Source of the DNA: Comamonas antarctica
GTDB taxonomy: Bacteria; Pseudomonadota; Gammaproteobacteria; Burkholderiales; Burkholderiaceae_C
Length of the DNA stretch: 64,000 nt
NCBI RefSeq assembly: GCF_013363755.1
Contig: NZ_CP054840.1
Coordinates: 882,001-946,000 of the forward strand
Direction of reading: 5' to 3'
Shown: positions 1 to 64,000 of the stretch, in pieces
How the letters are laid out: the number at the start of each line of letters is the position of its first letter
Numbering within the stretch: position 1 is the stretch's first letter
Made by a program: the position numbers and the translations under genes
The notes under the pieces: model-generated
What the model was told of the DNA's origin: nothing
The model's input: the letters and a program-made list of their open reading frames with translations, nothing else
Databases searched by the model: none

Positions 1-545
1 AGCTGGTGGCCTATCTGCAGGCCCATCCCAAGGCATCCTACGGCTCGGCGGGCACGGCCTCGGCCGGCCATGTGAACAGCGCGCAGCTGTCGCTGGCCAA
101 GGGCCTGAAGACCGAACATGTGCCCTACAAGGGCGCGGCTCCGCTGTTGACCGACCTGCTGGGCGGCCATATCGACTATGCGTTCGCCGGCCTGTCAGTG
201 ATGCTGCCGCACATCAAGGCCGGCAAGATCCGCGCGATTGCCGTGAGCTCGCCGCAGCGTTCGGCGCAACTGCCCGACGTGCCGGCGATGAACGAAAGCA
301 TTCCGGGCTTCGAGTTTCCCACCTGGATCGGCCTGGTCGCGCCGCCGGGCCTGCCCGCCGACGTGCGCGAGAAGCTGCTCAAGGCGGTGCACGATGTCAT
401 GCATGATCCGGCCATCGTGAAGCGCTTTGGCGACAACGCCTTCGATGTGGTCAACAGCACGCCGCAGGCGTTTGCCGAACGCGTGCGCAAGGACTCGGAG
501 CTGATGGCCGATCTGGTCAAGCGCAAGATCGTCAACGCCGACTGA
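1..545 (+). CDS. Bug/TctC-family periplasmic substrate-binding protein, C-terminal part
   Basis: The window opens inside this gene; about 180 C-terminal residues are visible and the signal peptide and N-terminal lobe are missing. The VPYKG motif followed by a LLGG segment, and the later stretch on reduced rates ending in LPDVPAMNE, are hallmarks of the Bug (TctC) family, which binds small carboxylates or related organic solutes in the periplasm. Some members serve tripartite TctABC importers, while many, like the others in this window, have no membrane subunits beside them. The next gene follows after 35 bases and is probably co-transcribed. The substrate cannot be read from the sequence. Confidence 0.9.
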   Translation, partial: LVAYLQAHPKASYGSAGTASAGHVNSAQLSLAKGLKTEHVPYKGAAPLLTDLLGGHIDYAFAGLSVMLPHIKAGKIRAIAVSSPQRSAQLPDVPAMNESIPGFEFPTWIGLVAPPGLPADVREKLLKAVHDVMHDPAIVKRFGDNAFDVVNSTPQAFAERVRKDSELMADLVKRKIVNAD

Positions 546-580
546 GCCGCAATCCCTTTCATCCATACAAGAGGTTTTCC

Positions 581-1105
581 ATGGCACGCATTCCCTATGC
601 CGACTGCAGCAGCGAGGCCGCGCGCCCGCTCGCCGAGCGCATCATCGCCGAGCGCGGCAGCATCCTGCACCTGTACCAGATGCTGATGCACAGCACGCCC
701 ATTGCCCAGGGCTGGCTGGGCTACCTGACTGCGATACGCCAGCAAAGCAGCCTGGCCGGCGCGCTGCGCGAGCTGATCATCATGCGCGTCGCGCTGCTCA
801 ACAACGCGCCTTACGAGGCCCAGCAGCATGCGCCCATCGCGCTGCAGGAAGGCATGACGCAGGTCCAGCTCGATGCGCTGCAGGCGTGGGAGCACAGCGA
901 GGCGTTTGCCGACGACGAACGCGCGGTGCTGGCCTATACCGATGCGATGACGCGCAGCGTCCAGGTGCCCGAGGCGGTGTTTGCCGCGGTCTCGGCGCTG
1001 TTCCCGCCCGCGCAGATCGTGGAAATCACCGCCACCGTGGCCGCCTACAACATGGTGTCGCGCTTTCTCGAGGCATTGCAGATCCATTCGCATGATCCAC
1101 GCTGA
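581..1105 (+). CDS. carboxymuconolactone decarboxylase-like (AhpD-fold) protein
   Basis: A 174-residue all-helical protein of the carboxymuconolactone decarboxylase/AhpD superfamily. The segment with YEAQQH around residue 87 corresponds to the family core motif, in which a glutamate and a histidine line the active site. The CxxC redox pair of true AhpD proteins is absent, so peroxidase-coupled disulfide chemistry is unlikely. An AAGAGG ribosome-binding site sits 6 bases before the ATG. It follows the Bug binding-protein gene closely, which suggests a role in catabolism of the imported compound (inference). The exact reaction is unknown. Confidence 0.8.
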   Translation: MARIPYADCSSEAARPLAERIIAERGSILHLYQMLMHSTPIAQGWLGYLTAIRQQSSLAGALRELIIMRVALLNNAPYEAQQHAPIALQEGMTQVQLDALQAWEHSEAFADDERAVLAYTDAMTRSVQVPEAVFAAVSALFPPAQIVEITATVAAYNMVSRFLEALQIHSHDPR

Positions 1106-1556
1106 GGGCCTGGGAACCGCAAGCCGTGCAACGCGGCTGCGGGCCTTGGCCTGCCCACTTTCGCGGCGCAGTCCGCGGTCCCACACCTGGGGTGTGAGTA
1201 ATTACCAACTGAAAAAAGCGGGCGTTTACATGCCCGCGGAAAATCCCTGACACTTTCTTTGCTACTAAGTTAATAGCAGGCCGATCTGGGATCGCCTGCG
1301 TTGCCATGCACGCACTGCCAATTGCCAATAGAAGCCGCCAATTGGAAGGTAAATCCGGTTAGATGCCAAGCCAGTGACCAAAGCAGTAACTTTGCAAAAA
1401 AATAGTTCCATCGCAAATGTTGTTTAGTGTAAAAATCCGATTAATTTCGTGACATTTCTGAACTTGTTTCGTGTGCGAAATCCGTGGCCTGCGTGACGCC
1501 ACGGCCGGTCAGCCGCTTGCCTTTACTGCCTCCGTCCAGACGCCAACGTCCTTACC
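1106..1556. other. 451-base non-coding region upstream of the secretion-like operon
   Basis: I see no convincing gene here. Base composition turns AT-rich from about 1200 to 1480, unlike the flanking genes. It holds a hairpin at 1117-1142 (possible end of the upstream operon, but without a T-run), a stem with one bulge near 1276-1300, two copies of GCCAATTG at 1317-1324 and 1337-1344 exactly 20 bases apart, and a perfect inverted repeat TTTCG-TGTG-CGAAA at 1467-1480. The TTGTTT...TAAAAA sequence near 1420-1438 could be a promoter. It most likely contains the control region of the tolC-like gene at 1557. Confidence 0.5.
1317..1345. promoter_or_regulatory. paired GCCAATTG sites, candidate operator
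   Basis: GCCAATTG occurs twice with a 20-base start-to-start spacing, about two helical turns. The arms CCAATTG and CAATTGG also form an inverted repeat. It lies in the AT-rich stretch before the giant-protein operon, so binding by a regulator is plausible, but no regulator gene is adjacent. Confidence 0.3.
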
Positions 1557-3092
1557 ATGAACACTTCTATCCCAAGCCGCAGGGCAAACCCCTTTGCGCT
1601 GCGTGCGTGCTATCTGCTGGGCGGCACGCTGCTGCTGTCCGGTTGCGCCAGCTTCAATGCCCAGCCCCTGACCGAAGCCGAGCTGCGCGACCAGGTGCAG
1701 GCCGACCAGCTGAAGCTGGCCCAGGACGTGGCGCCGCTTTCGGCCACGGTGAGCCTGGAAGAAGCCATTGCCCGCGCCATCAAGTACAACGCCGGCCAGC
1801 GCCTGCGCGCCATGGAAGAAGCGGTGGCCACCGGCACTTTCGAGGCGTCGAAGTACGACATGCTGCCCAAGGTCGTGGCCGCGGCCGGCTATCGCTACCG
1901 CGACCGCGACCTGATCACGCGCAGCGTCGACTCGGTCACGGGCCGTCCTTCGCTGGCCAACCCCTATATCTCCAGCGACCGCGATGCCACCACCGCTTCG
2001 CTGGGCTTTTCCTGGAGCCTGCTGGACTTCGGTCAGAGCTACTACGCCGCGCGCCAGCATGCCGACCGCGCGCTGATCGCGGGCGAGCGCCGCCGCAAGG
2101 CCATCCACACGCTGGTGCAGGACGTGCGCATCGCCTACTGGCGCGTGGCCGCGAGCCAGGCGCTCGAAGCCTCGCTGCGCGAAGCCAACAAGCAGGCCGA
2201 CTTGGCGCTCGACGATGTGCGCAAGGCCGAAGCCGAGAAGCTGCGCTCGCCCATCGAGCCGCTGCGCTACCAGCGCCAGTTGCTGGAGAACATGCGCCTG
2301 CTGGAAACCATCGAGCAGGAGCTGTCTTCGGCGCGCATCGAACTCGCCACCCTGATGGGCCTCGCACCCGGCCAGGCGACCACCGGCTGGAAGGTGGCCG
2401 AGCCGCAAGTGGCCGCCCACCAGAACTGGCTGAATCGCCCGGTGCAAGACATGGAAGCCCTGGCGCTGGTGCGCAACCCCGACCTGCGTGAAAGCCAGTA
2501 CGGCGCGCGCATCGCCCAGGAGGAAACCAAGCGCGTGATGCTGCGCATGTTCCCGGGCCTGTCGTTCAACTACGGCCTGAACCACAGCAGCGACAGCTAC
2601 CTGATCAACGACAGCTGGCGCGATGCCGGCCTGCAGATCTCGTTCAACCTGCTGGGCCTGCTGTCGATGCCCGCGCAAAAGCAGCTGGCCGAAGCCGGCG
2701 TGGAACTGGCCGACCAGAAGCGCATGGCCACGCAGATGGCCGTGTTGAGCCAGGTGCACATCGCGCGCCTGCAGTTCGCCAACGCCGTGCACCAGTACCA
2801 GCGCGCCGACACCATTGCCCAGGTCGACCAGCGCCTGGCGCAGCATGTCGACAACCAGGTGATCGCCGAGAAGCAGACCCGCCTGGACGGCGTGTCGCAG
2901 CAGACCGCCTCCATCCTGTCGACGCTGCGCCGCTACCAGGCGCTGTCGAACATGCAGGCCGCGGGTTCGCGCCTGCAGGCCACGCTGGGCATGGAGCCCG
3001 CGATCGACGGCTCGGACAGCCTGCCGCTGCCCGAACTGACCGCGGCCGTGGGCCAGGCGCTGCAGCGCTGGGAAGCAGGACAGCTGCAATGA
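1557..3092 (+). CDS. TolC-family outer-membrane efflux lipoprotein
   Basis: A 511-residue outer-membrane factor of the TolC/OEP family, predicted to form a trimeric channel through the outer membrane and periplasm. The N-terminus carries a lipoprotein signal with lipobox LLSGC, giving lipidation at Cys30. The rest is long alpha-helical segments rich in Ala, Gln and Glu with two OEP-like halves. It heads an operon: its last four bases (ATGA) overlap the start of the adaptor gene, so the two are translationally coupled. With the two adaptors and the membrane metalloprotease downstream, its likely job is export of the giant repeat protein encoded between them (inference). Ordinary drug efflux is less likely, since no RND or ABC pump is present. 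Confidence 0.85.
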   Translation: MNTSIPSRRANPFALRACYLLGGTLLLSGCASFNAQPLTEAELRDQVQADQLKLAQDVAPLSATVSLEEAIARAIKYNAGQRLRAMEEAVATGTFEASKYDMLPKVVAAAGYRYRDRDLITRSVDSVTGRPSLANPYISSDRDATTASLGFSWSLLDFGQSYYAARQHADRALIAGERRRKAIHTLVQDVRIAYWRVAASQALEASLREANKQADLALDDVRKAEAEKLRSPIEPLRYQRQLLENMRLLETIEQELSSARIELATLMGLAPGQATTGWKVAEPQVAAHQNWLNRPVQDMEALALVRNPDLRESQYGARIAQEETKRVMLRMFPGLSFNYGLNHSSDSYLINDSWRDAGLQISFNLLGLLSMPAQKQLAEAGVELADQKRMATQMAVLSQVHIARLQFANAVHQYQRADTIAQVDQRLAQHVDNQVIAEKQTRLDGVSQQTASILSTLRRYQALSNMQAAGSRLQATLGMEPAIDGSDSLPLPELTAAVGQALQRWEAGQLQ

Positions 3093-3871
3093 ACTCCCGC
3101 ATCCTTTGGACGCTGCTGGCCGGCGCTGCGCTGGCCCCGGCGCTGCAGGCGCAGACCGCACCCGCGCCGCGCGCCGGCGGCACGCTGCCCAGCGTGCTCG
3201 AGCAGCGCGAGATCCGCGCCCAGCTCGCGCCGCGGCGCTACACCACGCTGGCCGCCGAGATCGGCGCCAAGGTCCAGCGCCTGCCCGTGACCGAAGGCAG
3301 CGCCTTCCGCCAGGGCCAGCTGCTGGTGCAGTTCGACTGCAGCCTGCAGCAGGCGCAGCTCAACCGCGCCCAGGCCGGCCAGGACGTGACCGAGAAGACC
3401 TGGAAGGCCAACCAGCGCCTGGCCGAACTCAACTCCGTCGGCCGGATCGAACTCGATACCTCGCAGGGCGAATACCAGAAGGCGCGCGCCGAAGTCGCGG
3501 CCAACCGCAGCCTGCTGGGCAAGTGCCAGATCACCGCGCCCTACGCGGGCCGCATCGCCGAGCAGAAGATCCGCGAGCAGCAATACGCCCAGCCGGGCCA
3601 GGCGCTGCTCGACATCATCGACGACAGCGTGCTGGAGCTGGAGTTCCTCGTGCCTTCGCGCTGGCTCAGCTGGCTGCACCAGGGCACGGAATTCCAGGTG
3701 CGCATCGATGAAACCGGCAAGACCTATCCCGCCAAGGTGCAGCGCCTGGCGGCTCGCGTCGATCCGGTGAGCCAGTCCGTCAAGGTCAATGCCGCCATCC
3801 ATGGCCGCTTTGCCGAACTGATCGCCGGCATGAGCGGCCAGGTGCTGCTCAAGCCGCCAGCAGCGCAGTAA
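3089..3871 (+). CDS. periplasmic adaptor (membrane fusion protein, HlyD/RND adaptor type)
   Basis: A 260-residue periplasmic adaptor. It has a Sec signal peptide (about residues 1-22, ending ALQAQ), a biotinyl-lipoyl-like half (KVQRLPVTEG), a short helical hairpin (about residues 85-145), the second lipoyl half (ITAPYAGRI) and a beta-barrel domain. It is shorter than most HlyD/AcrA proteins (usually 370-480 residues) and lacks a cytoplasmic or membrane-spanning N-terminus, so it should be free in the periplasm or bound to partners. It starts inside the stop of the TolC-like gene and precedes the giant gene by 57 bases. It probably bridges the outer-membrane channel to the inner-membrane components encoded after the giant protein. 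Confidence 0.82.
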   Translation: MNSRILWTLLAGAALAPALQAQTAPAPRAGGTLPSVLEQREIRAQLAPRRYTTLAAEIGAKVQRLPVTEGSAFRQGQLLVQFDCSLQQAQLNRAQAGQDVTEKTWKANQRLAELNSVGRIELDTSQGEYQKARAEVAANRSLLGKCQITAPYAGRIAEQKIREQQYAQPGQALLDIIDDSVLELEFLVPSRWLSWLHQGTEFQVRIDETGKTYPAKVQRLAARVDPVSQSVKVNAAIHGRFAELIAGMSGQVLLKPPAAQ

Positions 3872-3928
3872 GAACCCCTCTCCAGAACAGCCGGTGCGGC
3901 TGAACCGTTACCTCTACAGGACATTGCC

Positions 3929-6900
3929 ATGAACTCGAAACGCCGCACTCTCTGGAGCCGCATGTTTGCCGCCGACGCCCAGGCCGCGGGGCCCTTGCCG
4001 GCCGCGCCCGTCGGCCTGGCCAGCAGCATGCGCCCGCTGGCGCTGGAGCAGCGCTTCATGTTCGACGGCGCCGCTGCGGTCGATGTGGCCCATGCGGCCG
4101 TCGATGCGGGCGCGCACGCTGCCGATGCGCAGGCCGAGGCGCCGCTGCATGCGCTGATGGCCGAAGCCGCCACCAGCGCCGCGCCCGCGCCGCGCAACGA
4201 GGTGGTGTTCATCGACAGCGCCGTGAAGGATTACGCGCAGATCGTGGCCAGCGTGCTGCCCGGCACCGAGGTCGTGCTGCTCGATGCGAGCCGCGACGGC
4301 GTGCAGCAGATGGCGCAATACCTGCAGGGCCGCAGCGGCATCGACGCCATCCATATCGTGAGCCACGGTGCCGATGGGCAGGTGCGCCTGGGCGCGAGCT
4401 CGCTGGAGCAATCCAACCTGTCCAGCTATGCGGCCGAGCTGGCGGCCATCGGCGCAGGCCTCACGGCCGATGGCGACATCCTGCTTTACGGCTGCAATAT
4501 CGCTGCGGATGCGCAGGGCCAGAGCTTCCTGGCGGCGCTGGCCGGCGCCACGGGCGCCGATGTCGCGGCATCTAGCAATGCCACGGGCGCGCAGGCGCTG
4601 GGCGGCGACTGGGTGCTCGAGCGCCAGTCCGGCCATATCGAAGCCGCGCTGCCCTTCGATGCCCAGCGGGTCGCGGGCTATGGCGAGCTGCTGGTGTCGC
4701 CGAGCAATGGTGTCACCAGCTTCGGTCCTGCGGTTCCTAACACCGACGATGTCGCATTGGGCGTCGGGCCGGGCAATGCCGGGGTGACGGCGCTGAACGT
4801 GGCCGGCACCGGGTGGGATATGAGCGTGAAGACCACGACAGCCGGCGAGATCGCCATCGGTATCGGCACTTTTTACCAGATAGACGGGAACAACATCTAT
4901 TACACGAGCACGCAGGGAGATATCACGCCACTGGAATCCTTCAGGGTGTCCTCCAACAATGGTTTCGTGTTCGATCTGCAGGGCATGCTGCTGTTCCTCG
5001 AGGCCAATGCCGTCAATTCCCAGGTGAAACTGCAGGTCACCGGCTACCGCAACGGTGTCGCGGTGGCCGGCGCCGCCAAGGAGTTCACGTTCGCGGTCGA
5101 CAGCGTGCACCAGGCACTGCAGACCATCAGCGTCCTGGACAACAGCAATTTCCAAGGCATCGACAGCTTTGTCATTACCCAGACCAGTGGCGCCGAAGTC
5201 GGCGTCCTGTTGATCGACAACATCGATGTGCAGAATGTGCGCGCGGCTTCGACGCCCACCGGTCTCTACAGCGGCGGAACCGTGGCAAGTTCCCCGACGA
5301 TCACGGGCGCGACGACCAACCAGCAGAGAACGGTCGTGGGCGACTTCAACAACGACGGAATCGACGACATCCTTTACCAGCCGGCGGGAACCGGTTCGGC
5401 GTGGGCGTATGCGCAAGGCAAGGAAGACGGCAGCTTCGAGATCAAGGCCATGAGCGCCTCGCCATTTGCCAGCGTGAGCGGAATGTTCGTGGAAGGCGCC
5501 AATAGCGGAAACAACTTCCAGGCTGCCGATTTCGATGGCGATGGCAGGATCGATCTGCTGGCCTCGGCCTCGAGCAATGGCGTCCCGGGGGTCACGCTTT
5601 ATCGCAACACGGGATCGGGATTCGTTGCCCAGCCGCTACCCGGTGGTCCGATGTATGGCGTGCGCACACTGGTCGGCGATTTCAATGGCGACAGCTTCGC
5701 GGATATCCTCTACCAAACCGATACCAGTTCGACGGCCACGTGGAGGATACGGCTGAACAACGGCAATGGCACCTTCAGCGACCTGGCGCTCGGTGACGCA
5801 CAGTCGCCATTCAGGAATGTGCAGTTGCCGGCCTTTGCCAGTTTGAATTACCAGGTCCTCGATGTCGATGGCGACGGTTATTCGGATCTCATCTACATAT
5901 CCAATGGAAGCCTGCGTTACTTCCACAACAACCACGGCATCATCGAAGAGATGCCGCTGGCGGGCATGCCCGCGCCCGGTTTCGGCGCCGTCATCCTGGC
6001 GGCAGACTTCGACAGCGATGGCGATGTCGACATCCTGTACCAGAACAGCACCACCGACTTCCGTTATGCGAGAAATGACAACGGTACGTTTGTCACGATG
6101 TTGGCGTCGGATTCCGCTTCGCCATTCCGCGCGCTCACGCTGAGCGGCGAGCTGCGCTACTACCGCGTTGGCGATTTCGATGGCGATGGAGATATCGATG
6201 TCTTCAAGACCACTCCCGGCACCGCCGGCAGCGTCTTCCTGCAAGGCGGCGGCCGGCCCCAGCTGGTCAGTGCCACCCCGGCCGACAACAGCGCCAGCGT
6301 TGCGCCCACGGCCAATATCACGCTGACCTTCGATCAAGGCGTGAGCAAGGGCACGGGCAATATCCAGATCGTGCGCACCAGCGATGGTGCCGTGGTGCAG
6401 ACGATTGCGGTGGGCAGCTCCGCTGTCACGGGCTCGGGCACCACCTGGACCATCGACCCGCCGGCCGACCTGGCCCAGGGCACGGGCTATTCGGTGCGCA
6501 TCGACGCCAAGTCCTTCGTCAGCGCCGACGGCAGGACCTACAAGGGGATTGCGGACAACGCCACGCTGAACTTCACCACCTCGAGCGTTCAGCCGCCCGT
6601 GATCGCCAACCTCAACGGCGACGCCGTCACCTACGTCGAAGACAGCGCCTATGTGCTGCTCGACGCAGGCGGCAACGCCGTGGTCACCGACGCCGACTCG
6701 GCGAACTTCAACGGCGGCAAGCTGACGGTGCAGATCACGGCCGGACTCTCCAGTGGCGAGGATGCGCTGTTCATCCGGGACCAGGGCGCGGGCGCCAACC
6801 AGATCGTGGTCAGTGGCGCGAGCATCCTGTACAACGGCCTGGTGATCGGCACCTTCGCCGGCGGCACCAACGGCAACCCGCTGGTGGTCACGTTCACCTC

Positions 6901-9900
6901 GAATGCCAACCCGACGACGGTTTCCGCGCTGGTGCAGAACCTGGCCTACCGCAACAGCAACACCATCGAGCCATCCACCACCCCGCGCACCGTGTCGATC
7001 AGCATGGATGACGGCGCGGGCGGCAGCAGCACGGTTGCCACGGTCGGCATCGAGGTGCATCCGGTCAATGACATGCCCGTGGTGGTCAACATCACCGCCA
7101 CCAACCCGACCTATACCGAGAACGCCTCCGCCGTGCAGCTGTTCTCCGGCGCGGCGATCAACACCATCGAATCCGGGCAGAGCGTGGTCCAGCTGGTCTT
7201 CACGGTCAGCGGCGTTGCCAACGGCGCCGCCGAGAAGCTGGTGATCGATGGCACCGACGTGGTCTTGGTCCAGGGCACCAATGTGACCACCGTCATCAAC
7301 GGCGTTACGGTCAAGGTTTCGGTGTCCGGTGGCACCGCCAGCGTCACGCTGGACAAAGCGGCCGGTCTTTCGACGGCGACGGCGCAGGCCATTCTCAACA
7401 GCATGGCCTACCGCAACGACAGCGAGAGCCCGAACACCGCGAACCGCGTCGTGACCCTGAGCACCGTGAGCGACAACGGCGGCAGCGCCGACGGCGGCCA
7501 GCCCACGGCGACCGTGGGCATCACCAGCACCGTGACCGTGGTGGGCATCAACGATGCGCCCATTCTCAGCGGCGGACCATACAACTTCGCAAGCATCAAC
7601 GAGGACACGACGGCCACGGGCGTCCGGGTCTCGACCGTGCTGGCCAACCACACCATGGTAGACCCCGACGCCAGCGCCCAGGGCGGCGTGGCGGTGATTG
7701 CCAAGACCGGCAGGGGCACCTGGCAGTATTCCACCGACAACGCGACGTGGACCGACTTTGGCGCGGTGTCGAACACCAGCGCGCTGCTGCTGGCCGCCAC
7801 GACCTATGTGCGCTACGTGCCGGATGCCGCCAATGGCGAGACCGCCACGCTCACTTTCCGCGGCTGGGACCAGACCATGGGCACCGCGTCCGTCAACGGC
7901 ATTCGCGGCCTGGCCGATACCACCAGCCATGGCGGCACCTCCGCGTTCTCCGTCGGTACCGGGGCAGTCAACCAGATCGTCACTTCGGTCAACGATGCAC
8001 CCTTCATGATCCCGGTGGCGCCGACGCTGAACGGGTTGACCGATACCGCGACGAACAGCAACGGCGCGCTGGTGAGCGACCTGCTGGGCGGTGTGACCGA
8101 TGTCGATACCGGCGCCCTCAAAGGCATGGCCGTCACCGGCCTGACCGCGACCTATGGCAAGTGGCAGTACAGCATCAATGCCGGCGGCACCTGGTCCGAC
8201 GTGGGCGCGGTGTCTGTCACTTCCGCGCTGATACTGACCGCCCAGAACTCCATTCGCTTCGTGCCCGATGGCATCCACGGCGAGACCGCGACCATTAGCT
8301 ACAAGGCCTGGGACCAGACCAACAGCACGCTGGGTCTGCAGGGCGCCAAGGTCGATACCACCACTTCGGGCGGCACCTCGGCGTATTCATCGGCCACCGA
8401 CACCGCGACCGTCGTGGTGGCCGCGATCAACGACCGGCCGGTAGTGTCGGTGTCCGGCGCGGCGGCGATCTGGACCGAAGGCAACAACGTCGCATCCAGC
8501 CGCAGCGTGGTCGACTCCGCCGTGACGGTCTCCGACGCCGACGGCCCCAACCCGCTCAGCGCCACGGTGCGGCTGCTCACCTATTACAGCGCCCAGGACA
8601 CGCTGGCCTTCGCCAACGACGGGTTCACCATGGGCAATATCGTCGGCACCTGGAGCGCCGGCACCGGTATCCTGACCCTGAGCTCGGCCGGCAACCAGGC
8701 GACCACGGCGCAGTTCCAGGCAGCGATGCGTGCCGTGACCTACGGCAACAGCTCGGATTCGCCAAACACCACCTCGCGCACCGTCCAGTTCCAGGTCACC
8801 GATGGCGGCGGCCTGTCCTCGATCGCCGTCACCCGCGATATCACCATCGTCGCGGTCAACGACTCGCCGACCATCAGCGCGCCCGCATCCCTGCAGTTGA
8901 ACGAAGACATTCCAACGGCGCTCGGCAACATCACCTTCAGCGATGTCGACTCGACCACCGGCACCGTCACGTTCTCGGTAGGCACCGGCACGCTCGGCGC
9001 GACCGGCGCCGGCGGCGTGACCGTGGGCGGCACGTCCACGGCGCTGACGCTCAGCGGCACCCTCGCCAACATCAACCAGTTCATTGCCAACAACCGCCTG
9101 GTCTATACCCCGGCGGCCAATGCCTCGGGCGACGTGACGCTGACGATCAACGTCAACACGACCAGCGTGTCCGACGCCACGACCACCATGACCCTGCAGG
9201 TCACCGCGGTCAACGACGCCCCAGTGGCCACCGTGCCGCCGAGCATCACCGTGACCGAGGACGTGGCCAGCGTCATCACCGGCATCAGCTTCACCGATGT
9301 CGATGCCGGCATCAACGTGGTCACGGCCACCTTCTCGGTGCCCAGCGGCACGCTGCAGGCCACCACCGGCATGGGTGTCACGGTCGCCGGCTCGGGCACG
9401 GGCGAACTGACGCTGTCGGGCAGCCTGTCCGACATCAACTTCTTCATTTCCGCCAACGGCCTGCGCTTCAAGACCGCGCAGGATGCGACCGCCAGCGTGC
9501 AGCTGACGGTAACGGTCAATGACCGGGGCAACAGCGGCACCGGCGGCGAGCAGACCAATACCAAGACCGTGACGCTGAATGTCACCGCGGTCAACGATGC
9601 GCCGGTCAACAACGTGCCTGCCGCGCAGACCGTGGGGCAGGGCATCGCGCTCGGATTCAACACCGCCAGCGGCAATGCGATCTCGATCAGCGATGTGGAC
9701 GCGGGCAACGGCCTGATCACGGTCACCCTGACCGCGGTCAACGGCACGCTGTCGCTGGGCAGCATGAGCGGCATCAACCTGGTGTGGGGCACCGGCGTCA
9801 ACAACGTCACCATGAGCTTCGAGGGCAACCGGGCCAACCTCAATGCCGCGCTGCAGACGCTGAGTTTCCGGGGGGCCAGCGGCTACATCGGCGCCGCCAG

Positions 9901-12900
9901 CATCACCATCGAGACCAACGACAACGGCAATTCGGGCACCGGCGGCGCGAAAAGCGATGTCGACACGGTCTCGATCAACGTCGTTCCCGTCAACCCCAAG
10001 ATCACCAGTGTTGCGGCGCAAGGCCTTGACCGCACCGTCAAGGTCGGCGACGAGGTGTTGGTCAACATGGTCTTCGACCAGGCCGTCAATGTCGACACGG
10101 CCGGCGGCACGCCCACGCTGCTGCTGGAGACCGGCCTTGTCGACCGCAGCGCGGTCTACCAGAGCGGCTCGGGCACGAACACGCTGGTCTTCAAGTACAC
10201 CGTGCAGGCCGGCGACATCAGCGCCGACCTGGACTTCCAGAGCACGGCGGCGCTGCAGCTCAATGGCGCGGTGATCAGCAACAGCACCAGCGACCTCGCC
10301 GTGCTCACGCTGCCCACCGTGGGCGGTGCCGATTCGCTGGGCGGGCGCAGCAGCATCGTGGTCGACGGCGTGGTACCCGTGGTGGGCAGCGTCGGCGTTC
10401 CCGCCGCTGGCACCTATGTCGCGGGCCAGAACCTGGACTTCAGCGTCAACTTCAGCGAGGCCATCACGCTGGACACCTCGGGCGGCACGCCGCGCATCGC
10501 GGTCACGCTCGATACCGGCGGCACGGTCTATGCGAGCTATGTATCGGGCAGCGGCAGCAGCGCGCTGGTGTTCCGCATGACCGTGGCCAGCGGCCAGCTC
10601 GATGCCAACGGCATCAGCGTCGGCACCGGCCTGGATCTCAACGGCGGCCGCATCACCGACCTGGCGGGCAATGCCGCCCAGCTCTCGCTCAATAGCGTGG
10701 GGAGCACGTCCGGCGTGCTCATCGATGCCATCGGGCCCACGGCCACCATCACGCTGGACGACACGGCGCTGCGCGCCGGCGAGACCGCGCAGGTCACGAT
10801 TGCGTTCAACGAAGCCGTGCGCGGCCTGGACCGGGCGGATTTCGATGTATCCGGCGGAACCCTGTCGAACCTGGCCAGCGCCGATGGCGGCAGGACCTGG
10901 ACCGCGACCTTCTCGCCCGACGCCGATGTCGAGCAGGCAGTGAACACCATCAGGCTGCGCAGCGGCGGCGTCATGGACGCCGCGGGCAATGCCAACGGCG
11001 CGGCCACATCGGGCAACTATGCGATCGATACCCGCCTGCCCACGGCCAGCATCGTGGTCGCCGACACGGCGCTGCGCCTCGGCGAGACCTCGCTGGTGAC
11101 CATCACCTTCAGCGAGGCGGTGACGGGCTTCACCAATGCCGATCTGACGGTGGCCAATGGCAGCCTGTCGGCAGTCACCAGCAGCGACGGCGGCATCACC
11201 TGGACAGCAACCTTCATGCCGGACGCGAATGTCACCGACACCAGCAATCTGATCGTGCTGGACAACACCGGCGTGGCCGACCTCGCGGGCAATGCGGGCA
11301 GCGGCGTCTCCACGTCCAACAACTACGCCATCGACACCCTGCGCCCGACGGCCACCATCGTGGTCGCCGACAACGCGCTTGCGGCAGGCGAGACCTCGCT
11401 GGTGACCATCACCTTCAGCGAAGCGGTGACGGGCTTCACCCGGGCCGATCTGACGGTGGCCAATGGCACGCTGTCGGCGGTCAGCAGCAGCGACGGCGGC
11501 ATCACCTGGACGGCGACCCTCACCCCCAACGTGAATGTCACCGACACCAGCAATGTGATCACGCTCGACAACACCGGCGTGGCCGACCTGGCGGGCAATG
11601 CGGGCAGCGGTACCACCGACTCGAACAACTATGCCATCGACAACCAGCGCCCGACAGCCAGCATCGTGGTCGCCGACAACGCGCTGGCGGCGGGCGAGAC
11701 CTCGCTGGTGACCATCACCTTCAGCGAGGCGGTGACGGGCTTCAGCAACGCCGATCTGTCGGTGGCCAATGGCACGCTGTCGGCAGTCAGCAGCAGCGAC
11801 GGCGGCATCACCTGGACGGCGACATTCACGCCGGACGCCGAGGTCACCGATACCACCAATCTGATCACTCTGGACAATACCGGCGTGGCCGACTTGGCGG
11901 GCAATGTGGGCACGGGTATGACCACGTCCAACAACTACGCCATCGACACCCAACGCCCAGCGGCAACCATCGTCATCGCCGACACGGCGCTGGCAGTGGG
12001 TCAAACCTCGCTGGTGACCATCACCTTCAGCGAGGCGGTGACGGGCTTCACCAATGCCGATCTGACGGTGGCCAATGGCAGCCTGTCGGCAGTCACCAGC
12101 AGCGACGGCGGCATCACCTGGACAGCAACCTTCATGCCGGACGCGAATGTCACCGACACCAGCAATCTGATCGTGCTGGACAACACCGGCGTGGCCGATC
12201 TCGCGGGCAATGCGGGCAGCGGCACCACCCAATCCAACAACTACGCCATCGATACCCAGCGCCCGACGGCCACCATCGCGGTCGCCGACGGCGCGCTGGC
12301 GGCGGGCGAGACCTCGCTGGTGACGATCAGCTTCAGTGAGGCCGTGACGGGCTTCACCAACGCCGACCTGTCGGTGGCCAATGGCACGCTGACGGATGTC
12401 GAGAGCCGCGATGGCGGCATCACCTGGACAGCAACGTTCACGCCCAACGCCAACATCACCGATGCCACGAATCTGATCACGCTGGACAACAGCGGCGTGG
12501 CCGATCTGGCGGGCAATGCGGGCAGCGGTACCACCGACTCGAACAACTATGCCATCGACAACCAGCGCCCGACAGCCAGCATCGTGGTCGCCGACAACGC
12601 GCTGGCGGCGGGCGACACCTCGCTGGTGACCATCACCTTCAGCGAGGCGGTGACAGGTTTCAGCAACGCCGATCTGTCGGTGGCCAATGGCACGCTGTCG
12701 GCAGTCAGCAGCAGCGACGGCGGCGTCACTTGGACGGCGACCTTCACGCCGGACGCGAACGTCACCGGCACGACCAATCTGATCGTGCTGGACAACACCG
12801 GCGTGGCCGATCTGGCGGGCAATGCGGGCGGCGGCACGACGGAGTCCAACAACTACGCCATCGACACGCTGCGCCCGACGGCCAGCATCGTCATCGCCGA

Positions 12901-15082
12901 CTCGGCGCTTCGCCTGGGCGAGACCTCGCTGGTGACCATCACCTTCAGCGAGGCGGTGACCGGTTTCAGCAACGCCGACCTGACGGTGGCCAATGGCACG
13001 CTGACGGAGGTTCAGAGCCGCGACGGCGGCATCACCTGGACGGCAACGTTCACGCCGACCAGCGATGTCACCGATGCCACGAATCTGATCACGCTGGACA
13101 ACAGCGGTGTGGCCGATCTCGCGGGCAATGCGGGCAGCGGCACCACCCAATCCAACAACTACGCCATCGATACCCGGCGCCCGACGGCCACCATCGTGGT
13201 CGCCGACAACGCGCTGTCGGCCGGCGAGACCTCGCTGGTGACGATCAGCTTCAATGAGGCCGTGACGGGCTTCAGCAACGCCGACCTGTCGGTGGCCAAT
13301 GGCACGCTGACGGATGTCGAGAGCCGCGATGGCGGCATCACCTGGACGGCAACGTTCACACCCAACACCAACATCACCGATGCCACGAATCTGATCACGC
13401 TGGACAACGCCGGCGTGGCCGATCTGGCGGGTAATGCGGGCAGCGGCACCACCCAATCCAACAACTACGCCATCGACACCCAGCGCCCCACGGCCACCAT
13501 CACGGTCGCGGACACCGCGCTGCAGTCCGGCGAGACCACCGAGGTGACGATTGCATTCAGCGAAGCCGTGAACGGCCTGGAGCTGTCGGACTTCGAGGTC
13601 GCCAACGGCAGCCTGTCGGGCCTGGCCACCGCCAACGGCGGCCTGACCTGGACGGCCGTGTTCACGCCCGGCGCCAACGTGGAGCAGGCCGGCAATGCGA
13701 TCACGCTGCGCAGCGGCGCGGTGAGCGATGCCGCGGGCAACGCGATCAGCGGCGCCACGCCCTCGAACGGCTACGCCATCGACACGAAGCTGCCCACGGC
13801 CCGCATCACGGTGGCCGACACGGCGCTGAAGGCTGGCGAAACGGCACAGGTCAGCATCGTGTTCAGCGAACGCGTGCAGGGCCTGGACCTGGCTGACTTC
13901 ACGGTCGCCCACGGCACGCTGTCCGATCTGCGCACGCAGGACGGCATCACCTGGACGGCCACGCTCACGCCTAATGCAGGCGTGCAGGCCGCAGACAACC
14001 GCATCGTGCTGAACAACGCGGGCTACACCGACCTGGCCGGCAACTCCGGCGTGGGCTCGACACCGTCCGAAGGCATTGCCATCGATACCCAACTGCCCAC
14101 GGCCAGCATCGTGCTGCAGGACGGCGAACTGCTGGCCGGCATGACCACCGAGGTCACCATCGTGTTCAGCGAGCCCGTGCAGGGCCTGGACCTGTCGGAC
14201 TTCACGGTGCCCAATGGCACGCTGAGCGATCTGCGCAGCACGGACGGCATCACCTGGAAGGCCACGCTGACGCCGGCCAACGACGTGCAGGCGAACTCGA
14301 ACCTGATCCGCCTGAACAACGCCGGCTATACCGATCTGGCGGGCAATACCGGCGTGGGCGAGACCGGCTCCGACAGCTACGCCGTCGCCACCGCGCCGGT
14401 GCCGAACGCCACCATGGCGCCCGCGCCCATCGCGCTGCCCACGGTGCCGGGCCTCGCCAGCGTCCAGCTGTCGCCGGCGCAGGGCGAAGCCACGTCCAGC
14501 GACTTTGGTTTCCTGTCGCCGGCCAATGACAATGCCTTGCTGTCGCCGCTGAGCTCTCCGCTGGCCCTGGCGCTGGCCGGCTTCTCCGAGCTGCCGCTGG
14601 CCACGCGCGAGACGGTATCGCCCGAAACCGCGCAGCAGGCGGCGCAGGCGCCCTATGTGCCGCAGCCGATTTCCCGCACTGCGGGCGCGCCCGAAGGCCT
14701 GCAGCTGCTGCGCAGCGTCAACGACCTGAGCATTGGCGAAGGCGGCCAGCTGGCGTGGAAGGTGCCAGCCAACGTGTTCGGCCACACCAACCCGCTGGCC
14801 GTGGTGAGCCTGAGCATGACGCTGGCCGATGGCCGGCCGCTGCCGCAGTGGGTGAGGTTCGATGCGCGCACCGGCACGCTGCAGGTTCAGCTGCCCGAGG
14901 GCTGGCGCGGCGACCTGGTGCTGCAGCTCACGGCGCGCGACAACCAGGGCAATGAAGTGAAGACCACGGTGAGGCTCAAGCCCGGCGCCCAGGCGGCCGC
15001 GCGCGCGGGCCTGGCCGAGCAGTTCCAGCGTGCCGCCCTGCAGCGCGCGGGGGGTGCCGCAGGCCAGCGCCTGCAGGGCTGA
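3929..15082 (+). CDS. giant multidomain surface/secreted repeat protein (DUF4347, FG-GAP, cadherin-like and Ig-like repeats)
   Basis: This 3717-residue protein has no Sec signal. The first 50 residues are basic and Ala-rich and hold LEQRFMFDGAA, the N-terminal motif that commonly precedes DUF4347 in giant exported proteins. Reading on: DUF4347 about 90-250, with HIVSHGADG and LYGCNIA; six FG-GAP/VCBS-type acidic loops (DFDGDG...D) at about 465-770, probable calcium sites; one Big_5-like domain at about 778-885; cadherin-like repeats at about 890-2025 joined by AVNDAP linkers; two divergent Ig-like domains to about 2268; twelve Ig-like repeats of about 102 residues (2270-3487); and a C-terminal putative Ig/cadherin-like domain. 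I see no RTX GGxGxD nonapeptides. It is probably a calcium-stiffened adhesin or matrix protein exported by the flanking genes (inference). Confidence 0.85.
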   Translation: MNSKRRTLWSRMFAADAQAAGPLPAAPVGLASSMRPLALEQRFMFDGAAAVDVAHAAVDAGAHAADAQAEAPLHALMAEAATSAAPAPRNEVVFIDSAVKDYAQIVASVLPGTEVVLLDASRDGVQQMAQYLQGRSGIDAIHIVSHGADGQVRLGASSLEQSNLSSYAAELAAIGAGLTADGDILLYGCNIAADAQGQSFLAALAGATGADVAASSNATGAQALGGDWVLERQSGHIEAALPFDAQRVAGYGELLVSPSNGVTSFGPAVPNTDDVALGVGPGNAGVTALNVAGTGWDMSVKTTTAGEIAIGIGTFYQIDGNNIYYTSTQGDITPLESFRVSSNNGFVFDLQGMLLFLEANAVNSQVKLQVTGYRNGVAVAGAAKEFTFAVDSVHQALQTISVLDNSNFQGIDSFVITQTSGAEVGVLLIDNIDVQNVRAASTPTGLYSGGTVASSPTITGATTNQQRTVVGDFNNDGIDDILYQPAGTGSAWAYAQGKEDGSFEIKAMSASPFASVSGMFVEGANSGNNFQAADFDGDGRIDLLASASSNGVPGVTLYRNTGSGFVAQPLPGGPMYGVRTLVGDFNGDSFADILYQTDTSSTATWRIRLNNGNGTFSDLALGDAQSPFRNVQLPAFASLNYQVLDVDGDGYSDLIYISNGSLRYFHNNHGIIEEMPLAGMPAPGFGAVILAADFDSDGDVDILYQNSTTDFRYARNDNGTFVTMLASDSASPFRALTLSGELRYYRVGDFDGDGDIDVFKTTPGTAGSVFLQGGGRPQLVSATPADNSASVAPTANITLTFDQGVSKGTGNIQIVRTSDGAVVQTIAVGSSAVTGSGTTWTIDPPADLAQGTGYSVRIDAKSFVSADGRTYKGIADNATLNFTTSSVQPPVIANLNGDAVTYVEDSAYVLLDAGGNAVVTDADSANFNGGKLTVQITAGLSSGEDALFIRDQGAGANQIVVSGASILYNGLVIGTFAGGTNGNPLVVTFTSNANPTTVSALVQNLAYRNSNTIEPSTTPRTVSISMDDGAGGSSTVATVGIEVHPVNDMPVVVNITATNPTYTENASAVQLFSGAAINTIESGQSVVQLVFTVSGVANGAAEKLVIDGTDVVLVQGTNVTTVINGVTVKVSVSGGTASVTLDKAAGLSTATAQAILNSMAYRNDSESPNTANRVVTLSTVSDNGGSADGGQPTATVGITSTVTVVGINDAPILSGGPYNFASINEDTTATGVRVSTVLANHTMVDPDASAQGGVAVIAKTGRGTWQYSTDNATWTDFGAVSNTSALLLAATTYVRYVPDAANGETATLTFRGWDQTMGTASVNGIRGLADTTSHGGTSAFSVGTGAVNQIVTSVNDAPFMIPVAPTLNGLTDTATNSNGALVSDLLGGVTDVDTGALKGMAVTGLTATYGKWQYSINAGGTWSDVGAVSVTSALILTAQNSIRFVPDGIHGETATISYKAWDQTNSTLGLQGAKVDTTTSGGTSAYSSATDTATVVVAAINDRPVVSVSGAAAIWTEGNNVASSRSVVDSAVTVSDADGPNPLSATVRLLTYYSAQDTLAFANDGFTMGNIVGTWSAGTGILTLSSAGNQATTAQFQAAMRAVTYGNSSDSPNTTSRTVQFQVTDGGGLSSIAVTRDITIVAVNDSPTISAPASLQLNEDIPTALGNITFSDVDSTTGTVTFSVGTGTLGATGAGGVTVGGTSTALTLSGTLANINQFIANNRLVYTPAANASGDVTLTINVNTTSVSDATTTMTLQVTAVNDAPVATVPPSITVTEDVASVITGISFTDVDAGINVVTATFSVPSGTLQATTGMGVTVAGSGTGELTLSGSLSDINFFISANGLRFKTAQDATASVQLTVTVNDRGNSGTGGEQTNTKTVTLNVTAVNDAPVNNVPAAQTVGQGIALGFNTASGNAISISDVDAGNGLITVTLTAVNGTLSLGSMSGINLVWGTGVNNVTMSFEGNRANLNAALQTLSFRGASGYIGAASITIETNDNGNSGTGGAKSDVDTVSINVVPVNPKITSVAAQGLDRTVKVGDEVLVNMVFDQAVNVDTAGGTPTLLLETGLVDRSAVYQSGSGTNTLVFKYTVQAGDISADLDFQSTAALQLNGAVISNSTSDLAVLTLPTVGGADSLGGRSSIVVDGVVPVVGSVGVPAAGTYVAGQNLDFSVNFSEAITLDTSGGTPRIAVTLDTGGTVYASYVSGSGSSALVFRMTVASGQLDANGISVGTGLDLNGGRITDLAGNAAQLSLNSVGSTSGVLIDAIGPTATITLDDTALRAGETAQVTIAFNEAVRGLDRADFDVSGGTLSNLASADGGRTWTATFSPDADVEQAVNTIRLRSGGVMDAAGNANGAATSGNYAIDTRLPTASIVVADTALRLGETSLVTITFSEAVTGFTNADLTVANGSLSAVTSSDGGITWTATFMPDANVTDTSNLIVLDNTGVADLAGNAGSGVSTSNNYAIDTLRPTATIVVADNALAAGETSLVTITFSEAVTGFTRADLTVANGTLSAVSSSDGGITWTATLTPNVNVTDTSNVITLDNTGVADLAGNAGSGTTDSNNYAIDNQRPTASIVVADNALAAGETSLVTITFSEAVTGFSNADLSVANGTLSAVSSSDGGITWTATFTPDAEVTDTTNLITLDNTGVADLAGNVGTGMTTSNNYAIDTQRPAATIVIADTALAVGQTSLVTITFSEAVTGFTNADLTVANGSLSAVTSSDGGITWTATFMPDANVTDTSNLIVLDNTGVADLAGNAGSGTTQSNNYAIDTQRPTATIAVADGALAAGETSLVTISFSEAVTGFTNADLSVANGTLTDVESRDGGITWTATFTPNANITDATNLITLDNSGVADLAGNAGSGTTDSNNYAIDNQRPTASIVVADNALAAGDTSLVTITFSEAVTGFSNADLSVANGTLSAVSSSDGGVTWTATFTPDANVTGTTNLIVLDNTGVADLAGNAGGGTTESNNYAIDTLRPTASIVIADSALRLGETSLVTITFSEAVTGFSNADLTVANGTLTEVQSRDGGITWTATFTPTSDVTDATNLITLDNSGVADLAGNAGSGTTQSNNYAIDTRRPTATIVVADNALSAGETSLVTISFNEAVTGFSNADLSVANGTLTDVESRDGGITWTATFTPNTNITDATNLITLDNAGVADLAGNAGSGTTQSNNYAIDTQRPTATITVADTALQSGETTEVTIAFSEAVNGLELSDFEVANGSLSGLATANGGLTWTAVFTPGANVEQAGNAITLRSGAVSDAAGNAISGATPSNGYAIDTKLPTARITVADTALKAGETAQVSIVFSERVQGLDLADFTVAHGTLSDLRTQDGITWTATLTPNAGVQAADNRIVLNNAGYTDLAGNSGVGSTPSEGIAIDTQLPTASIVLQDGELLAGMTTEVTIVFSEPVQGLDLSDFTVPNGTLSDLRSTDGITWKATLTPANDVQANSNLIRLNNAGYTDLAGNTGVGETGSDSYAVATAPVPNATMAPAPIALPTVPGLASVQLSPAQGEATSSDFGFLSPANDNALLSPLSSPLALALAGFSELPLATRETVSPETAQQAAQAPYVPQPISRTAGAPEGLQLLRSVNDLSIGEGGQLAWKVPANVFGHTNPLAVVSLSMTLADGRPLPQWVRFDARTGTLQVQLPEGWRGDLVLQLTARDNQGNEVKTTVRLKPGAQAAARAGLAEQFQRAALQRAGGAAGQRLQG
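10735..14390 (+). repeat. tandem 306-bp coding repeats (12 Ig-like units) with a 918-bp higher-order period
   Basis: Twelve consecutive units encode Ig-like domains with the pattern RPTA.I.VAD.AL..GET..VTI.FSEAV and end with NYAIDT. Eight central units (11017-13464) are exactly 306 bp. The outer units are diverged and of slightly different length. Units three apart are the closest relatives: 11087-11280 matches 12005-12198 with no mismatch I can see; about 11588-11815 nearly matches 12506-12733; and the 12241 unit closely resembles the 13159 unit. This indicates recent duplication of a three-unit, 918-bp block. Confidence 0.92.
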
Positions 15083-15094
15083 TGAAGGATGGCG

Positions 15095-16480
15095 ATGAGT
15101 GCTCAGATCGCGCCCGGTGGCGTGCATCCCGCGGTCCTGCTGCTCGAGCTGGGCCACCGTGCCCGGCAGGCGAAAAGCGTGGCCGAGCTGGAGTTCATGC
15201 TGGTCAACGACACGCGCCTGCTGCTGCCTTACCGCCAGGCCGTCTGGTGGAACCAGCAGCAGGGCGTGGCCGCCTTGTCCGGTGTCATGCAGCCCGACCG
15301 CAACGCACCGTATGCGCAGTGGGTGGCCCAGGTGTGCGCGCATCTGGCGCAGGCCGAGGCCGCCGAAGTCCGCGCGGTGGGACCGGCCGATCTGCCGCCG
15401 GCGCTGGCGGCGCAGTGGGCGCAATGGCTGCCGGCGGCGGCGGTCTGGGTGCCGCTGTCGGCCATACCCAGCGGGAGTGAGGCTGCAAGCGCCGGCGCCA
15501 CCGGCAGGGCAGGGCTGCTGCTGGCCGGCGCCGAATCGCCCGAACGCTGGACGTTTCTCAAGGAATGGGGCGGCGTCTGGACGCACGCCTGGCAGGCCCT
15601 GCAGCGCCGGCGCGGCTGGACACCGCTGCAATGGTGGCGCGGACTGCGCCAGCGCCAGGCGCAGCAGGTCTGGTGGCGCAAGCCCGCGGCCTGGGCCGTG
15701 GCCGGCGTGCTGGTGCTGGCCGCCTGGCCCGTGCGCCTGTCGGTGCTGGCGCCGGGCGAGCTGGTCGCTTCGCAGCCGGCCGTGCTGCGTTCGCCGCTCG
15801 ATGGCGTGGTCGAACAGGTGCATGTGCAGCCCAACCAGATGGTGAAGAAGGGCGAACTGCTGTTCAGTCTCGACGAGGCGCAGATCGCGAGCCGGCTCGA
15901 AGTGTCGCAGCAGGCGCTGCAGACCGCCGAAGCCGAGTACCGCCAGTTCGCGCAGCTGGCGCTGGGCGATGCGCGCTCGAAGTCGCAGCTCGCGGCCCAG
16001 GCCGGGCGCATCGGGGAGCGCCGCGCCGAGCAGGCCTTCCAGTCCGAGCAGCGCCAGCGCGCGCAGGTCGTGGCGCCGCAGGACGGCATGGTGCTGTTCG
16101 ACGCGCCTTCGGAGTGGATAGGCAAGCCGGTGCAGACCGGCGAGCGCGTGATGCGCATCGCCCAGCCCGACGCGGTCGAGATCGAAGCCTGGCTGCCGAT
16201 CGGCGACGCGATCCCGCTCGCGCCGGGCGCGCCGGTGCAGCTGTATCTCGCGGCCGATCCGCTGGCTTCGATCGAGGCGCGCATCCGCTATGTCGCGTAC
16301 GACGCGGTGGCGCGCCCCGACGGCTCATACGCCTACCGCGTGCGCGCCGAGGTGACGCAGGCCGGCAAGGCGCGCATCGGCCTCAAGGGCACGGCCAAGC
16401 TCCAGGGCGAGCGCGTGAGCCTGGCTTACTGGGTTCTGCGCAAGCCCTGGGCCAGCGTGCGCCAGTGGGTGGCGCTGTGA
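15095..16480 (+). CDS. inner-membrane HlyD-type adaptor with long cytoplasmic N-terminus
   Basis: A membrane fusion protein of 461 residues from ATG 15095. That start is preferred over ATG 15089 because GAAGGA lies 5 bases before it. Residues 1 to about 195 are soluble and probably cytoplasmic, with a GAF-like look. One transmembrane helix follows (about 200-220, WAVAGVLVLAAWPV). Then come a lipoyl-like half (LRSPLDGVVEQVHVQPNQMV), a short coiled-coil hairpin (about 268-325), the second lipoyl half and a beta-barrel domain. It starts 12 bases after the giant gene stop and overlaps the next gene by four bases. It likely contacts the M50 protein in the inner membrane and the TolC-like channel outside (inference). 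Confidence 0.8.
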   Translation: MSAQIAPGGVHPAVLLLELGHRARQAKSVAELEFMLVNDTRLLLPYRQAVWWNQQQGVAALSGVMQPDRNAPYAQWVAQVCAHLAQAEAAEVRAVGPADLPPALAAQWAQWLPAAAVWVPLSAIPSGSEAASAGATGRAGLLLAGAESPERWTFLKEWGGVWTHAWQALQRRRGWTPLQWWRGLRQRQAQQVWWRKPAAWAVAGVLVLAAWPVRLSVLAPGELVASQPAVLRSPLDGVVEQVHVQPNQMVKKGELLFSLDEAQIASRLEVSQQALQTAEAEYRQFAQLALGDARSKSQLAAQAGRIGERRAEQAFQSEQRQRAQVVAPQDGMVLFDAPSEWIGKPVQTGERVMRIAQPDAVEIEAWLPIGDAIPLAPGAPVQLYLAADPLASIEARIRYVAYDAVARPDGSYAYRVRAEVTQAGKARIGLKGTAKLQGERVSLAYWVLRKPWASVRQWVAL

Positions 16481-18597
16481 CGCCAGGCGCGCCCTGGGCG
16501 CTGCTGCGCGAGGAGCTGGACCTGCTGCCCGGGCCGGTGCTGCCCGATGGCCAGCCCAGCTGGACGCTGCACGATCCGGTGCGCAACCTGTTCTTCCAGC
16601 TCGACTGGGCCAGCTTCGAGCTGCTGCGGCGCTGGCATCTGGCCGATGCCGGCGCCATCGAGGCCGATATCGCGGCGCAGACCACCTTGCATGTGGGCGC
16701 GGCCGAGGTGCAGGCGATGCAGCAATTCCTGCAGGCCAATTCGCTGCTGCAGCCGGCGATGCACAGCGCCGCCAGCTGGGCCGCGCAGCGCGAGCAGCGC
16801 CGCGCCAGCAAGCTGCAGTGGCTGCTGCACAACTACCTGTTCTTCCGCATTCCGCTGTTGCGCCCCGACGGCTGGCTCGGGCGCATCACGCCGGCGCTGG
16901 AATTCCTCTTTCGCCCCGCGTTCTGGTGGCTCACGGCGCTGGCCTTCGTCTGGGGGCTGTGGGGCGTGTCGCGCTCCTGGGATGCGTTCACCGCCACCTT
17001 TGTCGACCTGCTGACGCTGCAGGGCTTCGTGGCCTACGGCATCACGCTGCTGTTCGTGAAGTTCCTGCATGAGGTCGGGCATGGCGTGACGGCCAAGCGC
17101 TATGGCTGCCGCGTGCCGACGATGGGCCTGGCGTTCCTGGTGCTGTGGCCCGTGGCCTATACCGACACCAACGAGGTCTGGAAGCTCACCGACCGCGGCC
17201 AGCGCGTGCGCGTGGCCGCGGCCGGCATCACCACCGAGCTGCTGATCGCGGTGTGGGCGCTGCTGGCCTGGCTCTGGCTGCCCGAAGGCTGGCCCAAGGC
17301 CATGGCCTTTTTGCTGGCGACCACGACCTGGGTCAGCACGCTGGTGATCAATGCCAGCCCGTTCATGCGCTTCGACGGCTACTTCCTGCTGTCGGACTAT
17401 CTGCAGATGCCCAACCTGCATGCGCGCGCGTTTGCACTGGCGCGCTGGGATTTGCGGGAGCGGCTGTTCCGGCTGGGCGAGCCCGCACCCGAATACTTTC
17501 CCGCGCCGAAGCGGCGCGCGCTGGTGCTGTTTGCCTGGGCCACCTGGATCTACCGGCTGGTGCTGTTTCTCGGCATCGCGGCGCTGGTGTACCACTTCTT
17601 CATCAAGGCCCTGGGCATCTTTCTCTTTCTGGTGGAAATCGTGTGGTTCATTGCCAAGCCCCTGTGGTCCGAAATCAAGGCCTGGCGTGAACGCGCGCCG
17701 AAGATCGCACGCAGTGCGCGCGCGCGGCGCAGCGCGCTGATCGCCGCGCTGCTGGCCTTGCTGCTCTTCGTGCCCTGGCCCGTGCCGGTGCTGTCGAGCG
17801 GACTGCTGCAGGCGCGCGAACTCTGGCCGCTGCATGCGCCCGAGGGCGCGCAGCTGCTGCAGGCGCCCCCGGCCGAGGGCACGCCCGTGGCCGCGGGCGC
17901 GCCGCTGTTCGCGCTCGAGTCGCCGGCGCTGCGCGCCGCGGCGGCGGTGAGCCAGGCGCGGCTGCAGCAGGTCGCGCAGCAGTCGGCCGCGGCCGGGTTC
18001 GATGGTGAACTGCGGCGCGACTGGCAGGTCTTGCAGGAACGCCAGGCCGAGGCGCTGGCGCAGCAGGACGCGGTCGACAGCGACGCCGCGCGCTTTCGGC
18101 TCCGGGCCGGCGGAGCAGGGCAGTTGCGCGATGTCGACCCCGATCTGCGCGCCGGCGAATGGGTGGCGCGGCGCGAGCTGCTGGGGCGCGTGGTGGGCAG
18201 CGCAGGCCAGGAAGTCGTGGCCTATGTGCCCGAGGACACGCTGTACCGCATCCGTGCGGGCGACAGCGGGCTGTTCATCGCCGAAGGCGGTGCGGGCCCG
18301 GTGCTGGAGCTGCGCGTGCGCAGCATCGACCAGGATGCCAGCCGCAGCCTGAACGAGGCCGCGCTGGCGACGACGGCAGGCGGCAACGTGCCGGTGCGCA
18401 GCATGCAGAACGTGCTCTATCCCGAGCGCCCGGTGTACCGCGTGGTGCTGGACGTCGTGGCGTCCGAGCCATCGGCGGCGCTCGCCGCCCAGCACCGCTG
18501 GCGCGGGCGCGTGAGCATACGCGGCCGGTGGGAGGCGCCCGGAGCGCAGTTCGTGCGCCAGGCGGCAAGCGTTTTCTGGCGCGAGGCCGGGTTCTAG
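16477..18597 (+). CDS. M50 (site-2 protease) membrane metalloprotease fused to PqqD-like and HlyD-like domains
   Basis: From GTG 16477, which overlaps the preceding stop as GTGA, the protein has 706 residues. Residues about 5-90 resemble the PqqD/RRE winged-helix fold, which in peptide-maturation systems binds leader peptides. A polytopic membrane region follows, with the zinc motif HEVGH (His198, Glu199, His202) and the second M50 motif N..P....DG (Asn292 to Asp300-Gly301), so the catalytic residues look intact. After the last helices near residue 440, the C-terminal third has a lipoyl-like segment, a helical hairpin and a barrel as in adaptor proteins. This architecture recurs beside HlyD genes in peptide and protein export loci (family knowledge). 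Here it may replace the missing ABC exporter or process the giant protein (inference). Confidence 0.82.
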   Translation: MTPGAPWALLREELDLLPGPVLPDGQPSWTLHDPVRNLFFQLDWASFELLRRWHLADAGAIEADIAAQTTLHVGAAEVQAMQQFLQANSLLQPAMHSAASWAAQREQRRASKLQWLLHNYLFFRIPLLRPDGWLGRITPALEFLFRPAFWWLTALAFVWGLWGVSRSWDAFTATFVDLLTLQGFVAYGITLLFVKFLHEVGHGVTAKRYGCRVPTMGLAFLVLWPVAYTDTNEVWKLTDRGQRVRVAAAGITTELLIAVWALLAWLWLPEGWPKAMAFLLATTTWVSTLVINASPFMRFDGYFLLSDYLQMPNLHARAFALARWDLRERLFRLGEPAPEYFPAPKRRALVLFAWATWIYRLVLFLGIAALVYHFFIKALGIFLFLVEIVWFIAKPLWSEIKAWRERAPKIARSARARRSALIAALLALLLFVPWPVPVLSSGLLQARELWPLHAPEGAQLLQAPPAEGTPVAAGAPLFALESPALRAAAAVSQARLQQVAQQSAAAGFDGELRRDWQVLQERQAEALAQQDAVDSDAARFRLRAGGAGQLRDVDPDLRAGEWVARRELLGRVVGSAGQEVVAYVPEDTLYRIRAGDSGLFIAEGGAGPVLELRVRSIDQDASRSLNEAALATTAGGNVPVRSMQNVLYPERPVYRVVLDVVASEPSAALAAQHRWRGRVSIRGRWEAPGAQFVRQAASVFWREAGF

Positions 18598-18668
18598 CCG
18601 GGCGCAGGCACAATCGCTGCATTCCGCATCCTGGCGGCCGGATGAAAATTCAAGATACGAGGGTCACA

Positions 18669-19868
18669 ATGTCTGTTGTTATTGCTTCGCGGTTTCTCAA
18701 GGGTATGGCCACGCTGGCCGTGGTTTCGCTGCCGGTGCTGGCCCAGGCCCAGGCGCCCGCGCCCATCAAGGTTGGCGTGGCGCTGGACATCTCCGGCCCG
18801 TTCGCGGCGCCCGGCGCCGAGATCCGCGACGGCCTGAACCTGGCCGTGAAGCTGCTGGGCAGCAAGCTCGGCGGCGTGCCCGCCGAGTTCATCCAGGCCG
18901 ACATGGCCGGCAACCCCGAGCAGGCGCGCCAGCTCGTCGACCGCTTCGTCCAGCGCGAGAAGATCGACCTGTTCACCGGTCCCGTGGCCTCGAACGTGGC
19001 GCTGGCCGTGGGTCCGGCGCTGTTTGCCGCCAAGGTGCCTTATCTGTCGCCCAACGCCGGCCCGAGCCAGCTCGCGGGCGCGCAGTGCAATGCCTACTTC
19101 TTCGGCACCAGCTACCAGAACGACTCGATGCACGAGGCCGCGGGCCAGTACGCGGCGAACAAGGGCTACGCCAAGGTCGTGGTGCTGGCGCCCAACTACC
19201 CCGCGGGCAAGGACGCGATCAACGGCTTCAAGCGCCTGTACAAGAAGCCGCTGGCCGACGAGATCTACACCAAGGTCGGACAGCTGGACTTCGCCGCCGA
19301 GCTGGCCCAGCTGCGCGCGGCCAAGCCCGAGGCGGTCTACATCTTCCAGGCCGGGGGCATGGGCATCAACTTCATCAAGCAGTTCATGGCTGCGGGCCTG
19401 AACAAGGACATCACGCTGATCTCCTCGCCCTTCACCGCCGACGAGGACATCATCCCGGCCGTGGGCAGCGCGATGGTCGGCCTGTTCAACGCGTCTTCGT
19501 ACGCGCATGACCTGCCCAATGCCGCCAACCAGAAGTTCGTCGCCGAGTTCCGCAAGGCCTACAACGGCCGCTACCCGTCGCTGTACGCGGCATTCGCGTA
19601 CGACGTGGTGATGAACATGGACGCGGCCGTGAAGCAGCTCGGCGGCAAGGTCGGCGACAAGCCGGCGTTGGCCAAGGCACTCAAGAGCGCGTCGTTCGAC
19701 TCGGTGCGCGGCGCGGTGAAGTACGGCAACAACCAGTTCCTGATCCAGGACTACTACCTGCGCAAGGTGGTGCAGGGCGCTGACGGGCGCGTGACGAATC
19801 AGCTGCAGCCGGGCAAGGTGCTGACGGCGCATCAGGATGCGTTTGCGGGGCAGTGTTCCCTCAGGTAA
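18669..19868 (+). CDS. Liv-type ABC transporter substrate-binding protein
   Basis: A 399-residue periplasmic binding protein of the branched-chain amino acid/amide family (Peripla_BP_6 type I fold). The start at ATG 18669 has GAGG 6 bases upstream; an in-frame ATG at 18642 has a weaker site. The signal peptide runs to about residue 30 (VLAQAQA), and the mature part opens with PIKVGVALDISGPFA, typical for LivK-like proteins. It heads the operon with two permeases and two ATPases. Substrates of this family include branched-chain amino acids, amides, urea and aromatic acids; the sequence alone does not decide. A gap of 162 bases with a dispersed repeat separates it from the permease genes. Confidence 0.88.
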   Translation: MSVVIASRFLKGMATLAVVSLPVLAQAQAPAPIKVGVALDISGPFAAPGAEIRDGLNLAVKLLGSKLGGVPAEFIQADMAGNPEQARQLVDRFVQREKIDLFTGPVASNVALAVGPALFAAKVPYLSPNAGPSQLAGAQCNAYFFGTSYQNDSMHEAAGQYAANKGYAKVVVLAPNYPAGKDAINGFKRLYKKPLADEIYTKVGQLDFAAELAQLRAAKPEAVYIFQAGGMGINFIKQFMAAGLNKDITLISSPFTADEDIIPAVGSAMVGLFNASSYAHDLPNAANQKFVAEFRKAYNGRYPSLYAAFAYDVVMNMDAAVKQLGGKVGDKPALAKALKSASFDSVRGAVKYGNNQFLIQDYYLRKVVQGADGRVTNQLQPGKVLTAHQDAFAGQCSLR

Positions 19869-19910
19869 GGGCAGCGGCGGTTCTTGTCGAGCCGGCCGTC
19901 CATCCTTCGA

Positions 19911-20007
19911 CCCTTCGACAGGCTCAGGGCTCAGGACGAACGGTTGATACCCGTTCACCCCTAGGCGGGCCCCCTGAGCCTGCCTACGCGGCCCGGTCGA
20001 AGGGTGT
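19911..20007. repeat. dispersed intergenic inverted-repeat element, copy A
   Basis: The stretch contains CCCTTCGACAGGCTCAGGG, a central region with CCTAGGCGGGCCCCCTGAG, and GTCGAAGGGTGT, forming an interrupted inverted repeat. The reverse complement matches a second element at 57052-57095, apart from a 14-base insert here. Such TTCGACAGGCTCAGG elements are scattered between genes in many proteobacterial genomes (family knowledge). It sits between the binding-protein and permease genes and could lower downstream expression or stabilise the upstream message (inference). Confidence 0.7.
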
Positions 20008-20030
20008 CTCTAGCTATCCCACTATCCCCC

Positions 20031-20948
20031 ATGGACCTGACCTTCTTCCTCGAACAGATCTTCAACGGCCTGGGCTACGGCTTCATGCTGTTCCTGCTGG
20101 CGGCCGGGCTGACGCTGGTGTTCGGCATCATGGACACGCTGAACCTCGCGCATGGCTCGCTGTTCATGGTCGGCGCCTATGTGGCGGCGGCGGTGCACGT
20201 GCAGTCGGGCTCCTTCATGCTGGCGGTGCTGGTGGCCGTGCTGGCGACGGTGCTGCTGGCGCTGCTGCTTGAAGCGCTGCTGGTGCGCCGGCTCTACGGC
20301 CGCGACCATCTGGCGCAGGTGCTGGCCACCTTCGGCCTGGTGCTGATTGCCGACGATGCGGTCAAGTTCATCTGGGGGCCGTCGCCCATCATGGCGCCCA
20401 CGCCGGCATTGCTGTCCGGCCCGGTCGATCTGCTGGGCCTGCCCTATCCCTCGTACCGGCTGCTGATCCTGGCCGCGGGGCTGGCGGTGGCCGCGGGCCT
20501 GTACCTGCTGGTCAACCACAGCCGGCTGGGCATGCTGGTGCGCGCGGGCGCATCGAACCGCGCCATGGCCGAGTTCATGGGCGTGCGCGTGTCCAAGGTA
20601 TTCGCCATCGTGTTTGCGCTGGGCGCGGCGCTGGCGGCGCTGGCCGGCGCGCTGATGGGGCCGATCAGCGCGGTGGCCGTGGGCATGGGCGAGGCGATCC
20701 TGATTCCCGCGCTGGTGGTGATCGTGATCGGCGGCATCGGCTCGGTGCGCGGCGCGTTTGTCGCGAGCCTGCTGGTGGGACTGGTCGATACCGCGGGCCG
20801 GGCCTTCCTGCCGCTGCTGCTGCGCGAGTTGCTGCCGCCGGCACTGGCCGCCGATGCGGGGCCGGCGATTGCCAGCATCGCGATGTACATGCTGATGGCC
20901 GGCGTGCTGGTGTTCAAGCCTTCGGGTCTGTTTCCGGCGCGCGCATGA
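20031..20948 (+). CDS. livH: branched-chain amino acid-type ABC permease, LivH family
   Basis: A 305-residue polytopic inner-membrane permease from ATG 20031 (MDLTFFLEQIFNGLGYGFML). It shows the LivH pattern: an early glycine-rich FGIMDTLNLAHG segment and the late EAILIPALVVIVIGGIGSVRGA loop that contacts the ATPase. It forms the translocation pore together with the LivM-like partner encoded next. It overlaps that gene by ATGA, so the two are coupled. An upstream in-frame start at 20004 would only add residues from the repeat-bearing spacer and is not favoured. Confidence 0.92.
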   Translation: MDLTFFLEQIFNGLGYGFMLFLLAAGLTLVFGIMDTLNLAHGSLFMVGAYVAAAVHVQSGSFMLAVLVAVLATVLLALLLEALLVRRLYGRDHLAQVLATFGLVLIADDAVKFIWGPSPIMAPTPALLSGPVDLLGLPYPSYRLLILAAGLAVAAGLYLLVNHSRLGMLVRAGASNRAMAEFMGVRVSKVFAIVFALGAALAALAGALMGPISAVAVGMGEAILIPALVVIVIGGIGSVRGAFVASLLVGLVDTAGRAFLPLLLRELLPPALAADAGPAIASIAMYMLMAGVLVFKPSGLFPARA

Positions 20949-21928
20949 TGGGAGTTGCCACGATGAATGTTCCTGCCAACCATCCGGCGCTGCTGCCGCG
21001 CATCGGCCTGCTGCTGCTGGTGCTGGCGCTGGCGCTGTTTCCGGTGCTGGCGCCGCTGTTCGATCTCGATTACTACACCGGCTTCGTGCGCCGGCTGATG
21101 ATCGTCGCGCTGGCTGCGGCCAGCCTGAATTTCCTCATGGGCCGCGTCGGCCTGGTGGCGCTGGGCCATGCGGGCTTTGTCGGCGTGGGCGCGTATGCGG
21201 TCGCGGCGCTGGCCGAGGCCGGCTGGACTTCGGCCTGGGCGATCTGGGCGCTGGCGGCACTGGCCGGCGTGGTGGTGGCCGGGCTGACCGGCGCGGTGGC
21301 GCTGCGCACGCGCGGCGTGTACTTCATCATGATCACGCTGGCGTTCGCGCAGATGCTGTTCTATCTGGCCGTGTCGCTGCGCAAGTACGGCGGCGACGAC
21401 GGCTACACGCTCTACACGCCGCTGACCCTGCTGGGCGGCGAGCAGGCACTAGCCGCCAGCGGCGCGCCGCTGTACTGGGTGGTGCTGGCTATCCTTGCGC
21501 TGGTGCTGCCGGCACTGTGGCGCCTTGAAGCCTCGCATTTCGGCCGCGCGCTCGAGGGCATTCGCGACAACGAGACGCGCATGCAGGCCATGGGCTACCC
21601 GACCTACCGGCTCAAGCTCTGCGCCTTTGCGTTGGCCGGCGGCATCGCCAGCCTCGCGGGCGCGCTGCTGGCCACGCAGAACGGCTTCATCAGTCCCTCG
21701 CTGATGCACTGGACGCAATCGGCGCTGTTCATCGTGATGGTGGTGATCGGCGGCGTCGGCCGGCGCTGGGGCGCGCCGCTGGGCGTGGCGGTGTGGCTGG
21801 TGTTCGAGGAAATGCTCAAGCAGTTCACCGAGTACTGGCACGCGCCCATGGGCTTGCTGCTGATCGGCGTGGTGTTCCTGGCACCGCGGGGCCTGGCGGC
21901 ACTCGCATCGAGAAAGGCCGCGCCATGA
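20945..21928 (+). CDS. livM: branched-chain amino acid-type ABC permease, LivM family
   Basis: A 327-residue polytopic permease, the second pore subunit. LMGRVGLVALGHAGFVGVGA near residue 60 is the LivM signature, and the GGVGRRWGAPLG loop near the C-terminus is the ATPase-contact region. ATG 20945 overlaps the livH stop. An internal ATG at 20963 has GGGAG 8 bases upstream and may be the true start, shortening the protein by six residues. It is followed by an ATGA overlap with the ATPase gene, so the operon is tightly packed. Confidence 0.92.
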   Translation: MMGVATMNVPANHPALLPRIGLLLLVLALALFPVLAPLFDLDYYTGFVRRLMIVALAAASLNFLMGRVGLVALGHAGFVGVGAYAVAALAEAGWTSAWAIWALAALAGVVVAGLTGAVALRTRGVYFIMITLAFAQMLFYLAVSLRKYGGDDGYTLYTPLTLLGGEQALAASGAPLYWVVLAILALVLPALWRLEASHFGRALEGIRDNETRMQAMGYPTYRLKLCAFALAGGIASLAGALLATQNGFISPSLMHWTQSALFIVMVVIGGVGRRWGAPLGVAVWLVFEEMLKQFTEYWHAPMGLLLIGVVFLAPRGLAALASRKAAP

Positions 21929-22692
21929 CGCTGCTCGTCGCACACCAGCTGGTCAAGCGCTTTGGCGCGCTGCCGGCCACGGACCATGTGAGTTTCTCGG
22001 TGAACGCCGGCGAGATCCATGCGTTGATCGGGCCCAACGGCGCGGGCAAGTCGACGCTGGTCAATCTGATTTCCGGGCTGCTGCCGGCCGACGGCGGCAC
22101 GCTCACGCTCGACGGCGCCGACATCACGCATTTCGCGCCCCACCGGCGCGTGGCCGCGGGGCTGTCGCGCTGCTTCCAGGTGACGAGCATCTTCGCGCGC
22201 CAGACCGTGGGCGAGAACCTGCTGCTGGCAGTGCAGGCGCATGCGGGTTCGAGCTTTCGCTTCGCGCAGCGGCGCGACAGCGACCTGGCGCTGCTGGCCG
22301 CGGCGCAGGAGCTGGCGCGGCGCGTGACGCTGGAGGCCGATTGGGACCGGGTGGCGGCGACGCTGCCGCATGGCGCGCAGCGCAAGCTCGATGTGGCGCT
22401 GGCGATTGCCGCGCGCCCGAAGCTGCTGCTGCTCGACGAGCCCATGGCCGGCATGGGCCCGGTGGAGTCGGCGCAGATGGTGGCGCTGATCCGGCGCCTG
22501 CGCGAGGACATGGCAATCCTGCTGATCGAGCATGACATGGACGCGGTGTTCCAGTTGGCCGACCGCATCTCGGTGCTGGTCTACGGCAAGGTGCTGACCA
22601 GCGGCACCGCGGCCGAGATCCAGGCCGACGCGCAGGTGCAGGCGGTATACCTGGGCACCGAAACCGATCCGGCCGACGAGGTGCGCGCATGA
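21925..22692 (+). CDS. livG: ABC transporter ATPase, LivG family
   Basis: A 255-residue nucleotide-binding subunit. Walker A is GPNGAGKST (about residues 35-43), Walker B is LLLLDEP, and the switch histidine is in LLIEHDMD. The ABC signature is degenerate: LPHGAQRKL stands where LSGGQ is usual, a variation often seen in LivG proteins. The short BCA_ABC_TP_C-like tail closes the protein. ATG 21925 overlaps the livM stop. It pairs with the LivF-type ATPase to power import. Confidence 0.92.
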   Translation: MTLLVAHQLVKRFGALPATDHVSFSVNAGEIHALIGPNGAGKSTLVNLISGLLPADGGTLTLDGADITHFAPHRRVAAGLSRCFQVTSIFARQTVGENLLLAVQAHAGSSFRFAQRRDSDLALLAAAQELARRVTLEADWDRVAATLPHGAQRKLDVALAIAARPKLLLLDEPMAGMGPVESAQMVALIRRLREDMAILLIEHDMDAVFQLADRISVLVYGKVLTSGTAAEIQADAQVQAVYLGTETDPADEVRA

Positions 22693-23405
22693 ACACGACG
22701 CCCCTGCTGGCCTGCGAAGGCCTCGAAGCCGGCTATGGCGCGAGCCAGGTGCTGTTCGGCATCGATTTCCATATCATGCCGGGCGAGGTGGTGACGCTGC
22801 TGGGCCGCAACGGCATGGGCAAGAGCACCACCATCAAGACCATCATCGGCGCGCTCAAGCCCAGCCGGGGCGAGGTGCGCATCGCCGGCGAGTCGGTGCG
22901 CGCGAAGTCGCCCGACGCGATTGCGCGCATGGGCGTGGCCATCGTTCCCGAAGGCCGGCACTGCTTTCCAAATCTCACGGTACGCGAACATCTGCTTGCA
23001 TTTGCGGCGCAGCGCCATGCTACGCGCGAAGCCTGGAATATGGAGCGCATCTACGCGGTGTTTCCCCGGCTGAAGGAGCGCCAGCACCACATGGGCAACC
23101 AGCTCTCGGGCGGGGAGCAGCAGATGCTGGCGATCGGCCGCGCGCTGTCGACCAATCCGCGGCTGCTGATCCTCGACGAAGCCACCGAAGGCCTGGCACC
23201 CGTGATCCGCGAGGAGATCTGGCGCTGCCTGGCCACGCTCAAGGCGGCGGGGCAAACCATCCTGGTGGTCGATAAATATGTGCACCGGCTGGTGGGCCTG
23301 GCCGACCGGCATGTGATTCTGGAGCGCGGCAATGCGGTGTGGCAGGGCAGTTCGGCGGAACTGGATGCCGACCGGCGGCTCTGGCAGATGCACTTGGGGG
23401 TGTGA
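22689..23405 (+). CDS. livF: ABC transporter ATPase, LivF family
   Basis: A 238-residue ATPase with Walker A GRNGMGKST, a canonical LSGGEQQ signature and Walker B LLILDE. The aspartate usually expected in the D-loop/H-loop part reads VVDKYVHRL, as in many LivF proteins. It overlaps livG by four bases and is the last gene of the importer operon. A strong intrinsic terminator follows 30 bases after the stop. Confidence 0.92.
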   Translation: MNTTPLLACEGLEAGYGASQVLFGIDFHIMPGEVVTLLGRNGMGKSTTIKTIIGALKPSRGEVRIAGESVRAKSPDAIARMGVAIVPEGRHCFPNLTVREHLLAFAAQRHATREAWNMERIYAVFPRLKERQHHMGNQLSGGEQQMLAIGRALSTNPRLLILDEATEGLAPVIREEIWRCLATLKAAGQTILVVDKYVHRLVGLADRHVILERGNAVWQGSSAELDADRRLWQMHLGV

Positions 23406-23434
23406 GCCAAGGCTCTGCAATGCAGGGGTGAATG

Positions 23435-23478
23435 CCGCTTGTCGGTAGGTCCAGTCCGACAGGCGGTCATTTAATTTG
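23435..23478 (+). terminator. rho-independent terminator of the liv operon
   Basis: CCGCTTGTCGG at 23435-23445 pairs with CCGACAGGCGG at 23456-23466 (11 pairs, one G-U), with a 10-base loop and a following TCATTTAATTT stretch. Its location just after livF fits transcription stop before the pilin operon. Confidence 0.75.
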
Positions 23479-23528
23479 TATATATTGTTGTTAACATGTA
23501 TCCAAATTAGCCGCCCATTCAAGCCTCT
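23467..23528 (+). promoter_or_regulatory. AT-rich promoter region of the pilin operon
   Basis: A short AT-rich stretch (TTTGTATATATTG followed by TTAACATG) lies between the liv terminator and the first pilin gene. It is the only AT-rich block nearby and probably carries the promoter. I see no clear sigma-54 GG-N10-GC pair. Confidence 0.4.
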
Positions 23529-24089
23529 ATGCCCGCCACAACGATCGGCAGCCGCCCGCGCGGCTTCACCCTCATCGAACTCATGGTGGTGGTGTCGATG
23601 CTCTCGATTCTGATGGCGCTGGCGCTGCCCAGCTTCAAGGGACTGATCGAGCGCTGGCGCGTGCAGCAGGCCGTCGACAACCTGCGCAGCACGATGTTCT
23701 ACGCGCGCTCCGAAGCCATCCGCCGCGGCGGCGATATCTTCGTGGAGAAATTGCCCAGCACCACGCCCGGTTGCATGCTGGCCGCCCGGGCGGCGGATTG
23801 GGATTGCGGCTGGGTGGTGTTCATCGATGCCAACAGCAACCAGCGCTGGGATGCGGGCGAGGAGATCCAGCGCTATGCGCCGGCGCAAAGCCTCACGGTG
23901 ACGCGCACCGCCGCATCGGCCACCATTGCCGTCGACCGTTGGGGCGTGATCGGCGGCGGCGATGCAGTGGGATTTTCCATCGCGCCCCAGTCTGGCAGCA
24001 ATTCGCCCGTGGCCAAGGACGTGTGCATCTCGGCCGGCGGGCGCATCCAGGTCGGCCCCGCGCAGGTGGAGAACGCATGCAGCACCTGA
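23529..24089 (+). CDS. fimT: type IV minor prepilin, FimT/GspH family
   Basis: A 186-residue prepilin. The leader ends RPRG at residue 12, followed by FTLIEL, with the conserved Glu at +5 and a hydrophobic N-terminal helix (PilD cleavage and methylation site). The C-terminal half is a GspH/FimT-type globular domain. FimT-like minor pilins prime pilus assembly, and some bind DNA during competence (family knowledge). It is the first gene of a fimT-pilV-pilW-pilX-pilY1-pilE set and overlaps pilV by 13 bases. Confidence 0.88.
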   Translation: MPATTIGSRPRGFTLIELMVVVSMLSILMALALPSFKGLIERWRVQQAVDNLRSTMFYARSEAIRRGGDIFVEKLPSTTPGCMLAARAADWDCGWVVFIDANSNQRWDAGEEIQRYAPAQSLTVTRTAASATIAVDRWGVIGGGDAVGFSIAPQSGSNSPVAKDVCISAGGRIQVGPAQVENACST

Positions 24090-24706
24090 AGGCGCGGGCA
24101 CGCCGCGGTGCGCGCGGCCAGCGCGGCATCACGCTGATCGAGTCGCTGATCGCGATGGTGGTCATGGCGCTCGGCATCCTGGGTATCGTCGGCGTGCAGA
24201 TGCGCGCGCTCACGGACACGCAGGCCGGCGTGCGCCGCGCACAGGCGATCCGGCTGATCGAGGACCTGGGCGAGCGCCTGCAGAGCAATCCCGATGCGCT
24301 CAATTACCTGAGCGCCTATGCCGCCAGCCCGGGCTCCGCGCCGGATTGCGCGGCCGCGGCCTGCACGCCCCAGCAACTGGCCGCCTTCGACGTCAGGCAA
24401 TGGCACCGGAACGTGGCCGCGGCGCTGCCCGCGGGCTCGGCCACGGTGTTCATTCCGCAAGGCGGTGCACGCCAGCTGGGCGTGCTGGTGGGCTGGAACG
24501 AAAACCGCTTCAACGCCGGCGGCAAGGACGCGACGACGGCCCAGACCACGGCCCTGCTCGCGCCCCTGGTGGTGGCCGGCACGGATGCCGCAGGCAATGC
24601 CGTGAACTGCCCAGACAACCAGAGCTGCCATATCCAGTACCTGCAGCCGACGCAGCGCTGCGCGCCCTGGACGGTGGGCGGCGCGGGCCTTTATTGCGCC
24701 AACTGA
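24077..24706 (+). CDS. pilV: type IV minor prepilin PilV
   Basis: A 209-residue prepilin from ATG 24077. The leader ends QRG at residue 17, then ITLIES with Glu at +5, and a hydrophobic helix MVVMALGILGIVGVQM typical of PilV. C-terminal cysteines (CAAAACTP, SCH, RCAPW, YCAN) suggest disulfides in the globular head. It overlaps fimT and is one base from pilW. It forms part of the minor-pilin priming complex with PilW, PilX and PilY1. Confidence 0.88.
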   Translation: MQHLKARARRGARGQRGITLIESLIAMVVMALGILGIVGVQMRALTDTQAGVRRAQAIRLIEDLGERLQSNPDALNYLSAYAASPGSAPDCAAAACTPQQLAAFDVRQWHRNVAAALPAGSATVFIPQGGARQLGVLVGWNENRFNAGGKDATTAQTTALLAPLVVAGTDAAGNAVNCPDNQSCHIQYLQPTQRCAPWTVGGAGLYCAN

Positions 24707-24707
24707 C

Positions 24708-25583
24708 ATGATGCGGCTGCCTTCGCGTTCCCTGCAGCGCTGCGCGCGGCGCTCGCCCGCGCGCGCGCGCGGCGTGTCGCTGATCGATCTGCTGATCGGC
24801 ATTGCGCTGGGCCTGGTGGTGGTGGCGGTGGCGATGGTCGGGCTCATGACTTCGCGCAGCATCACCGGCACCGTCTCCGAGGCCTCGGTGATGCAGCAGC
24901 AGGCGGCCTATGCGTTTCGCGTCATGGGCCAGCAGCTGCGCCAGGCCGGCAGCCTGGAGCTGAGCCTGTCGCCGGCCATCATGCCGGGCGCCGATCCGAA
25001 TTCGGCCATGTCGCCCGTGGCCTTCGATCCGCCCGATCCCGCGGGCGTGCGCAGCCAGTTCAACCGCAGCACCAGCACGCTGACCGGCAGCGGCACGACC
25101 TCGCCCAGTTTCACCGTGGGCTACCAGAACTACGTCGAATCCGTGACGCCGGCGGACGCGCCGGTCACGGCGGCGCTGCTGCGCGATTGCCTGGGCCGCA
25201 ACCGCGTGACGTCGGGCGTGCCCGATGCCGCAGTGCTGGCCAGCACCTTCGCGCGCAATGCCGACACCAACGAGCTGACCTGCGTCGGCACGGGCAGCGA
25301 GACCCGCCGGGCGATCATCGCGAACGTCACCGACATGCGCGTGCGCTACCTGGTGCAGAACCCCGGCACCACCAGTCTGCGCTATTTCGCCGATCCGGCG
25401 AACGTCGCCGCCTGGAACAACGTCTATGCGCTGGAAGTCTGCCTCGAGCTCAGCGGCACCGAGGCGATCGCCGCGCCCGATGCGCAATACACCAATTGCG
25501 CGGGCGCCAATGCGTCCTATGGCGACCGCCTGCGCATGGTGTTCCGCACCGTCTACCAGATCCGCAGCCAGGGACAGCTCTGA
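24708..25583 (+). CDS. pilW: type IV minor prepilin PilW, with Asp at +5
   Basis: A 291-residue PilW-type prepilin. The leader ends ARARG at residue 22, followed by VSLIDLLIGIALGLVVVAV. The residue at +5 is Asp27 where nearly all pilins have Glu. The rest matches PilW (QQQAAYAFRVMGQQLRQAG, a long beta-rich head). ATG codons at 24708 and 24711 are both possible starts. It sits between pilV and pilX with two-base or smaller gaps. Asp may still neutralise the neighbouring subunit N-terminus, so function is plausible. Confidence 0.88.
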   Translation: MMRLPSRSLQRCARRSPARARGVSLIDLLIGIALGLVVVAVAMVGLMTSRSITGTVSEASVMQQQAAYAFRVMGQQLRQAGSLELSLSPAIMPGADPNSAMSPVAFDPPDPAGVRSQFNRSTSTLTGSGTTSPSFTVGYQNYVESVTPADAPVTAALLRDCLGRNRVTSGVPDAAVLASTFARNADTNELTCVGTGSETRRAIIANVTDMRVRYLVQNPGTTSLRYFADPANVAAWNNVYALEVCLELSGTEAIAAPDAQYTNCAGANASYGDRLRMVFRTVYQIRSQGQL

Positions 25584-25584
25584 C

Positions 25585-26331
25585 ATGCCGCGCACCTCTT
25601 TCTCCAGGCCGCCACGGCGCCGCGCACGCGAGCGCGGCGTGGCGCTGTATGTCGTGATCGTGTTCGTCATGCTGTCGATGCTGCTGGCCTCGTGGGCCGC
25701 GCGCGGCAGCCTGTTCAACGAGATGCTGGTCGGCAACGATGCCGACTACCGCCGCGCCTTCGAGGCCGCGCAGGCGATGCTGCAGGATGCGGAATTCGAC
25801 ATCCGCGGCGTGCGCCCGAGCGGCGAGGGCTGCCTGCCCAGCGACACCAGTGGCGATGTGTGCCGCGCCAGCACCGCGGTGTATTTCGATATCGAAACCA
25901 GGGAGCTTGAAAGCGTCCTGACGGTCATCAGTGCCAACGGGCCCACGACGGGCTGCTACAAGGGCATCTGCCGCAAGCGCACCGGCGTGCAGGATTTCTG
26001 GAACAACCGCGACCTGCTGGCGGCGATGACCGCGGCGGATGTCGGGGCCCGCTATGGGCAGTTCACCGGCGCCGACGCGGCCGAATCGGCCAACCCCTTG
26101 CTGAACGTCCGTACCGCGGGCCGCGGCGCCTGGTACTGGGTGGAAATGCTGCCGTACATGGACCCGAACGTGGCCTTGCTGGCCAGCCTGCCATCGAATT
26201 CCAACGTCGAGCGGTTTGCGCCGTCGCGCAGGAAGCTGCTGGTCTACCGCATCACCGCGCTGGCACGCGGCAACAAGCCCAGCACCGAGGTGGTGCTGCA
26301 ATCGGTGCTGTCCGTGCAATCCATCGACTAG
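25585..26331 (+). CDS. pilX: type IV minor prepilin PilX
   Basis: A 248-residue PilX-type minor pilin from ATG 25585. The leader ends RERG at residue 18, then VALYVVIVFVMLSMLLASWAA. There is no acidic residue at +5, as is usual for PilX and the GspK-like tip pilins. The NDADYRRAFEAAQAMLQDAE stretch matches the PilX N-terminal domain. It lies directly after pilW and before pilY1, and is likely part of the tip complex that carries PilY1. Confidence 0.86.
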   Translation: MPRTSFSRPPRRRARERGVALYVVIVFVMLSMLLASWAARGSLFNEMLVGNDADYRRAFEAAQAMLQDAEFDIRGVRPSGEGCLPSDTSGDVCRASTAVYFDIETRELESVLTVISANGPTTGCYKGICRKRTGVQDFWNNRDLLAAMTAADVGARYGQFTGADAAESANPLLNVRTAGRGAWYWVEMLPYMDPNVALLASLPSNSNVERFAPSRRKLLVYRITALARGNKPSTEVVLQSVLSVQSID

Positions 26332-26385
26332 CCACCACCGTCCCCTATGGCCTCTTACCGTCTCGGCAATGTCGGAGAACTGACC

Positions 26386-29300
26386 ATGCGCGCACCCTTT
26401 CCCCTGGCCCTCCTGCTGGCCGCCATGGCGGCGCCCGCGTCGCTGTGGGCCGCGCAGATGAGCTTCGCGCAGTATCCCGCCGGCACGGCCTACAAGGCGC
26501 CGATTCCCAATGTGATCCTGTCGGTCGATACTTCGGGGAGCATGGCCTATTGCGATGTCAATGGTGCGCAAAACACCAGCAGCTCGACCTGCAACAAAAC
26601 CAACGCGGACATACGCCGCATCACCTATGTCAAGCAGGGGTTGGAGTCGACGCTGCTCAATACCACCAAGTATGACGAGCAGTTTCGGCTTTCCTGGCAG
26701 TCTTTTGCCTGCGACAGCATTCCCTCCAGAGATGGCAATTGCAATGGCGACAATTCCATCGCCAAGTTTTCCGGCACGCACAAGACCAATTTCAAGAACT
26801 GGGTCTCCAAGTTAAGCGCGACAGGCAGCACGCCTTCGCACAACCTGGTCTACAACGCCGGTGAGTACCTCAAGACGACGGGCAAGGACAGCCCGTGGAA
26901 TGCGGTGCCTGGCACGGCCGACAGCGCTCCGCTGGCCTGCCGGCGCGCGTATCACATCTTCCTCACGGACGGCGGCTGGAATTTCAGCTACGGTGACATT
27001 GACGGGGCATTCAAGGAGGCGATGAAGCTGCCGAATGCGAACGCCACCATTCCAGTGCAGAACATAGATTCAAGGGCTGGCACTTTTCCTGATGGCAAGA
27101 GCTATTCGGATTCCAGTGCACAGACCAGAATCTATCGCGACGATCATGCCAATCAAACCCGCAGCACGACTGTGAATCGGGTCACGACCTACTACGCCTA
27201 TCCCACGCTCGCGGAACTGGCGTTCGACTATTGGTCCACGGATCTGCAGCCAGGCATCAACAACGAACTGAAATCCAAAGTACGCAAGACCGGCCAGGAG
27301 ACTTTCACCTCCGGCTCGAAGTCGGTCATGTTCGACGAATACTGGAATCCGCGAAACGATCCAGCCAGCTGGCAGCATCTGGTGCAATACACCATCGGCT
27401 ATGGCAGCTATGCCGGCACGCTGAAGAAGAACAACACGACTTCTCCGCAGTTCACGGGTGGCGTGTTCGGCATGTACGACTCGGGCTTTGCGTCGTTGGC
27501 AGCCGGCGCAACCACCTGGGACAACGTCACCAATACCACGGCGGACAGCAAGTACGACGACTACCGCCCGCAGGAAATGTGGCACATGGCCATCAACAGC
27601 CGCGGCAAGTTCTATCCCGTGAGCGGCGGTGACCTGTCGGGCGTGTTCGCCGATATCTTCGACGACATCATCGTCGACACCACGGCGCCGGTGAGCGGCG
27701 CGACCTCGGTGTCGCGCTCGGTCAGCCGCGTGGGCACGCAGTCGTACCAGACCAACTACATTGCCGCGGACGATGCGAATTCGCTGGACAACCGCTGGTA
27801 CGGCTACGTGACCTCCAACGCCATTTCAACCAGCGGTGTCTCGACACCGAACCGGGACTGGGGCGTGGTGGACGGGCGCAATACCAGCTCCGCCGACAAG
27901 CTCGATGCGCGCTCGGCCGGCGACATCGCGCAGCGCCTGGTGGTGTCCTACGACCTCCAGCGCAGCGGCAGCAAGGCGGTCTCGTTCAAATGGGCCAACC
28001 TGAGCACGGCCACCACCACGGCGGCCTCGGCGCGCATGTGGCTCAACAAGGGGGTCACGGGCAGCGCCACCAGCATTGCCGGCGACGGCCGCGGCGAGGA
28101 CCGGCTCAATTTCATCCGCGGCGACCGCAGCAAGGAGCAGCGCAGCGGGAACACCGGCGCCACCTTCCGCAACCGCAAGTCGCGCCAGGGCGACATCGTC
28201 AATTCGGCCATCTGGTACACCGGCGTGCCCAGCAACGGCTACTCCGCCAGCAGCTACCAGAGCTTTGCCAGCAGCCACCGCACGCGGCTGCCGATGCTCT
28301 ACGTGGGCGGCAACGACGGCATGCTGCATGGCATCTCGGCCGAGGACGGCCAGGAGAAGATCGCCTATGTGCCGCATGGCGTGCTGCAGAACATCGCCAA
28401 GCTCACCGATCGCATCGACCCGGTCTACACCCACCAGTACTACGTCGACGGCTCGCCGTTCACGGGTGACGTCAACATCGGCACGGACACGCCCGCATGG
28501 CGCACCTACCTCGCGGGCACGCTGGGCGCGGGTGGCCGCGGCTACTTCGTGCTGGACGTGACCAACCCCGGCCCCGCCGCGCGCACCTCCACGGTCAGCA
28601 ACGGCTTCACCGAAGACAATGTGGCCAACCTGGTGGTGCTGGACAAGACCGCCGCGGCCGTCAACGACGCGCTGCCCACGGCCGGCAAGCCGGCCGATCC
28701 GAATGCCCATGCCGACATCGGCCACATCCTGGGCACGCCGGTGGTGGCCGAAAGCAACCAGCAGCGCGCGCTGCACATCACGCGCACCAACAACAACCGC
28801 TGGGCGCTGATCCTGGGCAACGGCTACAACAGCGCCAACGAGCGCCCGGTGCTGCTGATCCAGTACCTCGACGGCGACAAGGCGCTCAAGACCCTGCCCG
28901 CGGTCGCGGTCGGCGCGGCCGAGGCCACGGGCAACGGCCTGTCCACGCCGCAGTTCCTCGATGTCAACAGCGACGGCGCGCCCGACTATGTCTATGCAGG
29001 CGACCTGCGCGGCAATCTCTGGAAGTTCGATATCTCGCATGCCGACGACAGCCGCTGGGGCGTGGCGTTCAGCGGCGCGCCGCTGTTCACCGCGACCTAT
29101 TCGGCCGCGGCGGGCAATTCGAGCCGCCAGCCGATCACGACCGCGCCCGTGCTGCGCCCGAACCGCGAGGTGGGCGGCCTGATGGTGGCCTTCGGCACCG
29201 GCCAGAGCCTGACCGAGGAGGACCGTTCGGAGCGCGCCGTGCAGTCGGTCTACTCGGTGCTCGACAACACCCGCTATGCGGTGGCCGCCAGCGGCGCCGA

Positions 29301-29889
29301 CCAGGGCAAGGTCACGCCCGCGGCCACACCCGTGCCGGCCGCGGTGTCCGGCCGCTCGGCGCTGGTGGCGCAGGGCGTGGACAGCAGCAGCCAGACGGCT
29401 GGCACCGAGACCGCCGCCAGCCGCACGTTCTGGCGCCTGAGCAGCAACGACGTGAGCTATGCGTGCGCGGCCAACGCCGCCAGCTGCACGGCAAGGAAGG
29501 GCTGGTATCTGGACCTGCCGGTGTCGGGCGAGCGCGTGACCACCAACATCGACTTCTACGACGGCAGCAACCTGCTGGAAATCATCAGCGAGGTGCCGGC
29601 GTCGGGCAGCGCCACCGCGGCCGGCGAGGAAATCTGCGCGCCCACGCCCCAGGCCGCGCAGCCGTTCCGCACGCTGATCCATATCGCCTCCGGCAAGCCG
29701 CCGTCGGTGCCGGTGATGTACATGGGCGCGGGCTATGGCGCGCGCTTCGCGCGCATGACGGCCTCGACCAAGGAGCTGCGCGTCTCCACCAAGACCGAGC
29801 AGCTGCGCATGGGCAACGACGGCAAGAACGACCGCCTCGCACGGCTGCCCGAAGTGCTGATCCGCCCCAGCTGGCGGCAACTCAAATGA
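26386..29889 (+). CDS. pilY1: type IV pilus tip adhesin/assembly factor PilY1
   Basis: A 1167-residue protein from ATG 26386, chosen because GGAGAA lies 7 bases before it and a signal peptide follows at once ([22 protein letters not shown]). A von Willebrand A-like domain begins with the MIDAS motif DTSGSM at residues 48-53. The C-terminal half is a beta-propeller with the calcium site DVNSDGAPD at residues 859-867, the position type known to control pilus extension and retraction in Pseudomonas PilY1 (family knowledge). It lies between pilX and pilE, overlaps pilE by four bases, and is expected to sit at the pilus tip or outer surface. Confidence 0.92.
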
Positions 29890-30350
29890 TGGCAATCCTT
29901 ACGATGAAAACTGTGGACCGCCGGCAGCCGGCGCCGCGCCAGCGCGGCTTCACGCTGGTCGAACTGATGATCGTGGTGGCCGTGATCGGCATCCTCGCCG
30001 CGCTGGCCTATCCCAGCTATACCGAATACGTGCGCCGCGGCTACCGCGCCGAGGCCCGCGCCGGCCTGATGCAGGCCGCGCAATGGATGGAGCGCGCCGC
30101 GACCGCGAGCGGCACCTACCCCAGCATCGACGCGTTCGCGGCCACGGCGCTGGCCACGGTGTCTTCCGGCACCTATGCGATCTCGGTCACCGACCGCACG
30201 GACTCCACCTACACCTTGCAGGCCACGGCCAGGAACGCCCAGCGCGGCGACCGCTGCGGCAATTTCACGCTGGAGCAAAGCGGATTGCGCGGCGCCAACG
30301 GCAAGAAAGCGAATGTGGCTGACTACGATGGGAGCTGCTGGTCGCAATAA
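29886..30350 (+). CDS. pilE: type IV pilin-like protein PilE
   Basis: A 154-residue prepilin. The leader ends APRQRG at residue 21, then [22 protein letters not shown] with Glu at +5, the best class III signal of the cluster. The tail carries a Cys pair (RCGNF...CW) for the D-loop. ATG 29886 overlaps the pilY1 stop; ATG 29904 is an alternative with no better ribosome site. PilE in this gene order is a minor pilin assembled with PilVWX and PilY1, not the major PilA subunit. Confidence 0.9.
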
Positions 30351-30375
30351 TGGGCGCCTGTTTCAGGAGCCTCCC

Positions 30376-32451
30376 ATGGACCAACCCGCCCAATCCGCAC
30401 CCGAATCCGCCAATCCACCCCCCGAGCCCGCCGCGCCGCGCATCACCTTCTCGGCGCCGGTGGTCGTTCCCGCGCTGCTGGTGCTGGGCGTGCTGCTCGT
30501 GCTGTGCGGTTTTTTCCCGCGGCATGCGGACCGCATCTTTTCCACCGCGCAGGGCTGGGTCATAGGCCACTTCGACTGGTTCTACACCATGGTGGTGTCG
30601 CTGTTCCCGGTGTTCCTGGTGCTGGTCGCGGTGAGCCGCTTCGGCAACATCCGGCTAGGGCCCGATGATGCCAAGCCCGAGTTCAACTTCATTTCATGGA
30701 GCGCGATGCTGTTTGCCGCGGGCATGGGCATCGGGCTGATGTACTTCGGCGTCGGCGAGCCGCTGCAGCATTACCTCAAGCCGCCGACGCAGGTTCCCGG
30801 CACGCCCGCGGCCGCGCGCGAGGCGCTGACCTCGACCTTCTTCCACTGGGGCATCCATGCCTGGTCGGTGTATGGCGTGATGGGGCTGGTGCTGGCGTAT
30901 TTCGGCTTCCGCTACAACCTGCCGTTGACCATGCGCTCGGGCCTGTACCCGCTGCTGCAGCAGCGCATCAACGGGCCCATCGGCCACAGTGTCGATACCT
31001 TCGCGCTGGTCGGCACGATTGCCGGGCTGGCGACGACGCTGGGCTATGGCGCGCTGCAGCTGGCCGCGGGCCTGAACATCGTGACCGGCTGGGACACCTC
31101 CACCGTGGGCTTTCGCGTCGGCCTGATCGTGCTGGTCGTGGGCCTGGCCGGCCTGTCGGCGGCCTCGGGGCTGGACAAGGGCGTGCGCCGGCTGTCCGAG
31201 GTCAATCTGCTGTTGACCATGCTGCTTTTGGGCTTCGTGCTGACCTTCGGTCCCACGGTGCACCTGTTCGAGGCGTTCAGCGAGAACATCGGCAACTACC
31301 TGTCGAGCCTGGTGGGCCTGTCGCTGCGCACCTTTGCCTATGAGGCGCCGCTGGAGCCGGGCTGGTTCGGCGACTGGACCATCCTCTACTGGGCCTGGTG
31401 GGTGTCCTGGTCGCCATTCGTCGGCATGTTCATCGCGCGCATCTCGCGCGGGCGCACGGTGCGCGAATTCATCATCGGCGTGCTGCTGATCCCCACTGCC
31501 TTCAACCTGCTGTGGATGACGGCCTTCGGCAATGGCGCGATCTGGATCGACACCCATGTGGCCCAGGGCGCGCTGGCGCAGACGGCGGGCAATGTCGACG
31601 CGCTGCTGTTCCGCTTCTTCGAGTACCTGCCGCTGGCCAAGGGCGTGTCGTGGCTGGCCATCATGCTGATCGCGATGTTCTTCGTCACCTCGGCCGACTC
31701 GGGCGCCTATGTCGTCGACGCGATTGCCTCGCGCGGCCACCCGCGCTCGCCGGTGTGGCAGCGGCTGTTCTGGGCATGCCTGCTGGGCGTGGTGGCGATC
31801 GCACTGCTGCTGGCCGGCGGTCTCAAGGCCTTGCAGGCCATGACGCTGGTGGCGGCGCTGCCGGTGGCGGCCATCATGGCGGTGCTGTGCGTGGGGCTGT
31901 GGCGCGGCATGCAGGCCGACCTGCGCAATGCCAGCCAGGACTGGGCGCCGGCCACCAGCTTCTGGAACGGCGAGCACTGGCGCAAGCGCCTGGAGCTGAT
32001 CGTGCGCCAGCCCAGCGCCGGCGACGTCCATGGATTCCTGCAGAAAACCGTGCTGCCGGCAATGCGCGAGGTGGCCGCGGAAATGGAGCGCCAGGGTGTG
32101 CATGCCGTGGTGCATGACAACAGTGCCGACACCGAAGGCGGCAATGCGGGCGCGGTGCATCTGAGCATTCCGATTGCCGAGTTGCGCGACTTCGTCTACG
32201 GCGTGCGGCCGGTCAGGCGCAAGCTGCCGGGCTACATCCTCACCGAAGTCACCGACGAGGAGGAGAACATGCGCCGCCATGTGGTCGAGCCCATCACCTT
32301 CTTTGCCGACGGCCGTGAAGGCTACGACATCCAGTACCTGCGGCGCGAGGAACTGATTGCCGACATCCTGCGCAACTACGAGCGCTATCTGTCGCTGACC
32401 GCGGACAAGCGCAACCTGCTGCTCAACCGGGCACCGGGACATATCGGATGA
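30376..32451 (+). CDS. BCCT-family betaine/choline transporter, BetT-like
   Basis: A 691-residue secondary transporter with 12 predicted membrane helices and a C-terminal cytoplasmic tail of about 170 residues. The core motif GMGIGLMYFGVGEP and the WAWWVSWSPFVGMFIARISRGRT segment are diagnostic of BCCT. GMGIGLMYFGVGEP has valine and glycine where BetP-like Na+-coupled betaine carriers differ, and the long tail resembles BetT, a proton-coupled choline carrier (family knowledge). The substrate, choline or glycine betaine, remains open. AGGAG lies 6 bases before ATG 30376. It follows pilE by 25 bases but is functionally unrelated, and ends before a terminator. Confidence 0.9.
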   Translation: MDQPAQSAPESANPPPEPAAPRITFSAPVVVPALLVLGVLLVLCGFFPRHADRIFSTAQGWVIGHFDWFYTMVVSLFPVFLVLVAVSRFGNIRLGPDDAKPEFNFISWSAMLFAAGMGIGLMYFGVGEPLQHYLKPPTQVPGTPAAAREALTSTFFHWGIHAWSVYGVMGLVLAYFGFRYNLPLTMRSGLYPLLQQRINGPIGHSVDTFALVGTIAGLATTLGYGALQLAAGLNIVTGWDTSTVGFRVGLIVLVVGLAGLSAASGLDKGVRRLSEVNLLLTMLLLGFVLTFGPTVHLFEAFSENIGNYLSSLVGLSLRTFAYEAPLEPGWFGDWTILYWAWWVSWSPFVGMFIARISRGRTVREFIIGVLLIPTAFNLLWMTAFGNGAIWIDTHVAQGALAQTAGNVDALLFRFFEYLPLAKGVSWLAIMLIAMFFVTSADSGAYVVDAIASRGHPRSPVWQRLFWACLLGVVAIALLLAGGLKALQAMTLVAALPVAAIMAVLCVGLWRGMQADLRNASQDWAPATSFWNGEHWRKRLELIVRQPSAGDVHGFLQKTVLPAMREVAAEMERQGVHAVVHDNSADTEGGNAGAVHLSIPIAELRDFVYGVRPVRRKLPGYILTEVTDEEENMRRHVVEPITFFADGREGYDIQYLRREELIADILRNYERYLSLTADKRNLLLNRAPGHIG

Positions 32452-32461
32452 GGGCTATGTC

Positions 32462-32515
32462 ACGCCCTGTTGTTTGTTATTTTTAAAAGGCAACGGGCGT
32501 TACATTTTATTTTGA
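32462..32515 (+). terminator. rho-independent terminator after the BCCT gene
   Basis: ACGCCCTGTTG at 32462-32472 pairs with CAACGGGCGT at 32491-32500 (10 pairs, one bulged T), then TACATTTTATTTTG. It separates the BCCT gene from pgaA. Confidence 0.65.
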
Positions 32516-32748
32516 CAAAAATAGAAGTAAGTATTTGAGGTCACACGGAATGGCTACCCAGAAAATAGGAGGCCTACAGGGGAGGATTACGGGTTTTGGG
32601 TGATTGCCGGGGCACCATGAGGATTTATATACATTTAGTTACTTCAAGTTAGGTAGAGCGCATCAATACCGCTGTTGTCATTTGAGGTCGGGACGCAAAA
32701 CAATCGCCTGTCGGTTGTCCCCACCCATTGGCATTCACAGCTTGGTTT
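32516..32748 (+). promoter_or_regulatory. AT-rich leader of pgaABCD with clustered GGA motifs
   Basis: About 230 bases without a gene precede pgaA. Four GGA-containing motifs fall within 32565-32623, including CTACAGGGGAGGAT, which resembles the CsrA/RsmA binding consensus. In E. coli, CsrA represses pgaA through several such sites in a long leader (established knowledge). Whether this leader works the same way is inference. Confidence 0.4.
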
Positions 32749-35049
32749 ATGCGCACATCTGCCTGTTCCTTCGAAGTCCCGTTCCGCGTGCGCGTTGCCC
32801 TGGCGGCCACCTTGCTGGCGCTGGCGGGCATGGCGTCGGGAGCGCCGCAGCCCGCGGCTTCCGAGCTGCCGGCGGCGCGCGACGCGCTGCTGGCGCAGGC
32901 GCAAGGCCAGCGCGATGCGCGCGACTGGCCGCTGGCACTGCACAGCTTTCGCCTGGGCCGCGAGCGCTATCCGCAGGACCTCGCGTTCCAGTGGGGCGAG
33001 ATCCAGACGCTGGCCGATGGCGGCCAGAGCGCCGAGGCCGTCGCGCTCGCGCAGCAGTTGCTCGAGCGCCGGCCCGACGATCCCGACACGCTGCTGGTGA
33101 TGGGCTATGCGCAGCTGCGCCATGCGGGCGTGTATGCGTCGCTGGAGTATGTCGACCGCGCCATGCAGCACGCTGGCGAGCGGCCGTATGTGGTGCGCGA
33201 ATACCTGCTGGCGCTGCAGCGCGCCCATCTCGCGGACGCGGCGCTGGAGATCGCGCGCCAGCGGCCAGGGCTGTTGAGCGCGCAGCAGCAATGGGAGCTC
33301 GAGGCCGATGCCGCGGCCGAGAATGTGCGCCATGCGGCGTTGCCGGCGCGCGGCGAGGCCGAGCGCTTCGACGCCGCCGACCGCGCGCTGGCGCGCTACG
33401 ACGCGCTGCTGGCGCAGTGGCGCAGCGCCGGCAATGTGCCGGCTGCGCTGGTGCAGCGCGTGCGCATCGACCGCTTGCAGGCGCTGCATGCGCGCTCCAG
33501 GATGCAGGAGCTGGTCGATGAATACGAGGCGCTGGTGGCCGAAGGCGCCGAGGTGCCGGTCTATGCGCTGGGCGATGTCGCCTCGGCCTACCTGTACCTG
33601 AAGCAGCCGCAGCGCGCGGCCGCGCTGTACCGCCAGCTGATCGCCGCCAACTACCTGCGCCATGAGGTGAGCGCGCGCCAGGACCAGGACTTCGGCCTGC
33701 AGTATGCGTATGCCGACCAGGGCGAATTCGAGGCCGCGCGCCAGTCGGCGCACGCGGTGGCGGCGCAGCAGCCGCCCTGGCGCACGCTCGAAGGCGACAA
33801 GGAGGCCACGCCCAATCCCGCCTATCTCGATGCCCGGCACATGGCGGCCATGATGGACTTCTACGCCGGCGATACGCCCGGCGCGCAGCGGGCGCTCGAA
33901 CGCCTGGTGGCCGCGGCGCCGACGCGCAGCCATCTGCGCGTCGATCTCGCCACGGTCTACGCCGCGCGCGGCTGGCCGCGCAAGGGCGAGATCGAGCTGA
34001 AGATCGCCGAAGCCCATGATCCGCGCGACGTGGGCCTGGAGACGGCCCAGGGGCAGGTCGCGCTGGACCTGCAGGAATGGCGCCAGGCGCGCGAACTGAG
34101 CGCCGACACGCTGGCGCGCTACCCCGAGAACCAGCGCGCGCAGCGCCTGGCGCGCCAGTGGCGCGCGCATGACTCGGCCGAACTGCAGCTGGCGCTCAGC
34201 AAGGGCCTGGGCAACGACAACCCGATTGCCGGCGGCCGCGACCTGGGCGCCGAGGCCACGCTCTACTCGCGGCCGCTGGCCGAGAACTGGCGGCTGCTGG
34301 CGGGCCTGGGCCAGCGCCGCGGCAACTTCAGCGACGGCCGCGCGCAGCACAACTTCGTGCGCGCCGGGCTCGAATGGCGCAGCCGCGACTGGACCGTGCT
34401 GGGCGAACTCGCGGAAAACCATTTCAGCCATGGCGGCCGCACCGGCGGCGGCATCGGCGTCAACTACCAGATCGACGACGCCTGGTCGCTGCAGGCCGGC
34501 GCGCAGCGGCTCGCGCGCGACACGCCGCTGCAGGCCCTGCGCAACAACATCACCAGCGACCGGCTGGACCTGGGCGTGCGCTGGCGCCAGAGCGAGCGCC
34601 GGCAATGGAGCTTCTCGGCCTCGCCCTCGAACTTCAGCGACGGCAACCGCCGCCGCTCGCTGCTGCTCAGCGGCCAGGAGCGCCTGGTGACCCGGCCGAA
34701 CTGGTACCTCGATGCCGGCGTCGAGATCTACGCCACGCGCAACCGGCGCAACGACGTGGCTTATTACAGCCCGCTCTCCGAGCGCAGCCTGCTGCCCTCG
34801 CTGCGCTGGAACCACACGCTGCGCCAGGACTCCGCGCGGGCCTGGACGCAGTTCGCGGGCATCGGCCTGGGCGGCCTGACCCAGCAGGGCTACGGCGGCA
34901 GTGCGCTGGGCGTGCTCAGCTACGGCCAGCGCTACCGCATCAACGATCTCTTCGAGGTCGGCGGCACGCTGTCGGCGATCTCGCGCAGCTATGACGGCCG
35001 GCGCGAGCGCGAATGGCGCATTGCATTCGACCTGAACCAACGCTTCTGA
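32749..35049 (+). CDS. pgaA: poly-N-acetylglucosamine outer-membrane export porin PgaA
   Basis: A 766-residue PgaA. The signal peptide (about residues 1-30, ending GMASGA) is followed by a tetratricopeptide-repeat superhelix to about residue 470, then a C-terminal beta-barrel ending in FDLNQRF with terminal Phe. The TPR domain binds deacetylated PNAG and PgaB, and the barrel exports the polymer (family knowledge). ATG 32749 is preferred; an in-frame TTG at 32728 would lengthen the N-terminus without need. It is the first of four pga genes and lies two bases before pgaB. Confidence 0.93.
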   Translation: MRTSACSFEVPFRVRVALAATLLALAGMASGAPQPAASELPAARDALLAQAQGQRDARDWPLALHSFRLGRERYPQDLAFQWGEIQTLADGGQSAEAVALAQQLLERRPDDPDTLLVMGYAQLRHAGVYASLEYVDRAMQHAGERPYVVREYLLALQRAHLADAALEIARQRPGLLSAQQQWELEADAAAENVRHAALPARGEAERFDAADRALARYDALLAQWRSAGNVPAALVQRVRIDRLQALHARSRMQELVDEYEALVAEGAEVPVYALGDVASAYLYLKQPQRAAALYRQLIAANYLRHEVSARQDQDFGLQYAYADQGEFEAARQSAHAVAAQQPPWRTLEGDKEATPNPAYLDARHMAAMMDFYAGDTPGAQRALERLVAAAPTRSHLRVDLATVYAARGWPRKGEIELKIAEAHDPRDVGLETAQGQVALDLQEWRQARELSADTLARYPENQRAQRLARQWRAHDSAELQLALSKGLGNDNPIAGGRDLGAEATLYSRPLAENWRLLAGLGQRRGNFSDGRAQHNFVRAGLEWRSRDWTVLGELAENHFSHGGRTGGGIGVNYQIDDAWSLQAGAQRLARDTPLQALRNNITSDRLDLGVRWRQSERRQWSFSASPSNFSDGNRRRSLLLSGQERLVTRPNWYLDAGVEIYATRNRRNDVAYYSPLSERSLLPSLRWNHTLRQDSARAWTQFAGIGLGGLTQQGYGGSALGVLSYGQRYRINDLFEVGGTLSAISRSYDGRREREWRIAFDLNQRF

Positions 35050-35051
35050 AC

Positions 35052-37067
35052 ATGGCCATGAACTACCTCTCCCGCCTGATGTCGGGCCTGCTGGCCCTGG
35101 TTCTGCTGGCCGGCTGCGCCAAGGACATCCCGCCCTATCTCGCTCCCGACCAGCGCCCGCTGGCGGCGCAGGAACGGGCCTGGCCCGTGAACCACTACCT
35201 GGCGCTGGCCTACCATGCGGTGCAGGACGACAAGGCCGACCAGACCTTCCTGGCGGTGCGCACCGACCAGTTGCTGTCGCAGCTGAGCTGGCTGCGCAGC
35301 GCCGGCTACCAGGCGGTATCGGTCGACCAGATCCTGGCCGCGCGCGACGGCGGCCCGGCGCTGCCGCCCAAGGCCGTGCTGCTGAGCTTCGACGACGGCT
35401 ACCGCGATTTCGAAACCCGCGTGCTGCCGCTGCTGCGCAGCTTCCAATGGCCGGCGGTGCTCGCGCCGGTCGGCTCCTGGCTCGACACGCCGGCCGATCG
35501 CGAAGTGAAGTTTGGCGACCTGGCCACGGAGCGCAGCATGTTTCTCGATCGCGCCGGGCTGGCGCGCGTGGCGCGCTCGCCGCTGGTCGAGGTCGGCGCG
35601 CACACCTTCGCGCAGCACAAGGGCATCCAGGGCAATCCGCAGGGCAACACGCTGCCGGCGATGGCCAACCGCCAGTACCTGGCGGATGCGCAGCGCTACG
35701 AGACCGAAGCCGAATTCGAGCAGCGCCTGCGCGAGGACGCGCGCGCCATCAGCGCGGCGGTGGCCGAGACCACGGGGCGCAAGCCGCGCGTCTGGGTCTG
35801 GCCCTATGGCGCGGCCAGCGGCACGGCGCAGCGCATCCTGCGCGAGGCCGGCTACGAGCTGTTCCTGACGCTTGACGATGGCCTGGCCGATGTGCGCCGG
35901 CCAGAAGTGCCGCGCATGCTGATGTCGGGCGAAGACGACATCACCGCGGTCGCGTACCGCGTGGCCGACGCCCAGGCGCCGCGCATGCTGCGCGTCGCGC
36001 ATGTGGACCTGGACTATGTCTACGACCCCGACCCGCAGCAGCAGGGCCGCAACCTCGACCGGCTGGTGCAGCGCATGGCCGACCTGCGCATCAACACCGT
36101 GTTCCTGCAGGCGTATTCCGACCCGGTGGGCGACGGCCTGGTGCGGCAGGTGTATTTCCCCAACCGCGTGCTGCCCATGCGCGCCGACCTGTTCAACCGC
36201 GTCGCCTGGCAGCTCAAGAGCCGTGCCGGCGTCAGGGTCTATGCCTGGATGCCGGTGCTGAGCCTGGACCTCGATGCGAGCCATCCGCGCGTGCAGCGCT
36301 GGGATCCGGCGACGCGCGCCACGGCCGTCGATCCCGCGCAATACCAGCGCCTGAGCCCGTTCCACGCGGGCAACCGCGCGGCCATCGGCCAGCTGTACGA
36401 GGACCTGTCGGCGCATGCGGCGTTCGACGGCCTGCTGTTCCACGACGACGCGCTGCTGTCCGATTTCGAGGACGCGGGCCCCGATGCGCTGCGCGCCTAT
36501 GCGGCGGCCGGGCTGCCCGCGGACATGGCGTTGCTGCGCGCCGATGGCCAGCGCCAGGCCTGGACGCGCATGAAGTCGCGCGCGCTGGTGGATTTCACGC
36601 TGGAACTCACGGCAAAGGTACGCGCGATCCGCGGCGCGGGCGTGCTCACGGCGCGCAACATCTTTGCCCAGCCGGTGCTCGATCCGCGCGCCGAGGAGTG
36701 GTTCGCGCAGAACCCCGACGACTTCCTCGCCGCCTATGACTGGACCGCGCCCATGGCCATGCCGCTGATGGAAGGCGTGGGGTATGCCGGGGCCGCGCCC
36801 TGGCTCGACCGCCTGGTGGACGCGATGCGCCGGCGCCCGGGCGCGCTCGATCGCACGGTGTTCGAGCTGCAGAGCATGGACTGGCGCACGGCTCACAGCG
36901 GCGAGGCCAAGCCCATCGATGCCGAGGTGCTGGCCGGCTGGATGCGCCGGCTGAAGCTGCGCGGCGCGCTCAACTTCGGCTACTACCCCGATGACTTCAT
37001 CCAGGACCATCCGCGCGTGGATGCCATCCGCTCCCAAATGACCACCTCCTGGCTGCCTGCACCATGA
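35052..37067 (+). CDS. pgaB: PNAG N-deacetylase lipoprotein PgaB
   Basis: A 671-residue lipoprotein with lipobox LLAGC near residue 22. The N-terminal NodB-type polysaccharide deacetylase domain has the metal motif LSFDDGY (Asp114-Asp115) and the paired histidines in GAHTFAQH. The C-terminal half is the GH153-like glycoside hydrolase domain typical of PgaB. The enzyme partly deacetylates PNAG in the periplasm so PgaA can export it. ATG 35052 lies two bases after pgaA, and the gene overlaps pgaC by four bases. Confidence 0.94.
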   Translation: MAMNYLSRLMSGLLALVLLAGCAKDIPPYLAPDQRPLAAQERAWPVNHYLALAYHAVQDDKADQTFLAVRTDQLLSQLSWLRSAGYQAVSVDQILAARDGGPALPPKAVLLSFDDGYRDFETRVLPLLRSFQWPAVLAPVGSWLDTPADREVKFGDLATERSMFLDRAGLARVARSPLVEVGAHTFAQHKGIQGNPQGNTLPAMANRQYLADAQRYETEAEFEQRLREDARAISAAVAETTGRKPRVWVWPYGAASGTAQRILREAGYELFLTLDDGLADVRRPEVPRMLMSGEDDITAVAYRVADAQAPRMLRVAHVDLDYVYDPDPQQQGRNLDRLVQRMADLRINTVFLQAYSDPVGDGLVRQVYFPNRVLPMRADLFNRVAWQLKSRAGVRVYAWMPVLSLDLDASHPRVQRWDPATRATAVDPAQYQRLSPFHAGNRAAIGQLYEDLSAHAAFDGLLFHDDALLSDFEDAGPDALRAYAAAGLPADMALLRADGQRQAWTRMKSRALVDFTLELTAKVRAIRGAGVLTARNIFAQPVLDPRAEEWFAQNPDDFLAAYDWTAPMAMPLMEGVGYAGAAPWLDRLVDAMRRRPGALDRTVFELQSMDWRTAHSGEAKPIDAEVLAGWMRRLKLRGALNFGYYPDDFIQDHPRVDAIRSQMTTSWLPAP

Positions 37068-38413
37068 AACACCGACTTCTTTCCTGGATGCTGATGGCAG
37101 CCGTCATCGCGCTGCCCATGGCGCTGGCCTTCGTGCTGACGGGCAAGGCGATCCTGGCGTTTGTCTTCTTCTACCCGCTGCTGATGTCCGGCTTCTGGAT
37201 GATCGGCGGGCTGAGCTTCTACCTGCAGCGCGAGCGCCACTGGAAGTGGGGCGAGACCTTGGCCGAGCGCGACGTGCCGCTGCTGCCCGGCATGCCGCTG
37301 GTGTCGATCATCATTCCCTGCTTCAACGAGGCGCGCAACGGCGAGCAGACCATCCTCGCCGCGCTGGGCCAGCACTATCCGCATGTCGAGGTGATCGCGG
37401 TCAATGACGGCTCGAGCGACGCCACCGGCGCGCTGCTCGAACGCCTGGCCGCGCAGCACCTGCGGCTGCGCGTGCTGCACCTGGCGCAGAACCAGGGCAA
37501 GGCCATGGCGCTGCGCATGGGGGCGCTGGCCGCGCGCAGCGACTACCTGGTGTGCATCGATGGGGATGCGGTGCTCGACCCGGATGCAGTGGCCTTCCTG
37601 GTGCGGCCGCTGCTCGACCATCCCCGGGTCGGCGCGGTGACCGGCAACCCGCGCGTGCGCACCCGCTCGACGCTCACGGGCGCGCTGCAGGTCGGCGAGT
37701 TCTCCTCGATCATCGGCCTGATCAAGCGCACGCAGCGCATCTACGGCCAGGTGTTTACCGTCTCGGGCGTGATCACCGCGTTCCGCCGCCAGGCCGTGGC
37801 ACGCGTGGGCTACTGGAGCCTGGACATGGTGACCGAGGACCTGGATATCAGCTGGAAGCTGCAGCGCGACCACTGGTCGATCTTCTACGAGCCGCGCGCG
37901 CTGTGCTGGATCCTGATGCCCGAGACGCTGCGCGGCCTGTGGAAGCAGCGGCTGCGCTGGGCCCAGGGCGGCGCCGAGATCCTGATCAAGAACCTGGGCG
38001 CGCTGCGCCACTGGAAGAACCGCCGGCTGTGGCTGCTGCTGCTCGAGTTCACGCTGTCGGCGCTGTGGGCCTATTCGTTTGCGCTGTCCATCCTGCTGCA
38101 CGTGCTGGGCTGGTTCATCGCGCTGCCCGCGCACCTGCGTGTCGAGACGCTGGTGCCGCCGGCCTTCACCGGCCTGGTGCTCGCGAGCTTCTGCCTGCTG
38201 CAGTTCGTGGTCAGCATCCTGATCGAGCGCCGCTATGAAAAAGGCTTTGCGCGCAGCCTGGTGTGGGTCGTCTGGTACCCGCTGGTGTTCTGGCTGCTGA
38301 ACCTGCTCACCACGCTGGTGAGCTTTCCACAAATCATGCTCGGCAGGAAGCGCAGGCGCGCCCGCTGGGTCAGTCCCGACCGGGGCATCCACTCACTGGA
38401 TTCCAAGCCATGA
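37064..38413 (+). CDS. pgaC: PNAG synthase glycosyltransferase PgaC
   Basis: A 449-residue inner-membrane GT2 processive glycosyltransferase. Two N-terminal helices precede a cytoplasmic catalytic domain with NDGSSDATG, DGDAV (the DxD-type acceptor) and the QRLRWAQGG motif near residue 295, then C-terminal helices. It polymerises UDP-GlcNAc to PNAG and moves it across the membrane with PgaD. In E. coli the PgaCD pair is activated allosterically by c-di-GMP. It overlaps both pgaB and pgaD by four bases, so the operon is coupled. Confidence 0.95.
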   Translation: MKHRLLSWMLMAAVIALPMALAFVLTGKAILAFVFFYPLLMSGFWMIGGLSFYLQRERHWKWGETLAERDVPLLPGMPLVSIIIPCFNEARNGEQTILAALGQHYPHVEVIAVNDGSSDATGALLERLAAQHLRLRVLHLAQNQGKAMALRMGALAARSDYLVCIDGDAVLDPDAVAFLVRPLLDHPRVGAVTGNPRVRTRSTLTGALQVGEFSSIIGLIKRTQRIYGQVFTVSGVITAFRRQAVARVGYWSLDMVTEDLDISWKLQRDHWSIFYEPRALCWILMPETLRGLWKQRLRWAQGGAEILIKNLGALRHWKNRRLWLLLLEFTLSALWAYSFALSILLHVLGWFIALPAHLRVETLVPPAFTGLVLASFCLLQFVVSILIERRYEKGFARSLVWVVWYPLVFWLLNLLTTLVSFPQIMLGRKRRRARWVSPDRGIHSLDSKP

Positions 38414-38955
38414 ACACTTTCCAAGAGATCAATGCCTCCACCATGGTGATCCGCAGCGCGCGCGGCTACTGGCGCCATGCGCTGGACCTGCTGCTGACCT
38501 GGATCGCATGGGCGTTCTTCACCTTTCTCATGGCGCGCGGCATCTGGTCGGTGCTGGCCGCGCCGCGCGAGGACATCGAGGCGCACTGGCTGATGCCGCT
38601 GCAGTCGGGCCTTTCCGACCTGGGCCTGTACCTGCTGGCGATGCTGGTGCTGGGCGGGCTGCTGGTGCTGTGGGCGCGTTACAACTTCTGGCGCTTTCGC
38701 GGCCACCAGCGCCGCGCCGCACCCCTGCCGATGGACGACGACAGCCTGCTGCGCCACTACGGCATTCCGGCGGATGGCTTGCGGCGCCTGCGCGAGCTGC
38801 CGGTCTGCGTCATCCACCATGCGCATGACGGCAGCATCGTGCAGGTCGCGCATGCCATGCCGGGCAGCAGCATCGTTGCCGTGCCCGGCCGCGCTGGCGA
38901 AGCGAAGTCCGCACCGGCCGCGGACCGCGTGGATCCGGCGCAAGACCTGCGCTGA
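38410..38955 (+). CDS. pgaD: PNAG synthase subunit PgaD
   Basis: A 181-residue small membrane protein from ATG 38410 with two hydrophobic helices (about residues 27-50 and 72-95), followed by a cytoplasmic tail containing RHYGIPADGLRRLRELPV. This is the PgaD layout, although the tail is longer than in E. coli PgaD (137 residues). PgaD binds PgaC and forms the c-di-GMP-responsive synthase. It is the last pga gene. Confidence 0.88.
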   Translation: MNTFQEINASTMVIRSARGYWRHALDLLLTWIAWAFFTFLMARGIWSVLAAPREDIEAHWLMPLQSGLSDLGLYLLAMLVLGGLLVLWARYNFWRFRGHQRRAAPLPMDDDSLLRHYGIPADGLRRLRELPVCVIHHAHDGSIVQVAHAMPGSSIVAVPGRAGEAKSAPAADRVDPAQDLR

Positions 38956-39076
38956 GTTCCGCCGGCAGCCGCTGGCAGCCCGTGCCGGCCGGGCAGGCGT
39001 GATCGATGCTGCCGGCGTGGCAGGCAAATCCCATCCAGAGCGCATGCGCGCCTACAAGCCGTGGGATGGACTTTGG

Positions 39077-39089
39077 CCACACTGTGTGG
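39077..39089. promoter_or_regulatory. palindrome CCACAC-T-GTGTGG before the monooxygenase gene
   Basis: A perfect 13-base inverted repeat lies 21 bases upstream of ATG 39111. It may be an operator or just a hairpin near the ribosome site. No regulator is adjacent on that side. Confidence 0.3.
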
Positions 39090-39110
39090 GCTGCATTCCA
39101 TCTGCTGTCC

Positions 39111-40622
39111 ATGAAGCCGCTCGATAACGTGGTCATCGTCGGAGCCGGGCCCACCGGCCTGGTGCTTGCGCTGTGGCTCACCGCGCAAGGCGTCAAGGCG
39201 CGCGGGCCGGGCATGCAGTCGCGCGCGCTGGCCGTGCAGGCGCGCACGCTCGAGCTGTACCGCCAGCTGGGCCTGGCCGAGGCCGTGGTGGCCGCAGGCC
39301 ACCGCAATGCGGCCCTCAACCTCTGGACCAGCGGCACAAAGCGCGCGACGCTGCGCTTCGCCAATGCGGGCGCAGATCTGACACCTTATCCGTATGTGCT
39401 GATCTACCCGCAGGACCGCCATGAGCGCCTGCTGATCGCGCGGCTGGAGGACATGGGGGTGGCCGTCGAGCGGGAAACCGAATGCCTGGGCTTCGAGGAC
39501 CGCGGCGACCATGTCGAGGTCCAGTTGCGCCTGCCCGGCGGCCGCGAACAGCGCTGCGCGGCGGCCTATGTCGTGGGCTGCGATGGCGCGCGCTCCATCG
39601 TGCGCCACCAGATGGGCACCGGCTTTCCCGGCGCCACCTATGGCAAGTTCTTCTACGTGGCCGATGTGCAGGCGCATGGGCCGGCGGCCTGCGGCGACAT
39701 CCAGATCGCGCTCGATGACGCCGATTTCGTCGCCTGGCTGGCCTATGACGACCAGGGCCGTGGCCGGCTGATCGGCGTGGTCGATGACGACGGCGCGGAC
39801 CGCGCCGACACGCTGAGCTTCCATGACGTCGGGCACCGTGCGATCGCCCACATCGGGATCGAGGTCGACAAGGTCCACTGGTTCTCGACCTATCGCGTAC
39901 ACCACCGCGTCACCGACCGCTACCGCACGGGCCGCGCCTTCCTGGCCGGCGACGCCGCGCACGTCCACAGCCCGGCCGGCGGCCAGGGCATGAACACCGG
40001 CATCGGCGATGCCATCAACCTGGCCTGGAAACTGGCCGCCGTGCTGCGCCAGGGTGCGCCGGTGGCGCTGCTCGACAGCTACCAGGCCGAGCGCCGCGCG
40101 TTCGCGCTGCGGCTGGTCGAGACCACCGACCGCTTGTTCCAGTTCATCACCGCCGAGGGGCGGTTTGCCGACTTCGTGCGCACGCGCATCGCACCGGTCG
40201 TCGCGCCGCTGGCGTATGGCATCGACGATGTGCGCGAATACCTGTTCCGGCTGCTGTCGCAGACGCTGATCAGCTACCGCGGCGGCCCGATCAGCGAGGG
40301 GCAGGCCGGTGCGGTGCAGGGCGGCGACCGCCTGCCCTGGGTGCACACGGACGACAACCACGCGCCGCTTTGCGCCATTGCCTGGCAGGTGCATGTCTAC
40401 GGCCGCGCGCGCCCCGATCTGGCCGCGTGGTGCGAGGCCCAGGGCATGGCGCTGCACCGCTTCGACTTCGGCGCAGCGCACGCCGCGGCCGGCTTGCAGC
40501 GCGACGCCGCCTACCTGCTGCGGCCGGACAGCTATGTCGGCTGCGCCGTCGCGGACGGCAGCCCCTTGCGGCTGGAGGCGTATCTGGACCGGTGCATACG
40601 CCGTTCGGAAGGGCAGCAATGA
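39111..40622 (+). CDS. FAD-dependent aromatic-type monooxygenase (FAD_binding_3), possible internal deletion
   Basis: A 503-residue group A flavoprotein hydroxylase. GAGPTG (residues 11-16) is the FAD dinucleotide-binding glycine motif, CDGARS is the DG motif, and GDAAHVHSP is the ribityl-binding GD motif. Such enzymes hydroxylate aromatic or polyketide rings using NAD(P)H and O2. Oddly, the segment after GAGPTG reads AQGVKARGPGMQSRA. Relatives have about 6-8 more residues there, including beta-strand 2 and the acidic residue that binds the FAD ribose. This looks like an in-frame deletion, so activity is uncertain. The gene lies between pgaD and a convergent TetR gene; its substrate is unknown. 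Confidence 0.85.
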   Translation: MKPLDNVVIVGAGPTGLVLALWLTAQGVKARGPGMQSRALAVQARTLELYRQLGLAEAVVAAGHRNAALNLWTSGTKRATLRFANAGADLTPYPYVLIYPQDRHERLLIARLEDMGVAVERETECLGFEDRGDHVEVQLRLPGGREQRCAAAYVVGCDGARSIVRHQMGTGFPGATYGKFFYVADVQAHGPAACGDIQIALDDADFVAWLAYDDQGRGRLIGVVDDDGADRADTLSFHDVGHRAIAHIGIEVDKVHWFSTYRVHHRVTDRYRTGRAFLAGDAAHVHSPAGGQGMNTGIGDAINLAWKLAAVLRQGAPVALLDSYQAERRAFALRLVETTDRLFQFITAEGRFADFVRTRIAPVVAPLAYGIDDVREYLFRLLSQTLISYRGGPISEGQAGAVQGGDRLPWVHTDDNHAPLCAIAWQVHVYGRARPDLAAWCEAQGMALHRFDFGAAHAAAGLQRDAAYLLRPDSYVGCAVADGSPLRLEAYLDRCIRRSEGQQ

Positions 40623-40631
40623 GCCAGTAGG

Positions 40632-41288
40632 TCAGGCGATCTTGAGCCCCGCAATCGCCGCCAGGCAGAACTGCGTCATGGTGCCCACCTGATGGTCCAG
40701 CGTGCGCGAGCGGCTGGCCTTCACGGGTGCGGGCCGGCGGTGCACGCGCAGGATGGCCAGGCCATGGATCGATGACCAGAGCATTTGCAGCGCATCGGCA
40801 TGCGGCATCGCGCATTGGCCGGGCGGCGGCAGCATGGGCTGGGCCATTTCGCAGAACAGCGCAAACGAGGCGCGTCCTTCCTCGACGAGTTCGGGGTACT
40901 GCTCGCGGTGGCGCAGGCCCGGGCCCAGCATCAGCTCGAACAGCGATCCATTGGCCTGCGCGAATTCGACATACCCGCGCACCAGCGCATGCATGCGGCC
41001 GGGCAGGTCGTCGGCGGGCAGCTGCGCCAGATAGCTGCGGCGCAGCGCGATCAACTCCCGGAAACCCTGCGCGGCCATGGCCGCGAACAAGCCGTCCTTG
41101 TCGCCGAAATGGTGCGCGGGCGCGCCCACCGAGACGCCCGCGGACTTGGCGATCAGCCGCAGGCTCAGCTGGTCGAGGCTCACCTCGTGCAGCAGCGCAA
41201 TGCCCCACTGCACCAGCGACTCGCGCAGGTTGCCGTGGTGCCACTGGCCCGGTGGCTTCACGGCGGGTGCGCGGGAGGGATCAAGCAT
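40632..41288 (-). CDS. TetR/AcrR-family repressor with WHG-type C-terminal domain
   Basis: A 218-residue regulator. The N-terminal helix-turn-helix (about residues 20-65) includes SLRLIAKSAGVSVGAPAHHFGDKDGLF, the TetR pattern. The C-terminal ligand domain contains the SIHGLAIL element characteristic of the TetR_C_33 (WHG) group. It is divergent from the acyl-CoA-ligase operon, and a 19-base palindrome lies between them, so it very likely represses that operon (inference). It is convergent with the flavin monooxygenase, nine bases apart. Confidence 0.88.
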   Translation of the reverse strand: MLDPSRAPAVKPPGQWHHGNLRESLVQWGIALLHEVSLDQLSLRLIAKSAGVSVGAPAHHFGDKDGLFAAMAAQGFRELIALRRSYLAQLPADDLPGRMHALVRGYVEFAQANGSLFELMLGPGLRHREQYPELVEEGRASFALFCEMAQPMLPPPGQCAMPHADALQMLWSSIHGLAILRVHRRPAPVKASRSRTLDHQVGTMTQFCLAAIAGLKIA

Positions 41289-41411
41289 GGTTCAAATCTT
41301 TTGCGGCTGCCGGGGCAGCGCCATCAACGGGGAGATGGCCGATGGTTGCCGGTTGGCGAAAGCGCGTAAACCAGGGAAGTCCCTAGCATGGGAAACCGGT
41401 GGAGGGCGCTA

Positions 41412-41430
41412 AATTGAACACTGTTCAATT
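41412..41430. promoter_or_regulatory. candidate TetR operator AATTGAAC-ACT-GTTCAATT
   Basis: A perfect inverted repeat with 8-base arms and a 3-base centre lies 21 bases before ATG 41452 and 123 bases from the divergent TetR start. Position and symmetry fit an operator overlapping the promoter or leader of the ligase operon. Confidence 0.75.
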
Positions 41431-41451
41431 CAGTTCGCGCGCGGAGTCAAA

Positions 41452-42957
41452 ATGGTCCCTTCCCTGGTTTTCGGCAATCAGCACTGGCGCAAGCAAGACG
41501 TCGCGCTGCTGGCCGAGCGCATCTCGCGCAGCCTCAACGCGCTGGGCGTCAAGGAAGGCGGCACCGTGGCCGCGATGCTCAGGAACAGCCCCAGCTACGT
41601 GGCCACGGTGATTGCCTGCAAGCGCGCGGGCGTCTACCTGGTCTCGCTGAACTGGCACTTCAAGGCCGGCGAGGTGCAGTTCCTGCTCGAAGACAGCGGT
41701 GCCCAGGCGCTGGTGGTGCACGAGGACCTGGTGGAGACGATTCGCGCCGGGGTGCCCGCGCAGGTCGCGCTGCTGGTCGCGCCTTTGCATGAGGATGCAG
41801 ACAGCGTGGCCCGCCAGGAGTGGCCCGCCTTGGGCCAGCAGGGCGAGCCGCTGCCCGACAGCCAGCGCTTTCCTTTCAATGCCGTGGTCTATACCTCGGG
41901 CACCACGGGCAAGCCCAAGGGCGTGCGCCGCCTGCCGGTCGCGCCGCAAGTGCGCGCCGAAATCGATGCCGAAGCCGCCAAGGTGGCGCAGGCGGTCTAC
42001 GGCACCACGCCCGAATCGGTGGCGCTGCTGAGCGCGCCCATGTACCACAGCGCGACGATGTCGTTCGTCTCGCATGCCTGCGCGCGCGGCGCGACGCTGG
42101 TGCTCGAGCCCGGATTCAAGGCCGAGCGCACGCTGGAGCTGATCGCGCAGCACCGCGTCACGCATGCGTACCTCGTGCCCACCATGTACCAGCGGCTGCT
42201 GGCGCTGCCCGCCGAGGTGCGCGCGCGCCACGACCTGGGCTCGCTGCAGCAGGTGTCGTCCACGGGATCTCCCTGCGCGCGCGAGCTCAAGCTGCGCATG
42301 ATCGACTGGTTCGGCCCGGTCGTCACCGAGGCCTATGGCTCGAGCGAGGCCGGCTACACCACCTTCATCACCGCCGGCGAATGGCTCGCCAAGCCCGGCT
42401 CCGCCGGCAAGGCGCTGGGCAGCGCGCAGCTGTCCATCGTCGGCGACGACGGGCAGGAGCTGCCGCGCGGCGAGATCGGCCTGATCTATGTGCGCCAGCC
42501 GGCCATGCCCGATTTCACCTATATCGGCCGTGCGCAGGACCGCGAGAACATCAGCCGCGACGGGCTGGTCACGCTGGGCGACATGGGTTTCATCGATGAC
42601 GACGGCTACCTGTTCATCTGCGACCGCAAGTCGGACATGGTGATCTCCGGCGGCGTGAACATCTACCCGGCAGAGGTCGAGGCCAGCATCCTGACCATGG
42701 ACGAAGTCAGCGACGTCGCGGTGTTCGGCATTCCGGATGCCGAGTTCGGCGAAGCCATGGCCGCCGCGGTGCAGCTCAAGCCCGGCTGCCGGCTCGATCC
42801 CGCCACGCTGCAGCAACGCCTGCGCGAGAAGATCGCCAACTACAAGATTCCGCAGACCATCACCTTCCATGACAGCCTGCCGCGCGAAGACACCGGCAAG
42901 ATCTTCAAGCGCCTGCTGCGCGAACCCTATTGGGCCGGCGTCGACCGCCGCATCTGA
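41452..42957 (+). CDS. AMP-forming acyl-CoA synthetase/ligase
   Basis: A 501-residue adenylate-forming enzyme of the ANL superfamily. Motifs in order: YTSGTTGKPKG from residue 147 (phosphate loop), EAYGSSEAG (A5), GDMGFIDDDGYL (A7), ICDRKSDMVISGG (A8) and the catalytic lysine Lys483 in EDTGKIFKR. It activates a carboxylic acid with ATP and CoA; the acid (fatty, aromatic or other) cannot be read. GGAG is 6 bases before the ATG. It leads an operon with a nitronate monooxygenase-like gene and a Bug binding protein, probably a carboxylate uptake and activation unit under TetR control. Confidence 0.92.
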   Translation: MVPSLVFGNQHWRKQDVALLAERISRSLNALGVKEGGTVAAMLRNSPSYVATVIACKRAGVYLVSLNWHFKAGEVQFLLEDSGAQALVVHEDLVETIRAGVPAQVALLVAPLHEDADSVARQEWPALGQQGEPLPDSQRFPFNAVVYTSGTTGKPKGVRRLPVAPQVRAEIDAEAAKVAQAVYGTTPESVALLSAPMYHSATMSFVSHACARGATLVLEPGFKAERTLELIAQHRVTHAYLVPTMYQRLLALPAEVRARHDLGSLQQVSSTGSPCARELKLRMIDWFGPVVTEAYGSSEAGYTTFITAGEWLAKPGSAGKALGSAQLSIVGDDGQELPRGEIGLIYVRQPAMPDFTYIGRAQDRENISRDGLVTLGDMGFIDDDGYLFICDRKSDMVISGGVNIYPAEVEASILTMDEVSDVAVFGIPDAEFGEAMAAAVQLKPGCRLDPATLQQRLREKIANYKIPQTITFHDSLPREDTGKIFKRLLREPYWAGVDRRI

Positions 42958-42985
42958 AACGACATTTTCCAGGACCCGTTTTCCC

Positions 42986-43963
42986 ATGGCATTGCCTTCC
43001 ATTCTCAAAGACAAGCTGCGACTGCCGCTGATTGCCTCGCCGCTGTTCATCATCTCGACGCCCGAACTGGTCATTGCACAGTGCAAGGCCGGCATCGTCG
43101 GCTCGTTTCCGGCGCTCAACGCGCGGCCCGCCGACCAGCTCGAGGTCTGGCTAGAACGCATCACCTCGGAGCTGGCCGAATACGACCGGCAGAACCCCGA
43201 CAAGCCTTCGGCGCCGTTTGCCGTGAACCAGATCGTGCACCGCAGCAACGAGCGCCTGGAGCACGACATGGAAGTCTGCGCGCGCTTCAAGGTGCCGATC
43301 GTCATCTCCTCGCTGGGCGCGCGCAAGGAAATCAACGACGCCGTGCATGCATGGGGCGGCATCGTGCTGCATGACGTGATCGACAACCGTTTCGCGAGGA
43401 AAGCCATCGAGAAGGGCGCCGATGGCCTGATCGCGGTCGCGGCGGGCGCGGGCGGCCATGCGGGTGCGCAGTCGCCGTTCGCACTGCTGCAGGAAATCCG
43501 CCAATGGTTCGACGGCCCGCTGGCGCTGTCGGGCTCGATCTCCAGCGGCCGCGCCATCCTCACGGCGCAGGTCATGGGCGCCGACCTGGCCTATATGGGT
43601 TCGGCCTTCATCGCCACGCAGGAGGCCAATGCGGTCGAGGGCCACAAGCAGATGATCCTCGACAGCGCCGCCAACGACGTCGTGTACACCAACCTGATCA
43701 CCGGCGTGCATGGCAACTACCTCAAGCCCTCGATGGCGCGCGCCGGGCTCGACCCCGACAACCTGCCCGCCGGCGATGCCAGCCAGATGAACTGGGCCGC
43801 GGGCACCGCCAAGCCCAAGGCCTGGAAGGACATCTGGGGCTGCGGCCAGGGCATTGGCGTGCTCAGCGAGATCCAGCCCGCGGCCGCATTCATCGACAAG
43901 CTGGCGCAGCAATACCGCGACGCCTGCCAATCCACCCGGGAACTCATCGCCGCGCGCGCCTGA
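42986..43963 (+). CDS. nitronate monooxygenase-family flavoprotein
   Basis: A 325-residue FMN-dependent TIM-barrel protein of the 2-nitropropane dioxygenase/nitronate monooxygenase family. The motif GAGGHAG contains the catalytic His158, and ALSGSISSGRAI plus GADLAYMGSAFI form the FMN phosphate site. Members oxidise alkyl nitronates, and related enoyl-ACP reductases share the fold. ATG 42986 lies 28 bases after the ligase stop, with AGGA upstream. Its pairing with an acyl-CoA ligase is common in Comamonadaceae gene neighbourhoods (recollection), but the physiological substrate is unclear. Confidence 0.88.
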   Translation: MALPSILKDKLRLPLIASPLFIISTPELVIAQCKAGIVGSFPALNARPADQLEVWLERITSELAEYDRQNPDKPSAPFAVNQIVHRSNERLEHDMEVCARFKVPIVISSLGARKEINDAVHAWGGIVLHDVIDNRFARKAIEKGADGLIAVAAGAGGHAGAQSPFALLQEIRQWFDGPLALSGSISSGRAILTAQVMGADLAYMGSAFIATQEANAVEGHKQMILDSAANDVVYTNLITGVHGNYLKPSMARAGLDPDNLPAGDASQMNWAAGTAKPKAWKDIWGCGQGIGVLSEIQPAAAFIDKLAQQYRDACQSTRELIAARA

Positions 43964-43994
43964 GTTCCACCCCACGACAAACAGGAGACAAGCA

Positions 43995-44966
43995 ATGGAT
44001 TCCAAGCGCAAGGTTCTGAAGATCATGGCCGCCGCCGGCCTGCTGGCGGTGTCCGGCATGGCGCTGGCGCAATCGGGCAAGCCGGTGCGCATGCTGCTGC
44101 CGCTGGCCGCGGGCGGCAGCTCCGACACCATCGGCCGCGCCGTGGCCAACGAGATGAGCAAGACGCTGGGCACCACCATCGTTGCCGAAAACAAGCCCGG
44201 TGCCTCTGGCACGCTGGCACTGGGCGAAGTGATCCGCACGCCCGTCAGCAACCCGACCTTCGGCCTGGTGCTGGGCTCGACGCTGGCCGTGGTGCCGCAC
44301 CTGATGAAGGTGCCCTATGACAGCGTCAAGGACGTCAAGCCCGTGGTGCAGCTGGGCATCACCCCCTTCGTGCTGCTGGTCAACAAGAACCATCCCGCCA
44401 AGAACCTGGCCGAATTCGTCGCGATGTCGAAGCGCAAGCCGCAGACCTTTGGCTCGTATGGCGCGGGCACTTCGAGCCATGTCACGGGCGAGGCCTTCAA
44501 CAACGCCGCCGGCCTCAAGCAGGTGCATGTGCCCTACAAGGGCACGGCGCCCGCGATCAATGACCTGCTGGGCAGCCAGGTCGACTCGGTGGTCGCCGAC
44601 TTCGGTGTCGCGGGCCAGCACATCGGCAAGGACGGCAAGCTGCGCGCGCTGGCCGTGACCGGCCCGGCGCGTTCCGAAGGCTTCCCCGACGTGCCGACGT
44701 TCGGCGAGCAGGGCTATGCCTCGATGAACGATCTGGTCGGCTGGATCGCTTTCGTCACCTCGTCGGCCACCTCCGACGAACAGGTCGCGAGCTGGGCCAA
44801 GGCCGCATCGAACGCGCTGCGCGTGCCCGAAGTGCGCCAGCGCCTGGTCTCGCAGGGCTATGTGCCCGCGGGCACCTACGGCAAGGAGTTCGACAAGATC
44901 GTCGCCGACGAGCCCGTGCGCTGGGGCGGCCTGATCAAGGCGTCGAACATCACGCTCGAGAACTGA
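43995..44966 (+). CDS. Bug/TctC-family periplasmic substrate-binding protein
   Basis: A 323-residue binding protein from ATG 43995, with AGGAGA 6 bases upstream. The signal peptide (residues about 1-25, ending GMALAQ) precedes KPVRMLLPLAAGGSSD, the family opening, and VPYKGTAPAINDLLG follows. It binds a small carboxylate-type solute in the periplasm. No TctA/TctB membrane genes are adjacent. It is the last gene of the TetR-controlled operon, so its ligand may be the acid activated by the ligase (inference). A strong hairpin follows. Confidence 0.92.
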   Translation: MDSKRKVLKIMAAAGLLAVSGMALAQSGKPVRMLLPLAAGGSSDTIGRAVANEMSKTLGTTIVAENKPGASGTLALGEVIRTPVSNPTFGLVLGSTLAVVPHLMKVPYDSVKDVKPVVQLGITPFVLLVNKNHPAKNLAEFVAMSKRKPQTFGSYGAGTSSHVTGEAFNNAAGLKQVHVPYKGTAPAINDLLGSQVDSVVADFGVAGQHIGKDGKLRALAVTGPARSEGFPDVPTFGEQGYASMNDLVGWIAFVTSSATSDEQVASWAKAASNALRVPEVRQRLVSQGYVPAGTYGKEFDKIVADEPVRWGGLIKASNITLEN

Positions 44967-45286
44967 CATGGCGCGCCTGCGGGCCCCGGCGCGGGGCCCG
45001 CAGGCGCGGTGGCTCAGGCATCACGCGGGAGCTGCTGGAGGCATGGGCCTTCCAGCGGGCTTGCCGCGTTTTTTTGCGCCTGGGCCATGGCAACTGCCTT
45101 GGCGAACGGGGCCTTGCGGCACGTTCGGGAGGCTTGTTCCATGGAGCCATGGTAGCGCCGGGTGCGGCGCAGGCCAAAGAAGAAGATCGCGTTTGCAAGC
45201 GCCGAATCGGCATATGCGCGCGGCGCCGAGGCCAGCGGCATCGCCTGCGGCCCCGGCCGGCCGGGCTGCGATGCTGGCGGCGCCGG
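44967..45286. other. 320-base spacer between convergent operons
   Basis: No supported gene. It opens with a 15-base perfect hairpin (44973-45007) without a T-run. The remainder is GC-rich. On the minus strand an open frame of about 75 codons (45014-45241) continues just past the antiporter stop, but it has no ribosome site or recognisable domain and I do not call it. Confidence 0.55.
44973..45007 (+). terminator. 15-bp perfect hairpin after the Bug gene, possible terminator
   Basis: GCGCCTGCGGGCCCC (44973-44987) pairs fully with GGGGCCCGCAGGCGC (44993-45007) around a 5-base loop, starting 7 bases after the Bug stop codon. There is no U-tract, so it may stabilise the 3' end or end transcription together with other signals. 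Confidence 0.5.
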
Positions 45287-46699
45287 TCAGAGCGCAATCT
45301 GCCCGCCGAGCAGTCCATACAGCCCGGCCGCGGCCGCGGCGCCCGCCAGCAGCAGGATGGGGCGTTCGAAGGGCTCGAAGACCAGCGCCCCGTGTTCGCG
45401 CCGCGCCCAGGCATAAAGCAGGCTGCCGGGCACGTAGAGCAAGGCCGTCAGCAGCACATATTGCAGGCCCGCGGCGACGAACATGAACACGGTATAGGCG
45501 AGGGCCACCCAGGCAACCGCCCGGTCCTTGCGCGCCGCGCCGCCGGCGCGCGTGAGCACAACGGCATATCCCGCGACCATCAGATAGGGAAACAGCGCGG
45601 TGACGCTGGCCATGTCCAGCATGAAGTTGAACGCGTCGGTCGACCAGTGGGTGGAGATGACGAACAGCGACACGATGGCATTGGTGGCCCACAGCGCATT
45701 GGCCGGAACGCCGTTGCGGTTTTGCGCGGCGAAAAGCCGCGGCATGTCGCGCGAGCGCGCCGCGGCATACAGCACTTCTGCGCCCATCAGCGTCCAGGCC
45801 AGGTAGGCGCCCAGCACGGCCACCAGCACCGCCACCGACACCATCAGCGCGCCCCACGGCCCGACCGCCTGTTCCAGCACGCCGGCGAGCGACGGCTTGG
45901 CCGCGGCGGCAATCTGCTGCGGGCTGGCGATGCCATAGGGCAGCAGCGTGATGGCCACCATCAGCCCGGTCACGCCCACAAAGCCCAGCAGCGTGGCGCT
46001 GCCGACATCAGCGCGCTTTTTCGCGTAGCGCGAATAGACGCTTGCGCCTTCGATGCCCAGGAACACGAACACCGTGATCAGCATGGTGTCGCGCACCTGC
46101 GTCCACAGCGGCTTGCCGGCCATGCCGGCGCCCCCGTGGAAATTCGCCCGGAACAGATCGGCATTGAAGGCCACCACCATCGCCACGATTGCCACCAGCA
46201 AGGGCACGAGCTTCGCAATGGTGACGACGGTGTTGATGAAGGTCGCCTGTTCCACGCCGCGCAGGATCAGCAGGTGGAACGACCAGATGCCCAGCAATGC
46301 CACCGCGATCGCGCCCAGGCTGCTGCCTCCGCCGAATATCCCGGGGAAAAAGCGGCCCAGCGTCGTGCAGATCAGCACCCAGTAAAAGACATTGCCCAGG
46401 CAACTGCCCAACCAATATCCAAACGCCGAGAGAAAACCCAGGTAATTGCCGAAACCCGCCTTGGCATAGGCAAATACTCCGGAATCGATATCGGGGCGCT
46501 TTTGCGCGAGCCATTGGAAAACCCGGGCCAGCGCATACATGCCCGCGCCCGCAATGGCCCAGGATACGAGCGCGCCCAAGGGGCCGGTGGCCATGGCGAA
46601 GCGCCCGGGCAGATTGAAGATTCCCGCGCCGACCATGGAGCCTACCACCACGGCAATCAATGCGGGCAAAGACAATTGCCCGTGTTTTTCTTCGGCCAT
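45287..46699 (-). CDS. APC-family basic amino acid antiporter (arginine/ornithine ArcD-like)
   Basis: A 470-residue, 12- to 14-helix amino acid/polyamine antiporter. The N-terminus (LSLPALIAVVVGSMVGAGIF) and the ALARVFQWLAQKRPDIDSGV segment match the APA group (arginine:ornithine, lysine:cadaverine). It exchanges a basic amino acid for its catabolic product across the inner membrane. No arginine deiminase or decarboxylase genes are adjacent, so the exact pair is open. It is divergent from the EAL gene, with 211 bases between the two starts. Confidence 0.88.
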   Translation of the reverse strand: MAEEKHGQLSLPALIAVVVGSMVGAGIFNLPGRFAMATGPLGALVSWAIAGAGMYALARVFQWLAQKRPDIDSGVFAYAKAGFGNYLGFLSAFGYWLGSCLGNVFYWVLICTTLGRFFPGIFGGGSSLGAIAVALLGIWSFHLLILRGVEQATFINTVVTIAKLVPLLVAIVAMVVAFNADLFRANFHGGAGMAGKPLWTQVRDTMLITVFVFLGIEGASVYSRYAKKRADVGSATLLGFVGVTGLMVAITLLPYGIASPQQIAAAAKPSLAGVLEQAVGPWGALMVSVAVLVAVLGAYLAWTLMGAEVLYAAARSRDMPRLFAAQNRNGVPANALWATNAIVSLFVISTHWSTDAFNFMLDMASVTALFPYLMVAGYAVVLTRAGGAARKDRAVAWVALAYTVFMFVAAGLQYVLLTALLYVPGSLLYAWARREHGALVFEPFERPILLLAGAAAAAGLYGLLGGQIAL

Positions 46700-46910
46700 G
46701 AAAACCTTGTGAATATCTGGAAGCGACGGTTTTTACCACGGCGCCAGAATGCCGGACGCGCATGCAGCGCGGCCATTTGTAAAATCGGATGTGCAAATGA
46801 ACCAAATGCCGGCTGCGGCAAAAACGGGCGCGATTTGCGCTCCGGGACGGGCTTGTGCCGGGTCAGGGTATTGGCGGCCACATGCCCGGGGCGCTCATCC
46901 TGCGCGCAGA

Positions 46911-47753
46911 ATGTTCCGCATGCACCCGCTTCCCCACTCCACCCCTCATACGTCGTTTCCCGCCGGCTTCGTTCCACTGCACGGCAGTGCGCAGGACTGC
47001 GAGGATTGCGCGCGGGGCGAGCGCCTGCCGTTTCAGTTCGACTACGCGTACCAGCCCATCGTCGACCTGGCCAACGGCCGCGTGTTCGCGCACGAGGCGC
47101 TGGTGCGCGGGCCGCATGGCGAAAGCGCGATGTCGGTGCTGTCGCAGGTCGACGAAAGCAACTGCTACCGCTTCGACCAGGCCTGCCGCGTCAAGGCCAT
47201 CAAGGGCGCGGCCGAGCTGGGTATCCAGGAGCTGGTGTCGATCAACTTCCTGCCCAATGCGATCTATAAGCCCGAGCTGTGCATTCGCACCACGCTGGCC
47301 GCGGCCCGGGCGCACGGCTTCCCGCTGGACAGGATTATCTTCGAGGTGACCGAAGGCGAGCGCGTCAAGGACGGCCCGTGGTTTGCCGAAATCCTGCGCG
47401 AGTACCAGCGCTGCGGCTTCAAGACCGCCATCGACGACTTCGGCGCGGGTTTCGCGGGCATGAAATTGCTGGCGGACTTCCAGCCCGACATCGTCAAGAT
47501 CGACATGGACCTGATACGCAATGTCGACAGCCATCGCCCGCGCCAGGCCATCGTGCGCAGCCTGGTGCGGCTGTGCGAGGAACTGGGCATCGAGGTCATC
47601 GCCGAAGGCATAGAGACCCCGGGCGAGCGCGACTTCCTGCGCGACATCGGCATCCACCTGATGCAGGGCTATCTGTTCGCCAAGCCGGCGTTCCGCGCGA
47701 TTGCCGAAGTGCCGGATGTGGCGTTCGGCACGGCGCCGCGGCGCCGGGACTGA
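46911..47753 (+). CDS. stand-alone EAL-domain c-di-GMP phosphodiesterase
   Basis: A 280-residue protein that is almost entirely an EAL domain (from about residue 40). All catalytic landmarks are present: EALVRG, Asn in SINFLPN, Glu in FEVTE, DDFGAGFAG, Lys in IVKIDMD, Glu in VIAEGIET and Gln in MQGYLFAKP. It should hydrolyse c-di-GMP to pGpG. A short N-terminal part has a CEDC pair (Cys30, Cys33) before the domain, a possible metal or redox site. It is cytoplasmic, since no membrane helix is seen. Start ATG 46911 is chosen because upstream codons give a poor, proline-rich extension. It could lower the signal that drives the PgaCD synthase encoded 8.5 kb away (inference). Confidence 0.9.
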   Translation: MFRMHPLPHSTPHTSFPAGFVPLHGSAQDCEDCARGERLPFQFDYAYQPIVDLANGRVFAHEALVRGPHGESAMSVLSQVDESNCYRFDQACRVKAIKGAAELGIQELVSINFLPNAIYKPELCIRTTLAAARAHGFPLDRIIFEVTEGERVKDGPWFAEILREYQRCGFKTAIDDFGAGFAGMKLLADFQPDIVKIDMDLIRNVDSHRPRQAIVRSLVRLCEELGIEVIAEGIETPGERDFLRDIGIHLMQGYLFAKPAFRAIAEVPDVAFGTAPRRRD

Positions 47754-47770
47754 AGCGCTGTGCGCCATGA

Positions 47771-47795
47771 AAAAGGCACCCGCGCGGGGTGCCTT
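47771..47795 (-). terminator. rho-independent terminator of the amidase/TRAP operon
   Basis: AAGGCACCC (47773-47781) pairs perfectly with GGGTGCCTT (47787-47795) around a 5-base loop. Read on the minus strand it is followed by a run of Ts, so it terminates the operon that ends with the amidase. It lies between that gene and the convergent EAL gene. Confidence 0.8.
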
Positions 47796-47818
47796 GGGTC
47801 GGGGGCGGGCGCCCGTGC

Positions 47819-49144
47819 TCAGCGCTGCAGGAACTGCTCGAGCGCCGCGGCCACGGCCAGCAGCGCCCGGTCGGCGTTGCGCTGACCGACCAGCATCAGG
47901 CCGACCGGCATCTCGCCAGGCGCGCGCGGCAGCGGCAGCGACACTGCGGGCAGGTCATAGAAGTTGAACACCGAGGGGTTGCGCAGCACCAGCATGTTGG
48001 TGCGGTGGAACAACTCCTCGTCGTCCAGGCTGGCGATCGTCGGCGCGATCACCGGCACCGTGGGCAGGGCCAGGATGTCGTAGTCGGCCAGTGCCGCATC
48101 GAGCCGCGGCAGCAGCGCCGCACGCGCCTGCTGCACGCCCACGTAATGCGGCGCGGCAATCGTCTCACCGCGGCGCAGGCGCGACAGCACCAGCGCGTCG
48201 AGTTCATCGTCCTTGCCCGCGGCGAGCAGCGCGGCGTGCACATGCGCGGCCTCGGCGGCGATCAGCGTGCCCTTTTCCTGCAGCCGGAACGGCGCGCCCA
48301 GCAGCTCGTCGAGCGCCAGGTCGTCGACGCGCGCCTGCGCTGCCTTGAGGTCCGACAGCGCGGCCTCGAATGCCGCGAGCACCTGCGCGTCGGCTTGCGT
48401 GAACAGCAGCCCGCGCGGCACGCCCACGCGCAGCCCGGCCACGCGGCGCTGCCCGAGCGGCTGCCAGGGCTGGCCCGACAGCACCGCATCGGCACGCGCG
48501 CAGTCGGCCACGTCGTCGGCCAGCGGGCCCAGCGTATCGAGCGAGAACGACAGCGGGAAAGCGCCTTCGCGGCTCACGCGCGCCTGGGTCGGCTTGAAGC
48601 CGGTCAGCCCGTTGAAAGCCGAGGGAATGCGGATCGAGCCGCCGGTGTCCGAGCCGATGGCGAGCTCGCACATGCCGCGCGCCAGCGCCACGCCCGCGCC
48701 CGACGACGAGCCGCCGGGAATGCGCGAGGCATCGCGCGCGTTGCCGGGCGTGCCGTAGTGCGGATTGATGCCGATGCCCGAGAACGCGAACTCGGTCATG
48801 TTGGTCTTGCCGATGATGACCGCGCCCGCGGCGCGCAGGCGCTGCACGACCACCGCGTCCTGCGCGGCCGGGGGCGCGTCGCGCAGTACCTTGGAGCCGG
48901 CGGTGGTGGTCTCGCCGGCCACGTCGAGCAGGTCCTTGATGGAGACGATGCGCCCGTCGAGCGGGCCCAGCGTGATGCCGGCCGCCGTGCGCGCATCGGC
49001 GGCCGCGGCCGCGGTCAGTGCCGAATCGGCGTAGACGCGGGTGAAGATGCGCGCGCCTTCCGCGCCTGCATCGGCAATGCGGCGCAGCGCCTCGCGGGTA
49101 CGGTCTGTGCAGGAGATGTGCAGGTTCATGGACGGCGGCTCCAT
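47819..49144 (-). CDS. amidase signature-family hydrolase
   Basis: A 441-residue amidase with the Ser-cisSer-Lys triad: Lys70 in SIKDLLD, cis-Ser146 in GGSSSGAG, and nucleophile Ser170 in SDTGGSIRIPS. It hydrolyses a carboxamide, releasing ammonia or an amine, in the cytoplasm. The start at 49144 overlaps the DUF2848 stop as TGATG, so translation is coupled; an internal ATG at 49129 is possible. It is the last gene of a TRAP transporter operon, so the imported solute may be an amide or be converted to one (inference). Confidence 0.9.
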   Translation of the reverse strand: MEPPSMNLHISCTDRTREALRRIADAGAEGARIFTRVYADSALTAAAAADARTAAGITLGPLDGRIVSIKDLLDVAGETTTAGSKVLRDAPPAAQDAVVVQRLRAAGAVIIGKTNMTEFAFSGIGINPHYGTPGNARDASRIPGGSSSGAGVALARGMCELAIGSDTGGSIRIPSAFNGLTGFKPTQARVSREGAFPLSFSLDTLGPLADDVADCARADAVLSGQPWQPLGQRRVAGLRVGVPRGLLFTQADAQVLAAFEAALSDLKAAQARVDDLALDELLGAPFRLQEKGTLIAAEAAHVHAALLAAGKDDELDALVLSRLRRGETIAAPHYVGVQQARAALLPRLDAALADYDILALPTVPVIAPTIASLDDEELFHRTNMLVLRNPSVFNFYDLPAVSLPLPRAPGEMPVGLMLVGQRNADRALLAVAAALEQFLQR

Positions 49145-49836
49145 CAGGCCACTTCGGGCAGCACTTGCACTTCGTAGCGGTGGCGCAGCGAACGCTGCAG
49201 CACCGGGTCGTGCAGCTCCATCTCGAATACGTTCGACGGGCGGATGCCGCCGATGGCGCCCACGGTGCCGCAGGTCATGACGCTGCCCTCGGCAAACGTG
49301 GCGGCGCCGGTCGAGGCCAGGTAGCCGGCGATCAGGTCCTCGGGGGTGCGCAGCGTGGCCATGGGGCCGTCCTGGTAGGGCTTGCGCTCCCCGTCCTCGA
49401 CGATCCACGAGCGCAGCACCAGTTCGTCGATGTGGTTTGCCACATCGGCATACAGCCAGGCATCGCGCGCCGCGGGCTTGGCGCAGACCTGCTTGGACAG
49501 CGCCACGCTGTGCGCCTCGAGCTTGCGGTCGGTATGGTCCGAGGCGATGCTGATGCACAGCTGGCCCTCGGCCTGGAACACCAGGGCCTCGATCTCGCCC
49601 GACGAGTGCGGGCCGACGACCTGCACCACGGCTTCCTGCGTGAACTGGTTCTGGCCGATGCGGTAGTAGAGCGGCACGCTCGACGGCCGCGGCACGCCCA
49701 GCTCGGCGAGTTCCTCGATGTGGTGCTCGATCGCGGCCAGGTCGCGGCCGGCCCAGCCGGCGACGATCAGCTGCTGCAGCGGGACTTCCACGCTGCGCGT
49801 CTGGCCCTGGGATTCGATATTGAAGATGGCTTTCAT
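49144..49836 (-). CDS. DUF2848-family protein
   Basis: A 230-residue soluble protein of the DUF2848 family, recognised by the SVPLYYRIG segment, SDHTDRKLEAHSVALSKQVC and the C-terminal FEMELHDPVLQRSL. The fold is related to fumarylacetoacetate hydrolase-like enzymes, and DHTDR may be part of a metal or active site (inference). It lies between the TRAP permease and the amidase, a recurring arrangement in Burkholderiales (recollection), which suggests a step in degrading the transported compound. The true reaction is unknown. Confidence 0.85.
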   Translation of the reverse strand: MKAIFNIESQGQTRSVEVPLQQLIVAGWAGRDLAAIEHHIEELAELGVPRPSSVPLYYRIGQNQFTQEAVVQVVGPHSSGEIEALVFQAEGQLCISIASDHTDRKLEAHSVALSKQVCAKPAARDAWLYADVANHIDELVLRSWIVEDGERKPYQDGPMATLRTPEDLIAGYLASTGAATFAEGSVMTCGTVGAIGGIRPSNVFEMELHDPVLQRSLRHRYEVQVLPEVA

Positions 49837-49864
49837 GTGGTTTCCAATGCGTGTGAGGTTTCGG

Positions 49865-51148
49865 TCAGCCGAAGGTGTTGGGCATCCACAGGGCGATGCC
49901 CGGGAACAGCGCCAGCAGCAGCAGCATCAGCGCCATGGCGGCGACAAAGGGCAGGGCGCCGATGATCACGGCGTTCATCGAGCCGGACTTGCGCAGGCTC
50001 TGCACCACGAACAGGTTCATGCCCACGGGCGGGGTGATCAGCGCGGCTTCCACCAGGATGATGATCATGATGCCCAGCCAGATCGGGTCGAAGCCCAGGC
50101 CGATCATCACCGGCGCGACGATGGGAATCGTGGTGATCATCATGGACAGCGTCTCCATGAAGCAGCCCAGCACCAGGTAGAAGGCCACCAGCACCAGCAG
50201 CATCATCGCGGGCGACAGGCCCAGCCCGCCGATGAAGTCGGTGATGGCGTTCGTCAGGCCGGTGGCCGACATCACGAAGTTCAGGAAGCTGGCCGCAATC
50301 ACGATCAGCATGATCATCGCGGTGGAGCGCATGGTGCCCTCGACGGCCTCGCGCAGCATGCCCCAGGTCAGGCGGCGGTAGCACGCGGCCAGCACCAGCG
50401 CGCCGGACACGCCCAGGGCCGCGGCCTCGGTGGGCGTGGCCAGGCCGGCATAGATCGAGCCCACGACCAGGAAGAAGATGCCCAGCGGCGGCAGCAGGTT
50501 GACTAGGCTGCGCAGGCGCTCGTTCCAGGACGCATGGATATTCTTGCCGCCCCATTGCGGTTTGATCACGCAGGCGATGACGATGGTCAGAATGAACAGC
50601 AGCGCCAGCAGGAAGCCCGGGATGATGCCGGCGAGGTACAGCTTGGGCACCGACGAATTGGTCAGCACGCCGTACAGCACCAGGTTGATCGAGGGCGGGA
50701 TCAGGATGCCCAGCGTGCCGCCGGCGGCCAGGCTGCCGAGGAACAGCGGCTCGTTGTAGCCATGCTTCTTGATCTGCGGAATGGCCACCGTGCCCACCGT
50801 CGCGGACGTCGCCACGCTCGAGCCAGAGGTGGCGGAGAAAAGCGTCGAGGCACCGATGTTGGCGTGCATCAGGCCGCCGGGCAGCCAGGACAGCCACAGG
50901 CTCATCGACTGGTACATGCGCTCGGCCAGGCCGGCGCGCAGCAGGATCTCGCCGAGCAGGATGAACAGCGGGATCGCGACCAGCAGGAATTCGTTGTTCG
51001 CGCTCCAGGAGATCTCGCCGAGCGCGCGCGACAGCGGCAGCATGGAGAACATCGGGTCCAGCGTCAGTCCCAGCACGCCGAGCGCGGCGCCGACGGGAAT
51101 GCTCAGCCCGATCAGCACCATCAGAAGGGTCAATGCGGTGGCAATCAT
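49865..51148 (-). CDS. TRAP transporter large permease subunit (DctM family)
   Basis: A 427-residue polytopic permease of the DctM/SiaM type, the ion-coupled pore of a tripartite ATP-independent periplasmic transporter. SATSGSSVATSATVGTVAIP and LVEAALITPPVGMNLFVVQ are the family signatures lining the transport site. It starts at ATG 51148 and overlaps the small subunit gene by four bases. Together with the small subunit and the binding protein it imports an organic acid-like solute using a sodium gradient. Confidence 0.94.
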   Translation of the reverse strand: MIATALTLLMVLIGLSIPVGAALGVLGLTLDPMFSMLPLSRALGEISWSANNEFLLVAIPLFILLGEILLRAGLAERMYQSMSLWLSWLPGGLMHANIGASTLFSATSGSSVATSATVGTVAIPQIKKHGYNEPLFLGSLAAGGTLGILIPPSINLVLYGVLTNSSVPKLYLAGIIPGFLLALLFILTIVIACVIKPQWGGKNIHASWNERLRSLVNLLPPLGIFFLVVGSIYAGLATPTEAAALGVSGALVLAACYRRLTWGMLREAVEGTMRSTAMIMLIVIAASFLNFVMSATGLTNAITDFIGGLGLSPAMMLLVLVAFYLVLGCFMETLSMMITTIPIVAPVMIGLGFDPIWLGIMIIILVEAALITPPVGMNLFVVQSLRKSGSMNAVIIGALPFVAAMALMLLLLALFPGIALWMPNTFG

Positions 51149-51771
51149 GCGGCGGCCTTCTGTCTTTCGGATTGGATCAAGCGCTCGCCATTGGCGGCTT
51201 CCTCTTCGGCTTCTTCCTGCGCCGAGCGCACGCCGCACAGTTCCTGCAGCGCTGCGAGGTCGCCGGTGACCAGCAGGTAGGAGGAGCGCGCGAGCATCAG
51301 CGTCATCACCACGCACATCCACAGCAGGCCTAGGAACCACAGGCCCTGCGGAATCCACAGCGGCGTGGCCATGGTCGAGTTGGCGGTGGAGTTCTGCAGC
51401 CACGAGGCGGACACCACGTCCTTGGCATACCAGGTCAGGACGACCATGAACACCCCCAGGGCCACGACCGACAGCCAGTCGAGCAGTGCCGCGACCTTGA
51501 CCGGCAGCAGCTGGTAGAGCACGTCGACGCGCACGTTGGCGCGCTGCAGCGTGGCGAAGGCCAGCGCCCAGCTGGTGCTGATGGCAAACGCAAAGCTCGA
51601 CAACTCGTCGGCGCCGCCGGAGGTAAAGCCCCAGAACTTGCGCGCAATGACGTCGAAACTGATGAGCAGGACGCTCGCGATGACCAGCGCGCCGGCGGCC
51701 CACACCGCGTACTGCGACAGCACGTTGGCGTAGCGCAGCGGCGCCCAGGTCTTGGGGGGGACGGAGTGCAT
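51145..51771 (-). CDS. TRAP transporter small permease subunit (DctQ family)
   Basis: A 208-residue protein with four hydrophobic helices (for example VWAAGALVIASVLLISFDVI, and VALGVFMVVLTWYAKDVV) and the DVIARKFWGF element typical of DctQ. It scaffolds the large subunit. The C-terminal tail is charged (AQEEAEEEAANGERL) and longer than average. It is 50 bases downstream of the binding-protein gene, with a hairpin in between. Confidence 0.9.
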   Translation of the reverse strand: MHSVPPKTWAPLRYANVLSQYAVWAAGALVIASVLLISFDVIARKFWGFTSGGADELSSFAFAISTSWALAFATLQRANVRVDVLYQLLPVKVAALLDWLSVVALGVFMVVLTWYAKDVVSASWLQNSTANSTMATPLWIPQGLWFLGLLWMCVVMTLMLARSSYLLVTGDLAALQELCGVRSAQEEAEEEAANGERLIQSERQKAAA

Positions 51772-51792
51772 GACTCTTCCTTTTCAATGGCG

Positions 51793-51810
51793 GGCGGCCG
51801 CGCGGCCGCC
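51793..51810 (-). terminator. intercistronic hairpin between TRAP binding protein and permease genes
   Basis: GGCGGCC (51793-51799) pairs with GGCCGCC (51804-51810) around a GCGC loop. No T-run follows on the minus strand, so it is more likely an attenuator or message stabiliser, keeping binding protein levels above permease levels. Confidence 0.5.
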
Positions 51811-51821
51811 GGTGGCCGCTT

Positions 51822-52865
51822 TTACTTCTTTGCCGTCAGGCCGACGACCTTGCCCACGGTGGCGTTGAAGTCGTTGACGCATTGCGCGTTGCAGCGCGCG
51901 GCCCATTTGGGCAGCACCGATTCGTTCAGCAGCTTCTTGAGCAGCGCGTGGTCGGCCTCGGTGGGCTTGACCAGCACCATCTTGCCCTTGACCGGCTGGG
52001 TGCAGGCGGCGGCGCCGGTGTTGCAGTCGTAGCCTTCCTGGGTCTGCTTGCCGGCCGCGACCCAGATGTCATTGACCAGGGTCTTGAACTCGGTGGTGAT
52101 CAGCTGCTGCACGCCGGGGTTGAGCTTGTCCCAGGCCTTCTTGTTGACGGCGTGGATCTGCTGGTTCCAGTTGATCGGCAGCGCATACAGGTGGGTGGAG
52201 ACTTCGTACCACTTGGCCGAGTAGCCCGACAGCGAGCCGGTGATGGCGCAGTCGACCACCTTGTTCTGCAGCGCCGGCACCACTTCGCCGAATGCCATGG
52301 TCACGCTCGCGCCGCCCAGCGCCTCGATCAGCTCGGCCTGGGTGCGGCTGGATGTGCGCACCTTCTTGCCCTTGATCGAGGTAAGGTCCTTGATCTCGGC
52401 GTTGCAGAACAGCACCTGGGCCGGATAGGTGGACATGCCCAGCACCTTGATGTTGGAGCCGGCGTAGAACTTCTCGTAGGCCGGCTGGAAAGCCTCGGTC
52501 ACGGCGCGCGCGGTCTTGACGTCGGGCGCCAGGCCGGCCAGGTCGATGGCCTCGTTGATCGGGTTGTCGGCGGCGAAGTAGGCCAGCGTCGAGGTGCCGA
52601 ATTCAATCACCCCCGAGCTCATCAGGCGGATCAGTTCCGGGCCCTTGAGGCCCATGTCGTTGAAGCCCTTGATATCGGCCGTGACCTTGCCGCCCGAGGC
52701 CGCGGGAATGGTCTTGGTCCAGAACGGCTTCTCGAACTCGTTGTACAGGCTCAGGTTGCTGAGGCCACCGACCACCTTGAGCTGGGTTGCGGGCAATTGC
52801 TGGGCTTGGGCGCTGGAGACGAAAGCTGCAGCAGACAGGGCCACGAGGGAAAGTGCACGATGCAT
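51822..52865 (-). CDS. TRAP transporter periplasmic solute-binding protein (DctP family)
   Basis: A 347-residue binding protein. The start at 52865 is supported by AAGGA seven bases upstream and an immediate signal peptide (MHRALSLVALSAAAFVSSAQA). The DctP family features are present, with the solute-anchoring Arg in the GKKVRTSSRTQAE segment. A Cys-rich C-terminal part (YDCNTGAAACTQP, AARCNAQCV) is unusual and may form disulfides. It heads the minus-strand operon and is divergent from the GntR gene. Confidence 0.92.
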   Translation of the reverse strand: MHRALSLVALSAAAFVSSAQAQQLPATQLKVVGGLSNLSLYNEFEKPFWTKTIPAASGGKVTADIKGFNDMGLKGPELIRLMSSGVIEFGTSTLAYFAADNPINEAIDLAGLAPDVKTARAVTEAFQPAYEKFYAGSNIKVLGMSTYPAQVLFCNAEIKDLTSIKGKKVRTSSRTQAELIEALGGASVTMAFGEVVPALQNKVVDCAITGSLSGYSAKWYEVSTHLYALPINWNQQIHAVNKKAWDKLNPGVQQLITTEFKTLVNDIWVAAGKQTQEGYDCNTGAAACTQPVKGKMVLVKPTEADHALLKKLLNESVLPKWAARCNAQCVNDFNATVGKVVGLTAKK

Positions 52866-52934
52866 GATGAAATCCTTGCAGGTCAGGCGGTGAGAACCCG
52901 ATTTGGTGCGTTGTTGCACCAATCTGGAGAAATA

Positions 52935-52946
52935 GTGAAATTTCAG
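52935..52946. promoter_or_regulatory. candidate GntR operator, copy 1 (GTGAAATTTCAG)
   Basis: Eleven of twelve bases match the perfect palindrome found at 53011-53022, 76 bases away, and both lie between the divergent TRAP operon and the GntR regulator. A further half site, GTGAAACTTT, follows directly at 52946-52955. Confidence 0.6.
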
Positions 52947-53010
52947 TGAAACTTTAATGCGCCAAGCGAGGGCGATACCCCAGGGATTTCCCTTGCTTAT
53001 TGAAAATAAA

Positions 53011-53022
53011 GTGAAATTTCAC
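53011..53022. promoter_or_regulatory. candidate GntR operator, copy 2 (GTGAAATTTCAC)
   Basis: A perfect 12-base palindrome in the intergenic region, 87 bases before the GntR start and 146 before the TRAP start. With copy 1 it suggests control of both directions by the adjacent FCD-type regulator. Confidence 0.65.
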
Positions 53023-53097
53023 AAGCTTGTGGCTACCATGATGCGAAAACCGTGCCAAGGCAGCTGCCGTTGCCGATGAAATAGAAAGAAAAAAGTT

Positions 53098-53781
53098 GTG
53101 GAGACTGTTGTGAAGCCGCGCCATGCCGCGAGCCAGGAGCAGGCGGGAATCTCGCAGAACGAGCAGGCCTATGTGCTGCTGCATGGCTTGCTGACGACGC
53201 TGGCCTACAAGCCGGGCGAGTACCTCAACATCGCCAGCCTGATGGAAGACCTGGCGATGGGCCGCACCCCCATCAACCATGCGCTGCACCGGCTGAGCAA
53301 CGAGGGCCTGGTGCAGATCATTCCACGCAAGGGCGTGGTGGTTTCGCCGCTGTCCATCGATGACGCGCTGCACATGATCGATGTGCGCCTGGCCAATGAA
53401 ACCCTGTGCGCGCGGCTTGCCGCCCAGCACATCACGGCCGAGGAGTTGGCGCAGCTGCGCGGCGTGGCGGCGGCGTTCGACGCGGCCGTGGCGCAGCGCA
53501 AGGTAGCTGAGATGATGCGGCTCGACCGCACCTTCCACGAGCTGATTGCGAGTGCCTCGCGCAATCCGGTGCTGATGGACGTTCTGCGCGTGCTGCATGG
53601 CAAGTCGCAGCGTTTCTGGGCGATCTCGCTGTCGTCGCATGGCCATGTATTCGAAGTGCAGGACGAGCATGTGCAGATCCTCGACGCGCTGGCCGCCGGC
53701 AACGCCGACGCGGCCGAGCAATGCGTCAAGGCACATGTGCTGTCGTTCCGCGCCTCGCTGCTGAGCCGCGACCGCGGCTAG
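53098..53781 (+). CDS. GntR-family transcriptional regulator with FCD domain
   Basis: A 227-residue regulator. The N-terminal winged helix (about residues 20-85) shows PGEYLNIASLMEDLAMGRTPINHALHRLSNEGLVQIIPRKGVVV, the GntR pattern. The all-helical FCD effector domain follows with its metal-ligand residues (Asp in DRTFHELI, His in DEHVQIL and VKAHVL). FCD regulators usually respond to organic acids. It is divergent from the TRAP operon and likely controls it. The start is GTG 53098, with GTG 53110 as an alternative; both lack a strong ribosome site. Confidence 0.88.
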   Translation: METVVKPRHAASQEQAGISQNEQAYVLLHGLLTTLAYKPGEYLNIASLMEDLAMGRTPINHALHRLSNEGLVQIIPRKGVVVSPLSIDDALHMIDVRLANETLCARLAAQHITAEELAQLRGVAAAFDAAVAQRKVAEMMRLDRTFHELIASASRNPVLMDVLRVLHGKSQRFWAISLSSHGHVFEVQDEHVQILDALAAGNADAAEQCVKAHVLSFRASLLSRDRG

Positions 53782-53834
53782 CTGCGGGCGGCCAGCTGCG
53801 GGCGGCCAGCCGCGGGTGGTTAGCCGCGGTCGCC
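53780..53834. repeat. 14-bp tandem repeat, about 4 copies, between convergent genes
   Basis: AGCTGCGGGCGGCC occurs twice exactly, then twice in degraded form (AGCCGCGGGTGGTT, AGCCGCGGTCGCC). It starts at the gntR stop and runs into the lysR 3' end, so it extends both genes' ends by slippage-type duplication (inference). Confidence 0.75.
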
Positions 53835-54716
53835 GCCGGCCTGGTTGGCGAGCCACTGCGCAAACCGGTCCCTGGCCGCAAAGTCCGGCGTGTCGCGCTT
53901 GCTGCAGATGAAGTAGCCGCGGCCGCACGACACGTCGATATCGAAGGGCATCACCAGTTCGCCCAGCAGCAGTTCGCGCTCGACCAGGCAGCCGGGCACC
54001 ACGGCCACGCCCATGCCGGCCTTGGCGGCGACGATCAGGTGCATCGTCAGATCGAACCCTGCGGCCAGGCGCGGCGTGCAGGGCGCGCCGGCCTTGGCGA
54101 ACCAGCGCTGCCAGTTGTCGGGGAAATTGGTGTGGTGCAGCAGCGTCGCGGCCTGCAGGTCGGCGGGCCGGCGAAAGCCGCGGCTCAGGCGCGGCGTGCA
54201 TACCGGCACCAGTTCCTCGCCCAGCAGGTAGCGCGTCTGGATATGGTCGGGCCAGCGCCGGCGCGGCCTCTTGACCTCGATCCACAGATCGACATCGTCG
54301 CGCGTGAAATCCTCGTCGTGCTTGAACTGGCGCAGTTCGACATTGATCTCGGGATGGCGCTCGTTGAAGGCCGGCAGGCGTGGCATCAGCCACTGGATGC
54401 CCAGCGTGGGAATCACGCTCAGCCGCACGCGCTGCGGCTGCGCCTCGCGGCCCAGGGTTTCGGCCGCGGCCTCGAGCGCGAGCACATGGCGCTCGGTCAG
54501 CTTGCGCAGCTGCACGCCGCGCGGCGTGAGCGCGACGCCCGAGGGCAGACGCTCGAACAGCCGCCCGCCCGCGAGATGCTCCTCGAGGCGCTGCACGGCG
54601 CGGCTCACGGCGGCCTGGGTCACGCACAGTTCCTCGGCCGCGCGGCGAAAGCCCCCATGGCGGCAGACGGCGAGAAACGCATGCAATTCAACCAGCGACG
54701 GAGAGTGGATCTTCAT
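53820..54716 (-). CDS. LysR-family transcriptional regulator
   Basis: A 298-residue LysR-type regulator of the GcvA-like subgroup. The helix-turn-helix (about residues 10-60) reads FLAVCRHGGFRRAAEELCVTQAAVSRAVQRLEE, and an effector-binding domain with a periplasmic-binding-protein fold follows. It is divergent from a Bug binding protein and amidohydrolase operon, 98 bases apart, and probably regulates it (inference). Its 3' end carries the 14-bp repeat. Confidence 0.92.
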   Translation of the reverse strand: MKIHSPSLVELHAFLAVCRHGGFRRAAEELCVTQAAVSRAVQRLEEHLAGGRLFERLPSGVALTPRGVQLRKLTERHVLALEAAAETLGREAQPQRVRLSVIPTLGIQWLMPRLPAFNERHPEINVELRQFKHDEDFTRDDVDLWIEVKRPRRRWPDHIQTRYLLGEELVPVCTPRLSRGFRRPADLQAATLLHHTNFPDNWQRWFAKAGAPCTPRLAAGFDLTMHLIVAAKAGMGVAVVPGCLVERELLLGELVMPFDIDVSCGRGYFICSKRDTPDFAARDRFAQWLANQAGGDRG

Positions 54717-54746
54717 GGTGGGGCGATTACATCATGTCATCACCCG

Positions 54747-54760
54747 CGACGAAAGTGTCG
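54747..54760. promoter_or_regulatory. inverted repeat CGAC-N6-GTCG in the lysR/Bug intergenic region
   Basis: A short dyad within the 98-base divergent promoter, a plausible LysR contact, though the classical T-N11-A form is not clear. Evidence is positional only. Confidence 0.3.
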
Positions 54761-54814
54761 TTTGCCGGCGCCTGGGCGCGTTCGTAATATCGCGTCAATT
54801 TCATCGAGGCCAAC

Positions 54815-55798
54815 ATGCACTTCAACAGACGCGAATTCGTAAGCCTGGCCGCGGCCGGGACCCTGGCGCCGCTGGCGGCGGCGAATGCCCAGGCCGCATA
54901 CCCCGCCAAGCCGATCACGCTGGTCGTGCCGTTCACGCCCGGCGGCTCGGTCGACAATTCGGGCCGGCTGATGGCCGACCGCCTGAGCCGCGAGCTCGGT
55001 GTGCCGGTCGTGGTCGACAACAAGGGCGGCGCCGGCGGGGCGATGGGCTCGGTCTACGTCGCCAAGGCGCGGCCCGATGGCTACACGCTGATCGTCACCT
55101 CGCAAAGCACGCATGTGGTGAATCCCGCCGTGAACCCCAACCTGCCGTACGACGCCGTCAAGGACTTCGCGCCGATCACGCTGATCGACCGCCTGGCCAA
55201 CGTGCTGCTGGTCAACGCCGATCTGCCGGTGCGCTCGTTCGCCGAACTCGTCAAATATGCCCAGGCCAACCCGGGCAAGCTGAACTATGCGAGCGCCGGC
55301 ACCGGCTCGGTCTCGCATCTGAGCATGGAGCTGATGAAGACCCAGGCCAAGCTGCCGATGACGCACATTCCATACCGCGGCGCGGGCGTGGCGGTGACCG
55401 ACCTGATCGCGGGCCAGGTGCAGCTGACCTGGAACAACCTGTCGTCGAACCTGGGCAACATCCGCAACGGCAAGCTGCGCGCGCTGGCCGTGGCCGCGCC
55501 GCAGCGCGTCTCGCAGCTGCCTGACGTGCCGACCTTCGCCGAACTGAACCTGCCCGACCTGAACCTGACTTCGTGGACCGGCCTGGCCGCGCCCGCGGGC
55601 ACGCCCACGCCCATCATCGAGCGCCTGTACCAGGCCACGCGCAAGGTGCTGCAGGATCCGGCCACGCGCGCCACCTGGGTGGAGAAGGGCATGATGGTGC
55701 CGGAGGAGGTGACGCCGCAGGCCTACCGCGCGGAAATCGCCGAGCGCATCAGGTTCTACCAACGCATCGCCAAGGCCAACCACATCGTCCTCGAATGA
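54815..55798 (+). CDS. Bug/TctC-family periplasmic substrate-binding protein
   Basis: A 327-residue binding protein with a twin-Arg-like N-terminus (MHFNRREFVSLAAAG), which may route it through Tat or Sec. The family markers PITLVVPFTPGGSVD, VVDNKGGAGGAMG and HIPYRGAGVAVTDLIAG are present. No TctAB genes are adjacent. It overlaps the M20 hydrolase by four bases, so the imported solute is probably an N-acylated or amide compound cleaved by that enzyme (inference). It is divergent from the LysR regulator. Confidence 0.93.
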   Translation: MHFNRREFVSLAAAGTLAPLAAANAQAAYPAKPITLVVPFTPGGSVDNSGRLMADRLSRELGVPVVVDNKGGAGGAMGSVYVAKARPDGYTLIVTSQSTHVVNPAVNPNLPYDAVKDFAPITLIDRLANVLLVNADLPVRSFAELVKYAQANPGKLNYASAGTGSVSHLSMELMKTQAKLPMTHIPYRGAGVAVTDLIAGQVQLTWNNLSSNLGNIRNGKLRALAVAAPQRVSQLPDVPTFAELNLPDLNLTSWTGLAAPAGTPTPIIERLYQATRKVLQDPATRATWVEKGMMVPEEVTPQAYRAEIAERIRFYQRIAKANHIVLE

Positions 55799-56994
55799 CA
55801 GACACCCTTGCACGCCCGGCCGCCTATACGCGCATCGACCAGCTGCTGCCGTACGAGCAGGAGCTCGTCGCCATCCGCCGCCACCTGCACCAGCACCCCG
55901 AACTGGCATTTGCCGAGCACGGCACCTCGGACTTCATTGCCGGCAAGCTGCAGGAGTGGGGCTATGAAGTCACGCGCGGCATCGGCGGCACGGGCCTGGT
56001 CGGCACGCTGCGCGTGGGCGAGGGCGTTCGGCGCCTGGGCATCCGCGCCGACATGGATGCGCTGCCCATCCAGGAGGCCACCGGCGCCGAACACGCGAGC
56101 TGCGTGCCCGGGCGCATGCATGCCTGCGGCCATGACGGCCACATGACCATGCTGCTGGGCGCGGCCCGGTACCTGGCGCGGCACCGGCGCATCAAAGGCA
56201 CGCTGCACCTGATCTTCCAGCCGGCCGAGGAGCGCGGCTTCGACAGCGGCGGCAAGGCCATGGTCGAGGACGGCCTGTTCGAGCGCTTTCCCTGCGACGC
56301 GGTCTATGCGATGCACAACCACCCGGGCGTGCCGCAAGGCCGCTTCATGCTGCGCAGCGGCGCGTTCATGGCCGCGGGCGACCGGGTGTTCGTGCAGATC
56401 ATCGGCGTGGGCGGCCATGCGGCGCGGCCGCACCTGGCCGTGGACCCGCTGGTCGCTGCCGCGGCCATCGTCACGGCGCTGCAGACCGTGGTTGCGCGCA
56501 ATGCCGATCCGTCCGAACCGGCGGTGGTGACCGTGGGCCGGCTGCGTGCCGGCGATGCGCTGAATGTGATTCCAGACCATGCCGAGATCGGCATCAGCGT
56601 GCGTTCCTTCTCGCCTGCGATGCGCGCGCTGCTCAAGCAGCGCATCTGCGCGCTGATCGAGGGCGTGGCCCAAGGCCATGGCTGCCGCGCGGAAATCGAC
56701 TATGTCGAGGGCTACCCGGTGGTCGTGAACGACGCCGAAGCCGTGCAGCTGGCGGCCGAGGTGGCCACCGACCTGGTGGGCGCCGATGCGGTCGACCACG
56801 ATTTCCCGCCGCTGATGGGCAGCGAGGACTTTGCCTACATGCTGCAGCGTTGTCCCGGCGCGCTGGTGCGCATCGGCAACGGCCCGGCCGAAGGCGGGCG
56901 TGGCCTGCACAACCCGAAGTACGACTTCAACGACGCCAATCTGCCTTACGGTGCGGCGTTCTGGAGCCAGCTGGCGGAGCGCTTCCTGAACTAA
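55795..56994 (+). CDS. M20-family amidohydrolase (hippurate/N-acyl-amino-acid type)
   Basis: A 399-residue metal-dependent hydrolase of peptidase family M20D. The metal-binding motif HACGHDGH (His109 to His116) and catalytic Glu145-Glu146 in QPAEE are intact, followed by a dimerisation domain with GVGGHAARPH. It hydrolyses N-acyl or N-carbamoyl amino acids, hippurate or similar amides. The start ATG 55795 overlaps the Bug stop. The nearby dispersed repeat follows its 3' end. Confidence 0.92.
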   Translation: MTDTLARPAAYTRIDQLLPYEQELVAIRRHLHQHPELAFAEHGTSDFIAGKLQEWGYEVTRGIGGTGLVGTLRVGEGVRRLGIRADMDALPIQEATGAEHASCVPGRMHACGHDGHMTMLLGAARYLARHRRIKGTLHLIFQPAEERGFDSGGKAMVEDGLFERFPCDAVYAMHNHPGVPQGRFMLRSGAFMAAGDRVFVQIIGVGGHAARPHLAVDPLVAAAAIVTALQTVVARNADPSEPAVVTVGRLRAGDALNVIPDHAEIGISVRSFSPAMRALLKQRICALIEGVAQGHGCRAEIDYVEGYPVVVNDAEAVQLAAEVATDLVGADAVDHDFPPLMGSEDFAYMLQRCPGALVRIGNGPAEGGRGLHNPKYDFNDANLPYGAAFWSQLAERFLN

Positions 56995-57051
56995 GGCATG
57001 GCGGGCATTTGCATGTCGACAGGCGCAGGGGCGACAGCCTTTGATGAGGGG

Positions 57052-57095
57052 ACACCCTTCGACAGGCTCAGGGGGCCCGCCTAGGGGTGAGCGGG
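57052..57095. repeat. dispersed intergenic repeat element, copy B
   Basis: ACACCCTTCGACAGGCTCAG is followed by a GGGGCCCGCCTAGGGGTGA stretch. It matches the reverse complement of the element at 19911-20007 except for 14 bases missing here and one substitution. It lies between the M20 gene and the Fur box. Confidence 0.7.
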
Positions 57096-57137
57096 GCGGG
57101 GTGAGGGCGTGGGTTGCGGATTTGTGCCTGAATCCAT

Positions 57138-57156
57138 TAGAATGCGATTCATTCTC
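57138..57156. promoter_or_regulatory. candidate Fur box
   Basis: TAGAATGCGATTCATTCTC agrees with the 19-base Fur consensus at 13 of 19 positions. It lies 25 bases before a FecI-type sigma gene, where Fur repression is expected. Confidence 0.7.
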
Positions 57157-57180
57157 ATTTGATGCTGCGATTTCGTACCG

Positions 57181-57693
57181 ATGCCTGCCCCGGATCTCCC
57201 TCTTGCCGATGACCTGTCCGGGCTCTATGTCGCGCACAACACATGGCTTCAGGGCTGGCTGCGCCGGCGCATCGGCGACACGTTTGCGGCCGCCGATCTG
57301 GCGCAGGACACGTTTCTCAGCCTGCTGGATGGCAAGACCGCGGCCGCGCAGATCCGCGAGCCGCGGCCTTTCCTGGCGACGGTCGCCAACCGGCTGCTCG
57401 CGCACCGCCACCGCCGGCAACTGCTGGAAACGGCCTATCTGCAAGCACTGGCCTGCCTGCCCGAGGAGCTTGTCCCATCGCCCGAGACGCGGCTCATCGC
57501 GGTCCAGAGCCTGCAGGAGATCGACCGCGTGCTCGATGGGCTGCCTGGCAAGGTGCGCGAAGCCTTCCTGTTGGCGCACCTGGCGGAGCTGAGCTATGCC
57601 CAGATCGCCACGCGGCTGGGCGTCTCGGCCAGTTCGGTCAAGCAATACCTGGCCCGGGCCCACCGCGAATGCCTGTTCGCCCTGGCTTTCTGA
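57181..57693 (+). CDS. ECF sigma factor, FecI type
   Basis: A 170-residue extracytoplasmic-function sigma factor. Region 2 (about residues 15-80) includes DTFAAADLAQDTFLSLL, and region 4 (about 110-165) includes LSYAQIATRLGVSASSVKQYLARAH. Only regions 2 and 4 are present, as expected for FecI-like factors. It is followed by fecR and a TonB-dependent receptor with a signalling domain, so it likely drives that receptor's transcription when the cognate ferric siderophore binds. A Fur box precedes it. It begins the operon, with a five-base gap to fecR. Confidence 0.93.
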   Translation: MPAPDLPLADDLSGLYVAHNTWLQGWLRRRIGDTFAAADLAQDTFLSLLDGKTAAAQIREPRPFLATVANRLLAHRHRRQLLETAYLQALACLPEELVPSPETRLIAVQSLQEIDRVLDGLPGKVREAFLLAHLAELSYAQIATRLGVSASSVKQYLARAHRECLFALAF

Positions 57694-57697
57694 CGCC

Positions 57698-58723
57698 ATG
57701 GCGATGCGCAGCGACACATTGATCCTGCCCGGCGGGCGGGTGATCAGCCGGGGCACGGCCGATGCGGCCGCGGACTGGCTCACGCTGCTGATGTCCGGCG
57801 AGGCCGGCGAGGCGCAGCACAGTCAGTGGCGCCAGTGGCGCCAGGCGCATGCCGACCACGAAGCGGCCTGGCAGCACATCGAGTCCGTCACGGGCCGCAT
57901 GAAGGCGCTGGCTCCCGGGCCGGCCTACACGGCGCTGTCGTCCCATGGCGCCAGCGGCGGGCCCCCGTCTGCGGCGCGCCGGCGCGCCAAACGGGCGCTG
58001 CTGTGGGGCGGACTGGCAGCCGGCACCGGGCTTGTGGCTTCACGCACCGCGCCCTGGCAAGCCAGCATGGCAGATTGCCGCAGCGCCACCGGTGAGCAGC
58101 GCAGCTTTGCATTGGCGGACGGCACCCAGCTGATGCTCAATACCGGCAGTGCCGTGAATCTGCGATTCAACGCCGCCGAGCGCCGCATCCTGCTGGTGGC
58201 GGGCGAGATCATGGTGGCGACGCGCCATGGGCCCGGCCAGGCCGCTGATCCCAGACCGCTGTGGGTCGAAACCGCCGAAGGCAGCATACGCCCGCTGGGC
58301 ACGCGCTTCACCGTGCGCCAGCACTCCGGACACACCGATGTCGCGGTGCTGGAAAGCGCGGTGGAGATCTCCGCCAGGGGCGCCTTCGGCAGCCCGCGCG
58401 TGCTGCAGGCCGGCGAGCAGACGCGGTTCACGCGCGAGGCGGTCGAGCCTCCAGGGCCAGCCGATGAGCAGGCGCACGCCTGGACCCGGGGCCAGTTGCT
58501 GGCGGATGAGCAGCGCCTCGGCGACTTCCTGGCCGAGCTTGCGCGCTACCGGCCGGGCCTGCTGCGCGCCGATCCGCAGATCGCAGGCCTGCGCCTGTCG
58601 GGCGTGTTTCCCCTGGCGGACACCGACCGCATCCTGGCCACGCTGCCCAGCGTGCTGCCGGTGCGCGTGCAGTGGCGCACCCGTTACTGGGCGACGGTGT
58701 TGCCTGCGGACAAAGGCCGCTGA
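57698..58723 (+). CDS. FecR-type anti-sigma/sigma regulator
   Basis: A 341-residue inner-membrane regulator. The N-terminal DUF4880 region contains AADWLTLLMSGEA, followed by a transmembrane helix (LLWGGLAAGTGLVA, about residues 100-115). The periplasmic FecR domain (ADGTQLMLNTGSAVNLRF, TPLGTRFTVRQ-like segment) and a DUF4974-like C-terminus complete the family layout. The cytoplasmic tail binds the FecI-type factor, and the periplasmic part contacts the receptor STN domain. ATG 57698 is preferred; ATG 57704 is a close alternative. Confidence 0.93.
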   Translation: MAMRSDTLILPGGRVISRGTADAAADWLTLLMSGEAGEAQHSQWRQWRQAHADHEAAWQHIESVTGRMKALAPGPAYTALSSHGASGGPPSAARRRAKRALLWGGLAAGTGLVASRTAPWQASMADCRSATGEQRSFALADGTQLMLNTGSAVNLRFNAAERRILLVAGEIMVATRHGPGQAADPRPLWVETAEGSIRPLGTRFTVRQHSGHTDVAVLESAVEISARGAFGSPRVLQAGEQTRFTREAVEPPGPADEQAHAWTRGQLLADEQRLGDFLAELARYRPGLLRADPQIAGLRLSGVFPLADTDRILATLPSVLPVRVQWRTRYWATVLPADKGR

Positions 58724-58818
58724 AGTATTTTTTGCGCATCGGCTGCCCGATGCGCATTCTCGCGGCACCTACCTCATGAGGGAGCGCAGTTTCCGCAGCC
58801 CCCATCCAGAGGAACAAC

Positions 58819-61344
58819 ATGTCGAATTTGCAATGCGTGCGCCGTGCGCATCCATCTCCCGTCGCGCTCGCCGTCCTGGCACTGGCCCTGGGCTTCACCG
58901 CCGGTGCGCCGACTTCCGCAAGGGCGCAGGGCGCTGCGCAGGCACCCGGCACCGCCGTCGCCGAGTTCCACATTCCCGCCGGGCCCCTGGCCCCGGCATT
59001 GCGCCAGCTGGCCAGCACGGCCAACATCATGCTGACCTTCACGGCAGAGCAGATCGACGACAAGCGCACGGCCGGCGTGGACGGCCGTCACCCGGTGGCT
59101 GGCGCCTTCGGCGTGTTGCTCACCGGAACCGGCCTTAGGGCGGTGCAATTGGACAACGGCGCCTTCGTGCTGCGCGCCGACAGCCGCCCCGCGGCCCCGG
59201 CCGCCACAACCCCGGCAGCCACGCTGCCCCTGGTCACGGTGACCGGCGCGACGGCTGCCAGCGCGACCACCGAAGGCACGCATTCGTACACCACCGGCAG
59301 CATGAGCACGGCGACGCGGCTCGACCTGTCCCTGCGCGATACGCCCCAGGCCGTCACCGTCATCACCCGCGAGCGCATCGAGGACCAGGGCCTGGCCAGC
59401 GTGAACGACGTGGTGCAGACCGCGCCCGGCCTCACCTTCCGGCGTTTCGGCCCGGAGCGCGCCTCCTTCTTCGCGCGCGGGATGTACGTGGACAACATCA
59501 TGTATGACGGCCTGCCCGTGAGCCTGGACAGCTCCAACCTGTCGCAGGACCTGCTGGCCACCGACATGGCCATCTACGACCGCGTGGAGATCGTGCGCGG
59601 CGCCACCGGCCTGGCGCAGGGCGCGGGCAATCCGTCGGCCGCCATCAACCTGGTGCGCAAGCGCCCGACCAAGGAGCGGCAGGTGTCCGCGGGCATGAGC
59701 GCCGGCAGCTGGGACCGTTACCGCGCGGAACTCGATGTCTCCAGTCCGCTGTCGGAAGACGGCAGCCTGCGCGGCCGTGCGGTGCTTGCCACCCAGGACT
59801 ACGGCAGCTACAAGCGCGGCGAAAGCAGCAGCGGCCAGACGTTCTACGGGATCGTGGAGAAGGATCTGGCGCCTGCCACCACGCTCACGCTGAGTGCGCT
59901 GCACCAGGAGAGCCGGCTGCACGGCAACGGCTTCACCGGGCTGCCCGTGGCCCGCGACGGCAGCGACCTGGGACTGCCCCGGTCCACGTCCTACGCCTAT
60001 GACTGGGAGTATTGGAACAAGACCACCGACTCCGCCTTCGTCGGGCTGGACCACCGGCTGGACAACGGCTGGCGCATGCACCTCTCGGCCTATTACGCGC
60101 AGGCCGACGTCGACATGGAGGGCCACTACCTCAACTACGGCTACGCCACCGGCAACTACAGCCAGCTGGGCGCGCGCAATGCCCACCAGGAAAAGCAAAG
60201 CAGCGTCAACCTGTATGCCAATGGCCCGTTCGAGCTGCTGGGCCGCAAGCACGAGCTGGTGCTGGGCGCGAGCTACCGCAACGTCGATTTCGACGGCAAC
60301 AGCCGCCAGGGCCTGGTGCTGAGCAGCAAGCTCAACCTGTACGACTTCAATCCCGCCGCCGTGGCGGACCCCAGCATCCCGCTGCGCGACTGGGTGGACG
60401 CGAAGATCACCCAGCAAAGCCTGTACGCCACGACGCGGCTGAATGTGGCCGACCGGCTCAAGCTGATCCTCGGCGGGCGGCTGGACTGGTACGACTACAA
60501 CGACACCGTCAACACCTACCCGAACTTCAACGCCAACACGCCGTCCGTGAGCGCGCACAACCGCTACAGCGTCAACAACCACCTGACGAAGTACGCCGGA
60601 CTGGTCTACGACCTGAACGACCAGCACGCCGTCTACGCCAGCTATACCGATATCTTCAAGCCGCAGAACTACCGCGATGCGAACGACCGGCTGCTCGATC
60701 CGGTGGAGGGGCACAACTGGGAAGTCGGTCTCAAGGGCGAGTACTTCGACGGCACGCTCAATGCCTCGGCCGCCGTGTTCCGCATGGACCAGAAGAACCG
60801 TGCCTTCCGCAGCACCGACCAGACCCAGTGCGCGAACTATCCCACCGTGACCTGCTATACCGCCGCCGGCGAGGTGCGCAGCCAAGGCGTGGAGTTCGAG
60901 CTGCAGGGCGCCATCACACCGAACTGGCAGGTGGGCGCGGGCTACACGGTGGCCATCGCGCGCTTCCGCCAGGATGCGACCGCCAGCAATGTGGGCGCGC
61001 TGTTCGACACCGACACGCCGCGCCACCTGTTCAAGCTGTCGACCATGTACCGCCTGTCCGGCGACTGGCAGCGCTGGCGCATCGGCGGCTCGGTGTACCG
61101 CCAGGACTTCATCTACAACCAGGGCACCGGCAGCGGCGTTCCCTTCGACATCACGCAGGGCGCCTACGCCCTGGCCGACCTGGTGCTGGGCTGGCAGGCC
61201 ACGCCGCAGCTCGACGTGCGCCTCAACGTCAACAACCTGTTCGACAGGAAGTACTACAACGCCTTGTCCGGCACCGTGGGCTTTCCCAGCAACGTCTATG
61301 GCGAGCCGCGCAATGTGATGCTGTCGGCGCGCTACCGGTTCTGA
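58819..61344 (+). CDS. TonB-dependent siderophore receptor with N-terminal STN signalling domain
   Basis: An 841-residue outer-membrane receptor. A signal peptide (to about residue 36, TSARAQ) is followed by the STN domain (about 46-105) that talks to FecR, a TonB box near the start of the plug, the plug domain (DTPQAVTVITRERIEDQGL...), and a 22-strand barrel ending in ARYRF. The plug motif NDVVQTAPGLTF and GATGLAQGAGNPSAAINLVRKRP match siderophore receptors such as FhuE and FpvA. It imports an Fe(III)-siderophore with TonB energy and signals through the fecIR pair upstream. The siderophore itself is unknown. Confidence 0.95.
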   Translation: MSNLQCVRRAHPSPVALAVLALALGFTAGAPTSARAQGAAQAPGTAVAEFHIPAGPLAPALRQLASTANIMLTFTAEQIDDKRTAGVDGRHPVAGAFGVLLTGTGLRAVQLDNGAFVLRADSRPAAPAATTPAATLPLVTVTGATAASATTEGTHSYTTGSMSTATRLDLSLRDTPQAVTVITRERIEDQGLASVNDVVQTAPGLTFRRFGPERASFFARGMYVDNIMYDGLPVSLDSSNLSQDLLATDMAIYDRVEIVRGATGLAQGAGNPSAAINLVRKRPTKERQVSAGMSAGSWDRYRAELDVSSPLSEDGSLRGRAVLATQDYGSYKRGESSSGQTFYGIVEKDLAPATTLTLSALHQESRLHGNGFTGLPVARDGSDLGLPRSTSYAYDWEYWNKTTDSAFVGLDHRLDNGWRMHLSAYYAQADVDMEGHYLNYGYATGNYSQLGARNAHQEKQSSVNLYANGPFELLGRKHELVLGASYRNVDFDGNSRQGLVLSSKLNLYDFNPAAVADPSIPLRDWVDAKITQQSLYATTRLNVADRLKLILGGRLDWYDYNDTVNTYPNFNANTPSVSAHNRYSVNNHLTKYAGLVYDLNDQHAVYASYTDIFKPQNYRDANDRLLDPVEGHNWEVGLKGEYFDGTLNASAAVFRMDQKNRAFRSTDQTQCANYPTVTCYTAAGEVRSQGVEFELQGAITPNWQVGAGYTVAIARFRQDATASNVGALFDTDTPRHLFKLSTMYRLSGDWQRWRIGGSVYRQDFIYNQGTGSGVPFDITQGAYALADLVLGWQATPQLDVRLNVNNLFDRKYYNALSGTVGFPSNVYGEPRNVMLSARYRF

Positions 61345-61355
61345 GGCGCGGCGGC

Positions 61356-62555
61356 ATGCGTGGCGCACTGGTCGTGCTGCACCGCTGGTGCGGCCTGTTC
61401 ATCGCTGGATTCCTGATCGTTGCCGGCTTGACCGGCGCGGTGATCGCCTGGAACCACGAGCTTGACGAATGGGCCAATCCCCGGCTCTTCAAGGCCGACT
61501 CCGGTGCGGCGCAGGGCGCGCTGGCGCCCTTGGAACTGGCGCGCCGCGCCGAGGCGGCCGATCCGCGGCTGCGGGTCAGTTTCGTGCCGCTGGCGCTGGA
61601 GACAGGCCATACGGCGATGCTGGGCGTTGCCGCGCGCATCGACCCGGCCACCGGCGCGCCCTACGCGCTCGGCTTCAACCAGCTGGCAATCGACCCGGCC
61701 ACCGGCGAGGTGCAGGGGCGCCGGCAGTGGGGAGATATCTCCCTTTCGCGCGAAAACCTGCTGCCCTTTCTCTACAAGCTGCACTACACCATGCACATTC
61801 CCAAGGGCTGGGGCATCGACTTCGGCGTGTGGCTGATGGGCGTGGTCTCGGCGGTGTGGATCGTCGACTGCTTTGTGGCGCTGTGGATTGCGTTTCCCAG
61901 CGCGCGCAGCTGGCGCAAGTCGCTGAGCTTCAGGCTGCGCCAGGGCGGCGCCAAGCTCAATTTCGACATCCACCGTTCGGGCGGCGCGTGGGTATGGGGC
62001 CTGCTGCTGATGCTGGCCGTGACCTCGGTGTCGCTGAACCTGGCAACCCAGGTGATGCGGCCCCTGGTGTCGGCGCTTTCGCCGCTTGCTCCCTCGCCAT
62101 TCCAGTTGCGCGAGGGCAGCCGCGCGCGGGAGCTGGCCGATCCGCGGCTGGACCGAAGCCAGGCCATTGCGCTGGCCGAGGCCGAGGGCCGGCGCCGCGG
62201 CTGGAGCGCTCCGGCTGGGTCCATTTTCTATGCACAGCGCTTCGGCATCTACGGCGTGGCGTTCTTCACGCCGCAAAACGACCGGGATGACGACGGCATC
62301 GGCAACGAGGTCCTTTACCTCGACGGCGACACCGGTGCCGTGGTCGGCGACAAGGTGCCGGGCCAGGGCTCCATGGGCGATGTCTTCATGCAGCTCCAGC
62401 TGCCGCTGCACTCGGGCCGGATACTGGGCACGCCGGGGCGGGTACTGATGTCGTTCATGGGCGTCTTCGTCGCCGCTTTGAGTGTGACCGGGCTGGTGAT
62501 CTGGGTGCGCAAGCGCCGCGCCCGCAGGGTGCGCCAGTTGCGCTTGCAGGCGTAG
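61356..62555 (+). CDS. PepSY-domain membrane protein
   Basis: A 399-residue inner-membrane protein from ATG 61356. It has four hydrophobic helices (LHRWCGLFIAGFLIVAGLTG near the N-terminus, further ones near residues 155-175, 205-225 and 360-380) and PepSY-type periplasmic segments. Such proteins often follow TonB receptors, and relatives such as FpvG/FoxB help reduce or release iron from the siderophore (family knowledge). It follows the receptor by 11 bases and ends the iron operon before a hairpin. Confidence 0.85.
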   Translation: MRGALVVLHRWCGLFIAGFLIVAGLTGAVIAWNHELDEWANPRLFKADSGAAQGALAPLELARRAEAADPRLRVSFVPLALETGHTAMLGVAARIDPATGAPYALGFNQLAIDPATGEVQGRRQWGDISLSRENLLPFLYKLHYTMHIPKGWGIDFGVWLMGVVSAVWIVDCFVALWIAFPSARSWRKSLSFRLRQGGAKLNFDIHRSGGAWVWGLLLMLAVTSVSLNLATQVMRPLVSALSPLAPSPFQLREGSRARELADPRLDRSQAIALAEAEGRRRGWSAPAGSIFYAQRFGIYGVAFFTPQNDRDDDGIGNEVLYLDGDTGAVVGDKVPGQGSMGDVFMQLQLPLHSGRILGTPGRVLMSFMGVFVAALSVTGLVIWVRKRRARRVRQLRLQA

Positions 62556-62581
62556 CCTGCAGGGCGCCTCGCGCCGCAGGC
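62555..62581 (+). terminator. hairpin after the PepSY gene
   Basis: GCCTGC...GCGC pairs with GCGC.GCAGGC around a 3-base loop directly after the stop codon. No U-tract is seen, so its role as terminator is tentative. Confidence 0.4.
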
Positions 62582-62600
62582 ATGGCGCGCTGGCGCCATG

Positions 62601-62618
62601 GCGTAAAATCCGCCCCGA
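62601..62618 (+). promoter_or_regulatory. putative promoter -10 (TAAAAT) of the riboswitch transcript
   Basis: GCGTAAAATCCGCCCC is the only AT-rich hexamer in the gap and lies about 20 bases before the first riboswitch element. No clear -35 is seen. Confidence 0.35.
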
Positions 62619-62832
62619 TCACAGGTGTTCCCTGGCGCTTCGCGCCTGGAATGAAACGGGAAGCAGGTGCGTGGCTCCGCCACCAGTCCTGCACTGCACC
62701 CGCAACGGTAATCAGAGAGTCCGGATGCAAGCCCTTCCACACGGAAGCGGCGGCCACTGCGCAAGCGGGAAGGCGTATCCGGGCTTCGCCCCTGGAATGG
62801 CGAGCTCTGCGAGTCCGGAGACCGGCCTGGTG
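62619..62832 (+). ncRNA. cobalamin (AdoCbl) riboswitch
   Basis: The conserved blocks appear in the right order: AGGTGTTCC near 62622, CCGCAACGGTAA at 62700-62711 (B12-box region), GCCACTGCGCAAGCGGGAAG at 62753-62772, and GAGTCCGGAGACCGGCCTG at 62811-62829. This is the standard class of B12 riboswitch, which shuts off cobalamin synthesis or uptake genes when coenzyme B12 is plentiful. It lies 230 bases before cobG on the same strand, so it probably controls that gene and the cobalamin genes beyond the window. Confidence 0.93.
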
Positions 62833-63060
62833 TGAACAAGGCGCAGCGGGAGTGCAGCGGCCTGGTGGATGGCTGCGCCCGCAGCCGCCCGGCCTGTCCC
62901 ACCCCTCTGCACGACGCATTCATCCGGCCCGGGAATCGGCCGGACTGACCATGGATTGGCATGCAGCAAGCAACGCGCTATCTGTCCGCGAGGGCAGGGG
63001 AAAGCCGCACCCGCGGCGGGCTGCCGCATGGCTTGGCGCAGCCATCGCGGGCACGCTCCC
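62833..63060 (+). other. leader between cobalamin riboswitch and cobG
   Basis: About 230 bases. A short open frame from ATG 62951 out of phase with cobG has no recognisable product. The strongly paired, GC-rich sequence may contain the expression platform of the riboswitch; I see no obvious terminator stem with a T-run. Confidence 0.45.
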
Positions 63061-64000
63061 ATGGCTGATCCGATCCAGGTGCAGGGCTGGTGCCCGACCG
63101 CATGGCAGCCGATGCGCGCGCAGGACGGCTGGATATTGCGCGTGCGCCCGCATTGCGCGGCGATCAGCGCGGCGCAGTGGCGCGTGCTGGCGCAGCTGGC
63201 GCTGGCGCATGCCCATCCCGCAATCGAACTGACGCGGCTGGGCAATGTGCAGCTGCGCGGCGTGGACGAGGCGCAGGTGCATGCCTTGCGCCGGCATCTG
63301 ATCGAGGCCGCACTGGTGCCGGCCGATGCCGATGCGGATCTCGCGCCTGCGGTGCATTGCACGCCGCTGTACCAGGCGGGCGATGCGACCCACGCCTTGG
63401 CGCGGCAGTTGTCCGCAGCGGTCCTCGCCTGCCTGAACCCGCAGGCGCTGGCGCGCCAGCGCCTGGCGGCGCTGCCCAGCAAGTTCGGCCTGCTGGTCGA
63501 TGACCCGGCGCGGCGCATGCGCGCCATCGGTGCGGACCTGCAGCTGTGGGTGGCCGACGGTGGCTATGGACTGGCGCTGGCCGATGCGGCGCATTGGCAT
63601 GGTTTTGCGTCTGCCGATGCGGCCGTGGACGCCGCGATGGGGATCGCGCTCTGGTTTGCGCGTGAACGGGCGGGCTTGGCGCCCGCGCCCACGCGCCTGC
63701 GCGGCCTGCCCGCGCATCGCGCGCCGCCATTGCCGCCCGCGCAGCCATGGTCCATCCGCCCGGCCGAGCCGCTTGGCCCCGGCCCGCTGCCAGGCCATGG
63801 CACGCTGATCGGCGCGCCGCTGGGCCGCATCGATGCCGCGGCTTTGCTGGCACTGGCAACGCAGTTGTCGCCGGCTGCCGAGATCCGCGTCACGCCCTGG
63901 CGCTCGCTGCTGCTTGAAGGCGAAGCGCCGCCCGCGCTCGACGCCGTGCACTGGATCATCGAACCCGCCGACGCGCGCCTGCGGGTGTCCGCCTGCACCG
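63061..64000 (+). CDS. cobG: precorrin-3B synthase CobG, N-terminal part (cut by window end)
   Basis: The frame is open from ATG 63061 to the last base, giving 313 residues without a stop. GWCPTAWQPM at the N-terminus and LTRLGNVQLRGV match the ferredoxin-like half domain of the nitrite/sulfite reductase-type enzyme CobG. The visible end, RVSACT, is the beginning of the cysteine cluster that binds the 4Fe-4S centre. CobG oxygenates precorrin-3A to precorrin-3B in aerobic cobalamin synthesis. An in-frame ATG at 63028 is an alternative start; neither has a strong ribosome site. The cobalamin riboswitch lies upstream. Confidence 0.9.
   Translation, partial: MADPIQVQGWCPTAWQPMRAQDGWILRVRPHCAAISAAQWRVLAQLALAHAHPAIELTRLGNVQLRGVDEAQVHALRRHLIEAALVPADADADLAPAVHCTPLYQAGDATHALARQLSAAVLACLNPQALARQRLAALPSKFGLLVDDPARRMRAIGADLQLWVADGGYGLALADAAHWHGFASADAAVDAAMGIALWFARERAGLAPAPTRLRGLPAHRAPPLPPAQPWSIRPAEPLGPGPLPGHGTLIGAPLGRIDAAALLALATQLSPAAEIRVTPWRSLLLEGEAPPALDAVHWIIEPADARLRVSACT

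Follow-up and report, generated by a model that had tools for sequence, protein, structure and literature searches.

The window (the whole 64-kb stretch of DNA that was analysed) encodes a putative export module that, if our reading is true, would be an undescribed kind of secretion system. Based on sequence comparison and structural models, we give close to an even chance to the interpretation that this module provides RRE-guided, SecA-powered, TolC/HlyD-coupled export of LEPR-tagged giant surface proteins. No description of such a system was found in the open-access literature (preprints were excluded, few subscription papers were included and LEPR-XLL was not covered), and the RRE-Finder paper (PMC7470986) nowhere mentions M50, HlyD, SecA, protease, secretion or adhesin.

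A five-gene operon and its recurrence

A five-gene operon was identified by open reading frame (ORF) calls at positions 1557-18597 of the window. The initial annotation had described five same-strand genes that overlap by four bases or are spaced no more than 57 bases apart, and all five ORFs were confirmed. The parts are as follows:

1557..3092, + strand: TolC-family outer-membrane factor, 511 aa (ORF; Pfam OEP PF02321, 4.9e-30)
3089..3871, + strand: HlyD1, short periplasmic adaptor, 260 aa (HlyD_3, 1.4e-20; RND_mfp TIGR01730 above cut-off); its ORF overlaps the TolC ORF by 4 bases
3929..15082, + strand: giant putative substrate, 3717 aa (Pfam), starting after a 57-base gap behind HlyD1
4037..4081, + strand: putative N-terminal tag LALEQRFMFDGAAAV, LEPR-XLL-like, residues 37-51 of the giant (alignment of 30 giants)
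4202..4693, + strand: DUF4347 domain, residues 92-255 of the giant (PF14252, 3.1e-59)
14699..15034, + strand: He_PIG/CADG-like C-terminal domain of the giant, then the C-tail RAGLAEQFQRA at about 15002-15034 (alignments)
15089..16480, + strand: HlyD2, second adaptor, 463 aa (HlyD_3, 3.2e-21), after a 6-base gap behind the giant
16477..18597, + strand: RRE-M50-HlyD fusion, 706 aa (Pfam Peptidase_M50, 1.6e-09, and HlyD_3, 2e-10), overlapping HlyD2 by 4 bases
16492..16755, + strand: predicted RRE (PqqD-like) domain, residues 6-93 of the M50 protein (predicted fold)
17068..17379, + strand: M50 active-site motifs HEVGH and NASPFMRFDG (residue conservation)

The start of the M50 gene was taken as the GTG at 16477; the stop-to-stop frame is longer, with 1010 aa from an upstream ATG. 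The TolC homologue has the residues LSGC near its N-terminus, which by eye we take to be lipobox-like. Hydropathy analysis revealed no above-threshold transmembrane stretch in HlyD1, and a layout for HlyD2 of a soluble N-terminus of ~200 residues, a single predicted transmembrane (TM) segment near residues 205-222 and the HlyD domain. A GAF domain was detected by Pfam in the HlyD2 N-terminus of 3/3 distant homologues tested and was not found in the HlyD2 of the window. The short adaptor, second adaptor and TolC homologue complete a predicted tripartite-style conduit. No ABC gene was detected in the operon by Pfam scan of all five proteins.

A contig search of other genomes confirmed at least 587 relatives of the M50 fusion, and 80 loci were retained for analysis, with ORFs read stop-to-stop in six frames and many of the loci interrupted by contig ends. 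The gene arrangement is not due to chance, given the number of these relatives and the presence of the second adaptor alongside the M50 fusion in 79/80 loci; the exception (L030) starts 68 bases ahead of the M50 match. The operon was also found in Cupriavidus metallidurans CH34 (NC_007974.2, near 2137-2154 kb). M50 members were divided, by a boundary of our own choosing in the M50 survey, into close (at least 410 bits) and distant (at most 192 bits) members, and in a tree the two branches lie on either side of a long internal branch (length 1.9, support 0.99).

The RRE-M50-HlyD fusion and the tags of the giant protein

The topology of the M50 fusion, as predicted by hydropathy, consists of a cytoplasmic RRE, a multi-TM M50 core with its last TM near residues 423-435 and a periplasmic HlyD domain. 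The N-terminus is predicted to fold as an RRE/PqqD domain, a leader-peptide-binding domain with a usual role in peptide maturation, and its structural model has the three-strand winged-helix fold. Foldseek with this N-terminal model returned no RRE match at E ≤ 0.001. Support for the RRE from sequence alone was dropped, as Pfam PqqD (PF05402) matched 0/32 close-branch members and a PDB sequence search with the RRE region gave no match; PqqD was above cut-off in 3/6 distant-branch members. Unlike in RiPP systems, the predicted RRE of the window is fused to a membrane protease-adaptor and adjoins a giant gene instead of a RiPP-modifying enzyme.

As judged from its residues, the intramembrane metalloprotease core of the fusion is intact. 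Site-2 proteases are marked by the motifs HExxH and N...DG, and the window fusion was found to have HExxH with a distal N...DG and to score above the PF02163 cut-off. The H, E, H, N and D residues were invariant across 97 members (82 close and 15 distant). The NCBIfam model daptide_HExxH (NF041824) matched residues 56-393 of the M50 protein at 4e-46 and 157.9 bits, short of its curated cut-off of 300 bits. The M50 core is related to those of the daptide protease MpaP (NF041824) and the YydH/LiaK epipeptide protease; unlike these, the window fusion falls below both curated cut-offs, adds an HlyD arm and has a putative substrate of several thousand residues versus a small peptide.

The giant was found by Pfam to be composed of the N-tag, DUF4347, FG-GAP_3, weak cadherin-like, Ig-like Big_12 (12 stretches) and He_PIG/CADG-like domains and the C-tail, and a tandem array with a 306-bp unit lies inside its gene at 11014-13968. 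Neither RTX repeats nor a LapA retention module were among the Pfam and NCBIfam matches, as is also the case for some type I substrates, and no classical signal peptide was evident by eye at the N-terminus.

Alignments of the giants revealed a conserved putative N-terminal tag and C-terminal tail. The N-tag core in the window giant is LEQRFMFDGA and the family motif is LE(Q/P)R-x-M-F-D-G-A, with L, E, R, F, D and A invariant in the 30 giants aligned. By comparison to NCBIfam LEPR-8K, 23/30 N-tags matched at E ≤ 0.1 and the window tag scored 12.9 bits, under the cut-off of 17. The second giant of the window genome scored 21.9 bits with LEPR-XLL (NF012209), above the 17-bit cut-off, which two distant-branch giants also exceeded at their N-terminus. 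The C-terminal alignment (A1) was built from 43 giants, with He_PIG matched by 43/43 at E ≤ 1 and a GLSEQLR-type tail in the close branch. With both motifs defined on the same sequences that were counted, the N-motif was detected in 22/30 giant-like frames with an in-locus N-terminus and a loose C-motif in 43/55 with an in-locus C-terminus (80 loci). A looser N-motif matched L043 and L047, and six frames were without the N-motif (L023, the second L024 frame, L064, L073, L077, which has a run of N, and the second L080 frame); the distant-branch giant-like frame L161 (4418 aa) had no N-tag. The other 12 frames at the C-terminus included seven near variants by eye, three that were other proteins or a fragment (L023, the second L024 frame and L047) and two from which the C-motif was missing (L046 and L048).

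The C-terminal signature alone was rejected as a marker of the system, as matches to A1 extend to ordinary CADG domains (48/220 genomes, E ≤ 1e-5). Only A1 matches of at least 73 bits were compared with M50 presence; these were found in 21 genomes, four of which were without a close M50 (G082, which has a distant fusion, G276, G317 and G402).

DUF4347 of the window giant (199.8 bits to PF14252 versus a cut-off of 24.6) is predicted to be caspase-like. Its structural model (pLDDT 95.3) matched caspase-like folds, and this predicted fold together with the His (SHG) and Cys (YGC) pair, invariant in 26/26, is as in clan CD. In a survey of 220 genomes of the order, DUF4347 was present in 25/27 genomes with a close M50 fusion versus 11/193 without (Fisher p 3e-22, a value that overstates independence since the genomes are related), and 23/58 DUF4347 matches were located no more than 40 kb away from an M50 fusion. 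The co-occurrence of DUF4347 giants with the M50-HlyD fusion raised in the initial annotation was thus borne out, but its suggestion of a route for DUF4347-type giants was not, in the form in which it was worded. DUF4347 does not define the substrates, because the giants of G179 and G312, the two of the 27 close-M50 genomes without DUF4347, share the operon and bear the C-terminal signature. Nine genomes were found to have DUF4347 without M50, and the giants of the six inspected had neither N-tag nor C-tail. DUF4347 was thus rejected as an export signal; the constant features of the system are the terminal tags and the predicted RRE domain.

SecA, ABC exporters and alternative routes

The distant M50 branch adjoins a short SecA paralogue of about 650-760 aa. 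A second SecA was detected in 16/16 genomes with this sister branch versus 0/50 others. Two frames, 594 and 637 aa long, were assigned to housekeeping SecA on the basis of their alignment; eight distant-M50 genomes had no short SecA among the matches listed (G086, G166, G227, G042, G045, G143, G218 and G072). An apparent M50-SecA fusion in L154 was rejected and is two genes, since the two matches occupy different reading frames. OEP was found in only 1/10 neighbouring frames scanned in the distant branch (L153), and the conduit is thus less clear in this branch. The window genome has one SecA and no second short SecA, and extra SecA genes were found to adjoin 0/30 close-M50 matches; thus, we infer the motor of the close branch from the sister branch. 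Given the dedicated SecA-like ATPase of the sister branch, we consider a SecA-type motor no less likely than the protease itself to drive translocation. The initial annotation had placed the M50 protease as the inner-membrane component; the fusion with its M50 core is indeed present, but as the driver of translocation it has in SecA a candidate at least as likely.

Within the ABC classes searched (MacB-type and others lay outside), the operon has no conserved ABC exporter as a partner. ABC-type motifs, sought by two patterns, were found in 3/80 loci, two of them type I and located downstream of M50 (at 33 bp in L017 and about 2 kb in L027). These two genes would fit ordinary type I secretion in trans, in which an LssB/HlyB-type ABC encoded elsewhere exports the giant and M50-HlyD only processes or regulates, as would the two LssB-type ABC genes above cut-off in the window genome and LssB matches in close-M50 genomes (22/27 at E ≤ 1e-120, 12/27 above cut-off). 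However, both LssB-type genes of the window genome are near repeat-rich giant frames of their own, and the L017 ABC gene is likewise followed by its own repeat-rich frames. Furthermore, G179, a genome of the same genus (single contig, 100% complete), keeps the operon, and none of its six PF00664 (ABC_membrane) proteins (a cyanophycin-associated transporter, MsbA, CydD, two MsbA-like proteins and a 394-aa frame without a family) reaches the type I exporter cut-off. G179 is the only ABC-free case that stands, because G245 has a PrtD-type ABC above cut-off and classification covered only 4/8 PF00664 proteins of G375. We regard type I secretion in trans as unlikely. The absence of an ABC gene noted in the initial annotation holds for the operon and, by the type I cut-off, for G179, but is tempered by the type I genes in 2/80 loci and the LssB-type genes of the window genome.

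Closest to the initial annotation is the possibility that M50-HlyD acts as the translocator and is powered by the proton gradient, without a SecA or ABC motor. Consistent with this, no neighbouring ATPase is conserved in the close branch. However, catalytic residues invariant in 97/97 are needless for a mere channel, a SecA is required or at least retained in the sister branch and, to our knowledge, no intramembrane protease translocates proteins of several thousand residues; we find this possibility distinctly unlikely. The invariant protease motifs agree with a processing or release device, in which the giant crosses by other means and RRE-M50-HlyD cleaves a terminal tag in a manner similar to RiPP maturation. 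The usual service of RREs in peptide maturation and a nearest NCBIfam model of a daptide-biosynthesis protease, although below cut-off, point the same way. By contrast, three HlyD-type adaptors and a TolC homologue so closely spaced in one operon resemble a conduit, and conservation at the locus extends to no other exporter gene; we find a device for processing alone unlikely as well.

Proposed mechanism and significance

For RRE-guided, SecA-powered export, we tentatively propose, with rather less than even confidence, a Gram-negative system in which the RRE reads the LEPR-XLL-like tag, SecA pushes, M50 removes the tag and the HlyD arm of the fusion passes the chain on to TolC. In the cytoplasm, the RRE would bind the N-tag, which occurs in both branches, in a manner similar to leader-peptide binding by RiPP enzymes. 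ATP hydrolysis by SecA would drive the chain over the inner membrane, with the sister branch using its own SecA and the close branch the housekeeping SecA, probably via SecYEG. Trimming of the tag by M50 would occur within the membrane, and the HlyD arms would then deliver the protein to TolC. The CADG domain and GLSEQLR tail, which come late at the C-terminus, may provide an end-of-export signal or surface retention, and DUF4347 may contribute caspase-like self-processing.

Similarly to type I secretion (HlyB-HlyD-TolC; LapB-LapC-LapE for LapA-type adhesins), the module has a TolC-family factor, HlyD adaptors and a repeat-rich giant with a conserved C-terminus. Unlike type I secretion, it has no dedicated ABC encoded with the substrate, includes an N-tag and two HlyD proteins predicted to lie in the inner membrane (one of them as a fusion with RRE and M50), and has a sister branch with a SecA of its own. 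In the accessory Sec system of Gram-positive bacteria, SecA2 exports serine-rich repeat adhesins, and the distant branch likewise has its own SecA paralogue next to genes for giant repeat proteins; unlike accessory Sec, the system described here is Gram-negative, with HlyD adaptors, an RRE-M50 partner and a short SecA paralogue.

If this reading is true, many giant surface proteins of Proteobacteria would exit by a path distinct from type I secretion and from all other described systems, and the orphan LEPR-XLL tag would gain a function. RRE domains, associated with peptide natural products, would also serve in exporting proteins that are thousands of residues long, a Gram-negative SecA paralogue would be linked to tripartite export, and an intramembrane protease would become part of a secretion machine.

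Organization and distribution of the module

The five genes of the module, for a TolC lipoprotein, a short adaptor (HlyD1), the 3717-residue giant, a second adaptor (HlyD2) and an M50-HlyD fusion, were found by open reading frame (ORF) analysis on the same strand, overlapping by 4 bases or separated by no more than 57, in agreement with the layout proposed in the initial annotation; Pfam/NCBIfam searches likewise confirmed the protein families. Further along this strand, after position 18597, the ORFs by eye resembled a branched-chain amino-acid uptake operon. The window occupies C1:882001-946000 in its genome (5.03 Mb, 99.86% complete). The same genome carries the module a second time, in divergent form, on the minus strand at roughly C1:2303410-2322679 (loci L092, L093 and L098), where a giant (4366-residue open frame), TolC, HlyD1, HlyD2 and M50 are encoded.

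By scan of genome contigs, at least 587 relatives of the M50 fusion were confirmed, and 80 loci were retained, mostly from beta-proteobacteria and some from gammaproteobacteria. The HlyD2 gene was present in 79 of these loci (the exception, L030, begins just 68 bases ahead of the M50 match), and the short adaptor and TolC were found wherever the locus extended far enough. The module was also detected in Cupriavidus metallidurans CH34, Azospirillum thermophilum and a plasmid of an E. coli strain isolated from human colon (NZ_CP146666.1, 123285-157559), for which RefSeq annotates TolC, three adaptors and a 4459-residue Ig-like protein that matches DUF4347 as well. Plasmid records matching the fusion included 18 from Escherichia and 8 from Citrobacter, among others.

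ABC exporters

ABC-type motifs were detected in 3 of the 80 loci: a dipeptide importer (L042) and type I exporters in L017 (12133-14340; HlyB-like, under its cut-off, directly downstream of the M50 gene) and L027 (14079-15980; PrtD-type, above cut-off, about 2 kb downstream). These last two loci are both Rhodocyclaceae-type. Among the 27 genomes with a close relative of the window's fusion (at least 410 bits, compared to at most 192 bits for a distant or sister branch, by our division), 12 had an LssB-type ABC above cut-off, and 22 had a match at E <= 1e-120. Two such genes occur in the window genome, each near its own repeat-rich giant frame. In G179, a single-contig genome of the same genus, none of the six PF00664 proteins (cyanophycin-associated, MsbA, CydD, two MsbA-like and one 394-residue frame without family) reached a type I cut-off. 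The initial proposal is partly supported, in that the module does not include an ABC exporter.

Tagged giants as partners of the module

Of 220 genomes of the order, each with a completeness of at least 97%, 27 carried the close fusion, 36 carried DUF4347 and 25 carried both (Fisher p 3e-22, a value that overstates independence, as the genomes are related), and 23 of 58 DUF4347 hits were within 40 kb of an M50 fusion. The co-occurrence with DUF4347 giants held for 25 of the 27 close-fusion genomes; G179 and G312 have the fusion without DUF4347, and nine genomes have DUF4347 without the fusion. Since the operon giants of G179 and G312 retain the C-terminal signature, and giants from six of the nine fusion-less genomes (L105-L110) have neither terminal tag and differ at their C-termini, the partner of the module is a class of tagged giants and not DUF4347 per se. 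Giants L105, L106, L107, L108 and L110, from genomes with no M50, have another C-terminal pattern, several ending in ...TDWDFxV, which resembles the end of a type I substrate; this suggests that DUF4347 proteins may use at least two export routes.

At the C-terminus, the module giants have a CADG-like (He_PIG) domain and, after it, a short tail of consensus G-R-x-G-L-S-E-Q-L-R. A strict tail pattern, derived from these very sequences, gave 45 matches in 1.53 million ORF residues, all within 70 residues of the ORF end. At the N-terminus, 30 giants have in common L-E-x-R-x-M-F-D-G-A (with no variation at L, E, R, F, D or A among the aligned sequences), and 23 of these tags matched NCBIfam LEPR-XLL at E <= 0.1. 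Against a cut-off of 17 bits, the second giant of the window genome (LEPRLLFDGA; no DUF4347 match) scored 21.9, two distant-branch giants scored 34.4 and 27.3, and the window giant, at 12.9, fell short. Six distant-branch giants whose N-terminus was visible (L114, L115, L146, L148, L150 and L156) had the tag, and the 4418-residue distant-branch frame L161 lacked it. Hence the N-tag is the feature that the two branches have in common.

A SecA paralogue and the predicted export route

On a Pseudosulfitobacter plasmid, the gene of a distant relative (PqqD-M50) is directly followed by a 660-residue SecA-like gene; the cluster (L143/L156, NZ_CP085155.1 43731-88342) also encodes a LEPR-XLL-tagged, 12,738-residue Ig protein, DUF3467 and a GAF-HlyD adaptor. 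Among 66 genomes, a second SecA was detected in 16 of 16 with a distant M50 compared to 0 of 50 others (p 1.2e-15, with the same overstatement from relatedness), and lay within 3 kb at 19 of 22 distant M50 loci. Among the matches listed for 232 genomes from the class, a distant M50 hit adjoined 13 of the 14 short SecA-like hits, and eight distant-M50 genomes had no short SecA in that list. The short SecA retained its Walker A and DEAD motifs in 13 of 13 sequences. One SecA match (G035:C1:2262416-2263885) fell within a 24,580-residue open frame, possibly a masked or unusual stretch. No short SecA gene adjoined a close-branch M50, and 21 of the 27 close-M50 genomes had a single SecA.

The better-supported picture is that LEPR-tagged giants would be exported by a predicted route that is guided by an RRE, contains a protease and is coupled to HlyD/TolC, with the SecA paralogue as the predicted dedicated motor of the sister branch; in the window's branch, housekeeping SecA would serve as motor. 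Because the ABC exporter that defines type I secretion was looked for here and did not prove to belong to the module, and no description of such a system was found in the library literature searched, we rate the module as categorically new as a predicted system, with a predicted function in export.
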